A DNA stretch of 64,000 nucleotides from Thermococcus sp. 21S9. GTDB lineage: Archaea > Methanobacteriota_B > Thermococci > Thermococcales > Thermococcaceae. This document shows, piece by piece, positions 1 through 64,000 of this stretch. The translations under genes were made by a program, and so were the position numbers. Below the pieces are notes generated by a model. It was given only the letters and a program-made list of their open reading frames with translations. It did no database searches and was not told where the DNA came from. The stretch covers positions 806,001-870,000 of the forward strand of contig NZ_SNUS01000001.1 in the NCBI RefSeq assembly GCF_012027635.1. The letters run 5' to 3'. Every line of letters starts with the position of its first letter. The stretch's first letter is position 1.

Positions 1-67
1 TTTCACGAAAAGTAACTTTAACCGCTTAAAAAGTTTTCTGTAATTTAGTTACTAAAATATCGAGAGC

Positions 68-76
68 TTTATAAAG
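68..76 (+). promoter_or_regulatory. TATA box of the Cys-cluster gene
   Basis: The sequence tttataaag lies about 25 nt upstream of the ATG at 97, so the transcript is probably leaderless or nearly so. Confidence 0.55.
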
Positions 77-96
77 GGATAACCCAACACCCGCCC

Positions 97-612
97 ATGC
101 GCTTCAAACCGAAACCCTTCACAGAGCCAGTTGGCTTCCGCTGTCTCTACTGCCTCGACTGTTGCAGGGGAAGGCACGTCTACCTGACTCTGAAGGACGT
201 CGAGCGAATAGCCAAAGCCGGAAACGACCCCCAGGACTTCGTGACTTTCTCGGTTGAAGGGGATAAGATACGCTTCGTTCTCGCCGTCCGCGAGTGGGAT
301 TTGGGTTGCGTCTTCCACGACCCTGAAACCGGTAAGTGCCGGATTCACGAGGTCAGGCCGATTATCTGCCGTATTTACCCATTCATGGTCTCTAAGAAAC
401 CGCTCGGCGTCGAGGGGGAGATGCCCTTCCGGTACAAAGGAGAAACCCTGTGGCTCTACTTCGATGAGAGCTGTCCCGGAATAAACTCCGAAAACCCGGA
501 AACGACGATAACGCCCGAGGAGATAGCGGAGCTCGGGCTTGAGTTCGAGAGGGAGTTCGAGAAGACAGATATGGACGGCTTTGCAAGGCTACTCGACGAG
601 CTCGAAAAGTAA
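97..612 (+). CDS. YkgJ-type zinc/iron-binding Cys-cluster protein
   Basis: This 171-residue protein has the CxxCxxCC cluster (C16, C19, C22, C23) near its N terminus. Further cysteines follow in GCVFHD, GKCRIHEVRPIICRIYP and ESCPG. That order is the signature of the YkgJ/UPF0153 family, thought to bind zinc or an iron-sulfur centre. The cellular role is not established. No membrane segment is visible, so it is presumably cytoplasmic. The ATG at 97 follows a TATA box by about 25 nt and has no ribosome binding site, which fits a leaderless mRNA. The family call rests on the Cys pattern; function is unknown. Confidence 0.8.
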   Translation: MRFKPKPFTEPVGFRCLYCLDCCRGRHVYLTLKDVERIAKAGNDPQDFVTFSVEGDKIRFVLAVREWDLGCVFHDPETGKCRIHEVRPIICRIYPFMVSKKPLGVEGEMPFRYKGETLWLYFDESCPGINSENPETTITPEEIAELGLEFEREFEKTDMDGFARLLDELEK

Positions 613-639
613 ATATACAACTTCTCCCTAACATCTCTT

Positions 640-1206
640 ATGAAGGGCCTCCTGCTGACTTGCATTTATCTCGTTCAGGGCGTTCTCAACATCGTCTTCT
701 ACGGGATTCCTTCGATAATGTTCTCCGTTCTCCTTCCCCAGCGGGTGTTTCGTGAAGTTGCGTGGCTCATTCCGTTCCTGGTTCTCCTGTATTTCGCCCT
801 CGGGGCGTTCTCCCTCTATTCAATGGGCTTCACCCCAAAGCCGGGCAGGGGGAGGCTCATTGGGGTAGTTTACTTCTCCGTTGGTCTTATTGGCTCTCTG
901 GCCGTTTTCCCTGAGTTTACCGACGAGACTCCCCTCCTACGGGTTCTCTTCGTTGCCTGGGCACTCCTCTCGCTCCTCGGCCTGTTCCTCCTGCTCCGCA
1001 CGGAAAACCTTGAGGACGTTTCGCCCCTGCTCATCGTTTCGGCGCTCCTGATTCTGCTGTTCTCGGGCGCGGTGAGCTTCCTGACCGCCCAGTGGATTGT
1101 TGAGGATTACTACGCACACATTCATATGAACGAAAGCGTTCCCGAGAACGCGACCGTTATTGTTGCCCACCCAGAAAACGTCAGCCCTCCCAACGGAACG
1201 GGCTAA
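640..1206 (+). CDS. Integral membrane protein, unknown function
   Basis: This 188-residue protein consists mostly of hydrophobic segments: about five helices, beginning with residues 4-25 and ending near residue 150. A short polar C-terminal tail carries three Asn-X-Ser/Thr sequons (NES, NAT, NVS), so the tail may be extracytoplasmic and glycosylated. I do not recognise the family. A TATA-like aaatatac at about 612-619, overlapping the stop of the previous gene, sits at the right distance for a near-leaderless start at 640. No functional link to its neighbours is apparent. Confidence 0.7.
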   Translation: MKGLLLTCIYLVQGVLNIVFYGIPSIMFSVLLPQRVFREVAWLIPFLVLLYFALGAFSLYSMGFTPKPGRGRLIGVVYFSVGLIGSLAVFPEFTDETPLLRVLFVAWALLSLLGLFLLLRTENLEDVSPLLIVSALLILLFSGAVSFLTAQWIVEDYYAHIHMNESVPENATVIVAHPENVSPPNGTG

Positions 1207-1236
1207 GCTTTTAAGTTCCGTGCCAAGGGTAGTGAC

Positions 1237-1740
1237 ATGAGCCAGGAACTCCGCTACCGCCGTGCCTCCGCATGGGAGTACGACTTAATCCTTCGCGAGG
1301 CCGAGAAGTACGGCGAGTTGAAGCACCATTTCTTCGCCGTCGTCGAGGGTAAGTTCAGGGACGTTTACGCCGTCAACGAGAGGGTCTGGAGGGAGCTTGA
1401 AGGCCTGGCCGTCAAACCCTACGCCTACGGAACCTTCGTCGGCACGATTAAGGTTGACAACCTCGTTGAAAAGTTCTACCCCAACGTCGAGTTCTTCTAC
1501 TTTGTTGAGGTCGAGAAGAACTACGCGGTGCTGAGTCCAAAGGCCGGCTTCCTCTTCACCACGGGCAAGGACGTCCCGAGGAGTGGTGTGAGGAAATACG
1601 TCTGGCAGGGGACGAAGAAGCTCGTAATCTACGACGAGAACGGGATTATCCTCGGCATTGGCAGGATAAACCCCGAAAGCAGGAGGAAGTTTATCCTGAA
1701 CGTCACCGACATCGGGGAGTTCCTGAGACGGAAGCGCTGA
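1237..1740 (+). CDS. PUA-domain protein, NIP7-like
   Basis: This 167-residue cytoplasmic protein has an alpha/beta N-terminal half and a C-terminal segment around residues 95-165 ([17 protein letters not shown] ... LGIGRINPE) that reads as a PUA RNA-binding domain. Such two-part proteins resemble the ribosome-biogenesis factor NIP7 and related archaeal pre-PUA/PUA proteins. A role in rRNA or tRNA binding is therefore likely, but the target is not visible. The start is supported by a TATA-like cttttaag at about 1207 and a weak ribosome binding site (GGTAGTG) before the ATG. Confidence 0.65.
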
Positions 1741-1791
1741 ATTTTCTAACCGCACGTAACCTTTTTAAGACCTTTTGCGTAGAGCCTAATG

Positions 1792-1806
1792 GTAACTAAA
1801 GGTTAC
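1792..1806. promoter_or_regulatory. Inverted repeat at the kaiC-like operon start
   Basis: GTAAC-N5-GTTAC lies about 25-30 nt downstream of the TATA-like cttttt-aaga (about 1760-1769), at the expected transcription start and just upstream of the ribosome binding site (GGGGGTGA, 1811-1818). It is a candidate operator. The protein that would bind it is unknown. Confidence 0.4.
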
Positions 1807-1823
1807 TAAAGGGGGTGACGCTC

Positions 1824-2570
1824 ATGATTAAGAAGGTCAAGACCGGCATTCCCGGCATGGACGAAATCCTTCACGGTGGAATCCCCGAGAGGAACGTCGT
1901 CCTGCTCAGCGGTGGGCCGGGAACGGGGAAGACGATATTCAGCCAGCAGTTCATATGGAACGGACTCCAGATGGGTGAGCCTGGCATTTACGTTGCCCTC
2001 GAGGAGCACCCGGTTCAGGTGAGGCAGAACATGGCCCAGTTCGGCTGGGACGTCAGAAAGTACGAGGAAGAGGGCCTCTTCGCGATGGTGGACGCCTTCA
2101 CCGCTGGAATCGGCAAGAGCAAGGAGTACGAGAAGTACATCGTCCACGACCTGACCGACATCAGGGAGTTCATAGACGTCCTCAGGACGGCCGTGAAGGA
2201 CCTCGGGGCCAAGCGCGTCGTTATCGACTCGGTTACGACGCTCTACATCAACAAGCCGGCGATGGCGAGGAGCATCGTCATGCAGCTCAAGCGCGTTTTA
2301 GCGGGTCTCGGGGTTACGAGCATACTCGTTAGCCAGATAAGCGTCGGCGAGCGCGGATTCGGCGGACCCGGCGTTGAGCACGGCGTTGACGGCATAATAA
2401 GGCTCGACCTTGACGAGATTGACGGCGAGCTCAAGCGCTCGCTGATAGTCTGGAAGATGCGCGGAACCAGTCACTCCATGAGGAGGCACCCGTTCGAGAT
2501 AACCGACAAGGGAATCGTGGTCTATCCTGACAAGGTGCTGAAGAGAAAGGCCATCGTTGAGATTGAGTGA
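1824..2570 (+). CDS. KaiC-like RecA-superfamily ATPase (first copy)
   Basis: This 248-residue single-domain KaiC/RadA-like ATPase has Walker A GGPGTGKT at residues 30-37 and Walker B RVVIDSV near residue 130. The start pattern [17 protein letters not shown] is typical of archaeal KaiC-domain proteins. Family members hydrolyse ATP, but most have no known target and they should not be read as circadian clock proteins. I placed the start at the ATG behind GGGGGTGA rather than the in-frame GTG at 1815, which lies inside that ribosome binding site. The next gene starts 23 nt later and encodes a coiled-coil HTH protein, so the two probably form one operon and one functional unit. Confidence 0.85.
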
Positions 2571-2593
2571 AAAACTGAAAGGGGGTGAGAGGT

Positions 2594-3139
2594 ATGGAGG
2601 TCCCGTTGAACCCGATTGGAAGGGAGGAGATACACAGGCTCGAGAGCATACTGCTCTTCGCGACGCTCTTCAGGCCCGAGGTCATAGAGCTCATCAAGGA
2701 CCCGGCCGAGAGGCTCACCTGGGTCGACAGCCTCGCGGTAGCGGCTGGAGCGATAGCGAGGGAGAAGGCTGGCATGACCGTCAGGGAAATCGCTGAAGAG
2801 CTCGGCAGGACGGAGGCTACCATAAGGAAGCACCTCAAGGGCGAGACGAAAGCAGGTCAGCTCGTCAGGGAAACCTACGAGCTCATAAAGCAGGGCAAGC
2901 TCGACGAGCTCGTCAGGAACGTTGAAGTCCTCGCCAAGGGCGGTCAGCTCGTCGCGCTCGAGGAGTACGAGAAGCTCAAGCGTGAGAAGGAGGAGCTTGA
3001 GGCGAAGCTCAACGAACTCAGGGAGAGACTCAAGGAGCTTGAAGCTCAGAACCGCGAGCTCCAGGCGAAGCTTGAGAACGTCAGAAAGGTTCTCAACGAC
3101 GCACTCGAGAGGATAAGGGAAATAGAGAAGCTACTTTAA
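2594..3139 (+). CDS. KaiC-associated HTH/coiled-coil regulatory protein
   Basis: This 181-residue protein has a helix-turn-helix-like segment around residues 60-90 (MTVREIAEELGRTEATIRKHL). A long, strongly heptad coiled coil rich in Glu, Lys and Leu runs from about residue 115 to the C terminus. It matches the type of regulatory protein found next to KaiC-like ATPases in Thermococcales. The arrangement suggests a DNA-binding or adaptor subunit controlled by the upstream ATPase; this is inferred from operon structure, not shown. The ATG follows GGGGGTGAGAGGT. The gene ends in a 4-nt overlap with the stop of convergent speH. Confidence 0.75.
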   Translation: MEVPLNPIGREEIHRLESILLFATLFRPEVIELIKDPAERLTWVDSLAVAAGAIAREKAGMTVREIAEELGRTEATIRKHLKGETKAGQLVRETYELIKQGKLDELVRNVEVLAKGGQLVALEEYEKLKREKEELEAKLNELRERLKELEAQNRELQAKLENVRKVLNDALERIREIEKLL

Positions 3140-3564
3140 CTTCCGTTTCCGTTTTTCCTGAGGCTCTCTTCCCAGGTCATTATCATGTGGGTGAACGTTT
3201 CATCGTCCTCCTCGATGCCCCTCTTTATCTCGGAGACGTGGGCGTACTTGGCCTTGAGCTTGTCGAGGATGTAGTCAACGGCCTTCTCGGGCTCGGCCTT
3301 GGTTCCGCAGGTGTAAACGTCCAAAGCCGCATAACCTTTTTCGGGCCACGTGTGAATCGAGATGTGGCTCTCCGCAACGATGACGACTCCGCTGACCCCA
3401 GTTGGTGAGAACTTGAAGAAGTAGCTTGACTTGACCTCCATGTTGCCGACCTTAGCCGCCTCAAGGAATATCTGTCTTATCTTGTCAGCGTTACCGAGTA
3501 TCTCTGGGTCGCACCCGGCCGCTTCCACAACGTAGTGAAAGCCAATGGTCTCTATCTCGCTCAT
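3136..3564 (-). CDS. speH: S-adenosylmethionine decarboxylase proenzyme
   Basis: This 142-residue protein decarboxylates AdoMet to give the aminopropyl donor for polyamine synthesis in the cytoplasm. The class 1B self-processing site is visible: Glu65-Ser66 in VAESHISIHTW, where Ser66 becomes the pyruvoyl group. The partner residues His71 and Cys86 have the same spacing as in the Thermotoga enzyme. Length is normal for the prokaryotic short form. ATG follows GGTGAGAAGCC, and a TATA-like tttaaaaag lies at about 3598-3606 on the minus strand. In thermophiles polyamines stabilise nucleic acids and ribosomes, which fits this host. Confidence 0.95.
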   Translation of the reverse strand: MSEIETIGFHYVVEAAGCDPEILGNADKIRQIFLEAAKVGNMEVKSSYFFKFSPTGVSGVVIVAESHISIHTWPEKGYAALDVYTCGTKAEPEKAVDYILDKLKAKYAHVSEIKRGIEEDDETFTHMIMTWEESLRKNGNGS

Positions 3565-3869
3565 GGCTTCTCACCTGAGGGGTGGGTAGTGCGCTCCCTT
3601 TTTAAAGTTAATCCCGAAAGTGAACGGGAATAAGCGGGCCGTTTCAGTTCTGAACTAACCGGAACGGAGTTTTATGGATTTAAACTGAAAGTTTCTGGTA
3701 GTTTTTGGAAAATTCTGTTATTCTCTGCCAAAACTGGTTTTAAGGCGTCCGAAGCCGTTTAAACTTTCATGGTGAGCGGTGCTCAACTTAAACCAGCGAA
3801 CCACTAATTTTAAAACTCGCCCTTCAAATTAACCACAAGTCGAGATTACAAACTCTCAGGGGTGAACGT
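3565..3869. other. Divergent intergenic region speH/secF
   Basis: This 305-nt gap holds the minus-strand speH promoter (about 3598-3606) and the secF promoter, with TATA-like attttaaaac at about 3807-3816 and ribosome binding site GGGGTGAA before 3870. The middle part (3640-3790) is A/T rich with scattered tttaaact motifs. I see no open reading frame, C/D boxes or strong hairpin there. Confidence 0.5.
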
Positions 3870-4778
3870 ATGGCCAGGAAGAAGGCTAAAAAGCCCGGAG
3901 AACCCAACGAGTTCCGGGCGAAAAAGCGCGAAAAGCTCAGGTTTTTGGCCGAGATGGAACCAAGGAAGATGATAATCTACCCGCTCGCGGTTTTCATAAT
4001 CGCACTGCTCCTGCTGGCGGTGCACTTCCCTCCACTCGGCATTGACCTCAAGGGCGGTGTCGTGGTTACCGGTTACGGGATAAACGCAAACCCCGACCAG
4101 GTGGAGAAGTGGCTCAGCAGTGAGCTCGGCGTCAACGTCAACGTTGAAAGCTTCACCAGCGTTGAGGGAACGAAGGGAATCCGCGTTTACGCTCCCGCCG
4201 GAGTTGACCCGGTTAAGATTATCAACCTCCTCAAGCAGAAGTACCCCAACGCCGAGTACACCCACAGTGAGGTTCTGCCGACGTTTGGAGAGCTCGCCAA
4301 AAAGCAGGGAATCAAAGCAATAGCATTCGCATTCCTCGCGATGGCGGTGGTGGTCTTCCTGTTCTTCAGGAACCCTGTCTCATCGCTGGCAATAATATTC
4401 TCGGCCCTCTCCGACATGACGATAGCGGTTGCCATGATGGGCGTCTTCGGAATCCAGCTGACGACAGCGACGATAGCCGCGTTGCTGATGCTCATAGGTT
4501 ACACCGTTGACAGTAACATTCTCCTGACCACCAAGCTCACGCGCAGGAAGGAGGACACCATAGAGGAGGCCTACCTGAGCGCGGTATCGACGGGCTTTAC
4601 CATGAGCACCACGACGCTTGGAGCCCTCTTCATGCTCTGGCTCATCTCAACGTCGCCGACGATAGACAACATAGCAATAGTCCTCATCTTCGGTCTCCTT
4701 GCAGACTTCATGAACACCTGGATTTTCAACGCCGGCGTTCTCAGGTGGTATCTCTCCACAAGGGGGGTTAAGGCATGA
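3870..4778 (+). CDS. secF: Protein translocase subunit SecF
   Basis: This 302-residue membrane protein of the Sec-associated SecDF complex assists preprotein export at the cytoplasmic membrane. It has a basic N terminus, a first helix around residues 36-55, then the [13 protein letters not shown] motif and a soluble extracytoplasmic domain. A cluster of helices starts near residue 150 and contains [18 protein letters not shown]. This is the archaeal SecF layout. ATG follows AGGGGTGAACGT. It overlaps secD by 4 nt (ATGA), giving the archaeal order secF-secD and probable translational coupling. Confidence 0.95.
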
Positions 4779-6295
4779 ACAGGAAGCTTAAGAAGTTGCT
4801 CTTCAACTGGAGGATAATCCTTCTCATCATATTCCTCTCGGGTTCCATAGCGACCCTCGCCACCCGGCCCCTTACCTTTGGAATAGACATCTCGGGTGGA
4901 GTTGCGCTCATAGCGCAGACCGAGCACCCCGTTGACTCCAAGACGATGGAACTCGTCGTGGATTCCCTCCAGAAGCGTTTGAACACCTACGGTCTCCGCG
5001 ACGTCCAGGTTCAGGGACAGGGTAACGACATAGTTGTAGTCAAGGTCGCGAACGTGACGAGTGCAGAAGAGGCAAACGCCCTCAAAAAGGTCATTGAGAG
5101 CCAGGGTGTCTTCTACATGGAGTTCGACGGCGTGATATTTGGAACGGGTAAGGACATAACCTACGTTGGTGTTTACCAGATTAAGCCCGACAACAGCTGG
5201 GCGGTTCCTTTCAGGATTTCCAAGGCCGCCGCAGAGAAGTTCGCCGAGCTGGCCAAGGGCAAAGCCGGCTGGCCCGTTGACATGTTCCTTGACCCTCCTG
5301 TCAACTCGCTCCTCGTCGTTCCCAAGAGCCTCTACGACCTCATGAACAGCACTGCCTTCAACGCCCAGGCACCCCAGGCTCCTTACCTGATAGAGAGAAT
5401 TCACAAGGCCTTTAACATAACCACGATAGCTTACGCCAACCAGAGCGCCGAGGAACTCAAGAAGCTCGCCGATGGTAAGCCGATAGTCCTCGTTGACGTC
5501 GGCGAGAACCTCGTTGACCCGCTTAAGTCAATGAACGTGAGCGTCCGCTACATACCGAGGCAGAGTGGAGTTACCGACACCGACTTCATCAAGAGCGTCC
5601 TCGGTCTCTACGGCCCGTACTCCCTCGGTGAGGGCCTTGCCAACGGCGAACCCCAGACGGATGTCCAGATAACCGGCCACGCGGCAAACAGGCTTCAGGC
5701 GGAGCAGGAAGCCAAGACCGTCTACACCGTCCTCAAGAGCGGTTCGCTCCCGGTCAAGCTCAAGGTTATCGGAATGCAGTTCATCTCGCCCAAGCTGGGA
5801 GAGAGCTTCAAGACCCAGGCCCTCTACGCGGGAATAGCGGCGTTGATAGCCGTCCTGCTGATAGTCTACTTCCACTACAGGAGGTGGAAGATAGCCATAC
5901 CCGTTGCCAGCACGAGCCTCTTCGAGGTCACGATAATCCTCGGCATCGCAGCGTTAATCAAGTGGAACCTTGACCTGCCGAGTATTGCAGGTATCATCGC
6001 GGCAATAGGTACGGGAGTTGACCAGCAGATAGTCATCACCGATGAGCTCCTCGGAGGCGAGAGGTCAACGAAGATAACGAGGCGTGCCAGCAGTCTCAAG
6101 AGGATTGGAAGGGCGTTCTTCATTATATTCGCCTCGGCCGCGACGACGATAGCTGCCATGAGCTTCCTACTGGTCTACTTCGTCGGAACCCTAAAGGGAT
6201 TCGCAGTGACGACCATCATCGGTGTCCTCATCGGAATCTTCGTCACGAGGCCTGCCTACGCCGAGATAGCCAAGTACCTCGTCGGTGAGGACTGA
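4775..6295 (+). CDS. secD: Protein translocase subunit SecD
   Basis: This 506-residue RND-like membrane protein is the SecF partner. One helix (about residues 14-32) precedes the [16 protein letters not shown] motif. A large extracytoplasmic P1 region spans about residues 50-345, followed by a helix bundle containing [17 protein letters not shown], where the Asp corresponds to the proton-relay region known for SecD. Length is normal for archaeal SecD. It overlaps secF upstream and its TGA shares one base with the ATG of the next gene, so the three are likely co-transcribed. Confidence 0.95.
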
Positions 6296-6972
6296 TGTAC
6301 GTCATAATAATGGGAGCCGGCAGGGTTGGTTACCTCGTCGCCAAGATGCTCGAGGAGGACGGCCACGACGTTACGATAATCGAGATGAACAGGGACAGGG
6401 CAAAGGAGCTCTCAATGCAGATAAACGGCCTTGTGATAGAGGGCGACGCAACGGACCCGAAGACGCTGGAAGAAGCAAACATAAAGCAGGCCGACGCCTT
6501 CGCGGCTTTAACTGGCAAGGACGACGCGAATTTACTGGCCTGCATCCTGGCGAAGAACCTCAACCCGAACGTCAAGACCTCACTTAGGATAAGCAACCCC
6601 AAGAACAGGAGAATCTTCGAGGAGGTCGGCGACCTGAAGAAGTACTTCGACTTCGTGATTTCACCGGAGGAGATAGCGGCGGAGTACATCAGCAGGAACA
6701 TAGTCACGCCGGGATTCGATAGGGTGCTCTTCCCCAAGGAGGGTGCGGAGATAGTGCGCTTCAACATAGACGAGAACAGCAAGATTGCCGGAAAACTCGT
6801 TAAGGAGCTCAAGCTCCCCAAGGACGCGCTTATCATAGCGGTTTACGATGAGAAAGGCAACTTAATCATCCCGTCCGGCGATACAAGGTTGCCAGAGAGG
6901 GGTCAGGTCATCGTCTTCGCCAAGAACTCCGTCCTCAAGGAAGTGAAGGAACTTTTGGAGGGCGGGGAGTAG
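6295..6972 (+). CDS. TrkA-family potassium channel/transport regulator
   Basis: This 225-residue cytoplasmic protein has an N-terminal RCK/TrkA-N Rossmann domain (IIMGAGRVGYLVAKML at residues 4-19, Glu30 and Asp52 in positions typical of NAD(H) contact) and a C-terminal TrkA-C domain from about residue 138. Family members gate TrkH/Ktr or channel-type K+ transporters by binding NAD(H) or ATP. No membrane partner is encoded nearby. The ATG is coupled to the secD stop by TGATG, which is unusual company for a K+ regulator. The partner transporter cannot be named from this window. Confidence 0.85.
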   Translation: MYVIIMGAGRVGYLVAKMLEEDGHDVTIIEMNRDRAKELSMQINGLVIEGDATDPKTLEEANIKQADAFAALTGKDDANLLACILAKNLNPNVKTSLRISNPKNRRIFEEVGDLKKYFDFVISPEEIAAEYISRNIVTPGFDRVLFPKEGAEIVRFNIDENSKIAGKLVKELKLPKDALIIAVYDEKGNLIIPSGDTRLPERGQVIVFAKNSVLKEVKELLEGGE

Positions 6973-7041
6973 ACCTAAAATCCGACGAAAATGAATGCAC
7001 ACCTTTAATCATTTTTTCATTTCTGTCCCATCAAACCATAA

Positions 7042-7051
7042 ACTATTTAAA
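7042..7051 (+). promoter_or_regulatory. TATA box of the A-type ATPase operon
   Basis: The sequence actatttaaa, preceded by an A-rich BRE-like stretch, predicts a transcript start near 7073 and a leader of about 44 nt carrying GGAGGG before the first ATG. It is the only good promoter I see ahead of the nine ATPase genes. Confidence 0.6.
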
Positions 7052-7116
7052 CCAGTTAGGGAAGCCAAAGGTGGCGAAAAGCTCAACTGTTTTCAGGGTC
7101 ATCGGAGGGACGGCTC

Positions 7117-7428
7117 ATGGAGGACGTCATCAAGCGGATTGTTGATGCAGAAAAAGAAGCAGAGGAACGTATTGAGCGCGCCAAAGAGGACGCAAAGGCC
7201 ATCGTCCTCAAGGCCAAGGAAGAGGCCAAGGCCATAGAGGAGGAAATCCTTTCCAAAGCCCAGGTTGAGGCCGATTCCCTCGTCCAGAAGGCGAGGGAAG
7301 CGGGGGAGGCCGAGGCCAAGAAAATCCTCCAGGAGGGTGAGAAGGAAATCGAGGCCCTCCGCGCGAAGGCCGAGGCCAACTTTGAGAGCGCCATAACCCA
7401 GGCAATAGAGCTCGTGAGAGGGGGCTGA
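7117..7428 (+). CDS. ahaH: A-type ATP synthase subunit H
   Basis: This 103-residue, highly charged protein is predicted to be one continuous alpha-helical coiled coil, with repeated KAxEEAKAI-like heptads. Subunit H pairs with subunit E to form the peripheral stalks that hold A1 static against Ao. It is the first gene of the ATPase operon and ends 1 nt before atpI. The ATG follows ATCGGAGGGACGGCTC. Base composition and codon use match the neighbours. The identification rests on the coiled coil plus the conserved first position in the operon. Confidence 0.9.
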   Translation: MEDVIKRIVDAEKEAEERIERAKEDAKAIVLKAKEEAKAIEEEILSKAQVEADSLVQKAREAGEAEAKKILQEGEKEIEALRAKAEANFESAITQAIELVRGG

Positions 7429-7429
7429 G

Positions 7430-9439
7430 ATGTTCAGGCCCGAGGAGATGGTCAAGCTCGACGTCATAACGCTCAACCGCTACAAGGACGAGCTGTTGAC
7501 GTACCTTCACGAGGCCGGGCTCGTGGAGATTCGCGAGCTCGACGTTAAGGTTGCCCAAAAGGACACTCCAAACGAGTACCATCGAAAGGCCGCTTCCTAC
7601 AGCATAACTATCTCGAGGCTCGCCGACTTTCTCAAGGCCCACAAAAAGGCTCAGGGTGGAGGAATAAAGGAGTTCTTCTTCCCGAAGGAGAAACCAAAGA
7701 GAACCTACCGCTACGAGGGCATTGAGAAGCTCATCAAGGACGTTGAGGAGTTCCTCTCGAAGGTCGAGCCCGAGATAAAGGCCGTTGAGGGTAAGCTTAG
7801 CTCGCTCCAGACCGAGATTGAGAGGATTAAAGAGGCCATAGCCACCCTCGAACTCCTGTCGGTCTTCAAGCTCCCCGTTCAGTACCTCAGGCACAGCGGT
7901 CTCGTCGAGGTTTCCGTCGGTTCCGTCGATAGGGCCAAGCTCGGGGCCCTCCTTGAGGACCTCAAGAAAATCACCGAGGGCAAGGTCGCCGTCGTGACCA
8001 AAGAGCTCGGCGACAAGGTTCTCCTGGCGATAGCCAACCTCTCGAAGGACCACGACAAGGTCAACTCCGTCCTTGCCAAGCACTCCTTCGAGAGGATTGA
8101 GGTTCCAGAGGGTGAGGGAACGCCCGACGAGCTCGTCAAGGAGTACAGGAAGAAGCTCGACGCCAAGCTTGAGGAACTCAAGGAGACGAAGAAGGAAGCC
8201 GAGAAGCTCGCCGAGAAGTACTACGACGACGTCGTTTTCTATCAGGAGCTGATGGAGAACGAGCGCGACAAGGCCAACGTTCTCCCGATGCTCGCAAGGA
8301 CGAACATGACGTTCGCTTTAACGGGCTGGCTCCCGAGGGTCGACGTTCCGAAGGTCCTCGAGGGCATAAAGAAGGTCACCCAAGGAAAGGCCTACATAAA
8401 CGTCCGCGAGCCGAGCAAGGATGAAATCGAGGAGATTCCGATTAAGCTCAAGAACCCCGGCTGGGCGAGACCCTTCGAGATGCTCACCGAGATGTACGGC
8501 GTTCCGAGATATGACGAGATAGACCCGACGCCGATAATAGCCTTCACGTACTCGTTCTTCTTCGGCTTCATGCTCACCGACTTCATGTACGGTCTCATCG
8601 TCGGCATCGTCGCGGCACTGCTCGTCAAGGGCCACAAGAAGTTCAACGACGGAACCTACAAGTTTGCCTACACCCTGCTCGTCAGCTCGTTCTTCACGAT
8701 GCTCATGGGAATCCTCTTCGGCAGTTACTTCGGCAACGCCGGCGACATAGTCCTCCAGCACATCACCGGCAACCCGAACGCCCAGTTCCCACGCATAGCG
8801 GACGCCTTGAAGGACCCGATGTTCGTCCTAATGCTCGCACTCGCCATAGGTCTCGCGCACCTCTTCACCGGCTACACCATAGGCTTCATCGTCAAGTGGA
8901 AGAACGGTGACAAGAAGGGTGCTCTGCTGGAACAGCTCCCCTGGATGCTCATAATACTCAGCATAGTCTTCTTCGCGACCAAGAACGCCTCGCTGATGCT
9001 CCCGGCCAAGGCACTCTTCGGAATCGGCATAGTCCTCTTTGCAATCGGCGAGATAGTGTCCAACGGCGGTCTCGCGGCACTGATGATAATATCGGACTTC
9101 TTCGGCTTCGTGGGAACTTGGCTCAGCTACGCAAGGCTTATGGCCCTTGCACTGGCAACCAGCGGAATAGCGATGGTCGTCAACGTCCTCGCCGCGATGG
9201 TCTGGGGAATCAAGATAAGCGTCGTTCCGCTCGGAATCATCATCGGTTTGATTATCTTCGTCGGCGGTCAGCTGTTTTCGACCGCCATAAACGCCCTCGG
9301 AGCGTTCGTTCACTCGCTCCGTCTCCAGTACGTTGAGTTCTTCGGAACCTTTTACTCGGGCGATGGAAAACCCTTCACCCCGTTCAAGTCCAAGAGGGAG
9401 GTTTCGAAACTCGAGTTGAAAGCTGATGGAGGTGCATGA
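7430..9439 (+). CDS. atpI: A-type ATP synthase subunit I (a subunit)
   Basis: This 669-residue stator subunit has an N-terminal half (about residues 1-330) that is cytoplasmic and rich in coiled coil (two hairpin arms). The C-terminal half has about eight membrane helices. The essential ion-channel arginine is visible as R569 in SYARLMALAL. The protein forms the ion half-channels next to the K ring and anchors the peripheral stalks. Length is normal for archaeal subunit I. It starts directly after ahaH and ends 3 nt before atpK. Confidence 0.95.
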   Translation: MFRPEEMVKLDVITLNRYKDELLTYLHEAGLVEIRELDVKVAQKDTPNEYHRKAASYSITISRLADFLKAHKKAQGGGIKEFFFPKEKPKRTYRYEGIEKLIKDVEEFLSKVEPEIKAVEGKLSSLQTEIERIKEAIATLELLSVFKLPVQYLRHSGLVEVSVGSVDRAKLGALLEDLKKITEGKVAVVTKELGDKVLLAIANLSKDHDKVNSVLAKHSFERIEVPEGEGTPDELVKEYRKKLDAKLEELKETKKEAEKLAEKYYDDVVFYQELMENERDKANVLPMLARTNMTFALTGWLPRVDVPKVLEGIKKVTQGKAYINVREPSKDEIEEIPIKLKNPGWARPFEMLTEMYGVPRYDEIDPTPIIAFTYSFFFGFMLTDFMYGLIVGIVAALLVKGHKKFNDGTYKFAYTLLVSSFFTMLMGILFGSYFGNAGDIVLQHITGNPNAQFPRIADALKDPMFVLMLALAIGLAHLFTGYTIGFIVKWKNGDKKGALLEQLPWMLIILSIVFFATKNASLMLPAKALFGIGIVLFAIGEIVSNGGLAALMIISDFFGFVGTWLSYARLMALALATSGIAMVVNVLAAMVWGIKISVVPLGIIIGLIIFVGGQLFSTAINALGAFVHSLRLQYVEFFGTFYSGDGKPFTPFKSKREVSKLELKADGGA

Positions 9440-9928
<489 letters not shown>

Positions 9929-9963
9929 ACCCTCTCCTTTTTACAGCTTGAGGAGGATTGAAG

Positions 9964-10575
9964 ATGGAAGGGGCTGAACTGATAATTCAGGAGATAAACA
10001 GGGAGGCCGAGCAGAAGATACAGTACATACTCAGCGAGGCCCAGAAGGAAGCGGAGAAGCTCAAGGAAGAGGCCAGGAAGAGGGCGGAGGCCAAGGCCGA
10101 GTGGATACTCCGAAAGGCCAAGACCCAGGCCGAGATAGAGAGGCAGAGGATAATAGCCAACGCCAAGCTCGAGGTCAGGAAGAAGAAGCTCGCCGTTCAG
10201 GAGGAGCTCATAAGGCAGGTCATCGAGTCCCTCAAGGAGAGGCTCGCGAACCTCCCCGAGGACGAGTACTTCCCGATGCTCGTTGAACTCACCGTCAAGG
10301 CCGTTGAGGAGCTCGGAACCGATAAGGTCGTCGTCCGCTCCAACGAGAGGACCCTCAAGCTCATCGTTGAGAGACTGGCCGAGTTCAGGGAGAAGCTCAA
10401 GGAAGCCCTTGGGAAGGACGTCGAGGTCACCGTCGGTGAGCCGATTCAGACCATCGGCGGAATCCTCGTGGAGAGCTCCGACGGAACGGTTAGGGTTGAC
10501 AACACCTTCGAGGCCAGGATAGAGCGCTTTGAGAGCGAGTTGAGGGCTACCATCGCCAAGGCCCTCTTCGGGTGA
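9964..10575 (+). CDS. atpE: A-type ATP synthase subunit E
   Basis: This 203-residue subunit has an N-terminal coiled coil (about residues 1-90, Glu/Lys/Ala/Arg rich) followed by a globular domain (about 100-203) that contacts the top of A1. It forms the peripheral stalk with subunit H. The ATG at 9964 lies 7 nt after GGAGG; an in-frame TTG at 9958 overlaps the spacer and is unlikely. A short pyrimidine-rich stretch (ctctccttttta) between atpK and atpE might attenuate transcription after the highly needed rotor gene, which is inference. Confidence 0.92.
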   Translation: MEGAELIIQEINREAEQKIQYILSEAQKEAEKLKEEARKRAEAKAEWILRKAKTQAEIERQRIIANAKLEVRKKKLAVQEELIRQVIESLKERLANLPEDEYFPMLVELTVKAVEELGTDKVVVRSNERTLKLIVERLAEFREKLKEALGKDVEVTVGEPIQTIGGILVESSDGTVRVDNTFEARIERFESELRATIAKALFG

Positions 10576-10580
10576 TTGAG

Positions 10581-11980
<1,400 letters not shown>

Positions 11981-11986
11981 AGGGAA

Positions 11987-13744
11987 ATGGGAAGGATAAT
12001 TCGTGTTACGGGACCACTCGTCGTTGCGGACGGCATGAGAGGAAGCAAGATGTACGAGGTCGTTCGCGTCGGTGAGATGGGTCTCATCGGAGAAATCATC
12101 CGTCTCGAAGGCGACAAGGCAGTCATTCAGGTCTACGAGGAAACCGCTGGTATAAGGCCCGGTGAGCCGGTCGAGGGAACCGGTTCGTCGCTCAGCGTCG
12201 AGCTCGGTCCCGGTCTGCTCACCTCGATGTACGACGGAATTCAGAGACCGCTTGAAAAGCTCCGCGAGCTCAGTGGTGACTTCATAGCGAGGGGTCTTAC
12301 CGCTCCGGCCCTGCCAAGGGACAAGAAGTGGCACTTCACGCCAACCGTTAAGGTCGGCGACAAGGTGGTTGGTGGAGACGTCCTCGGTACCGTTCCGGAA
12401 ACCAGCATCATCGAGCACAAAATCCTCGTTCCGCCTTGGGTCGAGGGTGAGATAGTCGAGATAGCCGAGGAAGGCGACTACACCGTTGAGGAAGTTATCG
12501 CCAAGGTCAAGAAGCCCGACGGGAGCATAGAGGAGCTCAAGATGTACCACAAGTGGCCTGTCCGTGTCAAGAGGCCCTACAAGAACAAGCTCCCGCCCGA
12601 GGTCCCGCTCATCACCGGACAGAGGACCATCGACACTTTCTTCTCGATAGCCAAGGGTGGAACCGCTGCCATTCCGGGTCCGTTCGGTTCAGGAAAGACC
12701 GTCACCCAGCACCAGCTTGCCAAGTGGAGTGACGCGCAGGTCGTCGTCTACATCGGTTGCGGTGAGCGCGGAAACGAGATGACCGACGTTCTTGAGGAGT
12801 TCCCCAAGCTCAAGGACCCGAAGACCGGTAAACCGCTCATGGAGAGAACGGTTTTGATAGCCAACACCTCAAACATGCCGGTCGCGGCTCGTGAGGCTTC
12901 AATCTACACCGGAATCACCATCGCCGAGTACTTCCGCGACCAGGGCTACGACGTCGCTCTTATGGCCGACTCCACCTCAAGATGGGCCGAGGCGCTCCGT
13001 GAAATTTCCGGCCGTCTCGAGGAGATGCCCGGTGAGGAAGGTTACCCCGCTTACCTCGCGAGTAAGATAGCGGAGTTCTACGAGCGTGCCGGTCGCGTCG
13101 TCACGCTCGGTCAGGAGCCGAGGGTCGGTAGCGTTTCCGTCATCGGTGCCGTTTCACCGCCGGGTGGTGACTTCAGCGAGCCCGTCGTTCAGAACACCCT
13201 GCGTGTCGTCAAGGTCTTCTGGGCGCTCGATGCCGACCTCGCGAGAAGGAGGCACTTCCCGGCAATCAACTGGCTGAGGAGCTACTCGCTCTACCTTGAC
13301 TCGATACAGGACTGGTGGCACAAGAACGTTGACCCAGAGTGGAGGAAGATGCGCGATACAGCTATGGCCCTCCTCCAGAAAGAGGCTGAACTCCAGGAGA
13401 TTGTCAGAATCGTCGGTCCAGATGCACTGCCGGACAGGGAGAAGGCCATACTCATCGTCACGAGGATGCTCCGTGAGGACTACCTCCAGCAGGACGCTTT
13501 CGACGAGGTCGACACCTACTGCCCGCCGAAGAAGCAGGTCACAATGATGCGCGTTATCCTGAACTTCTACAACAAGACCATGGAGGCCGTCAGCAGGGGA
13601 GTTCCGGTTGACGAGATAGCCAAGCTCCCGGTCAGGGAGAAGATTGGCCGTATGAAGTTCGAGCCCGACGTTGAGAAGATTAGGGCGCTCATCGATGAGA
13701 CGAACGAGCAGTTTGAAGAGCTCTTCAAGAAGTACGGGGCGTGA
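11987..13744 (+). CDS. atpA: A-type ATP synthase catalytic subunit A
   Basis: This 585-residue catalytic subunit has the P-loop GPFGSGKT at residues 231-238 and the non-homologous insert of about 90 residues (around 115-205) that marks A/V-type catalytic subunits. The motif [30 protein letters not shown] is also visible in part at 325-355. The P-loop is uninterrupted, so no intein is present at the site used in some archaea and yeasts. ATG follows GAGGTGAAGGGAA. The stop overlaps the atpB frame. Confidence 0.98.
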
Positions 13745-13749
13745 TGCTC

Positions 13750-15141
<1,392 letters not shown>

Positions 15142-15169
15142 GCCCCTACCAACTTTTTAGGTGGTCGAG

Positions 15170-15814
15170 ATGGCAGAACTGCTCAACGTGAAGCCGACGC
15201 GAATGGAGCTCCTCAACCTGAAGAGGCGCATCCAGCTGGCCAAGAAGGGTCACAAGCTCCTCAAGGACAAGCAAGATGCTTTAGTCATGGAGTTCTTCAC
15301 AATCTACGACGAGGCGCTCCAGCTGAGGCGCGAGCTCAATCTCAAGATGAAGGAGGCCTTCGAGGCCCTTCAGATGGCCGAGATTGACGTTGGAACGCTC
15401 CGCCTCAAGGAGATAAGCCTTTCCGTGAAGCCCAACAGGGAGGTCGAGATTAGGAAAAGGAACGTCATGGGCGTTCCGGTTCCCCTCATCGAGGCCGAGA
15501 GCTTCAAGAGGAACGCGGGGGAGAGGGGTTACGCCTTCGTTTCGAGCTCCGCCAAGGTTGACCTCGTGGCCGAGAAGTTCGAGGAGGTCCTCGATTTGGC
15601 GGTCCGCCTTGCAGAGGTAGAGGAGACCCTCAAGAGGCTCGCGAGGGAAATCGAGGTCACCAAGAGGCGCGTCAACGCGCTCGAGTACATCATAATCCCG
15701 CGCATGGAGGCTACCGTTAAGTTCATCAAGCAGAGGCTCGACGAGATGGAGCGCGAGAACTTCTTCAGGCTCAAGAGGGTTAAGGCGTTAATCGAGGCCA
15801 GGAGCGGTTCCTGA
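15170..15814 (+). CDS. atpD: A-type ATP synthase subunit D
   Basis: This 214-residue central-shaft subunit consists of two long antiparallel helices at the termini, with [25 protein letters not shown] near the N terminus and [17 protein letters not shown] near the C terminus. Both are strongly conserved in the family. It rotates inside A3B3 and engages F and C. The ATG at 15170 follows AGGTGGTCGAG; the GTG at 15161 is part of that ribosome binding site. It is the last gene of the operon, followed by a pyrimidine-rich terminator-like stretch. Confidence 0.95.
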
Positions 15815-15822
15815 GCCCACTG

Positions 15823-15840
15823 AGCTCTCTTTTTTCTGCC
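15823..15840 (+). terminator. T-rich terminator after the ATPase operon
   Basis: The sequence gctctcttttttctgccc follows atpD. Archaeal transcription ends at such oligo-T runs, and a fresh TATA box follows about 40 nt later. Confidence 0.5.
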
Positions 15841-15872
15841 CGGCGTTTATGTAGGTGTTTGTGTAGGCAAAT

Positions 15873-15884
15873 CGCTTAAATATA
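15873..15884 (+). promoter_or_regulatory. TATA box of the diiron protein gene
   Basis: The sequence gcttaaatatac predicts transcription starting near 15905 and a short leader with GGGGGTGAGCG before the ATG at 15915. Confidence 0.55.
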
Positions 15885-15914
15885 CCCTTCTCGTAATTAA
15901 GCTGGGGGTGAGCG

Positions 15915-16682
15915 ATGGGAGAGTACTTTATTGAGCCCGGACTCGACCCGAGAAAAGACCACGTTCTCTACCGCGATGACGAGCACCTTGTTGTCTACCT
16001 TGGGACGCAGGAGGGAGGAGAGGACGTTGACGTCAACAGCTACCTCATAGTCAGCAGGGGGAAGGGCATCCTCATAGACCCGGGAGGATACAAAATTTTC
16101 TCGAAGGTTCTTGCAAATGCGTCAAAGTACATCGACCCCAGGGATATTGAGTACATCTACATATGCCACCAGGACCCCGACGTTGCAGGTAGCTTGCCCC
16201 TGTGGAGAGAGGTGAGCAACGCGAAAATCATAGTCCACTGGCTCTGGACGAGGTTTTTACCGCACTTCGGCTTTGAGGATGCCAAGGCAGTGACCCACGA
16301 GTTGCCGGACGAGGGCGAGACGATGCCCTTCGGTGCCACTACGCTCGAGTTCATACCGGCACATTTCCTCCACAGCCCGGGACACTTCAGCATCTACGAC
16401 CACAGGAGCAAGTTCCTCTTCACCGGAGACATAGGTATAGCCCTACTTGACGAGCCCTACATCGTCGTTGAAAACATTGAGAGGCACATTCAGGCGATGA
16501 GACCCGTTCACGAGAGGCTCATGCCGACGAACAGGGCCATAAAGGCCTGGCTCGACAGGGTGAAGTTCCTCGACGTCGAGGCGATACTGCCCCAGCACGG
16601 GGCGATAATACCGAAGAAGTTTATACCGAGGTTCTACGACTTCCTCGAGAACCTGAAGTGTGGCATTGACCTCTACCGCTGA
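15915..16682 (+). CDS. Diiron metallo-beta-lactamase-fold protein, ODP-like
   Basis: This 255-residue protein corresponds to the beta-lactamase domain of flavodiiron proteins without the FMN domain. The metal ligands are visible: H85-x-D87-x-D89 in CHQDPDVAG, histidines at 150-157 in PAHFLHSPGH, D172 in FTGDIG and the late His in LPQHGAI. Flavodiiron proteins normally have HxExD; here the second acid is Asp. Stand-alone domains of this type include the oxygen-binding diiron protein (ODP) of Treponema, which senses O2 or iron and acts through a soluble chemoreceptor. The next gene, 9 nt away, is exactly such a receptor. A sensor role is therefore likely; an O2- or NO-reducing role would need an external electron donor. 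Confidence 0.85.
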   Translation: MGEYFIEPGLDPRKDHVLYRDDEHLVVYLGTQEGGEDVDVNSYLIVSRGKGILIDPGGYKIFSKVLANASKYIDPRDIEYIYICHQDPDVAGSLPLWREVSNAKIIVHWLWTRFLPHFGFEDAKAVTHELPDEGETMPFGATTLEFIPAHFLHSPGHFSIYDHRSKFLFTGDIGIALLDEPYIVVENIERHIQAMRPVHERLMPTNRAIKAWLDRVKFLDVEAILPQHGAIIPKKFIPRFYDFLENLKCGIDLYR

Positions 16683-16691
16683 GGTGATACC

Positions 16692-17447
16692 ATGAACGTC
16701 AGGAGCATCGAGAAGGCATCGAACGCCCTGGCCCAATCGGTTCGTATAAAGACGTCCAGCAAGGAGTCCAGCAAAATCATAGACGAGCTGGCCGAGCAGA
16801 TTAGCGGACAGTTTCTTGAGAACAACATGGTGATTATTGAGAACATTGAGAAACTCTCCCAGGTCATGAGGGAGCTTGAAAGGTTCCAGCAGGAGTTTCT
16901 ACCCTTCTTCCAGCGCTTTGAGGTCTTTGCCCAGGAGTTCAACACACTCGTCGAGAACCTTGAGTACGTCTCGAGGATAAGCGACTCGATAGCGAGTGTG
17001 GCAAAGCAGACGAACCTCGTTGCCCTGAACGCTTCCATTGAAGCCGCCCGCGCCGGGGAAGCTGGAAGGGGTTTCGCAGTGGTTGCCGATGAGATTCGAA
17101 AGATGGCCGTTCAAACGATGAACCTTGCCAAGGAGATAAAGGACTTCAACACCCGCGTCATGGGCCAGCTCGAGACGCTCCGCGACGCTTTGGCCGTCAT
17201 GGACAGAATTAAGGAGGGCACGGAGATACTCGGCAGGGACATCGAGGCGATGGTTGAGATTAGCTCCGTTCTCGACGAGATTTCGCGCGAGCAGGAGGAG
17301 ATAGTTAACGATATCAAGAGGCTCAAGGGAATAGCCTTAGCTTTGAGGAAGTTTGCCGAGATGCAGGACAGGTACAACAAGGAGCTGGCTTCCCTCCTCA
17401 GGATGATGGTCAGCGAGTACGCGAAGGAGCAGAAAGGTGAGTTGTGA
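16692..17447 (+). CDS. Soluble methyl-accepting chemotaxis receptor domain
   Basis: This 251-residue all-helical protein contains the chemoreceptor signalling hairpin almost to consensus ([18 protein letters not shown], then [20 protein letters not shown]) at about residues 100-137. There are coiled-coil arms on both sides. There is no membrane segment, HAMP domain or periplasmic sensor domain. It should therefore act in the cytoplasm, docking to CheA/CheW encoded elsewhere. The ATG follows GAGGTGATACC, just after the diiron protein gene, so the two are co-transcribed and probably form a sensor/receptor pair. The N-terminal 70 residues may be the docking surface; that is inference. Confidence 0.88.
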
Positions 17448-17457
17448 GGTGTTGGGA

Positions 17458-18681
17458 ATGACCGAGAAGCTTTACTACTCGGACCCCTACCTCAAAGAGG
17501 CGACCGCGAAGGTCCTTGAGGTTAAAGACCTGGGAAACGGTCTGGTTGAGGTTCTCCTCGACAGGACGGTATTCTATCCCGAAGGCGGTGGTCAGCCCTC
17601 CGACAGGGGTCTTATAGAGGGCGACGGGTTCACGATAGAGGTCACCAAGGTGAAGGAGAGGGAGGAAATCTGGCACGAGGGCGTTATTGAGGGCAGGCTT
17701 CCTGAGAAGGGCGAGGAAGTTAAGCTGAAGCTTGACTGGGACTGGAGATACGAGAACATGAAGAACCACACCGGCCAGCACATCCTCTCGGCCGTTCTAA
17801 AGAAGCTCTACGACCTCGACACGACGGGCTTCCAGATTTTCGAGCACTACAACAAGATTGAGGTCAACGGCCCGCTCGACTGGGAGATGATTACCGAGGC
17901 CGAAATCGAGGCCAACAGGATAGTGTCGGAGGGAATTCCGGTAACGGTCGAGGAGTTCAAGTACCTCCCAGACGACATCGTCAAGACTCTCCGGAAGCAC
18001 GTGAGCAAGGTAACTGACAGGGTCAGGATAGTGAGCATCGGTGACGTTGACAGGACTCCCTGCGGTGGAACCCACGTTAAGAACACCTCCGAGGTAGGGT
18101 TCATCAAGGTCCTCCGCTTCTATAAGAAATCCAAGAACCTCTGGAGGATAGAGTTCGTTGCGGGAAACAGGGCTCTAAGGACGCTCAACGAGCTCCTTGA
18201 GGACTACTGGAAGACCCTCGATGAGATGCCCAACAAGAACAGGCCCCTCGTTGATAGGGCCAGGGAGCTGAAGGCGGAGATTGACTCCCTTGAGGAAAAG
18301 CTCGATGAGCTCAGACACGAGCTCTGGCGCTGGAAGGGTCTGGCCTTGATTGACAAGGCCGAGGAGATAGGGGATTACAACGTTGTCTCCCTCGTCGAGA
18401 AGTGGCCCATGAAGGACGCCCAAGCCTTCGCCGTCAACTTCGTCAAGGAGAACCCCGGCTCAATACTCCTCCTGGCGAGCGAGGAATACGTCCTCTTTGC
18501 AAGGAACGAGGAAGTTGAGGTCTCGATGAAGGAACTCCTTGCGAAGGTCATCGAGGAACTTGGGGGGAAGGGCGGAGGCACCGACAACCTGGCGAGGGGC
18601 AGGATAGAGGCGGAGCCGGAGGACATCCTCGACGTTGCAAAGGAAAAGCTGGGGGAGCTCATAGGTTCTCCCAGGGATTGA
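17458..18681 (+). CDS. Alanyl-tRNA editing protein, AlaX-L type
   Basis: This 407-residue homologue of the AlaRS editing domain hydrolyses mischarged Ser-tRNA(Ala) or Gly-tRNA(Ala) in trans. The zinc-site motifs are present: HTGQH near residue 105 and CGGTH near residue 202. A coiled-coil stretch follows, and then a C-terminal DHHA1-like part with GGKGGGTDNLARG. The extra C-terminal region makes it the long AlaX form. The ATG at 17458 follows GAGGTGTTGGGA. The upstream frame to GTG 17437 overlaps the receptor stop and is less likely. It ends in a 23-nt convergent overlap with the permease gene. Confidence 0.9.
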   Translation: MTEKLYYSDPYLKEATAKVLEVKDLGNGLVEVLLDRTVFYPEGGGQPSDRGLIEGDGFTIEVTKVKEREEIWHEGVIEGRLPEKGEEVKLKLDWDWRYENMKNHTGQHILSAVLKKLYDLDTTGFQIFEHYNKIEVNGPLDWEMITEAEIEANRIVSEGIPVTVEEFKYLPDDIVKTLRKHVSKVTDRVRIVSIGDVDRTPCGGTHVKNTSEVGFIKVLRFYKKSKNLWRIEFVAGNRALRTLNELLEDYWKTLDEMPNKNRPLVDRARELKAEIDSLEEKLDELRHELWRWKGLALIDKAEEIGDYNVVSLVEKWPMKDAQAFAVNFVKENPGSILLLASEEYVLFARNEEVEVSMKELLAKVIEELGGKGGGTDNLARGRIEAEPEDILDVAKEKLGELIGSPRD

Positions 18682-19927
18682 TGAACTTCTCCTCAATCTC
18701 ACTTTTTATCAGTAGCAGGCCGACCGCGAGCAGGGTTATGGCGACTCCAACGGGAAGAATCATCCACCATGCGCCGTTGTAGATGGCCCTCTGCGTTACC
18801 ACCATCGTGAAAAGCTCCCCCCAGTTGAAGCCGAAGCTTACGCCGAAGAAGCCCAGTATAGAGATTAGCGCTATCACCTTGGCGCTCGTCAGGACGAACT
18901 GGGAGCTCACGTATGGCAAAACCGCCCTTAACACGTGTTTCCTGAGAACCCATGCGTCGCTCGCTCCGAGCGCCTTTGAGGCCCGTACATGCTCCTTGGA
19001 AAGTTCCGTTATGGTTAGCGTCCTGACGTTCTGGCTGACCTTGCCGAAGAGGAGTAATGAGAGTGCGAAGACAACGGGCCAGAGGGATACCTCGAGGGTT
19101 CCGTAGTAGCTCACCCCTCCGAGTATCGGGACGAGAAGAATCATCACCGGAACGAGGGGGAGCATGGATGAGATTTTACCGAACCCCTCCACGAGCCGGC
19201 CCACCTTTCCCGATAGGGCCCCGAAGAGCCCAGTTACCGTGCCAAGGAAGGCCGTGAGGAGGGCCGTTGCAAAGACTATGGCGAGTGTTTCAGGAAGCCC
19301 TCCGAAGAAGACGACGCTGAGGTCTCTCCCGTACGAGTCGGTTCCGAGGAGGCCGTAAACCCTTCCAACGAGGCGAAGCTTGACACGTGCGCTTGAGTTC
19401 ACGGTAAACGTGTAGACCCCGTGAACGGGAACCCACTCGCCGTTTTCCCACCTTCCGAAGACGAGCTTTAAACTGTCCCCTCTCACTATTAGGTTCATCG
19501 CCGTGCCCTCTGAAACGCCAACTTCCCTGGCCACCTGGAGCATCGTGTAGGACGACCTTCCTATTGATGTTGGCCCCGAAACAAGCCCGGAGTAGAGCAG
19601 AAGGTTCCTTCCGTCGGGTGTTCTTACCCAAACGCTCACATCACCGCTCCAGTTGGCGGGAGGGACTATTAGGATGTCCCTTGGAGGAAGCGAGTAGTGG
19701 AAGTAGTAATGGTAACTGTTGCCATCTCCCGGCATATCTCCAGTGGGGGGCAGGTTCTTTCCAAAGAGGTTAACCCACGCGGGCGGGGCGAACTTCGGGT
19801 TTCCGTCCCAGTACGTTGCGTAGTACCAGTTCTCAATGTCTCTCGGGTTTACCAGGAATGGAGAAATCCCTGCCAAGAGCAGGTACGCGACCAGTATTAC
19901 GCCCCCCGCTTTTAGCTTCCAGCTCAT
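18659..19927 (-). CDS. Oligopeptide-type ABC permease, DppC-like (orphan pair 1)
   Basis: This 422-residue membrane permease has one N-terminal helix, then an extracytoplasmic domain of about 190 residues, the LLGTDSYGRDLSVVFFGG motif typical of DppC/OppC, and five further helices. The ATPase-contact loop reads HVRASKALGASDAWVLRKHVL, a good EAA-like motif. The ATG overlaps the stop of the partner permease (ATGA), so the two are coupled. No binding protein or ATPase gene lies beside the pair. It may use the ATPases of the plus-strand operon at 33.4-35.4 kb or ones elsewhere. Substrate unknown. Confidence 0.88.
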   Translation of the reverse strand: MSWKLKAGGVILVAYLLLAGISPFLVNPRDIENWYYATYWDGNPKFAPPAWVNLFGKNLPPTGDMPGDGNSYHYYFHYSLPPRDILIVPPANWSGDVSVWVRTPDGRNLLLYSGLVSGPTSIGRSSYTMLQVAREVGVSEGTAMNLIVRGDSLKLVFGRWENGEWVPVHGVYTFTVNSSARVKLRLVGRVYGLLGTDSYGRDLSVVFFGGLPETLAIVFATALLTAFLGTVTGLFGALSGKVGRLVEGFGKISSMLPLVPVMILLVPILGGVSYYGTLEVSLWPVVFALSLLLFGKVSQNVRTLTITELSKEHVRASKALGASDAWVLRKHVLRAVLPYVSSQFVLTSAKVIALISILGFFGVSFGFNWGELFTMVVTQRAIYNGAWWMILPVGVAITLLAVGLLLIKSEIEEKFINPWENL

Positions 19928-20991
19928 GTTCTCACCCTCGGGTCAAGGTAGACGTAGAGCAGGTCGGCGAGCAGGGAGTTGATGTAGTAGAGCAGTATCA
20001 TGAAGAAGCCGACCGCGAATATCGCCTGAGGATAGTAGTAATAATCGACGCCATGGGGTGGCTTGTTAATGGCCTTGAAGGAGTTCAGGAGGACGTAGCC
20101 GAGGCCGGGGACGTCGAAGACCACCTCGACGACGAGGACGCTCATCAGGATGTCCATGAAGTTGTAGGTGGTGTAGGTCAGGAAGCTCGGAAAGACCACG
20201 CGCAGGAGCTTTTTCCGGATTCTGCCTTCTGGAAGGCCCCTCGCCCTGTCGTAAGTTATGTAATCGCTCTTCCTCTCACCAACGACGATGTTCCTGAGGG
20301 TGTATGCGTACTCCCATATCGAGGCAAGGACCATCGTTATCGCCGGCAGGAGAAACCCGACGATGTACGCGCTTGCCTTTCCCATGGTGTCCGTTACCGC
20401 GAGCTGAACCCTCATCGTGAAATCAGGAACGATTGAGAACCTCCATGCAAGGAGGAAGACGAGAGCCCCAATGAACCACACCGGCACGGCGGAGAAGAGC
20501 TGGGCAAGCGTGGAAACGAGTGTATCAAGCTTTCCCCCGTTGTAGCCGGCCTTTAGACCGAGGTAGGTGCCGAGCCCGATGACGGTGAGCTCGACGATGA
20601 GAAGGATTACCACGGTGTTCCTGAGGTAGTACCATATCGAGTGGCTGAAACCGCCTCCAAGCAGTCCCCGTCCGCTTTTTCCGAAAATCGAGAAGGCCGT
20701 CCTCGCGTAGTACTCAAGGGTCCCCGTGAATGTCGGTTTGATATTGAGTTGCTTGTAGGTCAGATACCAGGCGTACTCCGTCTCGTTCATCCCAAGCTTC
20801 TGCATCTCCGCTTCGAACCTCGCCTTCTCCTCTTGGATGAATCTGAGGTTGCTGACGAACCTATCCTTCATCTGGTACTTCGTGACGCTCCACTGGGCGG
20901 TGGTGACAAGCGTTAGAAAAATGATTGTTGCAATGACGAACAGACCTGTGTTTCTGAGTATAACTCGCCACGCCTGCCCTTTTCTTCCCAT
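19924..20991 (-). CDS. Oligopeptide-type ABC permease, DppB-like (orphan pair 1)
   Basis: This 355-residue permease has a first helix around residues 16-34, an extracytoplasmic region to about 110, then five helices ending in a YLDPRVRT tail common in DppB/OppB. The EAA-like loop is DYITYDRARGLPEGRIRKKLLR, which lacks the initial Glu-Ala-Ala. I placed the start at ATG 20991. A TATA-like attttt-aatc lies near 21022-21031, so the GTG at 21015 would sit at or before the expected transcript start. The stop overlaps the downstream permease start. Confidence 0.85.
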   Translation of the reverse strand: MGRKGQAWRVILRNTGLFVIATIIFLTLVTTAQWSVTKYQMKDRFVSNLRFIQEEKARFEAEMQKLGMNETEYAWYLTYKQLNIKPTFTGTLEYYARTAFSIFGKSGRGLLGGGFSHSIWYYLRNTVVILLIVELTVIGLGTYLGLKAGYNGGKLDTLVSTLAQLFSAVPVWFIGALVFLLAWRFSIVPDFTMRVQLAVTDTMGKASAYIVGFLLPAITMVLASIWEYAYTLRNIVVGERKSDYITYDRARGLPEGRIRKKLLRVVFPSFLTYTTYNFMDILMSVLVVEVVFDVPGLGYVLLNSFKAINKPPHGVDYYYYPQAIFAVGFFMILLYYINSLLADLLYVYLDPRVRT

Positions 20992-21038
20992 AATTTGCAC
21001 CGTATCCTCTACCACTAAAAGATTAAAAATTTTCTGTG

Positions 21039-21872
21039 TTATAAGTTGAACTCGTCTTTCTTAAGTCCGAGTTTCCGCAGTACGAGTTCCCACTGCTCCT
21101 TCGGTACAGCTGGCTTTTGGAGTTCCCTCTCGGCTCTCTCCCTGCTCATGAGGCCGTAGCGGACGAGGGCAGATATCCTTCTGTGCTCGAAGCTGTGTCC
21201 GTGCTTCTCCCAGTAGAGTTCCAAAGCCGGCCCGAGAACGAGGCAGTTGGTTGTGTAACCGGGCAACTCTGGAAACTCGAAGGGGAGCTTTTTCAGTATC
21301 TCAAAGCGCTCCTCCTCGGTCATCATCGAGAGTAGCCTTATCTGAACGACCCCACCGCTCATGAGCCTGTACGGGTGGTGGCCAAAGGGCAGTTCATGGC
21401 CCGTGATGATGTATCGATAGCCGTTTTTAATCGCGTATTTCCTCAGCTTCTCCATAGTCCTCTTCGAGCAGGCCCTGCACGGACTCTGGCCCTTCAGCAG
21501 GGCGTTTCTGAATATATCGGAGTAATCGTAGCGCAGAACCCTGAAGGGGGCCCCGAGGTGCTCGGCTATTCGCTTCGCGTTCTCTATGGCCTCTTCCGCC
21601 ATTAGCCCGTGGTCTATCATCACAGCCTCAAGTTCCGGGATTTTGTAGACCTCCTTTGCTAAGTAGAGCGCCACCACGCTGTCCTTTCCGCCGGAGTAGG
21701 CAACTATCGCCCTGTCCACGTCCTTCATGAGCTCCTCAAGTTCCTTCCTGACTTTCTCCCTGTCAACTGGATGCCTTAGATAAACCTGGCATTCACGGCA
21801 TATCGGTTTTCCATCGATTATGTCTATCCTCGACGTTCTCTCATCGTTGACGCATAGTGAGCACTTCAGCAT
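21039..21872 (-). CDS. PP-loop ATPase with N-terminal zinc ribbon, TtuA/Ncs6-like
   Basis: This 277-residue cytoplasmic enzyme has a zinc-ribbon pair at C4/C7 and C25/C28, and the PP-loop AYSGGKDSVVAL at about residues 58-69. The SPCRACSKR motif is near 130. This is the layout of TtuA/Ncs6-type enzymes, which adenylate a substrate (often tRNA uridine) and transfer sulfur. The C-terminal zinc finger seen in tRNA thiolases is not evident, so the substrate is uncertain. It is followed after 24 nt by the orphan permease pair and preceded by a membrane protein on the same strand. Confidence 0.75.
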   Translation of the reverse strand: MLKCSLCVNDERTSRIDIIDGKPICRECQVYLRHPVDREKVRKELEELMKDVDRAIVAYSGGKDSVVALYLAKEVYKIPELEAVMIDHGLMAEEAIENAKRIAEHLGAPFRVLRYDYSDIFRNALLKGQSPCRACSKRTMEKLRKYAIKNGYRYIITGHELPFGHHPYRLMSGGVVQIRLLSMMTEEERFEILKKLPFEFPELPGYTTNCLVLGPALELYWEKHGHSFEHRRISALVRYGLMSRERAERELQKPAVPKEQWELVLRKLGLKKDEFNL

Positions 21873-21899
21873 GGCAAAAGAAACGAAGGGCCCTTTAAA

Positions 21900-22565
21900 T
21901 CATTTTTTGAAGCGCGATGCCAGCGAGTCCTTCTTGGACTTTACGAGTTCCACCGTTTCTCCGGTCTTCTTGGCGGTCTTCTTGCCAGCGAAGAACAGCA
22001 CGAGGGCAACCTGGTCCCTGAGGAGGATTCCCCTGTTGTTCCTTGCAATTAACCAGGAGAACGCGAACCCGAAGACAAGGCCGAGGAACCACAGCTTGAG
22101 TATGAACGCTCCGGCGGGGCCCTTCGAAGTTGACACCGCTGAAAGTGCCTTGTATGCGAGTGCAAAGGCGAGTATGAACGTCCCCTCGAGGAGCAGACCG
22201 AGTCTCGTAACCTTGGCGATGCTTCTCAGCACCCTGCCCTCAGTGTCCTCAAGGAGCTTTCCGTCGTGGTGGCTGTAAACGAGAAGCTTCGCAACTCCGG
22301 CTCCGCTCCTGAACGCCAGAAACGCGAAGAGCATTGCCAGATAGTCCCATCTGACCTTCCAAGCGCCGTAGAGTCCAACCGCAATCCAAATCGGCGTGAA
22401 GAGCCGTTCGAGTGTTTTCTTTTCGTTTTCGGGAAGGTCAACTCGAAGGGCCCTTCGGAACAGCTTTCCGGTTACCCTTTTCATTAACCTCGTGAAAGAG
22501 AGCCATAGGTTTACACCCAGGAACGCCAGCAGGAGAAATAAGGATACTATGCTTTGAGCTTCCAC
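21900..22565 (-). CDS. Membrane protein, unknown function
   Basis: This protein of about 221 residues has hydrophobic segments near residues 3-22, 55-85, 120-140 and 150-172 and a lysine-rich C-terminal tail (KKTAKKTGETVELVKSKK), probably cytoplasmic. I do not recognise the family. The start is uncertain. A TTG at 22640 would overlap the upstream permease by 47 nt. The GTG at 22565 lies 5 nt behind GGGTGG and needs no overlap, so I prefer it. It sits between two permease pairs on the same strand, but no functional link is visible. Confidence 0.6.
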   Translation of the reverse strand: MEAQSIVSLFLLLAFLGVNLWLSFTRLMKRVTGKLFRRALRVDLPENEKKTLERLFTPIWIAVGLYGAWKVRWDYLAMLFAFLAFRSGAGVAKLLVYSHHDGKLLEDTEGRVLRSIAKVTRLGLLLEGTFILAFALAYKALSAVSTSKGPAGAFILKLWFLGLVFGFAFSWLIARNNRGILLRDQVALVLFFAGKKTAKKTGETVELVKSKKDSLASRFKK

Positions 22566-22593
22566 GGTTTCCACCCTGTATATTTTGTCCAGT

Positions 22594-23898
22594 TCAGGTT
22601 TTAGGCCTTTCGAGGAACCTTGCCTCGACGAACCTGCCAAGGTCTATGAAGGCGTAGGCTATTAATCCGAGGGACAGGCCGAGAGGGACTATCTCCCACC
22701 AGTAGGGAACGTACTTCGTTATTCCTCCCATCAGGGGCGTGCTCATAATGGTGCCCCAGTTGAACCCGGGAATGACGTTAAAGAACCCGAGGAGGGTGAT
22801 GAAGGCTATTATCCCTGGCACGGAAATTGCGAACAGGTAAATCACATAGGGAAGCAGAACCGGAAGAACGTGAAGCCTCAGTATTTGGAGGGCGCTTGCC
22901 CCCATTGCCCTGCTCGACTCTATGTAGTCTTTCCTCAGCTCTTCCTCGACTATCGAGCGGATTTCCCTTGAGGACGTTCCTATGAATATCAGCGCCACTA
23001 TCAGGGCCATCAGGTACGGGTTGACCTGTATGATGATGGTCATTGGGTTTGGACCGGATTTAACCCGGCCAAGAATCGCCACAAGGAGAACCGCGAGGGA
23101 GAGGGACGGAACTGACGTCAGAACCTTTGAGAAGGCGTTGATAACAGACCCAAAACGGGTGGAGAGGACGCTTAGTGAACCTACAGCAAGGGCCAGAACC
23201 GCCAAGATACTCGCCCCGATTATGGAAATCGTTATCGTCTCCCGTGCACCGTAGGCATAGCCAGTCCAGATGTCCCTTCCGTAGAAGTCCGTTCCCATCC
23301 TGCCGTAGCTCATCCCGAGAATTCTGACCCTCGGCTCATCGCCGGGTTCGAGCTTTCCAAAGGTTCCTGTTATAACTATCGTGTAGGTGCCCTTCATGGG
23401 CTTGAAGTGAAACACGCAGTCGGTTCCGGGTTCTGCAAAAATGGCCCTGAGCGGGTTGTGGAAGAGGAGCTGGGACCAGGTGGGCTTCGGATTGCACTTC
23501 TCCTCCGCGATATTCATTATAGATGAGCTGAGGGTGCCGAGGTTGAGTGAATTTGGGATTATCCCGTTCCAGAGCGGGTACTCCTTTCCTCTGGGGTCAA
23601 TGATGGTTACCCTGAGGTCCCGCGTGAGGTTGGGGATAACGAGGATGCCCTGGGGTACTTCCTTGTAATGGAACTCGTAGCGATACACAAAACTCCCGTT
23701 GATGTAAGTCCCGTGGAGCCATTCCGTCCTGGGGAGCCCCGTTAGTTCCCCGTACCACTCCGGCGGGACACCTGTTGGGTTGTATTTCCAATACGTGATG
23801 TTGTTCCAGTTCTGGATGCCCTCCCTCACGACCATGTGGGGCCCCACCAGAGCGAAACCCACGAAGAAAACGATTATAGCGATTGAGAGCTTACGCAT
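22594..23898 (-). CDS. Oligopeptide-type ABC permease, DppC-like (orphan pair 2)
   Basis: This 434-residue permease is laid out like the one at 18.7-19.9 kb: an N-terminal helix, about 195 extracytoplasmic residues, MGTDFYGRDIWTGYAYGARE, then five helices. The ATPase-contact loop is YIESSRAMGASALQILRLHVLP. It overlaps its partner permease by 8 nt. No ATPase or binding protein gene accompanies it. The similar architecture suggests that the two minus-strand pairs arose by duplication, though the extracytoplasmic parts have diverged strongly. Confidence 0.88.
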   Translation of the reverse strand: MRKLSIAIIVFFVGFALVGPHMVVREGIQNWNNITYWKYNPTGVPPEWYGELTGLPRTEWLHGTYINGSFVYRYEFHYKEVPQGILVIPNLTRDLRVTIIDPRGKEYPLWNGIIPNSLNLGTLSSSIMNIAEEKCNPKPTWSQLLFHNPLRAIFAEPGTDCVFHFKPMKGTYTIVITGTFGKLEPGDEPRVRILGMSYGRMGTDFYGRDIWTGYAYGARETITISIIGASILAVLALAVGSLSVLSTRFGSVINAFSKVLTSVPSLSLAVLLVAILGRVKSGPNPMTIIIQVNPYLMALIVALIFIGTSSREIRSIVEEELRKDYIESSRAMGASALQILRLHVLPVLLPYVIYLFAISVPGIIAFITLLGFFNVIPGFNWGTIMSTPLMGGITKYVPYWWEIVPLGLSLGLIAYAFIDLGRFVEARFLERPKT

Positions 23899-24889
23899 CC
23901 CGCCTCACCCTCGGGTCGAGCTTTAGATACAGGCTCTCGAATATCGAGGCGTTCATGAAGTACATGGCTGACATGACGAGACTCGCGAAGAAGAACATGT
24001 CCCCAAATCCACTATGAATCAGCATGCCAACGCCAATCAGAAACGTCATTCCGATTCCCGGGACATTGAAGAGCACCTCAACGGCCATGTCGTTCATGAG
24101 CAGATTCAGGAAGCTGTAGCTTGTGAAGGTTAGAAAGCTTGGAAGGACAACCCGAAGGAGCTTGCGTTCTATCCTGTCGTCTGGAAGGCCCTTCAGCACG
24201 TCTGTCAGAATGTAGTCCTCGTTCTTTGCCCTCACCACGAGGTTCCTGACGTTCATAGCGTAAACCGGGACGTTTACCAGGGTTAAGGTGATAATCGGCA
24301 GGGCGAGACCCTTTAGATGGGTGAGAACCGTTACGTTGCCCTCGACACTTGCCCTGTGGATGTAGTCGATGTAGCTCAGGGGAAAAACGCTGAGTTTCCA
24401 CCAGAAGACCCAGAGGAGTGCAACTGCCCAGAACCAGCCGGGGATTGCGGAGAACGCGGGTCCGAGGAACTGAAGGATTCTATCGGAGCGCCCTCCCCTG
24501 TAACCTGCCCTAAGGCCCCATACGACACCGATGATAAAGATAAGCAGGAGCGAAATCGATAGGATTGTCAGGGTCAGGAGTATGGCCCTACCGGGCGTTG
24601 TTCCCACGACCGATACGAATGTTTCGTGGGGAGATGGAATTATTATAGTGCTTGTAGTGTTGCCGTGCTGTATCGTGATTACCCTGTTCCCCTCGTTCTT
24701 GAAGATGTCGAGCGAGTACTTCAGCTGACTCTTTAGCAACTCTGGGAACTTGAGGAGGTTCATTTCATTGCTCACGGACGCGTTGCCACAGGATACCTCC
24801 GCTGAGGCTGTGAGGATGGAGAGTATCACAATAACAGTTGTGAATATCGCCAACTCTTGAAGGATAACCTTGATTATTTTTGGGCTCAT
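23891..24889 (-). CDS. Oligopeptide-type ABC permease, DppB-like (orphan pair 2)
   Basis: This 332-residue permease has a first helix around residues 9-27, an extracytoplasmic loop to about 95, then five helices and the YLKLDPRVRRDA tail. The ATPase-contact loop DYILTDVLKGLPDDRIERKLLR departs clearly from the EAA consensus. A TATA-like ttttttatta at 24912-24921 puts the transcript start near 24892, so the ATG at 24889 is probably used leaderless. It heads the minus-strand run of six genes down to 18659. Confidence 0.85.
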   Translation of the reverse strand: MSPKIIKVILQELAIFTTVIVILSILTASAEVSCGNASVSNEMNLLKFPELLKSQLKYSLDIFKNEGNRVITIQHGNTTSTIIIPSPHETFVSVVGTTPGRAILLTLTILSISLLLIFIIGVVWGLRAGYRGGRSDRILQFLGPAFSAIPGWFWAVALLWVFWWKLSVFPLSYIDYIHRASVEGNVTVLTHLKGLALPIITLTLVNVPVYAMNVRNLVVRAKNEDYILTDVLKGLPDDRIERKLLRVVLPSFLTFTSYSFLNLLMNDMAVEVLFNVPGIGMTFLIGVGMLIHSGFGDMFFFASLVMSAMYFMNASIFESLYLKLDPRVRRDA

Positions 24890-24911
24890 CACCAAAATTA
24901 CAAATGTAGTT

Positions 24912-24921
24912 AATAAAAAAG
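24912..24921 (-). promoter_or_regulatory. TATA box of orphan permease pair 2
   Basis: The minus-strand sequence ttttttatta is about 28 nt upstream of the ATG at 24889, which implies a leaderless transcript. Confidence 0.5.
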
Positions 24922-24929
24922 TTGCGGTT

Positions 24930-25832
24930 TTAATCCTTCCGCTCCCTCTTCACAACCGGTGCTACCTCTCTCGCGACCCTCTTGACGCTGAAGAGCGTGA
25001 GCGCGTCCATCCTCTTGAGCTGGGCTAAAAGGCAACCGCTTATTCTGACGTCTATGTACTTCTTCGCCTCCATCGCGGTTTTGAGGAGCTCCCGCATGCT
25101 CTCCGCCCTCTCGAAGTCGAGACCCGCTTTCTTTAGTCTTTCCACGTTGAGCTCGTGAACCGTCAACGGCTGTAGGTGCATCTCGTCTATTCCAAGCGAA
25201 GATGCCAGCTCGGCTATCCTCGGTATGTCCTCGTCGTTTATCCCGGGCATGAATATTGTTCTCACAACCGAGCGGACGCTCTTATCGCTCCCGACTATCC
25301 TCAGCGCGTTGACGACGGCATCGAAGGTGTCGGCGTTCGTAATTTTGAGGTGCTTTTCGCGCGTCGAGGCGTCGAGGCTTATCATCACCATATCGAAGTC
25401 CAGCTTGCTCCACAGTTCCTCGGTGAGGAGCGAGCCGTTCGTCTGCAGGTCGAGCCTCGCCTCCGGAAACCTCTCGCGGAGCATTCTGTTGACCTCCACT
25501 ATCCGTTTGCTCAGCAGTGGTTCCCCGTACTGCGAAACGGTTATCGCCTTCGGGTTCTCCCAGCCATAGTAGCCCGGTTTTGGCGCCTTTCCGAGCTTCA
25601 CCGCGACGTTCGAGTAGCAGAAGATGCAGTCGTGATTGCACGCTGGAGTAAGCTCGTAGCTCGGGTGGTGAACGGGGTTCGGATTGCTCAAATCGAGGCC
25701 CTGGCAGTATTGACAGTGACTCGGGTGGAGCATATCGTCAACGAACTTCTTTAGAAGCCTCGCCTCTTCGTTCTCCAAAACCTGGGGCTCGACGCCCATC
25801 TTCCTCGCGAACTCCTCCCAGCTGTACCTCAT
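24930..25832 (-). CDS. Radical SAM protein
   Basis: This 300-residue radical SAM enzyme has the [4Fe-4S] motif CNHDCIFC around residue 65, preceded by HCQYCQG. A SAM-binding GEPLLS segment follows, and then the barrel strands LDLQTNGSLL and MVMISLDAS. It would act in the cytoplasm by generating a 5'-deoxyadenosyl radical; substrate unknown. The start is ATG 25832 behind GGTGAGAGG; the longer frame up to 25979 overlaps pyrK and is not credible. A TATA-like tttttaag at about 25863-25870 suggests it also has its own promoter downstream of pyrK. Confidence 0.85.
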   Translation of the reverse strand: MRYSWEEFARKMGVEPQVLENEEARLLKKFVDDMLHPSHCQYCQGLDLSNPNPVHHPSYELTPACNHDCIFCYSNVAVKLGKAPKPGYYGWENPKAITVSQYGEPLLSKRIVEVNRMLRERFPEARLDLQTNGSLLTEELWSKLDFDMVMISLDASTREKHLKITNADTFDAVVNALRIVGSDKSVRSVVRTIFMPGINDEDIPRIAELASSLGIDEMHLQPLTVHELNVERLKKAGLDFERAESMRELLKTAMEAKKYIDVRISGCLLAQLKRMDALTLFSVKRVAREVAPVVKRERKD

Positions 25833-25879
25833 CCTCTCACCGGCCGGAGCGGAGAAAAGGGGCTTAAAAAGGTGATTGG

Positions 25880-26581
25880 TCAGAGAAGTCCCCTGAGCTG
25901 AACCCCCTCGAAGACCGGGCCGTCCCTGCACACCAGGTATTTTCCGAGGTTGCAGGAACCGCAGACGCCGATTCCGCACTTCATGTAGCGTTCCGCCGAG
26001 ACCTGGACGTTTTCGTAGTCCATGACCTTGAGCACAGCTTTCAGCATCGGCTCCGGACCGCAGGCGTAAACGCCGTCGAACTCTTCCTTTCTCTCCGCTA
26101 AGACGTCCGTTGGGAAGCCCTTTCTACCTGCAGAGCCATCGTCTGTGGTGATTACAACTTCGTCCACGTAGTTTTCAATGTCGAGTAGCGCCAACTCTTC
26201 CTTCGAGCGGGCGCCGTAGATTAGGGTTATCCTCTCGAACTCATTTCTCCAGGCCTTTGCAAGTGCGTAGAGCGGTGGAATCCCGATTCCTCCAGCGACG
26301 AGCGCTACCCTTCTCCACTTCCTCTCGAAGCCCCTCCCGTAGGGCCCGCGAACCCAGAGCCTTTGGCCTTCCTCCAGCTCGAAGAGCTTTGAGGTGAAGG
26401 GCCCGACGCGCTTGACGACGAGCAGGTCCTTCCACGCCAGACTGAAGGGCTTCTCGCCGACTCCGGGAAGCCAGACCATGACGAACTGCCCCGGCGTGAA
26501 GTCGAACCCCTTCGAGAGCCTGAAGGCCCTGACGTCCTTCGCAACCTCCCAGGTTTCCCTCAGCTCAACCACGCTGTACAT
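25880..26581 (-). CDS. pyrK: Dihydroorotate dehydrogenase electron-transfer subunit
   Basis: This 233-residue ferredoxin-reductase-like flavoprotein passes electrons between dihydroorotate dehydrogenase B and NAD. An FAD-binding beta barrel (residues 1-95) and an NAD-binding domain with VAGGIGIPPLYALAK are followed by a C-terminal [2Fe-2S] site, CGIGVCGSC...C, at about 203-219. Its start overlaps the end of pyrC by 17 nt, so the two are translationally coupled. The catalytic subunit gene pyrD is not in the window. Confidence 0.92.
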   Translation of the reverse strand: MYSVVELRETWEVAKDVRAFRLSKGFDFTPGQFVMVWLPGVGEKPFSLAWKDLLVVKRVGPFTSKLFELEEGQRLWVRGPYGRGFERKWRRVALVAGGIGIPPLYALAKAWRNEFERITLIYGARSKEELALLDIENYVDEVVITTDDGSAGRKGFPTDVLAERKEEFDGVYACGPEPMLKAVLKVMDYENVQVSAERYMKCGIGVCGSCNLGKYLVCRDGPVFEGVQLRGLL

Positions 26582-27788
26582 CCAAACGAACCCCCTCCGG
26601 CTTTCCTACGATTTCATCTTCCTCCATAACGACCCTTCCGCGGAGAATCGTCATTACAACCTTCCCCTTCAGCTTTTTTCCCTCCCATGGGCTCCATTTA
26701 GCTTTGGTGTAGAACTCCCCCGGTTTGACCGTCCACTCCCGCTTAAGGTCAACGACCGTAAAGGTCGCATCATTTCCGACGGCGAGGTCCCTGCCCAGGA
26801 TTCCGAAGACCTTAACCGGGTTGTTGTGCATCTTCTCCACGATGTCAAAGATGCTAATCATCCCCCTGTTCACCGCATCGAGGAGGAGCGCAACCTCTGT
26901 CTCGAGCCCCGGGATTCCTGCCGAGCCGTTTCTCTTGTCCTCGAGCGTGTGGGGTGCGTGGTCGCTCGCTATTATCGGAATCCGCGAGAAGTTCTCCCAG
27001 AGCGCTTTAACGTGCTCCTCCGTCCTCAGCGGGGGGTAGACCTTGAGGAGCGGGTTCCTCTCGTAATCCTTTTTCGTTAGGAACAGGTGGTGAGGAGTGA
27101 CCTCGAAGCTCACCCAGGGGAGGTTTTTCCGGAGTATGGCTTCAATTCCCCCTTTCGTTGAGACGTGGCAGATGTTGAGGGGCTTTTTGAGTCTCTCGGC
27201 GCTTTCAAGGGCCCGCTTTACGGCAACTTCTTCGACCTCGGGTGGCCTCTCGGGCTTCTCCTGAATTAGCCCAGCATCTTCCGCGTGGACGCTCAGAATG
27301 CCTGGTGAGCAGGAATAATCCCTCTCAAAGTTCTCCGAGTAAATTCCACCCGTCGATGCTCCCATGAAGGCCTTGTAGAAGTCTGCCCGGGCTTTTTCGG
27401 CCTCTTCACAGTTGTTCCTTATCAGAAAGCCGAGGGCGTAGTCGGCGTAGGCCTTCCTTCTGAAGAGCTCAAGGCGCTTCTCGAAGGTCTTGGAGTCCAT
27501 AACGGGTGGCTTCGTGTTGGGCATGTCAAAAACGGCCGTGATTCCCCCGTGTATGGCCGATTTCGTTCCGCTTTCAATTGTTTCTTTGTTCCCCTGCTCG
27601 AAGTCCCTGAGATGAACGTGAGTGTCTATTAAACCTGGTAGAATGAGGTACTGGGACAGGTTGATTCGCCTTTCACCGGGGATTTCACCGGTTTTTATGG
27701 CGGATATCCGCCCCTCATCGATTCCCACACTGCCGGTGATGACCTTTCCACCCACTACTAACTTGCCGACCAAAACGAGCTCGTGCAT
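26565..27788 (-). CDS. pyrC: Dihydroorotase
   Basis: This 407-residue amidohydrolase performs the third step of pyrimidine synthesis, N-carbamoyl-aspartate to dihydroorotate. The metal motif DTHVHLRDF lies near residue 54, further metal histidines in CHVSTKGG and VTPHHLF, and the catalytic Asp region in IIASDHAPHT. I favour ATG 27788 (MHELVLVGK). A TATA-like cttaaaac at about 27822-27829 places the transcript start near 27798, so the GTG at 27800 is a possible but weaker alternative. It is the first gene of the pyrC-pyrK pair. Confidence 0.94.
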   Translation of the reverse strand: MHELVLVGKLVVGGKVITGSVGIDEGRISAIKTGEIPGERRINLSQYLILPGLIDTHVHLRDFEQGNKETIESGTKSAIHGGITAVFDMPNTKPPVMDSKTFEKRLELFRRKAYADYALGFLIRNNCEEAEKARADFYKAFMGASTGGIYSENFERDYSCSPGILSVHAEDAGLIQEKPERPPEVEEVAVKRALESAERLKKPLNICHVSTKGGIEAILRKNLPWVSFEVTPHHLFLTKKDYERNPLLKVYPPLRTEEHVKALWENFSRIPIIASDHAPHTLEDKRNGSAGIPGLETEVALLLDAVNRGMISIFDIVEKMHNNPVKVFGILGRDLAVGNDATFTVVDLKREWTVKPGEFYTKAKWSPWEGKKLKGKVVMTILRGRVVMEEDEIVGKPEGVRLDVQRG

Positions 27789-28040
27789 TGAAGCCCGCAC
27801 GGGGTTTTTCTGACCGGGGTTTTAAGATTTTTGATTCTGAAATCGGGTGCAGATACTTTTTCCGGGTTTCTATAGTCCTGATAATTGGCCAAACTTTTAT
27901 TTGCTCGTAATTAATCCCCTAATCCTGTAAACTTGGGTGTTCTGTATCGCATAGTTTAGTTCGTGCCTGAGATTTCGGTTGATTTTGGATAGCTCCATTG
28001 TCCTCTGAGTTGCATTCTCGTTCCTTTTACAATAACGTAA

Positions 28041-28052
28041 CCCTTAAATAGG
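28041..28052 (+). promoter_or_regulatory. TATA box of the oligopeptide-binding protein gene
   Basis: The sequence cccttaaatagg predicts a transcript start near 28072 and a leader of about 55 nt. Confidence 0.55.
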
Positions 28053-28090
28053 GCTCGAATGTATAGCTTCATGCCATTATACGCCGTATG

Positions 28091-28104
28091 TGGCAACGTT
28101 GCCA
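28091..28104. promoter_or_regulatory. Perfect 14-bp palindrome in the binding-protein leader
   Basis: TGGCAACGTTGCCA is its own reverse complement. It lies about 20-30 nt past the predicted transcript start and 23 nt before the ATG, where a bound repressor could block RNA polymerase. No regulator gene is adjacent. Confidence 0.5.
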
Positions 28105-28127
28105 AAAAGTGAAGGAGGCAGTGGAGT

Positions 28128-30650
28128 ATGAATAGGAAAGCCCTAAGCCTGTTCGTTATGGGCTTGATGTTGTTTAGCGTTTTCTTGGTTGCCAAGCCAG
28201 CGAGCGCCCAGAGCGTCCAGGGAGACAAGCTTAAAATCGTGTACCTTGCCGCTCAGGGCAGTCTCTTCATGGGTGTCTTCAACCCGTCCCCGAGCGGAAT
28301 GACCGACGTCTACACCAACCGCATCTGGTACTTCCTCAACGACCCGATGGTTGTAATGGGTCCGGACGCCCAGAGGCACGACTACAGGTGCCAGCTCGTT
28401 GACGTCAAGTACAACGTTCAGGTTCCTGAGGACGCAGTTATCTGGAACGGAACCCAGAAGCAGTGGGTTAGCCCCTACGCTGGCGAGACCGCCAAGAGTG
28501 CCATAACCTGGAAGTGCGGTCTCGGAACCTGGGTTGACGGCCAGAAGATAACCCTCGCCGACTACCTCTTCGACTACGCCATGACCTGGGAGTGGGCCTA
28601 TCAGAACGGCAAGGACGACAAGTACTACGACGAGCAGTGGGGCAACAACCTCCAGGGAACCCTTAAGAACATAATGGGTCTCAAGGTTGACAAGGTCACC
28701 GACGACTACATCGAGTACACCGTCTACCAGGACTACGTCGTCCCGTACAGCAAGTGGGCCACCGCCCTTAACTTCGGTGTCAAGCCGAGCGTTCCGTGGG
28801 AGCTCTACAACGTTATGAGCGAGATGGTTGCCAACGGTGTTGAGGACAAGGCCTTCTCCTGGAGCGAGCAGCCGCAGAACGGTTACCAGATTGATATGAT
28901 TGACCCGGACCAGATGAAGTACTTCAAGGCCGAGGCTCAGGCCATCCTCAACAGCGGAAAGCTCATCCCCGTCTGGCTCGAGACCGTTAAGCCGGTTCTC
29001 CAGAAGTGGGGCATCACCGAGGACCAGGCTGGACTCACCACCGACATGGCCAAGAAGGGTTATGAGGCCGTTATCAGCTGGATTGACAAGTACAACAACG
29101 CCATAATCGGCGACGGTCCGTACTACGTTGAGAAGTACGACCCGAAGGCCATGACCGTTGTTCTTAAGGTCGCCGACAACAAGAGGATTGGTTATCCGGG
29201 TGAGGTTAACGGTAAGAAGCTTCCGTGGGACCCGTACTGGAAGGAAATCGACATCTACGGAAGCCTTAACGACGACACCGCCATCCTCGCCGTTGCCAAG
29301 GGCGAGTACGACCTCTACTGGTACGCCAGGCCGTACAACAAGCTCGCCAAGGCCCTCCAGGAGTACGGTAACAACCTCAACCCGATTAAGACCATAGCCG
29401 TTTGGTGGGCCCTTGACCTCAACCTCGTCGGTGACCCGCAGACCGGTCTCGTCAACTCAAGTGGAACCGAGAAGTTCAACCCGTTTGCGCTCCGTGAGGT
29501 TAGGTACGCCATGAACTGGCTCATCAACAGGCAGTACATCGTCAGCCAGATACTCCAGGGAAGCGGTGCTCCGATGTTCGGTCCTGAGGTCAGCGGTCAG
29601 GTCGACGCCTACGCCAGGATAATGACCGTTGCCAAGGCTCTCGGCTTCACCCCGCAGGGTGACGAGGCCTACGCAATCAAGATGATTGACGACGCCATGA
29701 ACAAGGCCGCCCAGAACCTCAAGGCCAAGGGATACACCCTTGAGAAGAAGGACGGCATCTGGTACTTCAACGGCGAGCCTGTTACCGTCAAGGTAATCGC
29801 CCGTGTTGAGGACGAGAGGCTTGATGAGGGTAAGTACGTTGCTCAGGTTCTTCAGAAGGCTGGTTTCAAGGTTGACCTCCTCCAGTGGCAGAGGAGCCAG
29901 GCCAGCAAGACCGTCTACCTCAGCGACCCGGCCACCCTCCAGTGGAGCGTCTACACTGAGGGTTGGGTCAGCAGTGGAATCCAGGACGTTGCCAGCCTCG
30001 CTTGGGACTACTGGTTCTTCGACATCTACGTCGACCCGAACTGGGGTACCGACTACCACAACCCGATAACCGTCGGTGACATGGTCAAGGTCATCGCCGG
30101 TGGCGACCTCAACAAGTTCATCCAGGAGCTCAACCTCAAGTACTACAACACCCCGGACAAGCTCAAGCCACTCCTTGACTGGACCGGCTACGACCTCGCC
30201 AGCCTCCTCGCCTACGCCAAGTGGACCGGACCGAACAACGACACCATCAGGCTCCAGGACCTCAACCAGTTCTGGGACCTCTACACCCTCGCCTACGCTG
30301 TCCACGCCTACAACGCTCCGCGTGTCTACACCGCTGAGACCTGGAACTTCTTCCTCACCAGCAAGAAGATAAAGGTCGAGTTCGTTGACCCGATAAGCGG
30401 TGTCGGTAGCTTCATCGCCGCCAGGTCAATCGAGCCGGCCCAGACCCAGACCACTACCACCTCAAGCACCCAGCAGACCACCACTACCAGCAGCAGCCAG
30501 CAGCAGACCACTACCACCAGCCAGCCGACCACCAGCACCAGCCAGCCCACCTCAAGCACCTCGAGCACTTCAAGCGGTGGCGGAATCTGTGGTCCGGCCT
30601 TCATAGTCGGACTCGCCGTCCTGCCACTCCTCCTCAGGAGGAGGAAGTGA
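28128..30650 (+). CDS. Oligopeptide-type ABC substrate-binding protein with CGP-CTERM anchor
   Basis: This 840-residue extracytoplasmic binding protein of the Opp/Dpp family has a signal peptide at residues 1-28 (hydrophobic core, ending PASAQS). A large two-lobed binding domain extends to about residue 770. A Thr/Ser/Gln stalk of some 45 residues follows, then the tail GGGICGPAFIVGLAVLPLLL with RRRK. That tail is the Thermococcales CGP-CTERM sorting signal, thought to anchor the processed protein to the membrane through the Cys. The stalk probably carries O-glycans. The strong ribosome binding site (GGAGG) and very uniform codon use suggest high expression. It serves the transporter that follows. 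Confidence 0.93.
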   Translation: MNRKALSLFVMGLMLFSVFLVAKPASAQSVQGDKLKIVYLAAQGSLFMGVFNPSPSGMTDVYTNRIWYFLNDPMVVMGPDAQRHDYRCQLVDVKYNVQVPEDAVIWNGTQKQWVSPYAGETAKSAITWKCGLGTWVDGQKITLADYLFDYAMTWEWAYQNGKDDKYYDEQWGNNLQGTLKNIMGLKVDKVTDDYIEYTVYQDYVVPYSKWATALNFGVKPSVPWELYNVMSEMVANGVEDKAFSWSEQPQNGYQIDMIDPDQMKYFKAEAQAILNSGKLIPVWLETVKPVLQKWGITEDQAGLTTDMAKKGYEAVISWIDKYNNAIIGDGPYYVEKYDPKAMTVVLKVADNKRIGYPGEVNGKKLPWDPYWKEIDIYGSLNDDTAILAVAKGEYDLYWYARPYNKLAKALQEYGNNLNPIKTIAVWWALDLNLVGDPQTGLVNSSGTEKFNPFALREVRYAMNWLINRQYIVSQILQGSGAPMFGPEVSGQVDAYARIMTVAKALGFTPQGDEAYAIKMIDDAMNKAAQNLKAKGYTLEKKDGIWYFNGEPVTVKVIARVEDERLDEGKYVAQVLQKAGFKVDLLQWQRSQASKTVYLSDPATLQWSVYTEGWVSSGIQDVASLAWDYWFFDIYVDPNWGTDYHNPITVGDMVKVIAGGDLNKFIQELNLKYYNTPDKLKPLLDWTGYDLASLLAYAKWTGPNNDTIRLQDLNQFWDLYTLAYAVHAYNAPRVYTAETWNFFLTSKKIKVEFVDPISGVGSFIAARSIEPAQTQTTTTSSTQQTTTTSSSQQQTTTTSQPTTSTSQPTSSTSSTSSGGGICGPAFIVGLAVLPLLLRRRK

Positions 30651-30682
30651 TTTCCTTCCCCTCTTTTTCTTGTTCCCTTTGA
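30651..30682 (+). terminator. Pyrimidine-rich terminator after the binding protein gene
   Basis: The stretch contains ccctctttttcttg right after the stop codon, followed by a new promoter. The binding protein can thus be made in excess over the permeases. Confidence 0.5.
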
Positions 30683-30706
30683 TGAACACCCCTGTTCTCG
30701 TGTTCA

Positions 30707-30720
30707 AAATGTGTACATTT
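30707..30720. promoter_or_regulatory. Inverted repeat upstream of the permease promoter
   Basis: AAATGT-GT-ACATTT lies about 20 nt upstream of the TATA-like ctatttaaac (30740-30749). This is a position used by archaeal activators; the binding factor is unknown. Confidence 0.35.
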
Positions 30721-30739
30721 GTGCTCGTTTTGGGGAAAA

Positions 30740-30749
30740 CTATTTAAAC
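30740..30749 (+). promoter_or_regulatory. TATA box of the permease/ATPase genes
   Basis: The sequence ctatttaaac predicts transcription from about 30773. The permease start at 30814 is therefore real, and the longer frame from 30769 is not used. Confidence 0.55.
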
Positions 30750-30813
30750 TTTAACTGGCACGTAAAAGTTGACTTCATGGAGAGCCAGTAGTATCGTTGC
30801 TGGAGGGGATAGA

Positions 30814-31854
30814 ATGGGGATGAGCTTTGGAAAGTACGTGGCGTACCGTCTGGTAAACGCTGTGATAATCCTCTTCCTGGCGGTTCTACTGATGTCCGCC
30901 CTCTTCACGAAACTCGCGACAATCCAGTTGACTGACCAGGTAAACTCCGAGGTTCAGCAGTGGGTTAGAAGCTACACCCAGACCCACCACGAGAAGCCCA
31001 CCGAACAGATGATTGAACAGTACAAGCAGTCCAGGATTCACTACTACCACCTTGACCAGCCGTACTGGAAGCGGACGTGGGAATACGCGATAAATACGTT
31101 CACGTTCCATTGGGGTCAATCGTTCCAGAAGGTGTTTGGAACGACGGTCATAGTTGACCAGATTAAGACCGCCCTCGCAAGGACAATACTCCTGTTCACG
31201 ACGGCTGAAATCCTGGTTATCATAATCGGTCTTGCACTCGGTATCAAGAGCGCCCGCAGTCCAGGAAGCCTGCTCGACAGAACGATATCCATCCTGGCAA
31301 TGGTCACCACGAGCCTTCCGATGTGGTGGCTTGGAATGCTCATGATACTTATCTTCGTCGTCTACCTCGGCTGGCTACCAATAACCCTGTACTCGCAGGT
31401 TGAAGTCTCAGGCTGGACCAACATACTCAAGAAGATGAGCCTCCCGGTTCTCACCATAGTCATAAACCTCTTCGGTGGCTGGGCCTGGACCACAAGAAAC
31501 ATCATGATTGGAACCATGCAGGAAGACTTCATCATGGTTGCGAGGGCCAAGGGTGTTCCGGAGAGGAAGATTATCTACGGCCACGCCCTCAAGGCAGCCG
31601 CTCCGCCGATTATCACCATGGTCATCTTCGGTCTCATAGGCTCCCTTGGTGGTGCTATAATCACGGAGATAGTCTTCAACTGGCCGGGAATGGGACGTCT
31701 CTACTACGAAGCACTCCAGCTCAACGCAGTTAAGACCATGATGGCACTGAACTACATGTTCGCAATGATGACCGTCTTCTCGATGGTGCTTGCGGACATA
31801 CTGTACGCGTACCTCGACCCGAGGGTCAGGATTGGTGCCGCTGCCCGCTCGTGA
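30814..31854 (+). CDS. Oligopeptide ABC permease, DppB-like
   Basis: This 346-residue inner permease has a first helix at about residues 12-31, an extracytoplasmic loop to about 110, and five more helices. The ATPase loop is DFIMVARAKGVPERKIIYGHALK, and the tail YLDPRVRIG is typical of DppB. The ATG follows TGGAGGGGATAGA. It is the first gene of the transporter unit permease-permease-ATPase-ATPase, with 10-nt spacing to the next gene. Together with the upstream binding protein it forms a full peptide (or, in Thermococcales, sometimes oligosaccharide) importer. Confidence 0.92.
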   Translation: MGMSFGKYVAYRLVNAVIILFLAVLLMSALFTKLATIQLTDQVNSEVQQWVRSYTQTHHEKPTEQMIEQYKQSRIHYYHLDQPYWKRTWEYAINTFTFHWGQSFQKVFGTTVIVDQIKTALARTILLFTTAEILVIIIGLALGIKSARSPGSLLDRTISILAMVTTSLPMWWLGMLMILIFVVYLGWLPITLYSQVEVSGWTNILKKMSLPVLTIVINLFGGWAWTTRNIMIGTMQEDFIMVARAKGVPERKIIYGHALKAAAPPIITMVIFGLIGSLGGAIITEIVFNWPGMGRLYYEALQLNAVKTMMALNYMFAMMTVFSMVLADILYAYLDPRVRIGAAARS

Positions 31855-31864
31855 GGTGGTGTAA

Positions 31865-33409
31865 ATGAGATGGGTTGATTTCAAGGACAGCGTCAAGAGG
31901 TTTTGGAGCGATTTCAAGCACCAGAAGAGTGGAATGTTCGGATTATTTTTCCTCATAGTCCTCATAGTCCTTGCAATCGCCGCTCCTTACATTACAAGTC
32001 CAAACATACCCAAGGAGTGGCAGACCGGAACCGCGTGGATTACCAACCCAAAGAACGCGCCTCCCTCCTGGGAGAACTACTTCACAAGCGAGAAGAGGGC
32101 CACTCAGGTTGAGTACACCGAGAAGAACCTGCACATAGTGAAGACCGAGAACGGCAGTTACACGGTTTACAAGATGACGTTCACGTACGATATGAACTAT
32201 GATGTACCGCCCAAGGACATAGTCATTACCGGACTCAACTCCACCGCCACCAAGCCCCAGGACAACCCTGTCGTTACGATGTACGTTGAGAGACCCAAAG
32301 AGGACGGCCTCAAGTACAACACCATGATGCTCCTCCACAACACCCAGCTTCCGTCAAGCGGTGTCATCCAGCTCGCCTACACCCAGCAGGTTAAGAGCCT
32401 CATATTCTACTGGCTCTACGAGAACGGTGTCTTCAAGATTCCGATGCAACTCCCGGACAGCCTCCCGATGGACATGAAGCTCATGTACCTCACCCAGCAG
32501 ATTCAGATGAACTCCACCCTCTACGGTTACTTCCAGTCGATGGACCCGATGAGGGTCATCTTCGGTAAGATGACCGACAACGGAAAGCTCCGCCCGCTCG
32601 ACCAGATAATAAACTCACCCGAGCCCCTCAAGGGAACCTACAAGTTCACCATAGTTATCACCGCCCCGAGTTACGTTAAGGTTGACTTCAGCAACTTCAA
32701 GGTTGCAATGGTCGGTAGAACTTATGGTCTCCTTGGAACCGACCAGTATGGAAGGCCCATAGCCATAGGCCTCCTCTGGGGTATCCGCGTTGCCCTTGCG
32801 ATTGGTATATCGGTTTCAGTCAGTACCGTCCTCATCGGAATCCTCGTTGGAGTTACGAGCGCATACCTTGGAGGATGGGCGGACGAGGCAATACAGAGGT
32901 TCACCGAGTTCATGATGACCCTGCCGGTGCTTCCGATGCTCATCCTGCTTTCGCTGTACTTCGGAGGCAGGATTTCGCTCAAACAGCTTGTCTTCATCCT
33001 GGTGCTCTTCGGATGGATGGGAACCACCAAGGTCGCGAGGAGTATGGCGCTCCAGATTAAGGAGCAGACCTACGTTGAGGCGGCGAGGGCCCTCGGTGCG
33101 AGCACCGGAAGGATAGTCTTCAAGCACATAGTTCCACAGCTCCTCCCGTACGCGTTCGCAAGCATAGCCCTCAGCGTTCCGGGAGCTATCCTCAGTGAGG
33201 CCGGTCTGAGTTTCCTTGGCCTTACGAGCAACAACATGATTACCTGGGGTCAGATGCTCAACAACGCCAACGCCAACGGTGCTACACTCAACGGCTACTG
33301 GTGGCAGGTCATTCCGCCCGGACTGGCAATAGCCTTCGTCGGACTGATATTCGTCCTGATTGGTGTCTCGCTCGACACCGTGCTCAACCCGAGGCTCAAG
33401 CGCGCGTGA
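31865..33409 (+). CDS. Oligopeptide ABC permease, DppC-like, with large extracytoplasmic domain
   Basis: This 514-residue permease has a helix at about 25-45, followed by some 240 extracytoplasmic residues (TM1-TM2 insert, much longer than in bacterial DppC of about 300 residues). The LLGTDQYGRPIAIGLLWG motif and five helices follow. The EAA loop is canonical (TYVEAARALGASTGRIVFKHIVPQ), which marks it as a well-coupled permease. ATG follows GAGGTGGTGTAA. The insert probably contacts the binding protein. Confidence 0.92.
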   Translation: MRWVDFKDSVKRFWSDFKHQKSGMFGLFFLIVLIVLAIAAPYITSPNIPKEWQTGTAWITNPKNAPPSWENYFTSEKRATQVEYTEKNLHIVKTENGSYTVYKMTFTYDMNYDVPPKDIVITGLNSTATKPQDNPVVTMYVERPKEDGLKYNTMMLLHNTQLPSSGVIQLAYTQQVKSLIFYWLYENGVFKIPMQLPDSLPMDMKLMYLTQQIQMNSTLYGYFQSMDPMRVIFGKMTDNGKLRPLDQIINSPEPLKGTYKFTIVITAPSYVKVDFSNFKVAMVGRTYGLLGTDQYGRPIAIGLLWGIRVALAIGISVSVSTVLIGILVGVTSAYLGGWADEAIQRFTEFMMTLPVLPMLILLSLYFGGRISLKQLVFILVLFGWMGTTKVARSMALQIKEQTYVEAARALGASTGRIVFKHIVPQLLPYAFASIALSVPGAILSEAGLSFLGLTSNNMITWGQMLNNANANGATLNGYWWQVIPPGLAIAFVGLIFVLIGVSLDTVLNPRLKRA

Positions 33410-33419
33410 GGTGGTTTAG

Positions 33420-34379
33420 ATGACTAAGAACGTCCTTGAAGTTAGGAACCTCAAGATGTATTACTTCACCAGCAAGGGTGTCGTCAAGGCCGTTGACAAC
33501 ATCAGCTTCGACCTCAAGAAGGGAGAAGTGCTTGGACTTGCCGGAGAAAGTGGATGTGGCAAGTCCTCCCTTGGTTTTACCCTTTTGGGTATGCCCACCC
33601 CGCCAGGAAAGATAGTCGACGGAAGCATCAAGATTGACGGCAGGGAGATAGTCGGTCTCCCCGAGGACGTCCTCAGAAGGGAAATCCGCTGGCAGAAGAT
33701 TTCGATGATATTCCAGGGAGCAATGAACGCCCTCAACCCGGTTTACACCATCGGCTTCCAGATGACCGAGCCCCTCATATACCACAAGGGCATGAAGCAG
33801 GAGGAGGCCCTTGACAGGGCCCAGAAGTACCTTGAGCTCGTCGGTCTTGACCCGGAGATAGTCTACCGCTACCCCCACGAGCTCTCGGGTGGTATGAAAC
33901 AGCGTGTCGTCATTGCCATGGCCCTCCTCATGGAACCGAGCGTCGTCATAGCGGACGAGCCGACGACGGCCCTTGACGTTATCGTCCAGGCGCAGATTAT
34001 CAACCTCATGAAGAGGCTCAAGAAGGAACTCAACCTCTCGATGATATTCATCACCCACGACCTCAGTATCCTTGCAGAGATTAGCGACAAGGTCGCCATC
34101 ATGTACGCGGGTAAGATAATCGAGATTGGAGACAGCGAGAAGATTTACTACGAGCCGGCCCACCCGTACACCCAGAAGCTCCTCGCGGCAATACCGAGGC
34201 TTCACGAGGACGTTGAGAGGCTCGAATTCATCCCAGGACAGCCACCCAACCTCATCAACCCGCCGAAGGGCTGTCGCTTCCACCCGAGGTGCCCCTACGC
34301 GATGGACGTTTGTAAGGAGCAGGAGCCCGAGCTGAAGGAGATTGATAAGGACCACTACGCGGCATGCTGGTTGCTGTGA
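33420..34379 (+). CDS. Oligopeptide ABC ATPase, DppD-like
   Basis: This 319-residue ATPase energises the transporter from the cytoplasmic face. Walker A is GESGCGKSS, the signature LSGGMKQR, and Walker B VVIADEPTTALD. The Opp/Dpp-specific C-terminal extension carries the Cys motif GCRFHPRCPYAMDVC, which in some homologues binds an iron-sulfur cluster. It starts 10 nt after the permease behind GAGGTGGTTTAG and ends 10 nt before the second ATPase gene. Confidence 0.95.
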   Translation: MTKNVLEVRNLKMYYFTSKGVVKAVDNISFDLKKGEVLGLAGESGCGKSSLGFTLLGMPTPPGKIVDGSIKIDGREIVGLPEDVLRREIRWQKISMIFQGAMNALNPVYTIGFQMTEPLIYHKGMKQEEALDRAQKYLELVGLDPEIVYRYPHELSGGMKQRVVIAMALLMEPSVVIADEPTTALDVIVQAQIINLMKRLKKELNLSMIFITHDLSILAEISDKVAIMYAGKIIEIGDSEKIYYEPAHPYTQKLLAAIPRLHEDVERLEFIPGQPPNLINPPKGCRFHPRCPYAMDVCKEQEPELKEIDKDHYAACWLL

Positions 34380-34389
34380 GGTGTTGAGA

Positions 34390-35397
34390 ATGGCCGAGCC
34401 GATACTCAAGGTTGAAAACCTCAAGAAGTACTTCCCGCTCAAGAGGGGCTTCCTCGCCGGTCTGCGCGGTGAGCCTCAGCGCTTCGTTCACGCGGTTGAC
34501 GGAGTCAGCTTTGAAATCTACAAACAGCAGGTCTTTGCACTCGTCGGTGAGAGTGGCTGTGGTAAGTCCACCACAGGAAGGCTCATAGTCAAGCTCCTCG
34601 AACCGACCGACGGTAAGATTTACCTGGAGGGCGAGGACGTCACCGAGATTAAGACCAAGGAGGAAATCCTTGCCTACAGAAGGAAGGTTCAGATGATATT
34701 CCAGGACCCGTTCGCCTCACTCAACCCGCGTTTCAGGATTTTCGACGTCCTTGAAGAGCCCCTCCTCATTCACGGCATCGGTGAGACCAGGGCCGAGCGT
34801 GAGGAGCTCATCTACAAGGCCCTTGAGATGGTCAAAATAACGCCTCCGGAAGAGTACGTCGGCAGGTTCCCGCACATGCTCTCCGGTGGACAGAGACAGC
34901 GTGTCGCTATTGCAAGGGCCCTCATCCTGAACCCGACGTTCATCGTTGCGGATGAGCCTGTGTCGATGCTTGACGTGTCGATTCGTGCGGAGATTCTCGA
35001 GCTCATGAAGAACCTCAAGGACAAGATGGGCGTTACCTACCTCTACATTACCCACGACATGTCAACGGCAAGGTACTTCGCTGACTGGATGGCGGTCATG
35101 TACCTCGGTAGAATCGTCGAAATGGGCCCTGCTGAGAAGGTCATTGACAACCCGCTCCACCCGTACACCAGGGCGTTGCTGGCGGCGGTTCCCGAGCCGA
35201 AGCCCGAGAGGAGAAACGTCATCAAGGAGCTCCCGATTAAGGGTGAGGTCCCGAGCGCCGTCAACATTCCGCCGGGATGCAGGTTCCACCCGAGGTGTAT
35301 CTACGCCAAGAAGGGCCTCTGTGACGTTGAACACCCGAAGCTTATCGAGTACGAGCACAACCACTGGGCAGAGTGCCACCTCGTTGGCAAGTTCTGA
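34390..35397 (+). CDS. Oligopeptide ABC ATPase, DppF-like
   Basis: This 335-residue second ATPase of the heterodimer has Walker A GESGCGKSTTGR, signature LSGGQRQR and Walker B FIVADEPVSMLD. The C-terminal Cys motif is GCRFHPRCIYAKKGLC. The ATG at 34390 follows GAGGTGTTGAGA; the upstream frame from 34342 overlaps dppD and lacks a ribosome binding site. A cctttcttttttc run after the stop looks like a terminator, although the next small gene starts only 27 nt later. Confidence 0.95.
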   Translation: MAEPILKVENLKKYFPLKRGFLAGLRGEPQRFVHAVDGVSFEIYKQQVFALVGESGCGKSTTGRLIVKLLEPTDGKIYLEGEDVTEIKTKEEILAYRRKVQMIFQDPFASLNPRFRIFDVLEEPLLIHGIGETRAEREELIYKALEMVKITPPEEYVGRFPHMLSGGQRQRVAIARALILNPTFIVADEPVSMLDVSIRAEILELMKNLKDKMGVTYLYITHDMSTARYFADWMAVMYLGRIVEMGPAEKVIDNPLHPYTRALLAAVPEPKPERRNVIKELPIKGEVPSAVNIPPGCRFHPRCIYAKKGLCDVEHPKLIEYEHNHWAECHLVGKF

Positions 35398-35424
35398 CCC
35401 CTTTCTTTTTTCTCGGTGATGCCC

Positions 35425-35895
35425 ATGAACGAAGCCCTCAAAGTGTTTCTGAACTCAAGGCTTGTTATGGCAGGCTTCATAATGATACTGCTCGCCATGG
35501 TTCTGTCTGCAATAGCCGTCTTCCAGACCGGACATCCTTCTTACTCCTCAAGCGGAACCCTCGGTCCAGGTAATCACACGCTCGGCAACGATACCTTTGA
35601 AGGCCACTACTTCTACTACAACAGGAGCCTGTCCCTCAGCTCGAAGAACGCAACAGTCCAGGTTTCGTGGGGCAACTTCACGGCCGTGTATAACATAACC
35701 GGAAACGCCACCTTCGTCCCGACCGACAGGCCCGAAGTAAGGGTTATTAACGGCACCGTCACCTACACATACAGGGCGAAGGCGATAAGCTACCCCTACT
35801 CCGACCTCGCAATACCCGCGGCAATCCTTGCCTTCGCCGGCACCGTTGTCCTGTGGGTTGGATACACCCACGCCCTCAGGGGGAAGAGGAAATGA
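35425..35895 (+). CDS. Small two-helix membrane protein, unknown function
   Basis: This 156-residue protein has helices at about residues 11-32 and 128-148, with about 90 residues between them on the outer side. The outer region is rich in Asn-X-Ser/Thr sequons (NHT, NRS, NAT, NIT, NGT), so it is probably glycosylated. The ending HALRGKRK is basic and cytoplasmic. ATG 35425 lies behind CGGTGATGCCC. Its stop overlaps the nadE start (ATGA). I do not recognise the family; the transporter operon upstream gives a weak hint of a surface role. Confidence 0.65.
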
Positions 35896-36656
35896 GGGAG
35901 CTTGACTACAACTCCGTCGTCGAGATAATCACGGCCTTTATCCGGGAGAAAGTGGACGAGGCGAGAGCGGAGGGCGTCGTGATAGGGATAAGCGGGGGCA
36001 TAGACAGCGCAACAACGGCTTACCTCGCGGTTAGGGCCCTCGGGAAGGAAAAAGTTCTCGGTCTAATAATGCCCTACTACCAGAACCGGGACGTTGAAGA
36101 CGCTAAACTGGTTTGCTCCTCCCTTGGAATCGAGTGCAGGGAGATAAACATAAGGCCCATCGTTGACTCGTTCGTTTCTCAGCTCGGCTTCCAGCCCGAC
36201 AAGAGGAGCCTCGGCAACATCATGGCGAGAACGAGGATGGTTCTCCTGTACGCCCACGCCAACGAGAGGAACCTCCTCGTCCTCGGAACCAGCAACAGGA
36301 GCGAGTTCCTCACCGGCTACTTCACCAAGTGGGGCGACGGGGCGAGCGACTACGCACCCCTCATAAACCTCTACAAGACCGAGGTCTGGGAAATAGCGAA
36401 GCTCGTCGGCGTTCCCGAGAGGATAATCGAGAAGAAACCCACCGCCGGCCTCTGGGAGGGCCAGACCGACGAAGACGAGCTTGGCATAAGCTACCGCCTC
36501 CTCGACGAAATCCTCTGGCGCCTCGTTGACCTGCTGAAGGACAAGGAAGAAATAGCCGAAGAACTTGGCATACCAATCGAGCGGGTCGAATACGTTGAGA
36601 ACCTCGTTAAGAGGAGCGAGCACAAGCGCCGTTTGCCACTGGGTCCGAGCTTCTGA
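35892..36656 (+). CDS. nadE: NH3-dependent NAD+ synthetase
   Basis: This 254-residue cytoplasmic enzyme converts deamido-NAD+, ATP and ammonia to NAD+. The PP-loop is [11 protein letters not shown] (about residues 34-44), and the family motif [20 protein letters not shown] is near 135-155. There is no glutaminase domain, so it uses free ammonia. The ATG overlaps the stop of the small membrane protein; the longer frame from 35853 runs back into that gene and was rejected. Confidence 0.95.
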
Positions 36657-36665
36657 GGTGAGCCG

Positions 36666-37511
36666 ATGAGGCGCGGTTACCTTCTCGTTTTTCTTTCCGC
36701 TTCAATGTGGGGAACCCTGGGAATCTTCGCCACCTACATCTACCGCTACGGCGTCGATTCCTTCACGATGGTCTTCTGGCGCGTTCTCTTCGCTCTGATA
36801 ATTCTCGGAACCTACATCTCGCTCTTCCTGCGCGAGAACCCCTTCACGCGCGAGAAGCTGTGGTTCTACGCGGTTTACGGTCTCGTTGGAGTTTTCGCCT
36901 TCTACACCCTCTACTTCTACACCGTTAAAATCTCATCAGTTGGCTTCGCGGTTCTGCTCGTCTACACAGCCCCAGCTTTCTCGGTAATCCTCGGCAGGTT
37001 AATCTTCAAGGAGCCGGTGATAACCGAGAAGGCGATAGCCCTGGCGATGGTCCTTGCTGGAGTTCTCCTCGTCGCCGGCAACGTTGACTTCAACGTGAGC
37101 CACTTGGCCTTGCTGACCGGCATAGCGACCGGCTTCACCTACGCCCTCTACGGAGTCCTCGCCAAGTTCGGCGTCAGGAACGAGAGGCCCGAGAGGGTTC
37201 TCTTCATGACCCTGCTCTTCGGCCTGTTCTTCCTCGCCCCCTTCTCTAAGTTCTCCGTTCCGAGGGGGGCGATTCCCTACCTCCTCGGCCTGGCTTTCTT
37301 CCCGACGTTCCTCGGCTACACCCTCTACAACCACGCCCTTAAGGAGGTCGAGGTCAGCAGGGCCAGCATAGTTGCGACCGTTGAGCCGGTGGTGGCGATA
37401 GTTCTCGCGTACATTCTGTTCGGCGAGGCCCTAACGCCACTCCAGCTCCTCGGTGGGGCGCTCATAATAGGGGCATCAATCCTCGTGCACATGAGGGAGG
37501 GAAAGAACTGA
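36666..37511 (+). CDS. EamA-family (DMT) membrane transporter
   Basis: This 281-residue membrane protein has about ten helices in two repeated halves: residues 5-130 begin with SASMWGTLGIFATYI and the second half starts near 148. This is the drug/metabolite transporter fold (two EamA units). Substrates of this family range from amino acids to nucleotide precursors and cannot be read from sequence. The ATG follows GAGGTGAGCCG, 9 nt after nadE, so the two may be co-transcribed. It converges on glnA with a 7-nt gap. Confidence 0.88.
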   Translation: MRRGYLLVFLSASMWGTLGIFATYIYRYGVDSFTMVFWRVLFALIILGTYISLFLRENPFTREKLWFYAVYGLVGVFAFYTLYFYTVKISSVGFAVLLVYTAPAFSVILGRLIFKEPVITEKAIALAMVLAGVLLVAGNVDFNVSHLALLTGIATGFTYALYGVLAKFGVRNERPERVLFMTLLFGLFFLAPFSKFSVPRGAIPYLLGLAFFPTFLGYTLYNHALKEVEVSRASIVATVEPVVAIVLAYILFGEALTPLQLLGGALIIGASILVHMREGKN

Positions 37512-37518
37512 GAAGGGC

Positions 37519-38841
37519 TCAAACGTAGAAGTACCTCTCGAGCTCCCACTCGGTAACCTTCTTGGTTTCAAGCGGGAGTTCCCTGCTTTCGAGGTAGGCA
37601 ACGTACTCGCTCCACTCCCTTTCCTTGTAGGCGATGAAGTTATCGTAGGCCTCTCCGAGCGCCTCCCTGACAACCCTGTCCTTCTTCAGCTCCTCCAGCG
37701 CCTCTCCGAGGCTTCCAGGAAGGGTCTCGATTCCCGCTTTGGTCCTCTCCTCATCGCTCATCTCGTAGACGTTGGTCTCGACATAGGCCTCTGGCTCGAG
37801 TTTCCTCTTGATTCCGTCGAGTCCAGCCAGGAGTATCGCCGAGAAAGCCAGGTACGGGTTGGCGCTCGGGTCCGGACAGCGGTACTCTATCCTCGCCCCG
37901 TTGCCCCAGAAGGCCGGGACACGGATTAGCGCGCTCCTGTTCCTGTAGCCCCAGCTGATGTAGACCGGAGCCTCATAGCCCGGAACGAGACGCTTGTAGC
38001 TGTTCACGGTCGGGTTGGTCAGGGCCGTTAGTGCCTTCGCGTGTTCCAGTATTCCGGCTATGAAGTGCAAAGCGGTCTCGCTCAGCCCGTCCTCGCCGAT
38101 GAAGGCATTTTCTCCGTCCTTCCAGAGGCTTATGTGGAGGTGCATTCCGTTGCCGGGGTAGCCGTAGAGGGGCTTCGGCATGAAGGTGGCGTATAAACCG
38201 CGCATCTCGGCGATGGCCTTGACGACGTACTTGAAGCTCACGATGTTGTCGGCGGTCTTGAGGGCCTCGTCGTAGCGGAAGTCAATCTCGTGCTGGGCCT
38301 TTCCGACCTCGTGGTGGAGCACCTCCGGAACGAGGCCAAAGGCCGGCATGTAGAGGGCTATCTCCCTCCTCAGCTCTCTGGCCTTGTCGAGGGTTACGAG
38401 GTCGAAGTAGCCCCCGCTGTCGGGTATGTGGAGCTCCCAGGTTCCGTTCTTCTTGAAGAGGTAGAACTCCGGCTCCGGCCCGATGTATGCCTTGAAGCCG
38501 GCTTTCTCAAGCTTTTCAAGGGCCCTCCTGAGAACTCCCCTTGGGTCGGCCTTGTAGGGCTTCCCGTCCTTGTATATGTAGCCGTAGACCCTCGCTATGC
38601 CCTCCCAGGGAACCTCGGCGTAGGTGCTCGGGTCAGCCTTGAATATGAGGTCGCTGTCCTCTATGCCCTGGAACCCGGGAATCGAGGAGCCGTCGAAGGC
38701 TATGCCCTCCTCGACTGCCTCCTCGTACCTCGCTATCGGGACTTCCATTCCCTTTGGAACGCCGTTTATGTCAACGAATATGAGCTGGAGGAACCTCGGG
38801 CCCTTTGCGCTGACGCCGAGGAGCTTTGCACTTTCGTTCAT
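37519..38841 (-). CDS. glnA: Glutamine synthetase, type I
   Basis: This 440-residue enzyme makes glutamine from glutamate, ammonia and ATP in a cytoplasmic dodecamer. Motifs are in order: VDINGVPKG, FDGSSIPGF, EPEFYLF, the catalytic loop with NGMHLHISLW, and NPTVNSYKRLVPGYEAP. It is the short GSI-alpha form, without the adenylylation site and long insert of GSI-beta, so covalent regulation is not expected. ATG follows GGTGAGGAAAAA. A pair of direct repeats further upstream (38968-39023) may be operators. Confidence 0.97.
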   Translation of the reverse strand: MNESAKLLGVSAKGPRFLQLIFVDINGVPKGMEVPIARYEEAVEEGIAFDGSSIPGFQGIEDSDLIFKADPSTYAEVPWEGIARVYGYIYKDGKPYKADPRGVLRRALEKLEKAGFKAYIGPEPEFYLFKKNGTWELHIPDSGGYFDLVTLDKARELRREIALYMPAFGLVPEVLHHEVGKAQHEIDFRYDEALKTADNIVSFKYVVKAIAEMRGLYATFMPKPLYGYPGNGMHLHISLWKDGENAFIGEDGLSETALHFIAGILEHAKALTALTNPTVNSYKRLVPGYEAPVYISWGYRNRSALIRVPAFWGNGARIEYRCPDPSANPYLAFSAILLAGLDGIKRKLEPEAYVETNVYEMSDEERTKAGIETLPGSLGEALEELKKDRVVREALGEAYDNFIAYKEREWSEYVAYLESRELPLETKKVTEWELERYFYV

Positions 38842-38967
38842 TTTTTCCTCACCTCATTGTTTAAACGTTCAATTATTTCCGGCTACTACTGAACGAATAC
38901 ACCTAATTAACCCTTTCTCTTGAATTTTTGAATGCCTGACGAAAACGGGCCGGAGAGTTTCATCGTC

Positions 38968-39023
38968 TTGACATAATAATGGACATTTTTGGGTTGGTGA
39001 ATTGAACTTTTGACATTAAAATG
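38968..39023. promoter_or_regulatory. Two direct repeats between glnA and the UPF0216 gene
   Basis: TTGACATAATAATG (38968-38981) and TTGACATTAAAATG (39010-39023) match at 12 of 14 positions and start 42 nt apart, about four helical turns. They lie in the divergent promoter region, so a dimeric regulator could bind both on one face. Confidence 0.4.
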
Positions 39024-39064
39024 CCAAACAACGTTTATCTGCCCCGGCTCGAATTGACACCCGT

Positions 39065-39469
39065 ATGAACCCTGAAAACGCCCTCCTAAGGGAAATCTAT
39101 CGCATAAACAGCCACCTTCCTGCGAAGAGGCCAACCCTCGCCCAGCTCATATCTGACAGCGAGCCGTCTGTTAAGCTACGGGACGGAAGCGTGCACTCCT
39201 TCCGAAAAACAGAGCTCGAGAGGATTAAGGGTCTTCTTGACCCCGGCGACGAGGAGAAACTGCTCCTCCCGATAGTCCTTGAGATAGTGAGCGACTTCAG
39301 GGGCTACTTCAGAGTCAGGGGAAAGGTCGCGGTCAAGGTGATAGACAGGCTCCTCGGCTCCTACGACCCCCTTGACGAGCCCGAGGAGAGGCTTTACCCA
39401 AGGTACCTGCTCCCCAGGGTGAGGAGAGAGTTGCCGACGACCACAACCTACGCATTCATAGCGGAGTGA
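39065..39469 (+). CDS. UPF0216 (DUF61) family protein
   Basis: This 134-residue protein begins with LLREIYRINSHLPAKRPTLAQLI and contains VKLRDGSVHSF and RVRGKVAVKVIDRLLG. These are the conserved blocks of the archaeal UPF0216 family, for which no function is established. No membrane segment is present. A TATA-like cgtttatc at about 39031-39038 about 30 nt upstream suggests a leaderless ATG. It is followed by a small membrane protein gene with overlapping stop/start region, so the two form a short operon. Confidence 0.8.
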   Translation: MNPENALLREIYRINSHLPAKRPTLAQLISDSEPSVKLRDGSVHSFRKTELERIKGLLDPGDEEKLLLPIVLEIVSDFRGYFRVRGKVAVKVIDRLLGSYDPLDEPEERLYPRYLLPRVRRELPTTTTYAFIAE

Positions 39470-39474
39470 TGGGT

Positions 39475-39759
39475 ATGGACGACGACAGGAAGGTTTTCCT
39501 TAACTATCTCGCCTTTACCGTTCCCCACGTCACGGTTTTCGCCGGGGCGGTCTTTGGAATCCTCGTGCTCCTCGGCATAAAGACGTCGCTCGCCCTCGGA
39601 GTCTTCGCCCTCCTCTACGGGGTGATGCTCCTGGCCATAGCCCTCGTCGCTAGGGAGCACTTCTCCGGCCTGGGACTCTATCACCTTTACTTGGCGTTCT
39701 CCGTGTTTCTCCTGGTTACGGGCCTATTTCTGTTATATCGCGCCCTCGTGCACAGCTGA
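39475..39759 (+). CDS. Small three-helix membrane protein
   Basis: This protein of about 94 residues has hydrophobic segments near residues 12-32, 36-58 and 66-89 and an acidic N terminus (MDDDRKVF). I do not recognise the family. The start could be ATG 39469 or 39475; the second has better spacing from GGAGTGAT. It follows the UPF0216 gene by 5 nt. Confidence 0.6.
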   Translation: MDDDRKVFLNYLAFTVPHVTVFAGAVFGILVLLGIKTSLALGVFALLYGVMLLAIALVAREHFSGLGLYHLYLAFSVFLLVTGLFLLYRALVHS

Positions 39760-39771
39760 CGTCTGATGGGT

Positions 39772-39782
39772 AAGTTTAAATT
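39772..39782 (+). promoter_or_regulatory. TATA box of the surface protein gene
   Basis: The sequence agtttaaattc lies about 30 nt upstream of the GGGGTGGTG ribosome binding site and the GTG start at 39814. This rules out the earlier in-frame ATG at 39766. Confidence 0.55.
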
Positions 39783-39813
39783 CGAGGGCGCCTTATTATC
39801 TGGGGTGGTGATT

Positions 39814-41427
39814 GTGAGACGGGCACTCCTGCTCATTGCGCTCATACTCGTTTCGATGTTCCTTCCGTTTACCAGCGCCCAGTTCGGGACAATCTCAGTG
39901 ACGGGCTCGATAACCGTCGTGAAAGGCGATTACAGCAGTGGTACCCTTCTGCTAACGAACAACGCCGGCGTCGTTTATTCCGTTGTTAGTTATCAAAGCT
40001 TCTGGGTCGAGGACTCCAATGGAAACCGCGTCGAGGGATTCAACTTCACGATGTTCCCGAGGGTCTTTCCCAACTGGGGCAGGGGACAGAACAAGACGGT
40101 AAAATACAACCTGACGGTGTCAGACGACGTCCTTCCTGGCAACTACACCCTCTACCTTCGATTCATAGCGACCTACTCCGGAGACGTTTACATACTGAAG
40201 GCCAAGGTTCCCGTTGAGGTTCTCGCGTCTCCCCTGACCTTTACGAGTGCATACTCCTACGTTCCCGGCCGAGGGGATGTCCCCTACGTCTTCCTCGGGG
40301 AGAGCGTTACCGTTTACTCTCACGTGATTAACATTGGCCACTTCAACGTTACTGTTAATGTTTTCTCAGCCCTTCGCAGTGGGGACAGGGACTATTCCGT
40401 TGTTTCCAAAAACGTGACCATTTCCCCGGGGGACACCCTGATAAGGCTCTCCCTGCCCGTCGGATGGGACTATCCGGAGGGGAACTATACCCTCATATAC
40501 CGCGTTTCATACGGCAACCAGGAGTATACCTACACCAAGAAACTCACGGTTTCCCTTGGCGTCAGGCTCGTTGGAGTCTCGGTTGAGAAGGAAAGCGTCC
40601 TGCTCAACGATACCCTGAAGGCGTACGTTACCCTCATTTCTGAAAGGAAAATCAACGCCACGATTTCCTGCGTTGCGGTGGTCAACGGCACAAAACCCTT
40701 CGCCACAAAAACCAAGGAGGTAGCACTCTCCCCTGGCACAAGTGTGGTTCAGCTATCCCTTCCTACCTCCGAGCCAGGAAATGTATCTGCAGTCATTGGT
40801 CTATCTGTTCACGGTCGCTCCGGAGGAAACGATACCGTTCACTACACCGTTTACGCTCCCCCTTCAATAGGCTCCCTGAGTGCAAAGCTACTGAACTCGA
40901 CGCTTGAGGTTAATGCACTGCTCCTGAACCCGACTCCCGAGACTGTTAGTGGGACGCTTGAATACAGGGTTCTCGCCAACGGGACTTCTCTCTATTCCGA
41001 CGTACTCGATGTGACGATACCCCCTGGTAAAAAGGAGCTCTCCTTCAAGTTTAACGTTCCAAAGGGCGTAAACGTTACATACTCCTTCAAGCTCAACGCC
41101 CTTGGAAGGGTCAGCGTCAAGGAAGGTAGCCTCTGGGTTCCGGCGCCAAAGCCTAAGCCGTCCCCATCCGCTACATCATCCGCAACAACGGTTCCTGAAT
41201 CGAACACCACATCCACAACAGGCGGAACCGGCAATGGGGGCTTCCCCTGGTGGCCCGTTGTTGTGATACTCATCATAGTGGCCGTTGCGTTGGTGTTCTA
41301 CTATCAGAACCAGCCCAAGAAGAGGAGAACCCGGAAAGCTCCGAAGCGTCGCTCACCCCTCGGGAGGTTCAAGAGGCCGAAACCGCCGAAGTTCCATGAA
41401 AGGGACTCCCTGCCCAAAAAGAAGTGA
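39814..41427 (+). CDS. Surface protein with Ig-like repeats and C-terminal membrane anchor
   Basis: This 537-residue exported protein has a signal peptide (residues 1-24, ending TSAQFG), then about 420 residues of beta-sandwich-like sequence. At least four repeating units end in a pattern like PGNYTLYLRF, PEGNYTLIYRV and PGKKELSFKFNV, similar to CARDB/NEW3-type domains. A Pro/Ser/Thr linker leads to one helix (WWPVVVILIIVAVALVFYY) and a very basic 40-residue tail. Many Asn-X-Ser/Thr sites suggest glycosylation. It starts with GTG behind GGGGTGGTG. Role unknown: adhesion, envelope structure or a partner of a secreted enzyme are possible. Confidence 0.75.
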   Translation: MRRALLLIALILVSMFLPFTSAQFGTISVTGSITVVKGDYSSGTLLLTNNAGVVYSVVSYQSFWVEDSNGNRVEGFNFTMFPRVFPNWGRGQNKTVKYNLTVSDDVLPGNYTLYLRFIATYSGDVYILKAKVPVEVLASPLTFTSAYSYVPGRGDVPYVFLGESVTVYSHVINIGHFNVTVNVFSALRSGDRDYSVVSKNVTISPGDTLIRLSLPVGWDYPEGNYTLIYRVSYGNQEYTYTKKLTVSLGVRLVGVSVEKESVLLNDTLKAYVTLISERKINATISCVAVVNGTKPFATKTKEVALSPGTSVVQLSLPTSEPGNVSAVIGLSVHGRSGGNDTVHYTVYAPPSIGSLSAKLLNSTLEVNALLLNPTPETVSGTLEYRVLANGTSLYSDVLDVTIPPGKKELSFKFNVPKGVNVTYSFKLNALGRVSVKEGSLWVPAPKPKPSPSATSSATTVPESNTTSTTGGTGNGGFPWWPVVVILIIVAVALVFYYQNQPKKRRTRKAPKRRSPLGRFKRPKPPKFHERDSLPKKK

Positions 41428-41432
41428 CCAAA

Positions 41433-41442
41433 CCTTTTTATT
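41433..41442 (+). promoter_or_regulatory. TATA box of the RNase P RNA gene
   Basis: The sequence cctttttatt ends about 22 nt before the 5' strand of the P1 helix, as expected for a stable RNA promoter. Confidence 0.6.
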
Positions 41443-41463
41443 CTCCCTTTTCTACTTCCTTAC

Positions 41464-41788
41464 GGCGAGGGGGTCGGGGGCTCTCGGGGCACTCCCGAGG
41501 AAGTTCCGCCCACCGCACCGGGGCCGCGGTGCCGTAAGGCACCTCCCGAGAGGGAGGGCAACGGCGCAGAAACGACACGGCCCCCGGGAGATGTGAATGA
41601 CGCGCGCGAAGGGCTCGGCGACGGGCACCGAGCTAACCCGCAGACAATCCCGGGGGATGCGGTGAAACGGCCGTCCCGCGGGGTGCAAGGCCGACGCTGG
41701 GGCGATGAGTTCCCGGTGCGAGCCCCGTGGTAGGCCGCTCAGTCGAATGCCCCCCTTGACACAGAAGGCGGGCTACGACCCCCTCGCC
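41464..41788 (+). ncRNA. rnpB: RNase P RNA, archaeal type A
   Basis: This RNA of about 325 nt is the catalytic component of RNase P, which trims the 5' leader from tRNA precursors. The conserved cores are visible: gaggaagttccgccc near the 5' end (CR-I) and acagaaggcgggctac near the 3' end, which pair to form P4. The ends are closed by a perfect 13-bp P1 helix (41464-41476 with 41776-41788). The segment is very G+C rich with many hairpins, as expected in a hyperthermophile. It overlaps the last codons of the minus-strand transporter gene by 16 nt. The protein subunit Pop5 is encoded at 57 kb. Confidence 0.96.
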
Positions 41789-42618
41789 AAATCAATAGCT
41801 GAAGCGAGCAGAATTAGGGCGCCACCTATAACGGTTCTAACTCCCGGCACCTCTCCAAAGACCAGGAACGCGTAGACTATCGCGCTCAGCGGGTCGAGGT
41901 AGCTCAACAAAGAGGCGTCCTTGACTTCAACCTTCTTCAGCCCGTCCATGTAGAGGTAGAGAGCTAAAACCGTGTGGACTAAAACGAGAACCGCTATCGC
42001 CCACCAGACCGGGCTCCCAACGTTTTCAACGGCCACAAAAGGGATTAAAACGACGGAAGCTATCGCCAGCTGGAGGAAGGTCAAGCTTTCGCCGTCAACG
42101 CCCCTCAGGAACCTGCCGAGGTTTGGAATCAGGGCGTAGAAGAGCGCCCCTAAGAACGCGAATACGATTCCTGTGAAGTCCCTGTCGGAGAGGCTGATTC
42201 TCTGGGAAGACGCTATGAGGAGCAGTCCTGTGAAGGCTATCGCAAGGCTCAGAACCTTTCCCGCGTCGAGCCTTTCGTTGAGGAAGCGCCACGAAATCAG
42301 CGTCGCCAGAACAGGGGCGGTGTAGTAAACGAGAACCGCGTTCGCTATGGTGGTGTAGTTGAAGGCCGTGAAGAGGAAGACCCAGTTTAAGGCTAACGCA
42401 GTCCCGAGCGCGAGCAGGTGATATGGCCTCTCTCTAAGCTCTCTCAAAGCGTTTCCGAGCTTTCCCCTGAAGTTGAGGATTGGGAGGAGGACGAGGGCTC
42501 CAAGCGAGACCCTCGCGAAGGCTACCCCTAGACCCGAAAGCCCCGAGAGCCTGCCGAATATTCCGACGCTCCCCCATATAAGCATCGCGAGCGCTATCTG
42601 GACCTTTCCCCTGTTCAT
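41773..42618 (-). CDS. EamA-family (DMT) membrane transporter, second copy
   Basis: This 281-residue protein has about ten helices in two EamA repeats, beginning KVQIALAMLIWGSVGIFGRL; the second half starts near residue 145. The ATG at 42618 overlaps the priS stop (ATGA), which fixes the start against the longer GTG frame at 42633. The stop codon lies inside the 3' strand of the RNase P RNA P1 helix on the other strand, so the last five codons are antisense to rnpB. Substrate unknown; it is only distantly similar to the transporter at 36.7 kb. Confidence 0.88.
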   Translation of the reverse strand: MNRGKVQIALAMLIWGSVGIFGRLSGLSGLGVAFARVSLGALVLLPILNFRGKLGNALRELRERPYHLLALGTALALNWVFLFTAFNYTTIANAVLVYYTAPVLATLISWRFLNERLDAGKVLSLAIAFTGLLLIASSQRISLSDRDFTGIVFAFLGALFYALIPNLGRFLRGVDGESLTFLQLAIASVVLIPFVAVENVGSPVWWAIAVLVLVHTVLALYLYMDGLKKVEVKDASLLSYLDPLSAIVYAFLVFGEVPGVRTVIGGALILLASAIDLARGS

Positions 42619-43649
42619 AGCGAGCTCTCCCACTCCTCGTACGCTTCCTCGACTTCCTCCTTCCTGAACTCCGGGACGGCGTCCCTGAAGGGGTTGAACT
42701 TTTCAAGTTTCCCCTCATCGGGGCCGATGTAGGTCGTTATCAGCCCGACCTTGGAGTGCAGGCTCGACGGCAGGCGGAGGATTCTCTTTACATCGACCGT
42801 AACGCGCCCGTCGAAGTAGGCCTTGGAGAAGGTGCTCGATATCGAGAAGAGCCTTATCAGCGTTTTGTAACCGACTCCGCTCGGGAAAGAGGCGAGTAAA
42901 CCCCTCTCGACGAAGCTCCTGACGATTCTCTCCCGGTTTTCATCGCTCAGAATTCTCCTAGCCAGTCCCTTCTTTATCCCGGCGCTTATCAGGTGGTTCT
43001 CGTTGGCCCTCTTTATGAAGTAGCCGAAGCGAAGCCTAAACACCCTGAAGTAGCCACTCGACAGCATAATCCTCCTGCTCATCACGTCCTCGTAGGTTAC
43101 TTCCTCCGAGGCGCTGATGTAGGCTAAAATTTTCTCCCTGGCCTTGGCGTCGAGCCTCAACGCCCATTCGTCGAGAACCCTTATGTGGTAGCCCCTGCCA
43201 GAGTAAACCACGTGGACGTTCTCGAAGCCGAAGTCCTCCTTGAGAACCACCAGCGTGTCCCTCGCGAGTTCCTTCGCGTCCTCCAGACAGATTGGACACA
43301 CCTGCCCGCTCGGGTGCCTGTCCATGCACCTCCTGAGAGGCAAATCTTTCGCGTCTATGTCGAAGACGAGCTCCGCTCCAAGCCATCCCTCCATCTGGGC
43401 CGGTTCGTGGTAGAGAGCAACGGAGGTGTAGATTGCGTAGGGGGAGGTGGCCTTAACGTAGTCCTCCAAATCTCTAACGTCGGCGAATACGTTCTTCCTG
43501 TCGCTCGGCCCCTCTCCGGTGTGGTCAAAGCCGAACTCGCGCTTTTCGAGGCTATCAATGATGAACTTCGGAATCCTCTCGGCCTTCCACTCGCCTTTAT
43601 AGTAGAGCTCCCGCTCCTCCCGGCTGACCTCTCTGAGCAGTTCAGCCAC
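42615..43649 (-). CDS. priS: DNA primase small (catalytic) subunit
   Basis: This 344-residue archaeal/eukaryotic-type primase subunit synthesises primers for replication. The catalytic pair D97 and D99 lies in ELVFDIDAKDLPLRRC, and the zinc knuckle RRCMDRHPSGQVCPIC follows directly. The motif VYSGRGYHIRVLDEWA is also present. I chose GTG 43649 behind GGGGTGAGGAAA, which gives MAELLREVSREE, close to the Pyrococcus start; GTG 43667 would overlap priL further. It overlaps priL by 8 nt, so the two subunits are coupled. Confidence 0.95.
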   Translation of the reverse strand: MAELLREVSREERELYYKGEWKAERIPKFIIDSLEKREFGFDHTGEGPSDRKNVFADVRDLEDYVKATSPYAIYTSVALYHEPAQMEGWLGAELVFDIDAKDLPLRRCMDRHPSGQVCPICLEDAKELARDTLVVLKEDFGFENVHVVYSGRGYHIRVLDEWALRLDAKAREKILAYISASEEVTYEDVMSRRIMLSSGYFRVFRLRFGYFIKRANENHLISAGIKKGLARRILSDENRERIVRSFVERGLLASFPSGVGYKTLIRLFSISSTFSKAYFDGRVTVDVKRILRLPSSLHSKVGLITTYIGPDEGKLEKFNPFRDAVPEFRKEEVEEAYEEWESSL

Positions 43650-44850
43650 TTTCCTCACCCCTTTCACCGGTTTCGCTCCGCTCCTCCCCCGCGAGCCTTC
43701 TCAGATAGTACGTCAGCGGGTTCTTGACTCCCCTGCAGTACCTGTCCGGCTTGCATAACTGGGGAGCGTTGGCCCTTATCTTGTCGCAGTTCGGCGGGAA
43801 GTACCACGTCGAGTTCCCACTGTCCTCGAGCGCTGGCTTATCGGTTAAGCCGAAGCCAAGGTGGTACCAGATGTTCTTAATCTCGTGGGGCTGGTCTTCG
43901 AAGAGCGGTGGCTTACAGCGGTTGCCTGCCTCGATTATAACCGGCAGAATCTCCTCCTCGATGACCCTTAAGTCACTTACGCAGTCCTTAACGCGGACGT
44001 CCTTCCTCGGTGGATTTGGACAGATGCGCGCGTAGCTCAGGAAGCTCGTTAGGAGAACTGTAATCGCGTAGTTCCTCATTCCGGCCGGGACACCCTTGAG
44101 GGCTTCCTTAACGCACGGTGGGAAGAGGTCGAAGCGGAGTGGCTTCGCGCCAACCTTTCCGAGTTTCTCGAGCCTCTCCTTAAAGTACTCGTTCGCCAGC
44201 TCCTCGAGCTTCTCCTTAAGCTCCTCGTAGAATTCGGGAAGTTCCTCCCTGACGTCAGCAAGAAGGCTGACGGCTTTATCGAAGCGCCTCTCAAAGGCCA
44301 TCTCCCAGAGCTTTAACGCCTCGTCCCAGCGGAGGTAGGCGTATCCTTTCCTTACGTAAACCTCTTTCAGCGACCCCTCCCAGAGCTCGAGGAACTCGCT
44401 CAGGTGCATTCTGTACTTCAGCTTGAGCTTTTCTCTCTCCTCCTCTGGCAGGCTTTTGTCCATCGCCCTTTCCAGTATCTTTCTGTCCCTGTCGGGTATT
44501 CCCTCGGCCGGTTCAATCTTCAGAAGGCTCCCCTCCAGCGAGCCTTTCCTCTCTATTCTCGCGCGGTAGAGCTTCGCAGCTGCTTTCTTCACGAACTCGG
44601 CCTCGATGCCATAGGGAGAGAAAGCCAGCGCCCCGAGGAGGGCGTAGAATCTGAAAAGGTCTCTGAGTTCTTCGAGTGTGTCAACGGTTAGGAGTTCCTC
44701 GGGGGGTTCCTTTGATTTGAGCATCCACCTGACAAGTGAGAGGGCTTCATCTGGGCCTATGCTTGATGGAATTCTCTCGAGGAGCGTTAAAACATCGCCA
44801 AATTCACGCCTTATTAGTTCCTGCGCCTCCCTTCCAAAGGGGTCTGGCAT
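43642..44850 (-). CDS. priL: DNA primase large subunit
   Basis: This 402-residue partner of PriS is needed for primer initiation and length control. The C-terminal half contains the four cysteines that hold a [4Fe-4S] cluster in this family, in the segments PPCVKE or ARICPN, GNRCKPP, PPNCDK and DRYCRG. The N-terminal half is helical. ATG 44850 follows AGGTGAAACC; the longer frame up to 44883 lacks a ribosome binding site. The three genes priL-priS-EamA are overlapping and read as one minus-strand unit. Confidence 0.93.
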   Translation of the reverse strand: MPDPFGREAQELIRREFGDVLTLLERIPSSIGPDEALSLVRWMLKSKEPPEELLTVDTLEELRDLFRFYALLGALAFSPYGIEAEFVKKAAAKLYRARIERKGSLEGSLLKIEPAEGIPDRDRKILERAMDKSLPEEEREKLKLKYRMHLSEFLELWEGSLKEVYVRKGYAYLRWDEALKLWEMAFERRFDKAVSLLADVREELPEFYEELKEKLEELANEYFKERLEKLGKVGAKPLRFDLFPPCVKEALKGVPAGMRNYAITVLLTSFLSYARICPNPPRKDVRVKDCVSDLRVIEEEILPVIIEAGNRCKPPLFEDQPHEIKNIWYHLGFGLTDKPALEDSGNSTWYFPPNCDKIRANAPQLCKPDRYCRGVKNPLTYYLRRLAGEERSETGERGEESG

Positions 44851-44975
44851 GGTTTCACCTTGTTCCCACTTCACCGTTTTCAATAAAACGTTTCCGCCCC
44901 GGGGTGTTCCTTAGAGGTTTAATAAGTAAACCGTTGTAAATCTTCCATCAAAGGGGACTTTAGTTCCGTTATCTT

Positions 44976-44987
44976 CCAAAAGTTTTA
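44976..44987 (+). promoter_or_regulatory. TATA box of the second KaiC-like gene
   Basis: The sequence aaaagttttata lies about 75 nt upstream of the ATG at 45060, so the mRNA should have a leader of about 45 nt. The leader contains no clear hairpin. Confidence 0.45.
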
Positions 44988-45059
44988 TATCCACAAACCA
45001 TCAATTAGCTATAGCGGGTAAACTAAGGGCTATCCCCAACAGCCATCACGGTGATTCGT

Positions 45060-45812
45060 ATGACCAGAGAGGTGTGGCAAGTTCGCAGGGTCAAGACCGG
45101 GATTCCCGGTTTTGACGACCTCGTTGAGGGAGGATTCCCCGAGGGAACCACGGTCCTTGTAACCGGTCCCACCGGAAGCGGTAAGACAACGTTCGCGGTT
45201 CAGTTCGTTTACAAGGGTGTTGAGCTCTACGATGAACCCGGAGTAATAGTCACCCTCGAGGAGAGAGCGCAGGACCTCAGGAGGGAGATGAGGACCTTTG
45301 GATGGGACATAGAGCAGTACGAGCGTGAGGGCAAGATAGCCATTGTGGACGGCGTCAGTGCCGTCGTGGGGCTTCCCTCGGAGGAGCAGTACGTTCTTGA
45401 GGGAAACCTTAACGCCGAGGACTTCTTGAGGTACGTCTACCGCGTTGTTAAGGCAATCAACGCCAAGAGGCTTGTCATAGACTCGATTCCATCCATAGCC
45501 TTCCGCCTCAAGAAGGAAGAGGAAATCCGGGAGATGCTCCTCCAGCTCAACACGATACTCCTTGAGATGGGCGTCACGTCAATCCTCACGACCGAGGCCC
45601 CCGACCCGAGCAGGGGCAAAATCAGCAGGTACGGCGTCGAGGAGTACATCTCCAGGGGCGTCATTCTGCTCGACTTCATCGAGAGGGAGGTTGAACTCAA
45701 GCGCTATCTCTTAATCAGGAAGATGCGTGAGACCAGGCACTCGATGAAAAAGTACCCCTTCGAGATAACCGAAGAGGGCATAGTCGTTTACCCGAGCGGG
45801 GAAATCTACTGA
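45060..45812 (+). CDS. KaiC-like RecA-superfamily ATPase (second copy)
   Basis: This 250-residue single-domain ATPase has Walker A GPTGSGKT at residues 36-43 and Walker B KRLVIDSIPS near 140. The C-terminal stretch RKMRETRHSMKKYPFEITEEGIVVYP closely parallels that of the first copy at 1.8 kb ([25 protein letters not shown]), so the two are paralogues. Unlike the first copy, it is not followed by a coiled-coil regulator. Its own TATA and ATG behind CGGTGATTCGT support the start. Function unknown; ATP-driven signalling or repair roles have been suggested for the family. Confidence 0.85.
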   Translation: MTREVWQVRRVKTGIPGFDDLVEGGFPEGTTVLVTGPTGSGKTTFAVQFVYKGVELYDEPGVIVTLEERAQDLRREMRTFGWDIEQYEREGKIAIVDGVSAVVGLPSEEQYVLEGNLNAEDFLRYVYRVVKAINAKRLVIDSIPSIAFRLKKEEEIREMLLQLNTILLEMGVTSILTTEAPDPSRGKISRYGVEEYISRGVILLDFIEREVELKRYLLIRKMRETRHSMKKYPFEITEEGIVVYPSGEIY

Positions 45813-45853
45813 CACCCAAAATTTTTTAAGGCCCTCCGCTTTTACTATTTTCG

Positions 45854-47017
45854 ATGGTTCAAAAACGATTATTGATAATTGTTTTGTTGTCATCACTCCT
45901 GTTCGTTTCCCTTGCGCTTAGCCGTTACTCCCCGGAAAAAGACTCCTTCACGGGCCTTTGCGTTTATTCTTCCGGCTCCCTCTCCGTCCTCTACAACGGC
46001 ACGGTCACGGTAGCACTCGGAAGGCCCCTCGAACTTGGAAAGGCCTACACCGTCGAGGGCAGGCTCAGGACAACCAACCGCGGTCTCTGGATGGACGTCT
46101 CCACGGTAGTCCCTGCAAACGTGACGTTTCCCTTAGAAATTATTGAAGGGGCCTACCGGTACTCCAACGGTCCGATTCTGCTCACTCCTTCGAGGGTCCG
46201 CCTCGCCTATCCAATCAACGCCTCCAAGGGAAGCCTCGTGAGGCTTGAGGGCCTGACCTACGGCTCGAAGTTCTATCCCCTCAATGTTGAAGAGCTCGGC
46301 TATTTGAAGGAACCCAAAAACGGCATGCCCTACCCCCTCGAGGGCGTTGTCATCTACGGCGGAAACCCCGCAACGGTCTGGAACGGGAGCGAGGAGTTCA
46401 GGGTTTACCTCCCCCACGACCTTTCCCTCAGACCGAGCCTTCGCGTCAGAGTCCTCGGCGTTGCGAGACTTTACTCGACGATTACCCTCTACGTCGGTTC
46501 CGTCAACGACGTTAAGGTCCTTGGGCCTGCAGAGAAAAAATCCATCAATCTGGCGGAAACTGGGGAGATAGCCACCGGTGAGTGTCTCGTTATCAAAAGT
46601 ACCTCCCGCTACCTGAAGCTCAACTGCACGGGCTTAAGGCTCTACGGCTTCAGCGCGAGAACCGGCGATACGGTTCGTTTCGAGGCCCTGAGAAGAAAAT
46701 CCAGCCTGTTCTGCCTGGACTGTTCCGTCACGAAACCCCGGGAAGAGTTGCCCAACGGCATCTGCTCCTTTGAAGATGGCTCCTTCGCGAGAATCTCTGG
46801 AAAAGTCACCTGGGTAAAGGTTTACAGGAACGGCTTTGGAATAGCCAACATCACCAACGGCACCTGTTCCGTTCTCCTTAAGCTCCCATCGAGGCTCGGT
46901 GTTTCCCTGATGGAAAACGAGAGCGTAACCGCCTACGGCTTCTTCACGACCTACAGGGGAAAGCCGGCGTTTGAAGTTCAATCGGGTGAGGACCTTTGCT
47001 CCGGGAAGCACTGTTAG
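45854..47017 (+). CDS. Exported OB-fold-like protein, unknown function
   Basis: This 387-residue protein has a signal peptide or anchor (residues 4-23). The mature part is beta-rich with repeated units resembling OB folds (for example ISGKVTWVKVYRNGFGIANI and VTAYGFFTTYRGKPAFEVQ). It contains several N-glycosylation sequons and at least seven cysteines, which is unusual for a Thermococcus protein and suggests disulfides or metal binding outside the cell. A TATA-like ttttttaaggc at about 45823 makes the ATG at 45854 leaderless. It overlaps the following TctA-like permease by 22 nt, so the two are coupled and may form one system. Confidence 0.65.
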   Translation: MVQKRLLIIVLLSSLLFVSLALSRYSPEKDSFTGLCVYSSGSLSVLYNGTVTVALGRPLELGKAYTVEGRLRTTNRGLWMDVSTVVPANVTFPLEIIEGAYRYSNGPILLTPSRVRLAYPINASKGSLVRLEGLTYGSKFYPLNVEELGYLKEPKNGMPYPLEGVVIYGGNPATVWNGSEEFRVYLPHDLSLRPSLRVRVLGVARLYSTITLYVGSVNDVKVLGPAEKKSINLAETGEIATGECLVIKSTSRYLKLNCTGLRLYGFSARTGDTVRFEALRRKSSLFCLDCSVTKPREELPNGICSFEDGSFARISGKVTWVKVYRNGFGIANITNGTCSVLLKLPSRLGVSLMENESVTAYGFFTTYRGKPAFEVQSGEDLCSGKHC

Positions 47018-48120
47018 GCCTCCTGCTCGGCACTTTCACGGGAATAACTCCCGGAATCCACGTGAACACTTTGGCTTCAATGCTCCGCGGTTTCGGCCTG
47101 AGCGCGGTAGCTCTCTTTGCGATGGGACTAACGCATACGTTCCTCGATGTAATCCCTTCAACCTTTCTCGGCGTTCCAGACGAAGGAACGGCCCTCGGCG
47201 TTTTGCCGGCTCACAGGCTCGTGCTCAGAGGTAAGGGCCTTGAAGTCGTCAGGATAGCGCTCATCGCGAGCTTTCTGGCGGTTCTCTTCTTCCTCCCCCT
47301 GGTTCCCCTCTACATCCGCCTCGCTCCCCGCTACAGGCCGGCCTTTGGAAAGCTCACCGTCCTGCTCCTAATCCTTCTCCTCGTCTTTACCGAGAGGGGC
47401 GTGAAAAAGATTTATGCGCTCTTCATAATTCTCCTCTCCGGGCTTCTTGGCCTTTTTATTCTCTCACTCCCGCTGAATGAGCCTTTCTATGCGCTCTTCA
47501 CAGGACTCTTCGGCGTTCCTGTCATAGTCTCCTCCCTCCTGGCTGGGACCAGGAGAGTAGAGCCCGGCAGTCCTGAGCTTGAGATTACTCCCAAAAGGCT
47601 CGCCCTGTTCTCTTTCATGGGGACGCTCTTCGGTATGCTGGCTTCCCTCCTCCCTGCCTTCACGGCATCGCAGGCGGCTCTGCTTGGCTCGTTTATCTCT
47701 CGGGACGAGCGCTCGTTCCTGGCAATCGTCTACTCCGTTAACACCGCCAACTTCCTCTTCGCCTTCATCAACTTCCTCACAACGGGAAGGGAAAGAAACG
47801 GAGTGGTGACGCTGATGGAGCCCTTGGGTGTCAAAGCCCTCCCGGCGTTCTTCATCGTTGCGCTCTTTGTGGGCCTTGCAGTTCTCATTTACGGCGAGCC
47901 CCTTGCTGAGCTTCTGGCGGGGGCCCTTTCGAGGCTCCCGTACCGGTTTATCAACCTCGCCGTTCTGGCGTTTCTGATTCTCCTGGCCTTCATCTTCGAC
48001 GGCCTTCCGGGCCTGCTCGCGCTGACGGCTTCATCGATTGTTGGCTATCTGGCCGTTATCCTCGGGGTGAAGAGGACCAACTGCATGGGCTCCCTGATGC
48101 TCCCGGTCCTGCTAAGATGA
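46996..48120 (+). CDS. TctA-like membrane permease, archaeal type
   Basis: This 374-residue protein has about ten or more helices. The N terminus reads GTFTGITPGIHVNTLASML with a second GTLFGMLASLLPAFTASQAALLGSF repeat, the two Gly/Pro-rich re-entrant motifs of the TctA family (tripartite tricarboxylate transporters). No TctB or TctC genes accompany it. The start is TTG at 46996, well supported by GGGTGAGG 4 nt upstream and by the lack of any earlier start outside the previous gene. The upstream secreted protein may replace the usual binding protein. Substrate unknown. Confidence 0.75.
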   Translation: MLREALLGLLLGTFTGITPGIHVNTLASMLRGFGLSAVALFAMGLTHTFLDVIPSTFLGVPDEGTALGVLPAHRLVLRGKGLEVVRIALIASFLAVLFFLPLVPLYIRLAPRYRPAFGKLTVLLLILLLVFTERGVKKIYALFIILLSGLLGLFILSLPLNEPFYALFTGLFGVPVIVSSLLAGTRRVEPGSPELEITPKRLALFSFMGTLFGMLASLLPAFTASQAALLGSFISRDERSFLAIVYSVNTANFLFAFINFLTTGRERNGVVTLMEPLGVKALPAFFIVALFVGLAVLIYGEPLAELLAGALSRLPYRFINLAVLAFLILLAFIFDGLPGLLALTASSIVGYLAVILGVKRTNCMGSLMLPVLLR

Positions 48121-48124
48121 AACG

Positions 48125-48433
48125 TCAGGCGGACTTCTCCTTCATAATCCTCTGGAACTCGGAGTAATCCGTCACGATTCTCTTGCCGTCGAGGGTCTCG
48201 AAGTACACCTTCTTGACCTTAATCTTCTTGACGTCGGTGTACTTCATCTCGGGCGGGTCGTAGGAGCCTGGCTCGACGACCTCGTCCTCAACGACGTAGG
48301 TCTTCAGCTCGGGCTGGCCGATGTATTTCCAAACCTCGTAGAAGACCTCGGGCTCGAGGTGGATTTCGCCGTCGAGCTCAATCCAGTCGGCGCCAATCTC
48401 TTCCAAGAACTCCTTTACAACGTCGAAGTGCAT
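48125..48433 (-). CDS. Small acidic protein, unknown function
   Basis: This 102-residue, acidic, soluble protein starts MHFDVVKEFLEEIGADWIEL and contains a Pro/Asp-rich centre (EPGSYDPPEMKYTDVKKI). It looks like a small archaeal domain of unknown function, and I cannot name the family. ATG 48433 follows GCGGTGGTTTCT. A TATA-like tatttaac at about 48467-48474 (minus) supports the start. It converges on the permease gene with a 4-nt gap and diverges from the methyltransferase gene. Confidence 0.65.
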   Translation of the reverse strand: MHFDVVKEFLEEIGADWIELDGEIHLEPEVFYEVWKYIGQPELKTYVVEDEVVEPGSYDPPEMKYTDVKKIKVKKVYFETLDGKRIVTDYSEFQRIMKEKSA

Positions 48434-48527
48434 AGAAACCACCGCTCTAATATAGGGCTCCGGGGGTTAAATACCTATCGCCGGGCAGGTTTTTAAACCC
48501 CCTTCTCTAACCCCTCCGGTGGTGAGA

Positions 48528-49718
48528 ATGGCGAGGGTAATCGTTGACGCCCAGGCGGCGAGGGCCATAGGGAAGGGCGCGATGATAGTCTTCAAGAAAG
48601 GTGTCGTGAGAACCGAGGGTGACTTCGAGCCCGGAGACATAGTCGAGGTCTACACAAGGGGAGGGAAGTTCCTCGGCAGGGGCTTCGTCAACCCCAACTC
48701 GAACATAATGGTTCGCCTGCTCATCAAAGATAAAGACACCCCGATAACGAAGGAGCTCTTCAAGGAGAGGATTAGGAAGGCTAACGAGTACAGGAAGAAG
48801 GTTCTCGGCTACGACAAGGCTTACAGAATGGTCTACGGCGAGGCAGACTATCTACCGGGCTTAATAGTCGACCGCTTCAACGAGATAGCCTCGCTTCAGA
48901 TTTCGAGCGTTGGCATGGAGAAGTTTAAGCTCGATTTGGCCGAGGTGATAATGGAGGTCGAGCCTGAGATAGAGACCGTCTTCGAGAAGAACACTGGGCG
49001 CTCGAGGAGAAGGGAAGGACTGCCCGAGATAGAGCGCGTTCTCCTCGGTAAGGAGAAGTACAGGACGATAATAGAGGAGGGAAAGGCCAAGTTCATCGTC
49101 GACATGCGCGGTCAGAAGACGGGCTTCTTCCTCGACCAGCGCGAGAACAGGATAGCTCTGGAGAAGTACGTCAAGCCGGGAATGAGGGTTCTCGACGTCT
49201 TCACCTACACCGGTGGCTTCGCGATACACGCGGCGGTTGCCGGGGCCGAGGAAGTGGTTGCCGTTGACAAGTCCCCACGGGCAATTGAAACCGCCAAGGA
49301 GAACGCCAGGCTCAACGGTGTTGAAGATAAAATGAAGTTCATCGCCGGTTCCGCATTCCCCGTTATGGAGGAGATGCTCAGGAAGGGCGAGAAGTTCGAC
49401 ATAGTTATCCTCGACCCCCCTGCCTTCGTCCAGCACGAAAAGGACCTCCAGCGCGGGCTTAGAGCGTACTTCAACGTGAACTACGCCGGCTTGAAGCTCG
49501 TTAAGGAAGGCGGAATCCTCGTCACCTGCTCCTGCTCCCAGCACGTTGACATGCAGACGTTCAAGGACATGGTCATCGCCGCTGGGGCAAAAGCCGGCAA
49601 GTTCCTCAAGATGCTCGAGCCCTACAGAACCCAGGCCCCGGACCACCCGATACTCATGGCCTCGAAGGACACCGAATACCTTAAGTGTCTCTTCCTCTAC
49701 GTTGAGGATATGCGCTGA
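48528..49718 (+). CDS. PUA-domain SAM-dependent rRNA methyltransferase, RlmI-like
   Basis: This 396-residue cytoplasmic enzyme has an N-terminal PUA domain (residues 1-75), a central EEHI-like domain and a Rossmann methyltransferase domain with VLDVFTYTGGFAIHAA near 223. The catalytic region is VILDPPAFVQHEKDL followed by VTCSCSQHVD. It corresponds to the Pyrococcus PH1915 type and to E. coli RlmI, which makes m5C in 23S rRNA; the exact target here is not known. ATG follows CCGGTGGTGAGA. A candidate C/D guide RNA starts 6 nt after its stop. Confidence 0.88.
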   Translation: MARVIVDAQAARAIGKGAMIVFKKGVVRTEGDFEPGDIVEVYTRGGKFLGRGFVNPNSNIMVRLLIKDKDTPITKELFKERIRKANEYRKKVLGYDKAYRMVYGEADYLPGLIVDRFNEIASLQISSVGMEKFKLDLAEVIMEVEPEIETVFEKNTGRSRRREGLPEIERVLLGKEKYRTIIEEGKAKFIVDMRGQKTGFFLDQRENRIALEKYVKPGMRVLDVFTYTGGFAIHAAVAGAEEVVAVDKSPRAIETAKENARLNGVEDKMKFIAGSAFPVMEEMLRKGEKFDIVILDPPAFVQHEKDLQRGLRAYFNVNYAGLKLVKEGGILVTCSCSQHVDMQTFKDMVIAAGAKAGKFLKMLEPYRTQAPDHPILMASKDTEYLKCLFLYVEDMR

Positions 49719-49723
49719 AACTC

Positions 49724-49793
49724 GGGGACGATGACGAGAAAGCACCTCCACTGAGACCGGCGTGAGTGCTGAGACGCCCACGGTCCGAGTCCC
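49724..49793 (+). ncRNA. Candidate C/D box guide RNA
   Basis: This element of about 70 nt has boxes C ATGACGA (49731-49737), D' CTGA (49751-49754), C'-like GTGCTGA (49766-49772) and D CCGA (49785-49788). The ends pair as GGGAC (49725-49729) with GTCCC (49789-49793), leaving the 3-nt bulge G-A-U expected for a kink-turn. Guide regions are 13 nt (49738-49750) and 12 nt (49773-49784), the usual archaeal lengths. The deviations in C (U5 to C) and D (U2 to C) fall at the two bases that face each other in the kink-turn. It would direct 2'-O-methylation; the targets are not identified. A T-rich stretch follows. Confidence 0.55.
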
Positions 49794-49807
49794 TTCGCTT
49801 TTCTTCT

Positions 49808-50551
49808 TCACAGCCCGAGTATCAAACTATGCCTCCACCGCGTCCCAGCTTTAAAGCGGACGTCTCTCACCGAGTAGCCCAGCTTTTCTCCCTTCTCGGC
49901 TATAACCCTTATCAGCTCCTCCTTGTCGGGCAGGAAAAGGGCCACCCTTCCGCCGGGCCGTAGGTAGTCCCTCGCTTCCTCAATAAGTTTCACCGAGAAG
50001 GCCTCGCCGTACTTCCCACCGCCAACGCCTTCCCTCTCCGTTAAAACGCCCCTCGTCGGCCTCTCGTAGTATGGGGGAGCCGAGAAGATGACGTCGAAGC
50101 GCTCTCCCTCGGGAATTACTCCCCTGATTATTCCCCCGTCGCTCTTGATTAGCCTGACCTTTGTGCCGTTACGCTCGACGTTCCTCCCCGCGTACTCGAA
50201 GAACTCATCGTCCAGCTCTGTGGCCGTTACCTCGCAGTTGAAGAGCCTCTCAGCCATAAGCGCCATCATGGCGGTGTGCCCGGTTCCAATCTCCAGAACC
50301 TTTTCTCCGCCCCTCAAAAACGTCTTCAGGAAGAGGTAGCGCGATATCGGGGGCGTTACGAGACCGCGCGGGTGGTATTCTATCTCCAGCCCGAAGAGGG
50401 CCTTTGCTATGGCTCTGTTGTAGAGTATTCTGGCTTTTCTGTTCGAGAAGTCGAGCCTCCCGCGCTCGTCCACGTAGTTTTCCAGCTCCGGAAAGAGCTT
50501 TACCGCTTCCCTCACAGGCAGTCCGAGTTTTCCGTCCTTCCAGAGGGGCAT
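49808..50551 (-). CDS. RlmF/METTL16-like SAM-dependent methyltransferase
   Basis: This 247-residue protein has a Rossmann methyltransferase core: motif I VLEIGTGHTAMMAL near residue 85 and motif IV SAPPYY, in the position of the NPPF/NPPY that marks adenine-N6 methyltransferases. An N-terminal region contains GLVTPPISRYLFL, similar to the segment before motif I in RlmF and METTL16. An m6A activity on RNA is therefore possible, but the first motif IV residue is Ser instead of Asn or Asp, so the target is uncertain. It converges on the guide RNA candidate with 14 nt between them. Confidence 0.75.
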   Translation of the reverse strand: MPLWKDGKLGLPVREAVKLFPELENYVDERGRLDFSNRKARILYNRAIAKALFGLEIEYHPRGLVTPPISRYLFLKTFLRGGEKVLEIGTGHTAMMALMAERLFNCEVTATELDDEFFEYAGRNVERNGTKVRLIKSDGGIIRGVIPEGERFDVIFSAPPYYERPTRGVLTEREGVGGGKYGEAFSVKLIEEARDYLRPGGRVALFLPDKEELIRVIAEKGEKLGYSVRDVRFKAGTRWRHSLILGL

Positions 50552-50587
50552 GGAAAGAGGTGGAAACCGAAAAGAAAAGGCTTTCGC

Positions 50588-51850
50588 TCAGCGCAGGGCG
50601 AGGTAGGCCATGACCTTGGCGTCCTCGACCATGTTGTCAATCTTCGCGTATTCATTCGGCTGGTGGGCAGTTTCGTCGAGCGTCGCCCAGACGACGGCCG
50701 GAATTCCCTTTCTCCTGAAGAACGCCGCGAAGGTTCCACCGCCTATGCCACCAACCCTTGCTTCCTTTCCGCGTAGCTCCTTTATCGCCTCCTTCAGGAG
50801 CTTCACTATCTCACTGTTTGGGTCCGTCGGCGGTGCCGGGTCGCCCCTCTGGAGGACCTCCACCTCGATTTCGGGGAGAACCTTTCCGTCAAGCTCCTTC
50901 CTGTGCCTCTTCTTAACTTCCTCCGCGACATCTTCGACGTCCCTGAGGATATCGTCGAGGCTGTACCTTGGCAGAACCCTGCAGTCGAAAACGACCTCGT
51001 GCTCGCCGGGAATTATGTTGGGGCTGTCGACCGGGTTCCCTCCCCTCGTGGGCTCGAAGGTACTCTCCGGCGGGTCAAAGAGTTCGTCCCTCTCGCTGTA
51101 CTTCTCGTGAAGCCTTTTGTCGAGGTTGTAGGCCAAATCGAGTGCAACGCGGTGCGCGTTTAAACCTTTGTCCGGCATGCTCGCGTGCACCTGCTGACCC
51201 TTGACCCTGAGCTTGAACCAGAGGATTCCCTTTTCGGCAACCTCTATGAACGTTCCGTCCTCGTTTCCGCCGTCCGGGACGAGAACGAGGTCGTCTTCTC
51301 TGAACAGCTCTGGGTGCTCCTTCATCAGCCACCCGATTCCGTACTTGCTCCCTGTTTCCTCGTCGCTGACGAAGGCCAGAATGACGGTTCTCTTCGGCCT
51401 TATTCCGAGGTTCATCATGGCCTTCACCGCGTAGAGCGAAGCAACCAAACTCTGCCCGTTGTCCTCGCTTCCGCGCCCGTAGACCTTGCCGTCCTTGACG
51501 ACCGGTTTGAAGGGCTCTGTAACGGTCCACTTGCTCAGGTCTCCAGGCGGAACGACGTCGATGTGCGTGAGAATCCAAAGCCTTTCGCTCTCCTCGCCTT
51601 TCTCGCCGTAGTAATAGGCCAATATGTTCGGCCTGACCCTGTTCTTGGCCCTCTCGTCCGGGGCGTTGTAGACCTCGACCTTATCGAAGGACCAGTCTTT
51701 GATTATCTCAAGTAGCTTCTGCGCCTTGTCGTACTCCCCCTCGTAGCCGTAGTCGGGGCTTATGGCCGGAATCTTAATCAGCTCGACGAGCGTCTCTACC
51801 ATCTCGTCCCTAAGGTTCTCTACTTCCTTCAGAACCCCTTCGAATTCCAT
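50588..51850 (-). CDS. M20-family metallopeptidase/deacylase
   Basis: This 420-residue di-zinc hydrolase has the M20 motifs in order: LTHIDVVPPGD (His and Asp near 91-93), GRGSEDNGQSLVAS (bridging Asp) and SDEETGSKYG (catalytic Glu pair). The later residues HxxRG-like FEPTRGGN and the final His in DETAHQPNEYA complete the set. The lid domain (about 200-320) is present. Relatives include dipeptidases and succinyl-diaminopimelate desuccinylases; in Thermococcales a peptidase role is plausible. ATG 51850 follows GGTGGTTCTA. Confidence 0.88.
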   Translation of the reverse strand: MEFEGVLKEVENLRDEMVETLVELIKIPAISPDYGYEGEYDKAQKLLEIIKDWSFDKVEVYNAPDERAKNRVRPNILAYYYGEKGEESERLWILTHIDVVPPGDLSKWTVTEPFKPVVKDGKVYGRGSEDNGQSLVASLYAVKAMMNLGIRPKRTVILAFVSDEETGSKYGIGWLMKEHPELFREDDLVLVPDGGNEDGTFIEVAEKGILWFKLRVKGQQVHASMPDKGLNAHRVALDLAYNLDKRLHEKYSERDELFDPPESTFEPTRGGNPVDSPNIIPGEHEVVFDCRVLPRYSLDDILRDVEDVAEEVKKRHRKELDGKVLPEIEVEVLQRGDPAPPTDPNSEIVKLLKEAIKELRGKEARVGGIGGGTFAAFFRRKGIPAVVWATLDETAHQPNEYAKIDNMVEDAKVMAYLALR

Positions 51851-51956
51851 TAGAACCACCGCCACTACTTCTCCCCGGAGCTTAAACCGGTTTCGGAGCG
51901 CTTATATACCCCACCGTCCAAACCCTACCGTCCGCAGAGGATACGGAGGTGAGTGA

Positions 51957-52772
51957 GTGATAGAGATAACCTTCCTCGGGAGCGGGGGCGGGAGGTTCAT
52001 CACAATAACCCAGTTCCGCTCCACGGGGGGATTCCACATAAGGGCGAGCAGGAACGTTTACGTCGACCCGGGACCGGGAGCGCTCGTCAGGAGCTGGCGC
52101 TACAAGCTCGACCCGAGAAGATTAGATGCAATCTTCGTCTCCCACAGGCACGTTGACCACTGCAACGACCTCGAGGTTATGGTCGAGGCCATGACCGGCG
52201 GTGCGCTCAAGAAGAGGGGAGTGCTCATAGCTTCGAAGAGCGTCGTCTACGGCGACGAGACTCATACACCCGCGATAAGCAAGTACCACATTGAGGTCCT
52301 TGAGAGCGTCCACACGCCAGAGCCGGGCAACAAGATAGCGATAGGCGAGGAGGAGTTCCTCATAACCCCGAGCCAGCACTCGGACCCCACAACCATCGGC
52401 TTCCGCATGAAGACCGCCTACGGCGACATCTCCTACATCCCGGACACGGCCTACTTCGACGGCCTGATAGAGTGGCACGACGGGGCGAGGGTTCTCATAG
52501 CGGCAATAACGAGACCGAGGGACATGGGAATTCCTTACCACCTCAGCACCGACGATGCCGTTGAGATGCTCAAGAGCATGGAGAAAAAGCCCGAAGTACT
52601 GGTAATGAGCCACATCGGCATGAAGATGCACTTCGCCAACCCCTATAAGGAGGCAAAATACATCGAAACGGTAACGGGCGTCAAGACCTACGTCGCCAAG
52701 GAGGGCTTCAAGGTCATGATAGACAAAAGGGAAATAGCAGTCAGGACTTTGAGGCCCGCACGCTTTGTTTGA
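51957..52772 (+). CDS. Metallo-beta-lactamase-fold hydrolase
   Basis: This 271-residue cytoplasmic protein has the metal motif SHRHVDHCND (HxHxDH) near residue 62, followed by the later ligands in SQHSD and PDTAYFD. The C-terminal half contains VLVMSHIGMKMHF. It lacks the beta-CASP domain, so it is not an RNase J/CPSF type; its substrate is unknown. The GTG start is supported by GGAGGTGA and by the TATA-like cttatatacc at 51901-51910, about 55 nt upstream. Its 3' end overlaps the convergent phosphohexomutase gene by 32 nt. Confidence 0.82.
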   Translation: MIEITFLGSGGGRFITITQFRSTGGFHIRASRNVYVDPGPGALVRSWRYKLDPRRLDAIFVSHRHVDHCNDLEVMVEAMTGGALKKRGVLIASKSVVYGDETHTPAISKYHIEVLESVHTPEPGNKIAIGEEEFLITPSQHSDPTTIGFRMKTAYGDISYIPDTAYFDGLIEWHDGARVLIAAITRPRDMGIPYHLSTDDAVEMLKSMEKKPEVLVMSHIGMKMHFANPYKEAKYIETVTGVKTYVAKEGFKVMIDKREIAVRTLRPARFV

Positions 52773-54111
52773 ACTTTTCCACTTCTTTTGCAACCGTTCT
52801 GTAGGCCAGCTCGAAGAGCTCGTCCCTTCTCTTCTCGCTCGGCCCCTCGACGACGACGCGAATCTTCGGCTCCGTCCCGCTCGGCCTGACAAGAACCCAC
52901 GAGCCGTCCCTCAGCTGGAAGCGGTAGCCCGAAATCGTAAGGATTTCCTTGATTTCCTCCCCTAAGGCCTTCTCAAGCCCTTCTCTGGCCTTCTCGATGA
53001 CCTTCCCCTTGAGTTCGTCCGGGCACGGGACGTTTTCCTTCCTCAGGTAATAGACCGGAATCTCCGAGACGAGCTTTGAGAGACTTCCAGCTTCGTCAAT
53101 CATCTTAATCAGGAGCGCCATCGTCACGAAGCTGTCAATCCAGTTGCCGAACCTCGGGTGCACAAGCTTCCAGGGTTCGCCGGCGAAGATGGCTCCATAT
53201 TTCTTTATGCCGTCGTGGGGCTGGCCGAGTGGGACTCTAACGACCTTTCCCCCGGCCTTTTCAACCACCTCGTCTATTCTTGACCCGGTGTTTATCGACG
53301 TAACAACCGTTCCCCCGCCGTTTTCTTCGACGTAGTGCCTGGCGAAGAGCGCTATTACCGTGTCCTCGTCAACGTAATTACCTTTCTCGTCGAAGACCGC
53401 TATCCTGTCGGCGTCGCCGTCCTGTGCTATTGCCAAATCAACGCCGAGTTCTCTAACCAGCTCCCCGAGGTAGGCGATGTTTTCATAGCGAGGCTCCGGT
53501 TTTCTTCCGGGGAAGTGGCCGTCGACGTGGGCGTTCACGCTTATCACTCTCGCCCCCATCTCGCGGAGCAGGTAAGGCGCTAAAACGCTCCCAGAGCCGT
53601 TGGCCCCGTCGTAGAGGACTTTAAGGCCCGTCTCGTGGTTTACGAAGTCGAGAACAGCTCCAATGTAGTCGTCTATAACGTCAAGGGGTTTAACCGTTTT
53701 AATCTCGTTCCACTCCGCTTTTTTGAAGTTCCCTGAGAAGATTATCTCCTCAAGCTCCCTCTCCTGTTCCACGTAGAACTCGGTCCCGTCGCCGTTGAAG
53801 ACCTTTATCCCGTTGTCGGTCGGAGGATTGTGGCTCGCGGTAATCATAACTCCCGCGTCGCCGTGCTCCCTCGTTGCCCACGCCAGAGCCGGAGTCGGAA
53901 TCAAATCGGCATCTAAAACCTCCATTCCGCTCGCGAGCAGACCGCTTATCAGAGCGTTCTTGAGCATGATGCTTGAGGTCCTCCCGTCCCTCGCGACGAC
54001 CGCTTTTCCGCTCCTGTAGGTTCCAACGGCCATTCCGACCTTCAATGCGAGCTCGGGAGTTACCTTCTCCCAGAGCCTTCCCCGAATCCCCGCGGTGCCG
54101 AAGAGTCTCAT
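52741..54111 (-). CDS. Phosphomannomutase/phosphoglucosamine mutase family enzyme
   Basis: This 456-residue phosphohexomutase has the phosphoserine loop ITASHNPPTDNG near residue 92 and the metal loop AQDGDADRIAVFD near 225. The sugar-binding loop is FAGEPWKL, and the phosphate-binding loop RPSGTEPKIRVVVEG lies near the C terminus. It interconverts 1- and 6-phosphates of mannose, glucose or glucosamine in the cytoplasm; the precise sugar is not decided by sequence. ATG follows CCGGTGGT. Products would feed surface glycans, and possibly the nearby glycogen pathway. Confidence 0.92.
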   Translation of the reverse strand: MRLFGTAGIRGRLWEKVTPELALKVGMAVGTYRSGKAVVARDGRTSSIMLKNALISGLLASGMEVLDADLIPTPALAWATREHGDAGVMITASHNPPTDNGIKVFNGDGTEFYVEQERELEEIIFSGNFKKAEWNEIKTVKPLDVIDDYIGAVLDFVNHETGLKVLYDGANGSGSVLAPYLLREMGARVISVNAHVDGHFPGRKPEPRYENIAYLGELVRELGVDLAIAQDGDADRIAVFDEKGNYVDEDTVIALFARHYVEENGGGTVVTSINTGSRIDEVVEKAGGKVVRVPLGQPHDGIKKYGAIFAGEPWKLVHPRFGNWIDSFVTMALLIKMIDEAGSLSKLVSEIPVYYLRKENVPCPDELKGKVIEKAREGLEKALGEEIKEILTISGYRFQLRDGSWVLVRPSGTEPKIRVVVEGPSEKRRDELFELAYRTVAKEVEKFKQSVRASKS

Positions 54112-54133
54112 ACCACCACCGGCTTTAGTTCGC

Positions 54134-54532
54134 TCACGGCTTATAAACGTATATCGCCAGTCCTTTGTAGTTCACGAGCCTCATCTGTTTGGGCACGGAG
54201 TCACCGCTCAGGGGCAGAATCACGAGGGGAACGCCTGTCTTTTTGCTTAGCTCGACTATTGGCTTCATTATCTCGGGCGTTGGCCTCACGGAGTAGAGAA
54301 CGACCGCGTCCCTGTAAAGTTCGAGCCTTGGCTCAAAGAGGTCGTCGCGGACCGCTTTTATGCCGGCTCTCCTCGCGTTCTCAACTACCTTTTCGTTCCA
54401 GTCTATCGCCAGAACGTCGTAACCGAGCTCGCTCAGCCTCAAGGCTACCTTCGTCTGGAAGCCTATGCCAAGCTCAACCGCCTTTCCCTGCGGGAAGTTC
54501 TGTGCTATGAAATCGGCGAGGGTTTCGAGCAT
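54134..54532 (-). CDS. UPF0146 family protein, methyltransferase-like fold
   Basis: This 132-residue protein contains AVELGIGFQTKVALRLSELGYDVLAIDWNEKVVENARRAG, which resembles the SAM-binding half of a Rossmann methyltransferase but stops without a catalytic domain. This is the layout of the archaeal UPF0146 family. No activity has been assigned. It lies 22 nt upstream of the phosphohexomutase gene on the same strand, so the two may be co-transcribed. The ATG has little room for a long leader and the gene probably has its own promoter. Confidence 0.78.
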   Translation of the reverse strand: MLETLADFIAQNFPQGKAVELGIGFQTKVALRLSELGYDVLAIDWNEKVVENARRAGIKAVRDDLFEPRLELYRDAVVLYSVRPTPEIMKPIVELSKKTGVPLVILPLSGDSVPKQMRLVNYKGLAIYVYKP

Positions 54533-54616
54533 GTTTTAGCACCGTTTCCACCTCCTGCACGTTCCTTAAAAAAGGTTTGAAGCCAAAAGTTTTATACACC
54601 TACCGTGACCATATAC

Positions 54617-54645
54617 CACTAAAGATGAATAAACTATCGTTAGTG
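54617..54645. promoter_or_regulatory. Inverted repeat upstream of the TrmB-family gene
   Basis: CACTAA (54617-54622) and TTAGTG (54640-54645) form a 6-bp inverted repeat with a 17-nt spacer. It begins just after a TATA-like ttttatacac (about 54589-54598). It is not the TATCAC-N5-GTGATA motif known for TrmBL1/Tgr, so it may be a different operator. Confidence 0.35.
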
Positions 54646-54664
54646 AAAGACAGGGGGAAGTAAA

Positions 54665-55690
54665 ATGAGGGAGGAGGAAATCATTGAGAAGCTCCAGAAG
54701 CTCGGACTCACGAAGTACGAGAGCTTAGCGTACATAACCCTTCTCAAGCTCGGCCCGAGCAAGGCCACCGACATAACCAAGGAGAGCGGAATTCCACACA
54801 CGAGGGTCTACGACGTCCTCAGCTCGCTCCACAGGAAGGGCTTCGTTGACGTTATGCACGGGACTCCGAGGCTCTACCGTCCGGTTAATCCTGAGGTCGT
54901 CCTCGAGCGCATAAAGGAGGAGTTCATCGAGGACATCGAGAAGCTCAAGGAGGCGTTCGTCGAGCTCTACAAACAGACCCACGGCCAGGAGTTGCCCGAG
55001 ATATGGACGATTCTCGGCTTCGACAACACCCTCGAGAGGGTTCAGCACATAATAAGGACCGCCCGCTACGAGGTTCTAATCAACACGCCCTACGAGTTCC
55101 TTGAGCTTCTCAGACGGGACATAAAGGCCAGAAAGGACGTAATCTTCGTGATAATCACCAACCTGCCCGATGAAATCCCCAACTGGCTCAAGGCGGACAA
55201 CATACTCCTTGCGAGAACCGGCGGTGCCCCCTGGCTCATGGCGAGCTGGATAATCGGCGACGCGGACTACTCGATATTCTTCGGCGCGATTCCCAAGGAC
55301 AAGAGGCGGGAGAAGTTCTACTCCTTCTGGGCCAAGAGCCCGAGGGCCGTCTTCCAGTACATGCACTGGTTCTACACGATTTACTTCGACAACAGCGAGG
55401 TTGTTAAGCCCATCAACTACGAGGCCCTCTCAAAGCCCCTGACGCTCGTGAACGTCAGGACCCTCATCACGATACTCAGGCACGTTGGCCTTCCGAGGGA
55501 GGCCGAAATCGTTGGAAAGCTCGTCGATACGAGGGAGCCGGTGGAGCTCCACGGGAAGATTGTTGACTACGAGTACACCCCGCTGGTTGCAAACGTCACA
55601 ATCGAGGCCGGTGGCAACCGCTGGAAGGTCGGCGGAATAAGCAGTTACGTCGAGGACGTCGAGGGCGAGAAGTTCATACTCCTTGAGTGA
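54665..55690 (+). CDS. TrmB-family sugar-responsive transcription regulator (TrmBL1/Tgr-like)
   Basis: This 341-residue protein has an N-terminal winged HTH (residues 1-80: LGLTKYESLAYITLLKLGPSKATDIT) and a C-terminal sugar-binding domain, as in TrmB of Thermococcus and Pyrococcus. Full length and strong HTH similarity point to the TrmBL1/Tgr branch, which represses glycolysis or activates gluconeogenesis genes depending on sugar; paralogue assignment needs a tree. ATG follows AGGGGGAAGTAAA. The stop overlaps the glycogen synthase start region, so regulator and glgA are co-transcribed. Confidence 0.88.
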   Translation: MREEEIIEKLQKLGLTKYESLAYITLLKLGPSKATDITKESGIPHTRVYDVLSSLHRKGFVDVMHGTPRLYRPVNPEVVLERIKEEFIEDIEKLKEAFVELYKQTHGQELPEIWTILGFDNTLERVQHIIRTARYEVLINTPYEFLELLRRDIKARKDVIFVIITNLPDEIPNWLKADNILLARTGGAPWLMASWIIGDADYSIFFGAIPKDKRREKFYSFWAKSPRAVFQYMHWFYTIYFDNSEVVKPINYEALSKPLTLVNVRTLITILRHVGLPREAEIVGKLVDTREPVELHGKIVDYEYTPLVANVTIEAGGNRWKVGGISSYVEDVEGEKFILLE

Positions 55691-55695
55691 TGCCT

Positions 55696-57042
55696 ATGCG
55701 CGTCCTCATACTCTCCTTCGAGTACCTGCCCGTTAAGGTTGGCGGTCTGGCGGAGGCCGTTACGAGCATAGCTGAAGGTCTAGTCGAGCTCGGCAACGAG
55801 GTAATCGTCTTCACCCCCGACCACGGACGGACCCTCGGCGAGCCGTTTCTCACATTCAGGCTCTCCTTCGAGGGCAGAACCGTCGAGATAACCGCCAGAA
55901 AGCGGGAGCAGAACGGGGTCACGGTTTACACGCTCTCCGGCGACGTTCTCAACACCGACGTCTACCCGGACTGGGAGACCCTCCTTAGGAAGGCAGTCCT
56001 CTTCGGAAAAGCTTCGGCAGGTCTGCTTAACCACATCATCGAGGGTTTCAAGCCCGACGTCATCCACGCCCACGACTGGCACACCGTCTTTGCCCTCGGG
56101 CTTTTGAAGAAGTACTTCGAGTTTAGGACCGTTTTCACAGTTCACAGGCTCAACAAGGCCAGGATTCCTGCGGGCTACTTCCACGAGGCCAACCTGGGCG
56201 AGCTCGCGCCTTACCCCGAGATAGACCCCGAGCACACCGCCTGCTACGTAGCCGACGCGGTAACGACCGTTAGCAAAAGCTACCTCCTCGAGGAATGGGA
56301 CTTCTTCAGGAACTTCGACGGCAAGGTGACGCACGTCTTCAACGGCATAGACTGCTCCTTCTGGAGCGAGGAACTCCTTGAGAACGCCGATAAACCCCGG
56401 GAGGAGCGGAGAAGGCTAATCCTTGAGCGCTTTGGTTTGAGCGACGGAAAGGCCTTCATGTTCATCGGTCGCTTCGACAGGGCCCAGAAGGGCGTTGACA
56501 CGCTCCTCAGGGCGATAGAGATACTCTCCGGCGACCCCTCCTTTAAGGAGATGCGCTTCATCATCGTCGGCAAGGGCGACCCGGGATTGGAGGCCTGGGC
56601 CAGGGCCGTTGAGAACCGCTTCCCGGAGAACGTCAGGGTAATCACCGACGTCCTGCCGAGGGTAACCGTTAGAGAACTCTACGGCTCCGTTGATTTCGTG
56701 GTGATTCCCTCTTACTTCGAGCCCTTTGGATTGGTTCAGCTTGAGGCGATGTGCCTTGGGGCGATTCCAATAGCGAGCGCCGTCGGGGGACTCAAGGACA
56801 CGATAATAGACATCAACACCGACCCTGAGAACGCCACCGGAATCCTCGTCCCGCCGAGAGACGCCTTTGCCCTCGCGAGGGCCATGGTTTCGGCTAAAGA
56901 GCTCGACGAGGGAACCCTCGCGAGGCTCCGCGAGAACGCCAAAAGGCGCGCGAGAAGGGACTTCACCTGGGAGAAGGCCTGCAGGCGCTACCTGCTCGTT
57001 TACAAAGGAGCAGTGGACAAGGCGATGCCCTTCCTGCTCTAA
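55696..57042 (+). CDS. glgA: Glycogen synthase (GT5)
   Basis: This 448-residue glucosyltransferase elongates alpha-1,4-glucan from a nucleotide-glucose donor. The N-terminal donor/acceptor motif is KVGGLAEAV near residue 14, with HAHDWHTVF near 117. The C-terminal domain has [15 protein letters not shown] and the catalytic Glu region [14 protein letters not shown]. Length is typical for the Pyrococcus type. ATG 55696 lies behind GAGTGATGCCT; ATG 55690 is an alternative. Coupling to the TrmB-family gene suggests sugar-dependent control of storage glycogen. It overlaps the convergent Pop5 gene by 4 nt. Confidence 0.93.
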
Positions 57043-57407
57043 CGCCAGCCGAATTCGGCTAAAAACTTCCTCTTCAACCTTTTTATCGTCCCTGAAACTC
57101 CGAGCGTCCGGAAGATTGCCCTTGAGCCGTTTATCTCCGTCACGAGGGTTAGAGCAAAGCGCAATTCCTCAACGTGCTTTCTATCAGCCCGAACGATTCC
57201 GGTTTGGCTTTTCTCATCGAAGCGTATGAACCAGGGCTTTGCTTTGGCCGAGCCGAGGACTCCGAGCGTTGAGAGGCTCGCCTCCCATATCGCCCTCTTG
57301 ACTTCGTCCTTCCGGAAGGGCCTCTCCCCAATCAGCTGGAATGCTATGTAGCGGTGCTTCTCGCGGAGCGTCGGGGGCAGGTACTTCGGCTTCTCCCTCA
57401 TAGGCAT
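57039..57407 (-). CDS. rnp2: RNase P protein component Pop5 (Rnp2)
   Basis: This 122-residue basic protein matches the Pyrococcus Pop5 (Ph1481p) pattern: [16 protein letters not shown] at the start, [29 protein letters not shown] at the end. With Rpp30 it supports the catalytic domain of RNase P RNA, encoded at 41.5 kb in this window. The start is ATG 57407 or 57401; neither has a clear ribosome binding site, and the TATA at 57429-57437 places the transcript start within a few bases, so translation is probably leaderless. Confidence 0.93.
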
Positions 57408-57428
57408 CGGACAACTTTGCCCGCCAAC

Positions 57429-57437
57429 GTTTTTAAG
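57429..57437. promoter_or_regulatory. Shared TATA region of two divergent genes
   Basis: The sequence gtttttaag reads as a TATA-like box on both strands (tttttaag and cttaaaaa). It is the only such element in the 61 nt between the Pop5 and radical SAM genes. Confidence 0.45.
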
Positions 57438-57468
57438 GCCTGCCCTCAGGTTAGGGTTGGCGAGGGCT

Positions 57469-58554
57469 ATGGTATGGGAGACCCCTTACTTCTCGTACGC
57501 CGTGAGGGAACTTCCGAAGGGCTGTCAGCTCTGCGTTAGAGGTGAGAAGCTCGTCCTCTTCACCACTGGGAAGTGCCCGAGGGATTGCTTCTACTGCCCG
57601 CTGAGCCCCTGGAGGAGGGAAGATGTCGTTTACGCCAACGAGAGACCCGTTAAGAGCGTTGATGACGTCATCGAGGAAGCGATGATTCAGGAGGCAAAAG
57701 GCGCGGGCGTCACCGGCGGGGACCCCCTCGCGAGGCTCGACAGAACGGTTCAATACATACGCGCCCTCAAGGAGAACTTTGGCGAGGACTTTCACGTTCA
57801 CCTCTACACGACAGGTGCTTTAGCGACCAAGAAGAACCTTGAGAAGCTCTACGATGCGGGCTTAGATGAGATACGCTTTCATCCGGACATCTTCAACCCG
57901 AACTCGAAGCTCTTCAAAGTAGAAATCGAGAACATAAAGAACGCCTTCGACTTTGACTGGGACGTCGGCGGGGAGATTCCCTCCGTCCCGGGTCAGTTCG
58001 AGAGAATGAAGTGGTACGCCGAATTCCTCGACAACCTCGGCGCGAAGTTCCTCAACGTGAACGAGCTGGAGTTCAGCGAGACGAACCTCAGAAACCTCCT
58101 CGACAGAGGTTACAGGCCAATAAGCGACGAGAGCTCGGCTATAAAGGGTTCGCTCGAACTTGGACTCAAACTCCTCGAGTGGGGTGAAGAAAATACTTCG
58201 CTGAGCTACCACCTCTGCACCGCGAAGCTCAAGGACGCCATCCAGCTCAGGAACCGGTTGCGGAGAATGGCGAGGAACGTTGCAAAGCCATACATGGAAA
58301 TCACCGAGGACGGAACGCTCCGCTTCGGAATTGCCGAATACGACGACCTCGACGAGCTTTACGAGTTCCTCGTCAGCGAGGCAGAGGTTCCGGAGGAGTG
58401 GCTCCACATCAACCGCGAGAGGGGCAGAATTGAGATGCCCGAGGAGGTGGCTTTAGAGCTGGCCGAGGCCATCGAAGGCGACGTGAGGTTCTTCATCGTG
58501 GAGGAGTACCCAACCTTCGACCGGATTGAGGTCGAGAGGATTCCGTTGCTCTGA
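57469..58554 (+). CDS. Radical SAM protein, unknown substrate
   Basis: This 361-residue enzyme has the [4Fe-4S] motif CPRDCFYC near residue 35, preceded by [13 protein letters not shown], an extra CxxC pair. [11 protein letters not shown] segment corresponds to the SAM-contact GGEP motif. A C-terminal domain of about 120 residues has no obvious metal site. The conserved tail [17 protein letters not shown] marks an archaeal family whose reaction I do not know. ATG 57469 lies about 35 nt after the TATA-like element and behind GCGAGGG; the TTG at 57457 is less likely. Confidence 0.8.
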
Positions 58555-58584
58555 ATTTCTCCTTCGTTACTCTTTTGAGTTGTT

Positions 58585-58618
58585 ACTTATGGGGGCGTAA
58601 GTGACTTACGGGGGCATA
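58585..58618. promoter_or_regulatory. Direct repeats with central palindrome
   Basis: acttatgggggcgta (58585-58599) and acttacgggggcata (58604-58618) are near-identical copies spaced 19 nt apart. Their junction GTAAGT-G-ACTTAC (58596-58608) is a perfect inverted repeat. The element sits about 20-50 nt upstream of a TATA-like gttattta, so it may bind an activator or repressor. Confidence 0.4.
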
Positions 58619-58668
58619 GGTTGTAAGGGCTTCGAAAAGGTTATTTACCCCCGGGAATATTAACGGCC

Positions 58669-59448
58669 ATGCGGGTCTTTGTTAGAGACTACCTCCTCCC
58701 ATGGGCGTTCATCGTCGTCTTTTGGGTTGCCCTCTGGCTTATCATTCCCCCACTGAGGGAAGGCCTAAACGCCGTGAACCTCTTCGCGGTTTTCCTCCTT
58801 CTCATTCCCTTCCTCCTCGTGGCGCTTCACTTCGTCGGTAAGGCACTCGAACGCTACGGCTACTCGCGTGAAGACATCAGAAGATTGCCCGAGATAATCG
58901 AGAAAACCCACGGCAGGCTCTACCTTCCGAAGGAGGTTTTCAATATCGTCGGCGACGCCCTTATATTCTGGGGTATCTTTTCCTGGGCCCTTCTGGCGAC
59001 TGGAGACCCGATAATGGGACTTCTCAGCGGAATAGCGATGTTTGCTGTAATCTTCGCCTTCTTCGTTTTTCTCATCTCGATGTTTATCTGGGTTATTATC
59101 TTCCCCTACTCCCTTTACAGGCTCTTTACCGGGAGGGAACCGGACAGGGGATTTTTGATTGAGATTCCCATAAAGCAGAACCTCATCTACACGGCAATCC
59201 TCGTCGCTGTCAGGCTCATAGCGCTCCATTCAAACTATCCGGCGGGTGATGATTTCATTGGGAAGATGATTGCCTTTGGAAGAAAAACGGAGCTGGTAAG
59301 CTTGCTCCTTGAGCTTTCAGGCCTAAACTTTCTGTTCAGTATAACCGGCCTCTATCTTCCGAGGAAATCTCGGAAACTGACCGCTCTGGCGCTGACAGTC
59401 ATCGTGGTCCTTCAGCTTTGGATTGCATGGAGAATTGTTTTCGGTTAG
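58669..59448 (+). CDS. Integral membrane protein, unknown function
   Basis: This 259-residue protein has about seven hydrophobic segments, at roughly residues 9-28, 36-56, 85-105, 112-148 (two helices), 178-195 and 237-257. A hydrophilic section between residues 58 and 85 contains REDIRRLPEIIEKTHG. I do not recognise the family. A TATA-like gttatttacc about 28 nt upstream makes the ATG at 58669 leaderless. The repeats at 58585-58618 suggest regulated expression. It converges on ileS with 37 nt between the stops. Confidence 0.65.
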   Translation: MRVFVRDYLLPWAFIVVFWVALWLIIPPLREGLNAVNLFAVFLLLIPFLLVALHFVGKALERYGYSREDIRRLPEIIEKTHGRLYLPKEVFNIVGDALIFWGIFSWALLATGDPIMGLLSGIAMFAVIFAFFVFLISMFIWVIIFPYSLYRLFTGREPDRGFLIEIPIKQNLIYTAILVAVRLIALHSNYPAGDDFIGKMIAFGRKTELVSLLLELSGLNFLFSITGLYLPRKSRKLTALALTVIVVLQLWIAWRIVFG

Positions 59449-59485
59449 ACTTGAAAAAAGAGTTTGGAAAAAAAGGTAAACTTTC

Positions 59486-62400
59486 TCACTCCACCTTCTC
59501 AATCCCTATCTTCGCCTGAACCTCTGACCACTCGACGACGTAGCCCTTCGCCTCGCCGAAGACCACCTCGGTCGCCCTGGTTTCCTTCTTTATGTAGTCG
59601 AGGTTCTCTTCGAGCAGTTCGCGGTTCTCGTCGGTGGTCTCTATGGTGACGACGATTCTGTCGTTCACGTCGAGGTCAAGGCGCTTGCGCATCTCCTGTA
59701 TCCTCCTGACGAACTCCCTGGCGAGGCCCTCGGCGAGGAGCTCTCTGGTGAGGGTCTTGTCCACGAAAACCCTTCCTCCCTCGAACTCTTCGCTGACAAA
59801 GAAGTCAGGCAGTTTCTCCTCGATGGTCAGGTGCTCCCTCGTGAGGTGGAAGGTCTTGCCATCGATTTCCACGTCCATCTCGCCGGCCTCGTAGAGCTCC
59901 CTTCCGTGCTCGTTTATCCAGGCTATCACGAGCTTTGCGTCGCCCTTGAACTCCGGGCCAACTTTCGCGAAGTTGGGCTTGATGACGAGCTCGCGCTCGA
60001 CCTTCCCGACGACCACTTCTTTGGCGTTGAGCTGGTCGCGCAGGATTCTGTTAAGCCTCTCAACGGCTTTCTTTACCGTCTCGTCCTCGGTCTCGACGAT
60101 TATCCTCCTGACCGGGTAGCGGAGCTTTATCCTGGCCCTCTGCCTCGCTGAGGAGCCGGCCTCGACTATCTTCCTAACAGCCTCCATCTCGCGCTCGAGC
60201 TCCTCGTCTATGGCATTCTCGTCGGGCTTCGGCCAGTCGAGCATGTGGACGCTCTCCACGCCGAGGAACGGCCTGAGCATGTTCTGGTATATCTCCTCGG
60301 CTATGTACGGGGTAAACGGGGCCATTAACCTGAGAAGGACGTCGAAGACCTTCCAGACGGTGTAGTACGAGGCCAGCTTGTCCGGGTCGTCGCCTTCAAC
60401 CCACATGCGCTTCCTGATTAGGCGAACGTACCACCTGCTCAGGTCCTCGACGACGAAGTTGTATATCGCTCTCGTCGCTTTCGTCAGCCTGAAGGTCTCT
60501 ATTCCCTCCTCCACGTCCTTTATGAGCCCGTTCACCCTGCTGAGTATCCACCTGTCCTCTTCGCGGAACGGAAGCTCCTCGGGCTTGAGCTTCGTCGGGT
60601 CGAAGTTGTCAAGGCTCATGTAGGTGGCGCTGAGCACGTAAACGTTCCAGAGTATGTTGAGCATCCTCTTGACCTGAGCCAGGCCCTTCCAGCTGAAGCG
60701 GAGGTTCTCCCAGGGGTTGGTGGCCCAGAGCATGTAGAACCTGAAGGGGTCTCTGCCTTCCCTCTGGACGACTTCCTCGGGCCTTATGATGTTGCCGAGG
60801 CTCTTGCTCATCTTGTCGCCCTTCTCATCCAAAACGTAGCCGTGCATGGCCACCTTTCTGTAGGGGACGGTGTCGAAGGCTATAACGCTGGCGGCCTGCT
60901 GGGAGTAGAACCACTTCGTAACCTGGTCTTCGCCCTCGACTATGAAGTCAGCCGGCCAGAGCTTCTCGAAGAGCTCCTTGTTGCGCGGGTAATCAAGGGA
61001 AGCCCAGCTCGCTATTCCGCTGTCAAACCAGACGTCAACGACGTCCTTGACACGGCGCATCTCCTTGCCGTTGACCTTTATGATGAAGGCATCGACGTAG
61101 GGCCTGTGCAAATCTTCTGGGCCAAGCTTCTCCTCTATGACTTTGAGCTTCTCCTCGTAGTTTTCCGGAAGCTCTATTCTCTCGCCGTTAACCTCTATCG
61201 CAACGGCGAGCTTGACAAGCTCCTCAAAGCTTCCAACGACGTATATCTCGCTGTCCTCGCTCTGCCATATCGGGAGCGGTATTCCCCAGTAGCGCTGTCT
61301 GCTTATGACCCAGTCGCCCGAGTTCATAACGCCGTTGTCGTAGCGCACCTTCACCCAGTCTGGATACCAGGTGACCTTCTCGTCGTTCTCCTTGATTATC
61401 TTGTCCTTCACCTTGCTGACCTTGAGGAACCACTGGTCTGTGGCGCGGAATATGAGTGGGGTCTTACAGCGCCAGCAGTGCGGATACTTGTGCTCTATTG
61501 TTCCGGCCTTCACGAGGTAGCCCTTCTCCTTGAGGTGCTCTATTATCTCTGGGTCAGCGTCCTTTACATAGACGCCCTTCCACCTGCCCTCGGTGTAGCG
61601 ACCCTGGTCGTCCACCGGGCTGTAAACGGGCAGACCGTACTTCTGCCCGACCTCGAAGTCCTCCTCACCGTGGCCCGGCGCGGTGTGAACCAGTCCGGTA
61701 CCGTCCTCAAGCGTGACGTGCTCGCCGAGGATTACGCGGTGAGCCCACTCGTACCTCTCGCGGAACTCCTTTTGCCTCGGATACTCGTCCATGAGGACGT
61801 GAACGTATCTTACTCCCTCAAGCTCCTCGCCCTTGAACTCCTCGACTACCTCGCCCTTGACCCCGACCTCGCTCAGAACGCGCTCGACGAGGGCCTTCGC
61901 GATTATCCAGTACTCCTCGCCGTTCTCTGTCTCGACCCTGACCTTCGCGTAGTCGTACTCGGGGTGAACGGTAACGGCTAAGTTGGCGGGAAGCGTCCAG
62001 GGCGTTGTCGTCCAGATGAGGAGGTACTCGTTCTCCTTACCCTCGACCGGGAACTTGACGTAGATGCTCGGGTCCTTCCTGACCTTGTACTCACCGCGAA
62101 CCTCGTGCTCGGCCAGAGCGGTCTCACAGCGCGGGCACCAGTGGAGAACGCGCTTGTCCTTCTCCAAAAGCCCCTTCTCCCAGGCTTTCTTGAGGGTAAA
62201 CCAGCCCGATTCGATGTACTCGTTCTTTATCGTCATGTAGGGGTTGTCCCAGTCCATCCAGATTCCGAGCATCTTGAACTGTTCGGTCATGACCTTGAGG
62301 TTGTTGAGGGCGAACTCCTTACACTTCTTGATGAAGTTGTCAACGCCTATCTCGGTCTCGATGTCCTTCTTGGTTTTGAGCCCGAGGGCCTGCTCGACCT

Positions 62401-62686
62401 TGACCTCTATCGGCAGGCCGTGCATGTCGAAGCCCGGCTGTCTGCGAACGTTGTAGCCCTGCATAGTCCTAAAACGGATTATCATGTCCTTGATTATCTT
62501 GTTCCAGGCCGTTCCAAGGTGTATCGCACCGCTCACGTACGGCGGTCCGTCGAGGAAGTAGTACTTCGGGCCGTTTGCCCTGCTGGCCTTGACCTTCTCG
62601 TAGGTGTCGTTCTCCTTCCAAAAGGCCTCTATCTTCTCCTCCAGCTTGCCTGGGTTGTATTCCCTAAACTCCGGCTCCTTAATCAT
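59486..62686 (-). CDS. ileS: Isoleucyl-tRNA synthetase
   Basis: This 1066-residue class I synthetase has its HIGH-type motif as HLGT in YVSGAIHLGTAWN (about residue 57). The CP1 editing domain spans about 190-395, with WTTTPWTLPANLAV and DGTGLVHTAPGHGEEDF, and removes mischarged Val-tRNA(Ile). KMSKS lies in KGDKMSKSLGN near 610. Zinc-binding Cys pairs include HWCPRCETAL and HCWRCKTPL. Length and layout are archaeal/eukaryotic type. ATG follows GGAGGGTTCTGGG. Confidence 0.98.
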   Translation of the reverse strand: MIKEPEFREYNPGKLEEKIEAFWKENDTYEKVKASRANGPKYYFLDGPPYVSGAIHLGTAWNKIIKDMIIRFRTMQGYNVRRQPGFDMHGLPIEVKVEQALGLKTKKDIETEIGVDNFIKKCKEFALNNLKVMTEQFKMLGIWMDWDNPYMTIKNEYIESGWFTLKKAWEKGLLEKDKRVLHWCPRCETALAEHEVRGEYKVRKDPSIYVKFPVEGKENEYLLIWTTTPWTLPANLAVTVHPEYDYAKVRVETENGEEYWIIAKALVERVLSEVGVKGEVVEEFKGEELEGVRYVHVLMDEYPRQKEFRERYEWAHRVILGEHVTLEDGTGLVHTAPGHGEEDFEVGQKYGLPVYSPVDDQGRYTEGRWKGVYVKDADPEIIEHLKEKGYLVKAGTIEHKYPHCWRCKTPLIFRATDQWFLKVSKVKDKIIKENDEKVTWYPDWVKVRYDNGVMNSGDWVISRQRYWGIPLPIWQSEDSEIYVVGSFEELVKLAVAIEVNGERIELPENYEEKLKVIEEKLGPEDLHRPYVDAFIIKVNGKEMRRVKDVVDVWFDSGIASWASLDYPRNKELFEKLWPADFIVEGEDQVTKWFYSQQAASVIAFDTVPYRKVAMHGYVLDEKGDKMSKSLGNIIRPEEVVQREGRDPFRFYMLWATNPWENLRFSWKGLAQVKRMLNILWNVYVLSATYMSLDNFDPTKLKPEELPFREEDRWILSRVNGLIKDVEEGIETFRLTKATRAIYNFVVEDLSRWYVRLIRKRMWVEGDDPDKLASYYTVWKVFDVLLRLMAPFTPYIAEEIYQNMLRPFLGVESVHMLDWPKPDENAIDEELEREMEAVRKIVEAGSSARQRARIKLRYPVRRIIVETEDETVKKAVERLNRILRDQLNAKEVVVGKVERELVIKPNFAKVGPEFKGDAKLVIAWINEHGRELYEAGEMDVEIDGKTFHLTREHLTIEEKLPDFFVSEEFEGGRVFVDKTLTRELLAEGLAREFVRRIQEMRKRLDLDVNDRIVVTIETTDENRELLEENLDYIKKETRATEVVFGEAKGYVVEWSEVQAKIGIEKVE

Positions 62687-62809
62687 CCCAGAACCCTCCA
62701 GAAGTGATAGTTAATGCTAACCCAGAAGAGGGCTCAAGCCTCGAAACGGGCGGAGCGAAGGATAAAACACTCCCCCCTCATGGGTATCGGGCCAGAATTG
62801 GGAAGTTAG

Positions 62810-62818
62810 CTTATAAGG
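62810..62818 (+). promoter_or_regulatory. TATA box of the yjjX-like gene
   Basis: The sequence gcttataag lies about 30-35 nt upstream of the ATG at 62847, which follows GGTGGTGGC. Confidence 0.5.
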
Positions 62819-62846
62819 TTTTCTGCCGAGTTTTTTCGGTGGTGGC

Positions 62847-63329
62847 ATGAGAATCGCGGTTGGCTCTACCAATCCGACGAAGGTTAAGGCCGTTGAGAGG
62901 GTTATGAGAAGGATTTACGGCGACGTTGATGTCATAGGGGTTGAGGTTGACAGTGGCGTCCCAGACCAGCCGATTGGAATCGGGGAGATAGCGAGGGGTG
63001 CTATAAACAGGGCGAAGAGGGCACTGGAGAAGACCAACGCCGACCTCGGCGTCGGAATAGAAGCGGGAATCTACCCCTTCCCCGGAACGCTGACCGGCTA
63101 CCTCGACGTCCAGGTCTGCGCGGTGGCGAGTCCCGATGGGCTGGTAACAATCGGCCACAGCCCCGGCTTCGAGTATCCACCAGTCGTCATAGAGAAAATC
63201 CTCAAGGAGGGCGTTGAGGCCGGTGTGGCGATGGGCGAGCTCGTCAAAGACCCCGAACTCAAGAGGAAGGTCGGTGCGATAGGCGTTCTGACTGACCTCC
63301 TCCCCTGCCAAGGCGAGGGTTCGGCTTAA
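62847..63329 (+). pseudogene. Inosine/xanthosine triphosphatase (YjjX/DUF84), C terminus replaced by insertion
   Basis: This family hydrolyses ITP and XTP to keep damaged purines out of nucleic acids. Residues 1-149 match it well: [32 protein letters not shown] and GAIGVLT. In E. coli YjjX and relatives GAIGVxT is followed by about 25-30 conserved residues, including a Thr-Arg and a Gln-Ala-Val-x-x-Ala-Leu helix. Here the frame continues for only 11 unrelated residues and stops at 63329 inside a hairpin at the end of the IS element. I infer that the IS inserted near 63293 and cut off the C terminus. The shortened protein may be inactive. Confidence 0.75.
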
Positions 63330-63460
63330 CCCCTCGCCAATGACGGGGAGGTTCGAGGGGTCCTCATCAGAGAACCCATTACAACGGGTTCTTCGAACCC
63401 CTCTGGCCGGGCCTTCGGCCAGTTACCCCTCCTCTGAGCGTAAAGACCGCTCAGATTCGG
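63290..63460 (-). ncRNA. Possible omega RNA (TnpB guide scaffold)
   Basis: In characterised elements the TnpB guide RNA covers the 3' end of tnpB and the right end. This region holds hairpins 63312-63338, 63372-63391, 63403-63422 and 63434-63454 (7-bp stem). The guide itself would be copied from the yjjX-like sequence just beyond 63293. This is inferred from the position and the hairpins only. Confidence 0.35.
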
Positions 63461-64000
63461 GGTTATGGTTTTGACAACCTTCTTCAAAATGTTAAACGCT
63501 CCAACTAAATCCGCGTTAAAGACGAGCCCCGTTGTGGGACACTTAAATAACCCACGAACAAAACGAGCCCCCTCGTGGGGCTTCCCGCAAACGAGGCAAA
63601 GCTTAGAAGTAAAAGCCTCATTCACGACTTCGACAGGGATACCATACTCTTCAGCAACTTCCGTTAAGCGTTTGATAACGTAATTAAACCGCCAGACGTG
63701 AGAGAGGAGAAAATTCTGCCTCTTGCCTTTATCGGAGTTTCGAGCTATGCCCTTTGGATAACCGACGATAATCTTAGAAACACCAAGCTCGTAGAGTTTC
63801 CTCACGGTTTGCCTTACCGCCGTGTTAATATAGTGTTTAGCCTGAAGTTTGGCCTTCTCATGCATTTTCTTGAGCTTCCTACTCGTTTTAGCCCCTGATT
63901 TATTGAGTTTGGATTGATACTCGGCAATCTTCTTCCTCCAGTAAAAGTCAATGCTCTTTAACGGTCTCCCATTCACGAGGAAGCTTTCTCCATTCTCCAC
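63294..64000 (-). mobile_element. IS200/IS605-type element, right-end portion
   Basis: The element begins near 63294, where the yjjX-like sequence loses similarity, and runs past the end of the window. The terminal hairpin GGCGAGGG (63312-63319) with CCCTCGCC (63331-63338) is of the type recognised at IS200/IS605 ends, which lack terminal inverted repeats. The only gene seen is tnpB. Whether a tnpA transposase or the left end follows cannot be seen. The exact boundary is inferred from protein similarity, not from a target-site signature. Confidence 0.7.
63326..64000 (-). CDS. tnpB: TnpB RNA-guided endonuclease, C-terminal part (gene continues beyond window)
   Basis: These 224 residues are the C-terminal portion of an IS605-type TnpB, an RNA-guided nuclease ancestral to Cas12. 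The RuvC-II glutamate lies in [13 protein letters not shown] and the RuvC-III aspartate in [11 protein letters not shown]. The first RuvC Asp is outside the window. The zinc finger reads CLVCG...KCPTTG: the fourth Cys is replaced, as I recall for several thermococcal copies. The tail [12 protein letters not shown] is typical of Thermococcales TnpB. The frame is open with no internal stop, so this part looks intact. The stop lies in the loop of the terminal hairpin. Confidence 0.88.

Follow-up and report, generated by a model that had tools for sequence, protein, structure and literature searches.

Two overlapping genes of Thermococcus sp. 21S9, one encoding an exported protein with predicted OB folds and the other a TctA-like permease, form a genuine two-gene unit that is nearly universal in the Thermococcales, and comparison with published methanogen genetics suggests that the unit is most likely the Thermococcales member of a recently found archaeal DNA-uptake pair. 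The genes lie within a stretch of 64,000 nucleotides (contig NZ_SNUS01000001.1 of assembly GCF_012027635.1, positions 806,001 to 870,000 of the forward strand), which as a whole is referred to here as the window.

The initial annotation of this DNA had reported that the two genes overlap by 22 nt and that the permease uses a TTG start placed directly behind GGGTGAGG inside the first gene, and both statements were confirmed: the overlap runs from 46996 to 47017, and the Shine-Dalgarno-like GGGTGAGG ends 4 bases ahead of the TTG. Among 57 distinct relatives with assigned starts, the overlap was 19 or 22 nt in 42, the permease start codon was ATG in 22, TTG in 20 and GTG in 15, and GGTGA, GGGGA or AGGGA was found at most 18 bases ahead of the permease start in 48 (GGTGA alone, in the same 18-base stretch, in 30). 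The two genes are probably translationally coupled. All six relatives that carried names were Thermococcus. The NCBIfam scan gave no match for either the OB protein or the permease, and the searches of its own genome returned, for each gene, only the copy in the window. Weak matches to the OB profile elsewhere in the genomes (ten stretches fetched, four proteins scanned against Pfam and two of these also against NCBIfam) were considered as copies of the window OB gene and rejected; both of the NCBIfam-scanned proteins resemble part of the exported ExeM/NucH proteins, below the cut-off.

Table 1. Features of the gene pair and its neighbours, in window coordinates
Feature	Position	Strand	Basis or remark
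KaiC-like ATPase gene, upstream	45051..45812	+	frequent neighbour, outside the strict unit
Exported OB gene	45854..47017	+	ATG start, 387 aa; AlphaFold2 (AF2) model, 46-row aligned family
Predicted N-terminal signal anchor, residues 2-24	45857..45925	+	helix in model; sole segment above the hydrophobicity threshold
Predicted OB fold 1, ~residues 29-93, with C36	45938..46132	+	AF2 strands
Predicted OB fold 2, ~residues 94-155	46133..46318	+	AF2 strands
Predicted OB fold 3, ~residues 156-233	46319..46552	+	AF2 strands
Predicted OB fold 4, ~residues 234-300, with C244, C258, C287 and C290	46553..46753	+	AF2 model, alignment
Predicted OB fold 5, ~residues 301-387, with invariant C304, C338, K343 and Y367	46754..47014	+	AF2 model, alignment
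Shine-Dalgarno-like GGGTGAGG, within the OB gene	46984..46991	+	most relatives have similar letters in the same place
TctA-like permease gene	46996..48120	+	TTG start, 374 aa; PF01970 E 5.1e-36; AF2 model
Permease motif PGIHVNT, residues 19-25, H22 and N24 invariant	47050..47070	+	alignment
Permease motif THTFLD, residues 46-51, H47, T48 and D51 invariant	47131..47148	+	alignment
DUF5748 gene, downstream	48125..48442	-	frequent neighbour on the opposite strand, outside the strict unit

Conservation of the pair was surveyed in 94 Thermococcales genomes and 21 others of the phylum (115 phylum genomes in all), and pairs were called by a script that matched the best places of two profile searches, one for the OB protein and one for the permease. 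The exported OB protein was matched in 90 and PF01970 in 91 of the 94 Thermococcales genomes; by the profile searches a paired permease was likewise present in 90, and both genes were adjacent on one strand in 89. Overlap, measured on the profile hits, was seen in 83 of 90 adjacent rows, to which one genome (G084) contributed two. Because the genes are adjacent on the same strand in 89 of the 94 genomes and overlap in 83 of the 90 rows, the pairing is not due to chance. The initial annotation had treated the two genes as a unit whose co-occurrence should be checked, and within the Thermococcales the opposite was found of a permease that stands alone or beside unrelated neighbours in most genomes. 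Neither gene was found in G010, G052 and G062 (completeness 77, 73 and 94%, respectively); in G061 the OB gene is truncated at base 3 of the contig, and in G003 a permease fragment ends no more than 2 bases from the contig end. The pair is retained where the outer neighbours change: among the stretches examined, the KaiC gene is not upstream in L068, L069, L078, L080 and L093, and the DUF5748 gene is not downstream in the Pyrococcus-type loci L070-L075, L098 and L099, nor in L078 and L093. Three genomes of the Pyrococcus group (G004, G006 and G008) have OB frames of only 234-244 codons, or about three folds, next to an intact permease.

The AlphaFold2 model of the OB protein (mean pLDDT 93.0, pTM 0.76) was read as an N-terminal membrane anchor followed by five consecutive OB folds, with approximate boundaries that are our own reading of the model strands, which suggests that the earlier description of the protein as OB-like was right but understated. 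Pfam returned PF01336 only, at a sub-threshold E of 0.12. The protein is also Cys-rich as described: of its nine cysteines, the last is kept in 87% of the 46 aligned rows and the other eight in at least 93%. The conserved basic and aromatic columns include R296, R313, K322, K343, Y361, F364 and Y367. The mean net charge per fold, taken as a family average, is mildly positive (0.3 to 3.8), with the highest values in fold 4 (3.8) and fold 2 (2.7) and values near zero in folds 1 and 3. Eight N-glycosylation sequons are present where 2.6 are expected, a number as high being reached in 2 of 2000 shuffles, and the family mean is 6.8 sequons against 1.8 expected; the excess suits a location outside the cell.

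Tandem OB proteins led the Foldseek matches of the OB model, headed by the dsDNA-bound HIN domains of p204 (HINab; E 5e-8, TM-score 0.24) and followed by ribosomal protein bS1, with whole-model TM-scores that were low throughout (0.14 to 0.25). A structural second look, which tested mainly fold 5, gave the OB folds of archaeal RPA as the leading match of that fold (Z 12.3, rmsd 2.1, 85 aligned), and OB folds of tRNA synthetases tied with or closely trailed RPA. The OB fold is promiscuous, and likeness of a predicted fold to DNA binders does not prove a function. A look-up in the PDB by sequence alone returned nothing usable for either protein of the pair (best E 0.062 and 0.25).

For the permease, the initial annotation as TctA-like was borne out by Pfam, which matched TctA only (PF01970, 124.6 bits against a cut-off of 28.9), and the AlphaFold2 model (pLDDT 90.9, pTM 0.90) is that of a helical membrane protein. 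Invariant residues in the 42-row alignment include H22, N24, H47, T48, D51, H73, N249, T250, R267 and N268. The window permease has a PG-I/L-HVN-S/T motif followed by a THTF(L/I)D-type stretch in common with its counterparts in families f2, f4 and f5, as seen in a nine-row alignment. Foldseek matched no solved structure to the permease model at E <= 0.001. In a second structural comparison barley YS1 stood out (Z 12.1, 262 aligned, rmsd 5.6), the next other protein reaching Z 7.8; a Z of about 12 falls in the range in which the structure tool warns for helical proteins, and the likeness of the model to YS1 was taken as no more than a pointer to its fold. In one scan of viral contigs no permease relative was confirmed, and among plasmids the only TctA-like matches were two weak ones from cyanobacteria; one cyanobacterial plasmid neighbourhood held no OB-annotated partner, its upstream genes being annotated as 'hypothetical'.

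Outside the Thermococcales, the permease or a part of it was found in 10 of the 21 other genomes of the phylum, and in five of these ten (G109, G110, G112, G113 and G114) the gene for an anchored OB protein precedes it on the same strand: the two are adjacent in G109, share 8 nt in G113 and G114, and have one gene between them in G110 and G112. In G111, G108 and G095 the contig ends before the genes upstream of the permease come into view. In G096 and G097, the two f2 genomes with visible upstream genes, the permease has unrelated upstream neighbours and no OB gene beside it, and G094, also of f2, has an anchored OB protein and no permease match. The f4 OB proteins resemble the window OB family (hhalign 95.6%, E 1.2e-8), and their own PF01336 matches are below the cut-off. 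The f5 OB protein matches PF01336 at 62.8 bits, and comparison of the f5 proteins with the window family by hhalign was not significant (2.6%); f5 was counted as linked because of PF01336, the anchor and the gene order.

TctB and TctC, which normally accompany permeases of this type and which the initial annotation had found lacking beside the gene pair, were both over cut-off in only one of the 94 Thermococcales genomes (G077), where a true TctCBA cluster is present (locus L100). In the window genome neither was over cut-off, and the single sub-threshold match to each lies far from the pair; when sub-threshold matches at E <= 0.001 are included, with the window genome among them, TctC-like proteins were found in 32 and TctB-like proteins in 15 of the 94. 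The window pair resembles the TctCBA cluster in its TctA homology, the two permeases belonging to the same Pfam family, and in having the gene for an extracytoplasmic partner upstream. It differs in that this partner is an OB array, with no over-cut-off TctB or TctC beside the permease, so that the earlier idea of an unrelated partner standing where TctB and TctC would be also held. The TctA of the G077 cluster has 498 aa and the motif PGLTATM, compared with 374 aa and PGIHVNT in the window permease. The window permease is also like arCOG04469/COG1784, a euryarchaeal TctA family; in the portion of Makarova et al. 2015 (PMC5898192) available to us most archaeal members are described as stand-alone, with tctB/tctC beside the gene in some Halobacteria and Thermococci, whereas in the Thermococcales surveyed here the permease almost always has the OB gene as its partner.

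The ComEC membrane domain (PF03772) was over cut-off in none of the 115 phylum genomes, with one sub-threshold fragment in G049, and was found in 10 of 14 control genomes, all ten of them bacteria. ComEC is the bacterial DNA channel and carries the OB domain DUF4131, to which the window OB protein had no match in the Pfam scan. An SNase domain was found in 51 of the 115 phylum genomes and not in the window genome. Among the 94 Thermococcales genomes DUF368 (PF04018) was found in none and DedA (PF09335) was over cut-off in none, with one sub-threshold DedA fragment in G060; DedA was present in 13 of the 14 controls. DUF368 and DedA are described in the available portion of PMC9876793 as the two known families of polyprenyl-phosphate transporters, and the surveyed Thermococcales are thus without detected DUF368 and without over-cut-off DedA.

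The reading of the pair as a DNA-uptake system draws on a study of natural transformation in Methanococcus maripaludis by a transposon screen (PMC10133366, of which excerpts were available). There, MMJJ_13020 has an OB fold and a single TM helix, and its neighbour MMJJ_13030 is a TctA-like protein with 11 TM helices; in-frame deletion of either gene abolishes transformation, and complementation in trans restores it. Deletion of a TctA-like homologue in Methanoculleus thermophilus left no transformants, complementation not being possible in that organism. According to the same excerpts (PMC10133366), the authors proposed that MMJJ_13030 may be the DNA transporter, and T. kodakarensis and P. furiosus are among the competent archaea that have the TctA-like family. 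Transformation of M. maripaludis also requires the secreted thermonuclease MMJJ_16440, and archaea, which have pili, are said to have no identifiable ComEC (PMC10133366, excerpts). BLASTp is reported in these excerpts to have found no single clear homologue of MMJJ_13020 in M. thermophilus, a result that could be due to the divergence among OB proteins observed in this analysis. Apart from the naming of the TctA-like family in the excerpts of PMC10133366, nothing on this Thermococcales pair was found in the open-licence part of PubMed Central, and a term search in the available text of PMC13385129 found no TctA and no OB-fold.

The window pair is like MMJJ_13020 and MMJJ_13030 in that a single-TM OB-fold protein is encoded beside a TctA-like multi-TM protein; it differs in belonging to another archaeal order. 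Both methanogen genes are reported to be essential for transformation (PMC10133366, excerpts). Because the look-alike methanogen pair is needed for DNA uptake, the window pair was read as its counterpart, and on balance we consider it probable that it is the form which the M. maripaludis natural-transformation pair takes in the Thermococcales, the two being likened by description and not by alignment. The OB array on the outer face would bind incoming DNA, probably single-stranded, and would hand it to the permease, which would pass it into the cell, the pair thereby doing the work of the OB domain and the membrane domain of ComEC in bacteria. This proposed split of labour between an extracellular OB fold and a membrane transporter is like that of ComEC; the window system differs in consisting of two proteins and in having another membrane domain, TctA and not PF03772. 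The least certain step is that the permease itself is the DNA channel, a proposal that we put forward with considerable doubt.

The DNA-uptake reading is supported by the architecture and gene neighbourhood that the pair shares with the MMJJ genes, by its adjacency in 89 of the 94 genomes and by the fact that permease and OB protein are linked again in genomes beyond the order and in a paralogous system described below, as well as by the fold matches to p204 HIN domains and RPA, the sequons, the lack of over-cut-off PF03772 and the rarity of over-cut-off TctB and TctC. Counting against it are the promiscuity of the OB fold and the only mildly positive mean charges of the folds, the nearest predicted fold of the permease, which is that of the metal-chelate transporter YS1 and not of a DNA channel, and the three Pyrococcus-group genomes in which a shortened OB protein stands beside the permease. 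The finding of SNase in only 51 of the 115 phylum genomes, the window genome not among them, also counts against it, MMJJ_16440 being essential in M. maripaludis (PMC10133366, excerpts).

Alternatively, the pair might import a small solute, the OB array replacing TctC in capturing an organic acid, a nucleoside or a nucleotide, in which case the transformation defect of the methanogen would be indirect. Membership of the permease in PF01970, the listing of arCOG04469 among putative carboxylate transporters in the available portion of Makarova et al. 2015 (PMC5898192), and sub-threshold matches in further genomes (TctC-like in 31 and TctB-like in 14, the window genome included) agree with such an importer. 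We nevertheless consider it unlikely, given that TctB and TctC are over cut-off in a single genome and that the weak matches of the window genome are far from the pair, that the permease has PG-I/L-HVN in place of the PGLTATM of the TctCBA-type TctA, and that either in-frame deletion wholly abolished transformation of M. maripaludis (PMC10133366, excerpts). The transport reading of the initial annotation was half right: a two-gene unit with an unrelated partner stood, while uptake of organic acids became less likely and is not the best reading, the genetics of the similar methanogen pair pointing to DNA uptake (PMC10133366, excerpts); the mention of nucleotides came closer. An importer of metal chelates or oligopeptides, with a fold of the OPT/YSL type and a receptor at the surface, would accord with the way YS1 stands out in the structural comparison, but the Foldseek search without a match, the Z value within the warning range of the tool, and the fact that no tie to metals or peptides was found in this analysis make this idea quite improbable.

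Recycling of a lipid carrier, in which the permease would return dolichyl phosphate across the membrane, the OB array would be an envelope factor and transformation would suffer through poorly made surface structures, seems hardly more probable than a metal-chelate importer. It would fit the DUF368 and DedA counts of the Thermococcales as set against those of the controls, and five of ten genomes of family f3, which is without the permease, have a sub-threshold DedA-like match. The window permease lies outside both transporter families, however, Pfam matching TctA only and hhalign against five DUF368 rows giving a probability of 0.5, that is, no profile similarity; DedA and PF01970 occur together in three control archaea, five f4 genomes hold DUF368 together with a complete or fragmentary permease, and a partner of DNA-binding type is not expected for a lipid carrier. 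The idea was kept minor because of the missing similarity to DUF368 and because the transformation genetics fit DNA uptake better. That two unrelated genes merely share a transcript might be suspected, gene overlap being common in compact genomes, but the adjacency in 89 of 94 genomes while the outer neighbours change, and the reappearance of the pairing beyond the order, where the OB proteins have diverged, and at a paralogue of the permease, leave this explanation close to refuted and the least probable of all.

The route of DNA uptake in archaea is an open question, and T. kodakarensis is naturally competent and a leading archaeal genetic system. If the DNA-uptake reading is true, the question of the importer would be directly testable in T. 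kodakarensis, the OB array could be studied in soluble form by binding assays and structure determination, the gene pair would be a marker for transformable archaea, and a small-molecule permease fold would be found to serve in polymer import.

A paralogous system is present in Thermococcus, where many genomes encode a second permease of 443 aa that is related to the first (hhalign 99.3% over 369 columns). An OB-array gene was located upstream on the same strand in all 28 second-permease loci fetched, and the arrangement of permease and OB array is therefore a recurring design. The OB array was flush within 3 nt in 24 of the 28 loci, and the other four aligned through internal repeats. One such array is an anchored protein of 989 aa that matches PF01336 at E 3e-29, and the long array has a middling profile resemblance to the window OB family (hhalign 62.2%, E 7.4e-5); a DUF4131 match to the array in L107 reached 28.8 bits, below the cut-off of 31.6. 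More speculatively, and as a possibility that we hold less firmly than the likeness to the methanogen pair, archaea may have built their own DNA importer as a stand-in for ComEC, from an outer-face OB array and a TctA-family permease recruited from organic-acid transporters; the paralogous system, whose array is up to ~990 aa long and whose YdjM-type membrane protein also carries an OB domain, would then serve as a second importer that takes up another kind of polymer, or nucleic acid used as food. A YdjM-type gene was present in all 28 second-permease loci fetched, and the OB domain of the YdjM protein is just at the cut-off.

The second permease, a 443-aa paralogue found in many Thermococcus genomes, was preceded by a long anchored OB array at the 28 loci L101, L102, L107 and 25 among L039–L066, and at these same loci an OB-domain protein of the YdjM type lay beside it. 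Only one PF01970 match was present in the window's own genome. In some genomes, both kinds of permease locus have KaiC-like RecA-superfamily ATPases nearby, a proximity that possibly reflects chance rather than a putative link to DNA handling.

Coordinates of second permease paralogue loci and of KaiC-like ATPases near permease loci
Feature	Locus	Coordinates
KaiC-like RecA-superfamily ATPase	window	45051-45812
KaiC-like RecA-superfamily ATPase	L102	2269-2994
KaiC-like RecA-superfamily ATPase	L107	1205-1921
Second permease paralogue locus	L101	3541-9242
Second permease paralogue locus	L102	3894-9613
Second permease paralogue locus	L107	4265-9107
Further second permease paralogue loci (25)	among L039-L066	

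The cut-offs for TctB and TctC, the usual partners of TctA, were passed by a single genome (G077) out of 94 Thermococcales genomes. A true TctC-TctB-TctA cluster is located there (L100:3590-6655), next to genes that by eye were named sugar-kinase-like and aldolase-like. Neither of the two known polyprenyl-phosphate transporter families, DUF368 and DedA, exceeded its cut-off in any of the 94 genomes.

Weak OB-profile matches also brought up two exported-looking proteins (L162:1526-3832 and L163:3006-5462) that partly resemble ExeM/NucH extracellular nucleases, with similarity below the cut-off.

In the window-type pair, the OB protein is shortened to approximately three folds beside an intact permease in G004, G006 and G008 (L070, L072 and L073). 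The OB gene of G002 (C1:898452-899637) is split between two frames and the permease start of G018 (C1:609898-611028) is likewise divided, either by frameshift or by sequencing error. In G084 (L079, C3:30468-31783), a second OB copy stands ahead of a permease match that spans just some 23 residues; the two may be what is left of a pair that was duplicated.

Follow-up and report, generated by a model that had tools for sequence, protein, structure and literature searches.

Architecture and family of the sRNA

The short gap between two genes for proteins resembling RNA methyltransferases in Thermococcus sp. 21S9 raises the question of whether it encodes a box C/D guide RNA and, if so, whether the one-base deviations of its C and D boxes, which face each other, arose by a coordinated change. 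The first-pass annotation of the window, by which we mean the whole stretch of 64,000 nucleotides analyzed here, had proposed both. By direct reading of the sequence, a terminal stem, a k-turn bulge, C, D′, C′, and D boxes, and two guides were all located at positions 49725-49793 (+). The proposed 5-bp stem, 3-nt bulge, guides of 13 and 12 nt, and opposed C and D box deviations were confirmed in this reading. The k-turn is made up of the stem strands GGGAC (49725..49729) and GUCCC (49789..49793) and the bulge GAU (49730-49732). The C box AUGACGA (49731..49737) and the D box CCGA (49785..49788) each differ by one base from RUGAUGA and CUGA, respectively, and the two deviating bases, C49735 at C-box position 5 (k-turn position 3b) and C49786 at D-box position 2 (3n), form a C.C combination.

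Between these boxes lie the 13-nt D′ guide GAAAGCACCUCCA (49738..49750), the D′ box CUGA (49751..49754), recognized in the sequence and in the Rfam alignment, and a long 11-nt D′-C′ spacer GACCGGCGUGA (49755..49765), followed by the C′ box and the 12-nt D guide GACGCCCACGGU (49773..49784). Both guide lengths fall within the range of about 10-13 nt expected of archaeal box C/D sRNAs. The C′ box GUGCUGA (49766..49772) is degenerate, with A replaced by C at position 4, and was recognized by its alignment with AUGAUGA of the Pyrococcus orthologs. The spacer is partly complementary to the section of the D guide nearest the D box (49773-49785), and a 4-nt complement between spacer and D guide occurred in 32 of 86 orthologs compared with 7 expected, in raw counts that pool related genomes. 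From this complementarity, the long spacer might mask the D guide.

A cmscan search of the 64-kb window matched the RNA to RF01128, the sR43 family, which Rfam describes as 'Small nucleolar RNA sR42'. The score was 71.8 bits, where the gathering score is 45, and the E-value was 4.5e-15; the match spanned the entire model (1-56 of 56). The guides, the boxes, and their order are those of RF01128; the window RNA differs from the family model in a 7-nt insertion in the D′-C′ spacer, in its C′ box GUGCUGA and D box CCGA, and in having C at C-box base 5, where the consensus has A. RF01128 was present in 89 of 94 Thermococcaceae genomes, including 73 of the 74 of good quality, and absent from all 14 control genomes. 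The one good-quality genome with no sR43 match was a complete Thermococcus genome (G035). Both guide cores of the family, GCACCUCC for D′ and ACGCCCACGG for D, were found in the window RNA; among the 89 orthologs displayed, the former was present in all and the latter in 69. All five terminal-stem pairs were preserved in the majority of orthologs, where compensatory exchanges gave, for example, GCCGC/GCGGC and UGGCA/UGCCA. The window RNA is thus an ordinary conserved member of an already catalogued family, and the sR43 RNA is kept across related genomes, so that a lack of conserved boxes, which the first-pass annotation had named as a ground for rejection, was not found.

Expression of the ortholog in T. 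kodakarensis

The other ground for rejection named at the outset, the lack of an expressed RNA of 65-75 nt, failed for the ortholog in T. kodakarensis KOD1. The sR43 match in that genome (1593071-1593134, minus strand) coincides with ncRNA03 of PMC9014305, for which a circular junction of 1593064-1593134, corresponding to 71 nt, was reported with 7,565 reads (PMC9014305, Table 1). Circular reads of ncRNA03 numbered 403 in the wild type and 1 in the knockout of the RNA ligase Rnl (TK1545) (PMC9014305). The coordinates of sR41, sR42, and sR46 in PMC9014305 also coincided with C/D pattern matches in the T. kodakarensis genome, which confirms the coordinate system of that study. The expressed and Rnl-circularized ncRNA03 lies in the same gap between the same two genes as the window RNA, whereas its box pair is G.U (C box AUGAGGA and D box CUGA) instead of C.C. 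In PMC9014305, ncRNA03 was placed outside the 61 C/D sRNAs, with no alias. The evidence for an expressed RNA of 60-75 nt is the published ortholog data only, by analogy with which the window RNA is probably expressed. In our overall explanation, the window RNA, an archaeal box C/D sRNA of the sR43 family, probably works as a methylation guide; as the first-pass annotation had held, the locus contains a C/D box guide RNA, with its Rfam match, its conservation, and the published expression of its T. kodakarensis ortholog in agreement.

Predicted targets of the two guides

We infer that the C/D k-turn and the C′/D′ k-loop recruit L7Ae, Nop5, and fibrillarin. A search of the guide complements against rRNA and tRNA, which the first-pass annotation had suggested, yielded three candidate sites with a Watson-Crick pair at guide position 5, namely, 16S G993 for the D′ guide and either U44 of tRNA-Ser or 16S U1021 for the D guide. 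Judging from this complementarity, ribosomal RNA is a probable methylation target of the sR43 RNA, and serine tRNA is a possible one.

Positions 2-9 of the D′ guide (GCACCUCC) form eight contiguous Watson-Crick pairs with 16S positions 990-997 (GGAGGUGC), and guide position 5 faces G993, which corresponds in the alignment to E. coli G1050, a helix 34 nucleotide located four bases upstream of C1054. The 8-nt match in the source genome is weak by itself, and 26% of composition-matched 8-mer shuffles also occur in the combined rRNA and tRNA-Ser sequences. A U at guide position 10, carried by 13 orthologs, lengthens the D′ match to 9 or 10 pairs. Of the 74 good-quality genomes, 60 contained the 15-nt 16S target sequence without any change. 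Exact D′ guide complements elsewhere in the genome were no commoner than those of a reversed-pattern control, and the exact complements of both guides elsewhere in the genome lay mostly outside tRNA genes. The D′ guide is predicted to target 16S G993, on which it would position fibrillarin for methylation.

Positions 2-12 of the D guide form 11, 10 (plus one G-U), and 9 contiguous Watson-Crick pairs with tRNA-Ser(CGA), tRNA-Ser(UGA), and tRNA-Ser(GGA), respectively. These three of the four isoacceptors are matched, and tRNA-Ser(GCU) has a mismatch with the guide. U44, located by counting from the anticodon stem, is opposite D guide position 5. In 16S rRNA, the segment 1017-1029 (ACCGUG[A]GGCGUC) pairs with the entire 12-nt D guide and leaves only a single A bulged out, with a duplex energy of −21.8 kcal/mol, and the site thus addressed, U1021 (E. 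coli U1078), lies 28 nt downstream of G993. Shuffled guides did as well in 0.4-1.2% of cases for the tRNA match and in 0.1-0.6% for the 16S match within 100 nt of G993, so that neither match is likely to be a chance event.

It is a real alternative, to which we give roughly a one-in-three standing, that the sR43 RNA is a classical double guide for 16S rRNA, with the D′ guide directed to G993 and the D guide to U1021, and that its match to tRNA-Ser arises by chance or is of secondary importance. The 12 pairs of the 16S duplex and the rarity of equally good shuffles agree with this, as does the report that roughly every second archaeal C/D sRNA is predicted to be a double guide whose two targets lie within 100 nt (PMC4644070). 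However, the bulge lies one pair beyond the base to be methylated, published prediction criteria permit no bulge at all, and the match to tRNA-Ser is perfect. The U that would remove the bulge was found in none of 89 orthologs. Because no ortholog has acquired this single base, U44 of tRNA-Ser (GGA, UGA, and CGA) is most likely the target served by the D guide, in preference to 16S U1021.

In eukaryotes, U44 of tRNA-Ser is methylated to Um44 by Trm44, a stand-alone protein (PMC9957541). The candidate target of the D guide is the same nucleotide, whereas here an RNA guide would take the place of the protein enzyme. If this is true, U44 would be a site for which archaea use an RNA guide and eukaryotes a protein to achieve methylation. 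In the main text of a published mass spectrometric study of P. furiosus tRNAs, Ser U44 is not among the tRNA sites predicted for C/D sRNAs, and Um44 is not mentioned.

In about 15 Thermococcus genomes, the D′ guide was retained and the D guide was replaced by other sequences (e.g., GAGAAAACGGGU) with no clear rRNA target. This loss or change suggests that the target of the D guide is dispensable in these genomes. The tRNA-Ser target sequence was kept in at least some of them, and a search of the Thermococcus genomes with an altered D guide for a replacement beside a D-like box gave hits with one mismatch to the lost guide but none that was exact.

Coupling of the C and D boxes

The 3b.3n combination in 87 sR43 orthologs was G.U in 23, G.C in 20, A.U in 12, C.C in 9, C.G in 6, and A.G, A.A, and U.U in 4 each; with four further combinations, twelve were found in all. 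Any of A, C, G, and U occurred at C-box position 5, and the same was true of D-box position 2. In the tree of the neighboring gene, the closest relatives all had C at 3b, with C or G at 3n by single changes. The first-pass annotation had read the C.C pair as a U-U pair that became C-C in this RNA. Given the rarity of U.U in the family, a local clade that already had C in the C box, and a D-box base that became C or G by single changes, such a recent paired change in the window RNA did not happen, and C.C is not private to it. Watson-Crick pairing at 3b:3n in the sR43 family was not enriched beyond phylogeny (P = 0.10, 59-tip tree), and it was rejected as a driver within the family.

As a general rule, the coordinated change proposed for this RNA was strongly borne out by other C/D sRNAs of the source genome and three related genomes. 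The C/D sRNAs were collected by a four-box pattern search, filtered for a well-placed D′ box, and the window RNA, whose aberrant C′ box was missed by the pattern, was added by hand to the set of the source genome (n = 33). In this set, the combination was U.U in 15 sRNAs, C.C in 10, G.C in 5, A.C in 2, C.U in 1, and U.C in none (Fisher's exact test for U against non-U, 1.5e-8). The coupling was also found in T. kodakarensis (p = 1e-4), P. abyssi (p = 6e-4), and a further genome, G002 (p = 0.012), where the sRNAs share ancestry across the four genomes and the four tests are not independent. In the four Thermococcaceae genomes, U at 3b faced U in 77 of 77 cases, and U.C was found in none of 132 sRNAs. 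The C′ and D′ boxes were likewise coupled (p = 4.8e-6 in the source genome), less strictly and with a few U.C exceptions. When orthologs in the source genome were compared with those in P. abyssi, 20 pairs differed, 17 of them at both positions, mostly U.U versus C.C. Because C.U, A.U, and G.U occur and U.C does not, the C box seems to change first.

It is unlikely that C.C is the product of unselected drift in a family whose C and D boxes accept every base at 3b and at 3n, as the twelve combinations among sR43 orthologs and the absence of pairing beyond phylogeny would allow. This reading is weakened by the strong dependence between 3b and 3n across the C/D sRNAs of four genomes, at C/D and at C′/D′, and by the finding that orthologs that differ usually do so at both positions. 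We prefer a covarying k-turn position, of which C.C would be one accepted state; in Thermococcales, it would be mostly U.U, C.C, G.C, or A.C, and U would never face C. The proposition that this k-turn pair, which follows the sheared A.G, switches in a coordinated manner during evolution (from U.U to C.C or to G.C, but never to U.C), with an echo at C′/D′, and that, in addition, the sR43 RNA directs 2′-O-methylation of U44 of tRNA-Ser, is put forward as a whole tentatively, with odds somewhat against both parts holding together.

The k-turns of archaeal C/D RNAs have a strong propensity to U:U at this position (PMC5689011). The bulge, the two sheared G.A pairs, and G:C at 4b:4n of the archaeal C/D k-turn with U:U at 3b:3n (PMC5689011) are common to the window RNA, which differs from this standard in its C.C at 3b:3n. 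In the searchable literature, outside which most subscription papers lie, no statement of a coupling between C-box base 5 and D-box base 2 was found. As for a physical basis, C at 3b in the absence of G at 3n favors ion-induced folding (McPhee et al. 2014, PMC4382518). Ion-induced folding was rejected as the basis of the coupling, since, judged by the published folding rules, the coupled combinations include one that folds well (C.C) and others that fold poorly (G.C, A.U, and G.U), with no consistent trend. The coupling provides a testable rule for the k-turns accepted by L7Ae, and it could improve those C/D sRNA finders that score the two boxes independently.

Genomic context

The upstream gene (48519..49718, +) encodes a PH1915-like (RlmI-like) RNA methyltransferase, the ortholog of P. 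horikoshii PH1915 (PDB 2as0; phmmer E = 4.5e-232), which scored under the NCBIfam cut-off for RlmI, and its stop codon lies 6 nt before the sRNA stem. The convergent downstream gene (49808..50551, −) encodes a SAM-dependent methyltransferase (Pfam PF05971, Methyltransf_10, E = 3.8e-10) that is weakly RlmF-like, with 38 bits against an NCBIfam RlmF cut-off of 302. The position of the sRNA beside an RlmI-like gene and an RlmF-like gene was therefore as first described, and a functional link was not supported, because the orientation flips, the context changes, and nothing ties the guides to the enzymes.

It is very improbable that the two protein methyltransferases and the guide RNA form a functional unit selected for co-location. 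The sRNA is flanked by the convergent PH1915-like and RlmF-like genes in most Thermococcus genomes, as such a unit would have it, but in Pyrococcus it is found elsewhere or with the two genes about 1 kb away, and in some relatives it is on the opposite strand. Moreover, archaeal C/D sRNA genes commonly abut the 3′ ends of ORFs (PMC7994747). The methyltransferase neighbors of the sR43 gene look incidental.

The remaining reading, that box-like motifs have clustered here by chance, which the two off-consensus boxes might suggest, has virtually no standing, because the end-to-end match to RF01128 identifies a known family and not a chance arrangement, and the E-value, the conservation among Thermococcaceae, and the sequenced ortholog refute it.

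A scan for bacterial-type promoters and terminators detected nothing, and its bacterial models are uninformative for archaea. Several Thermococcus genomes and one related genus carry the sRNA on the opposite strand of the same gap. In some genomes with this reversed orientation, it adjoins one or both of the two genes, as if inverted in place. The only other Rfam match within the 64-kb window was the archaeal RNase P RNA (RF00373), at 41465-41787 (+), with 191.5 bits.
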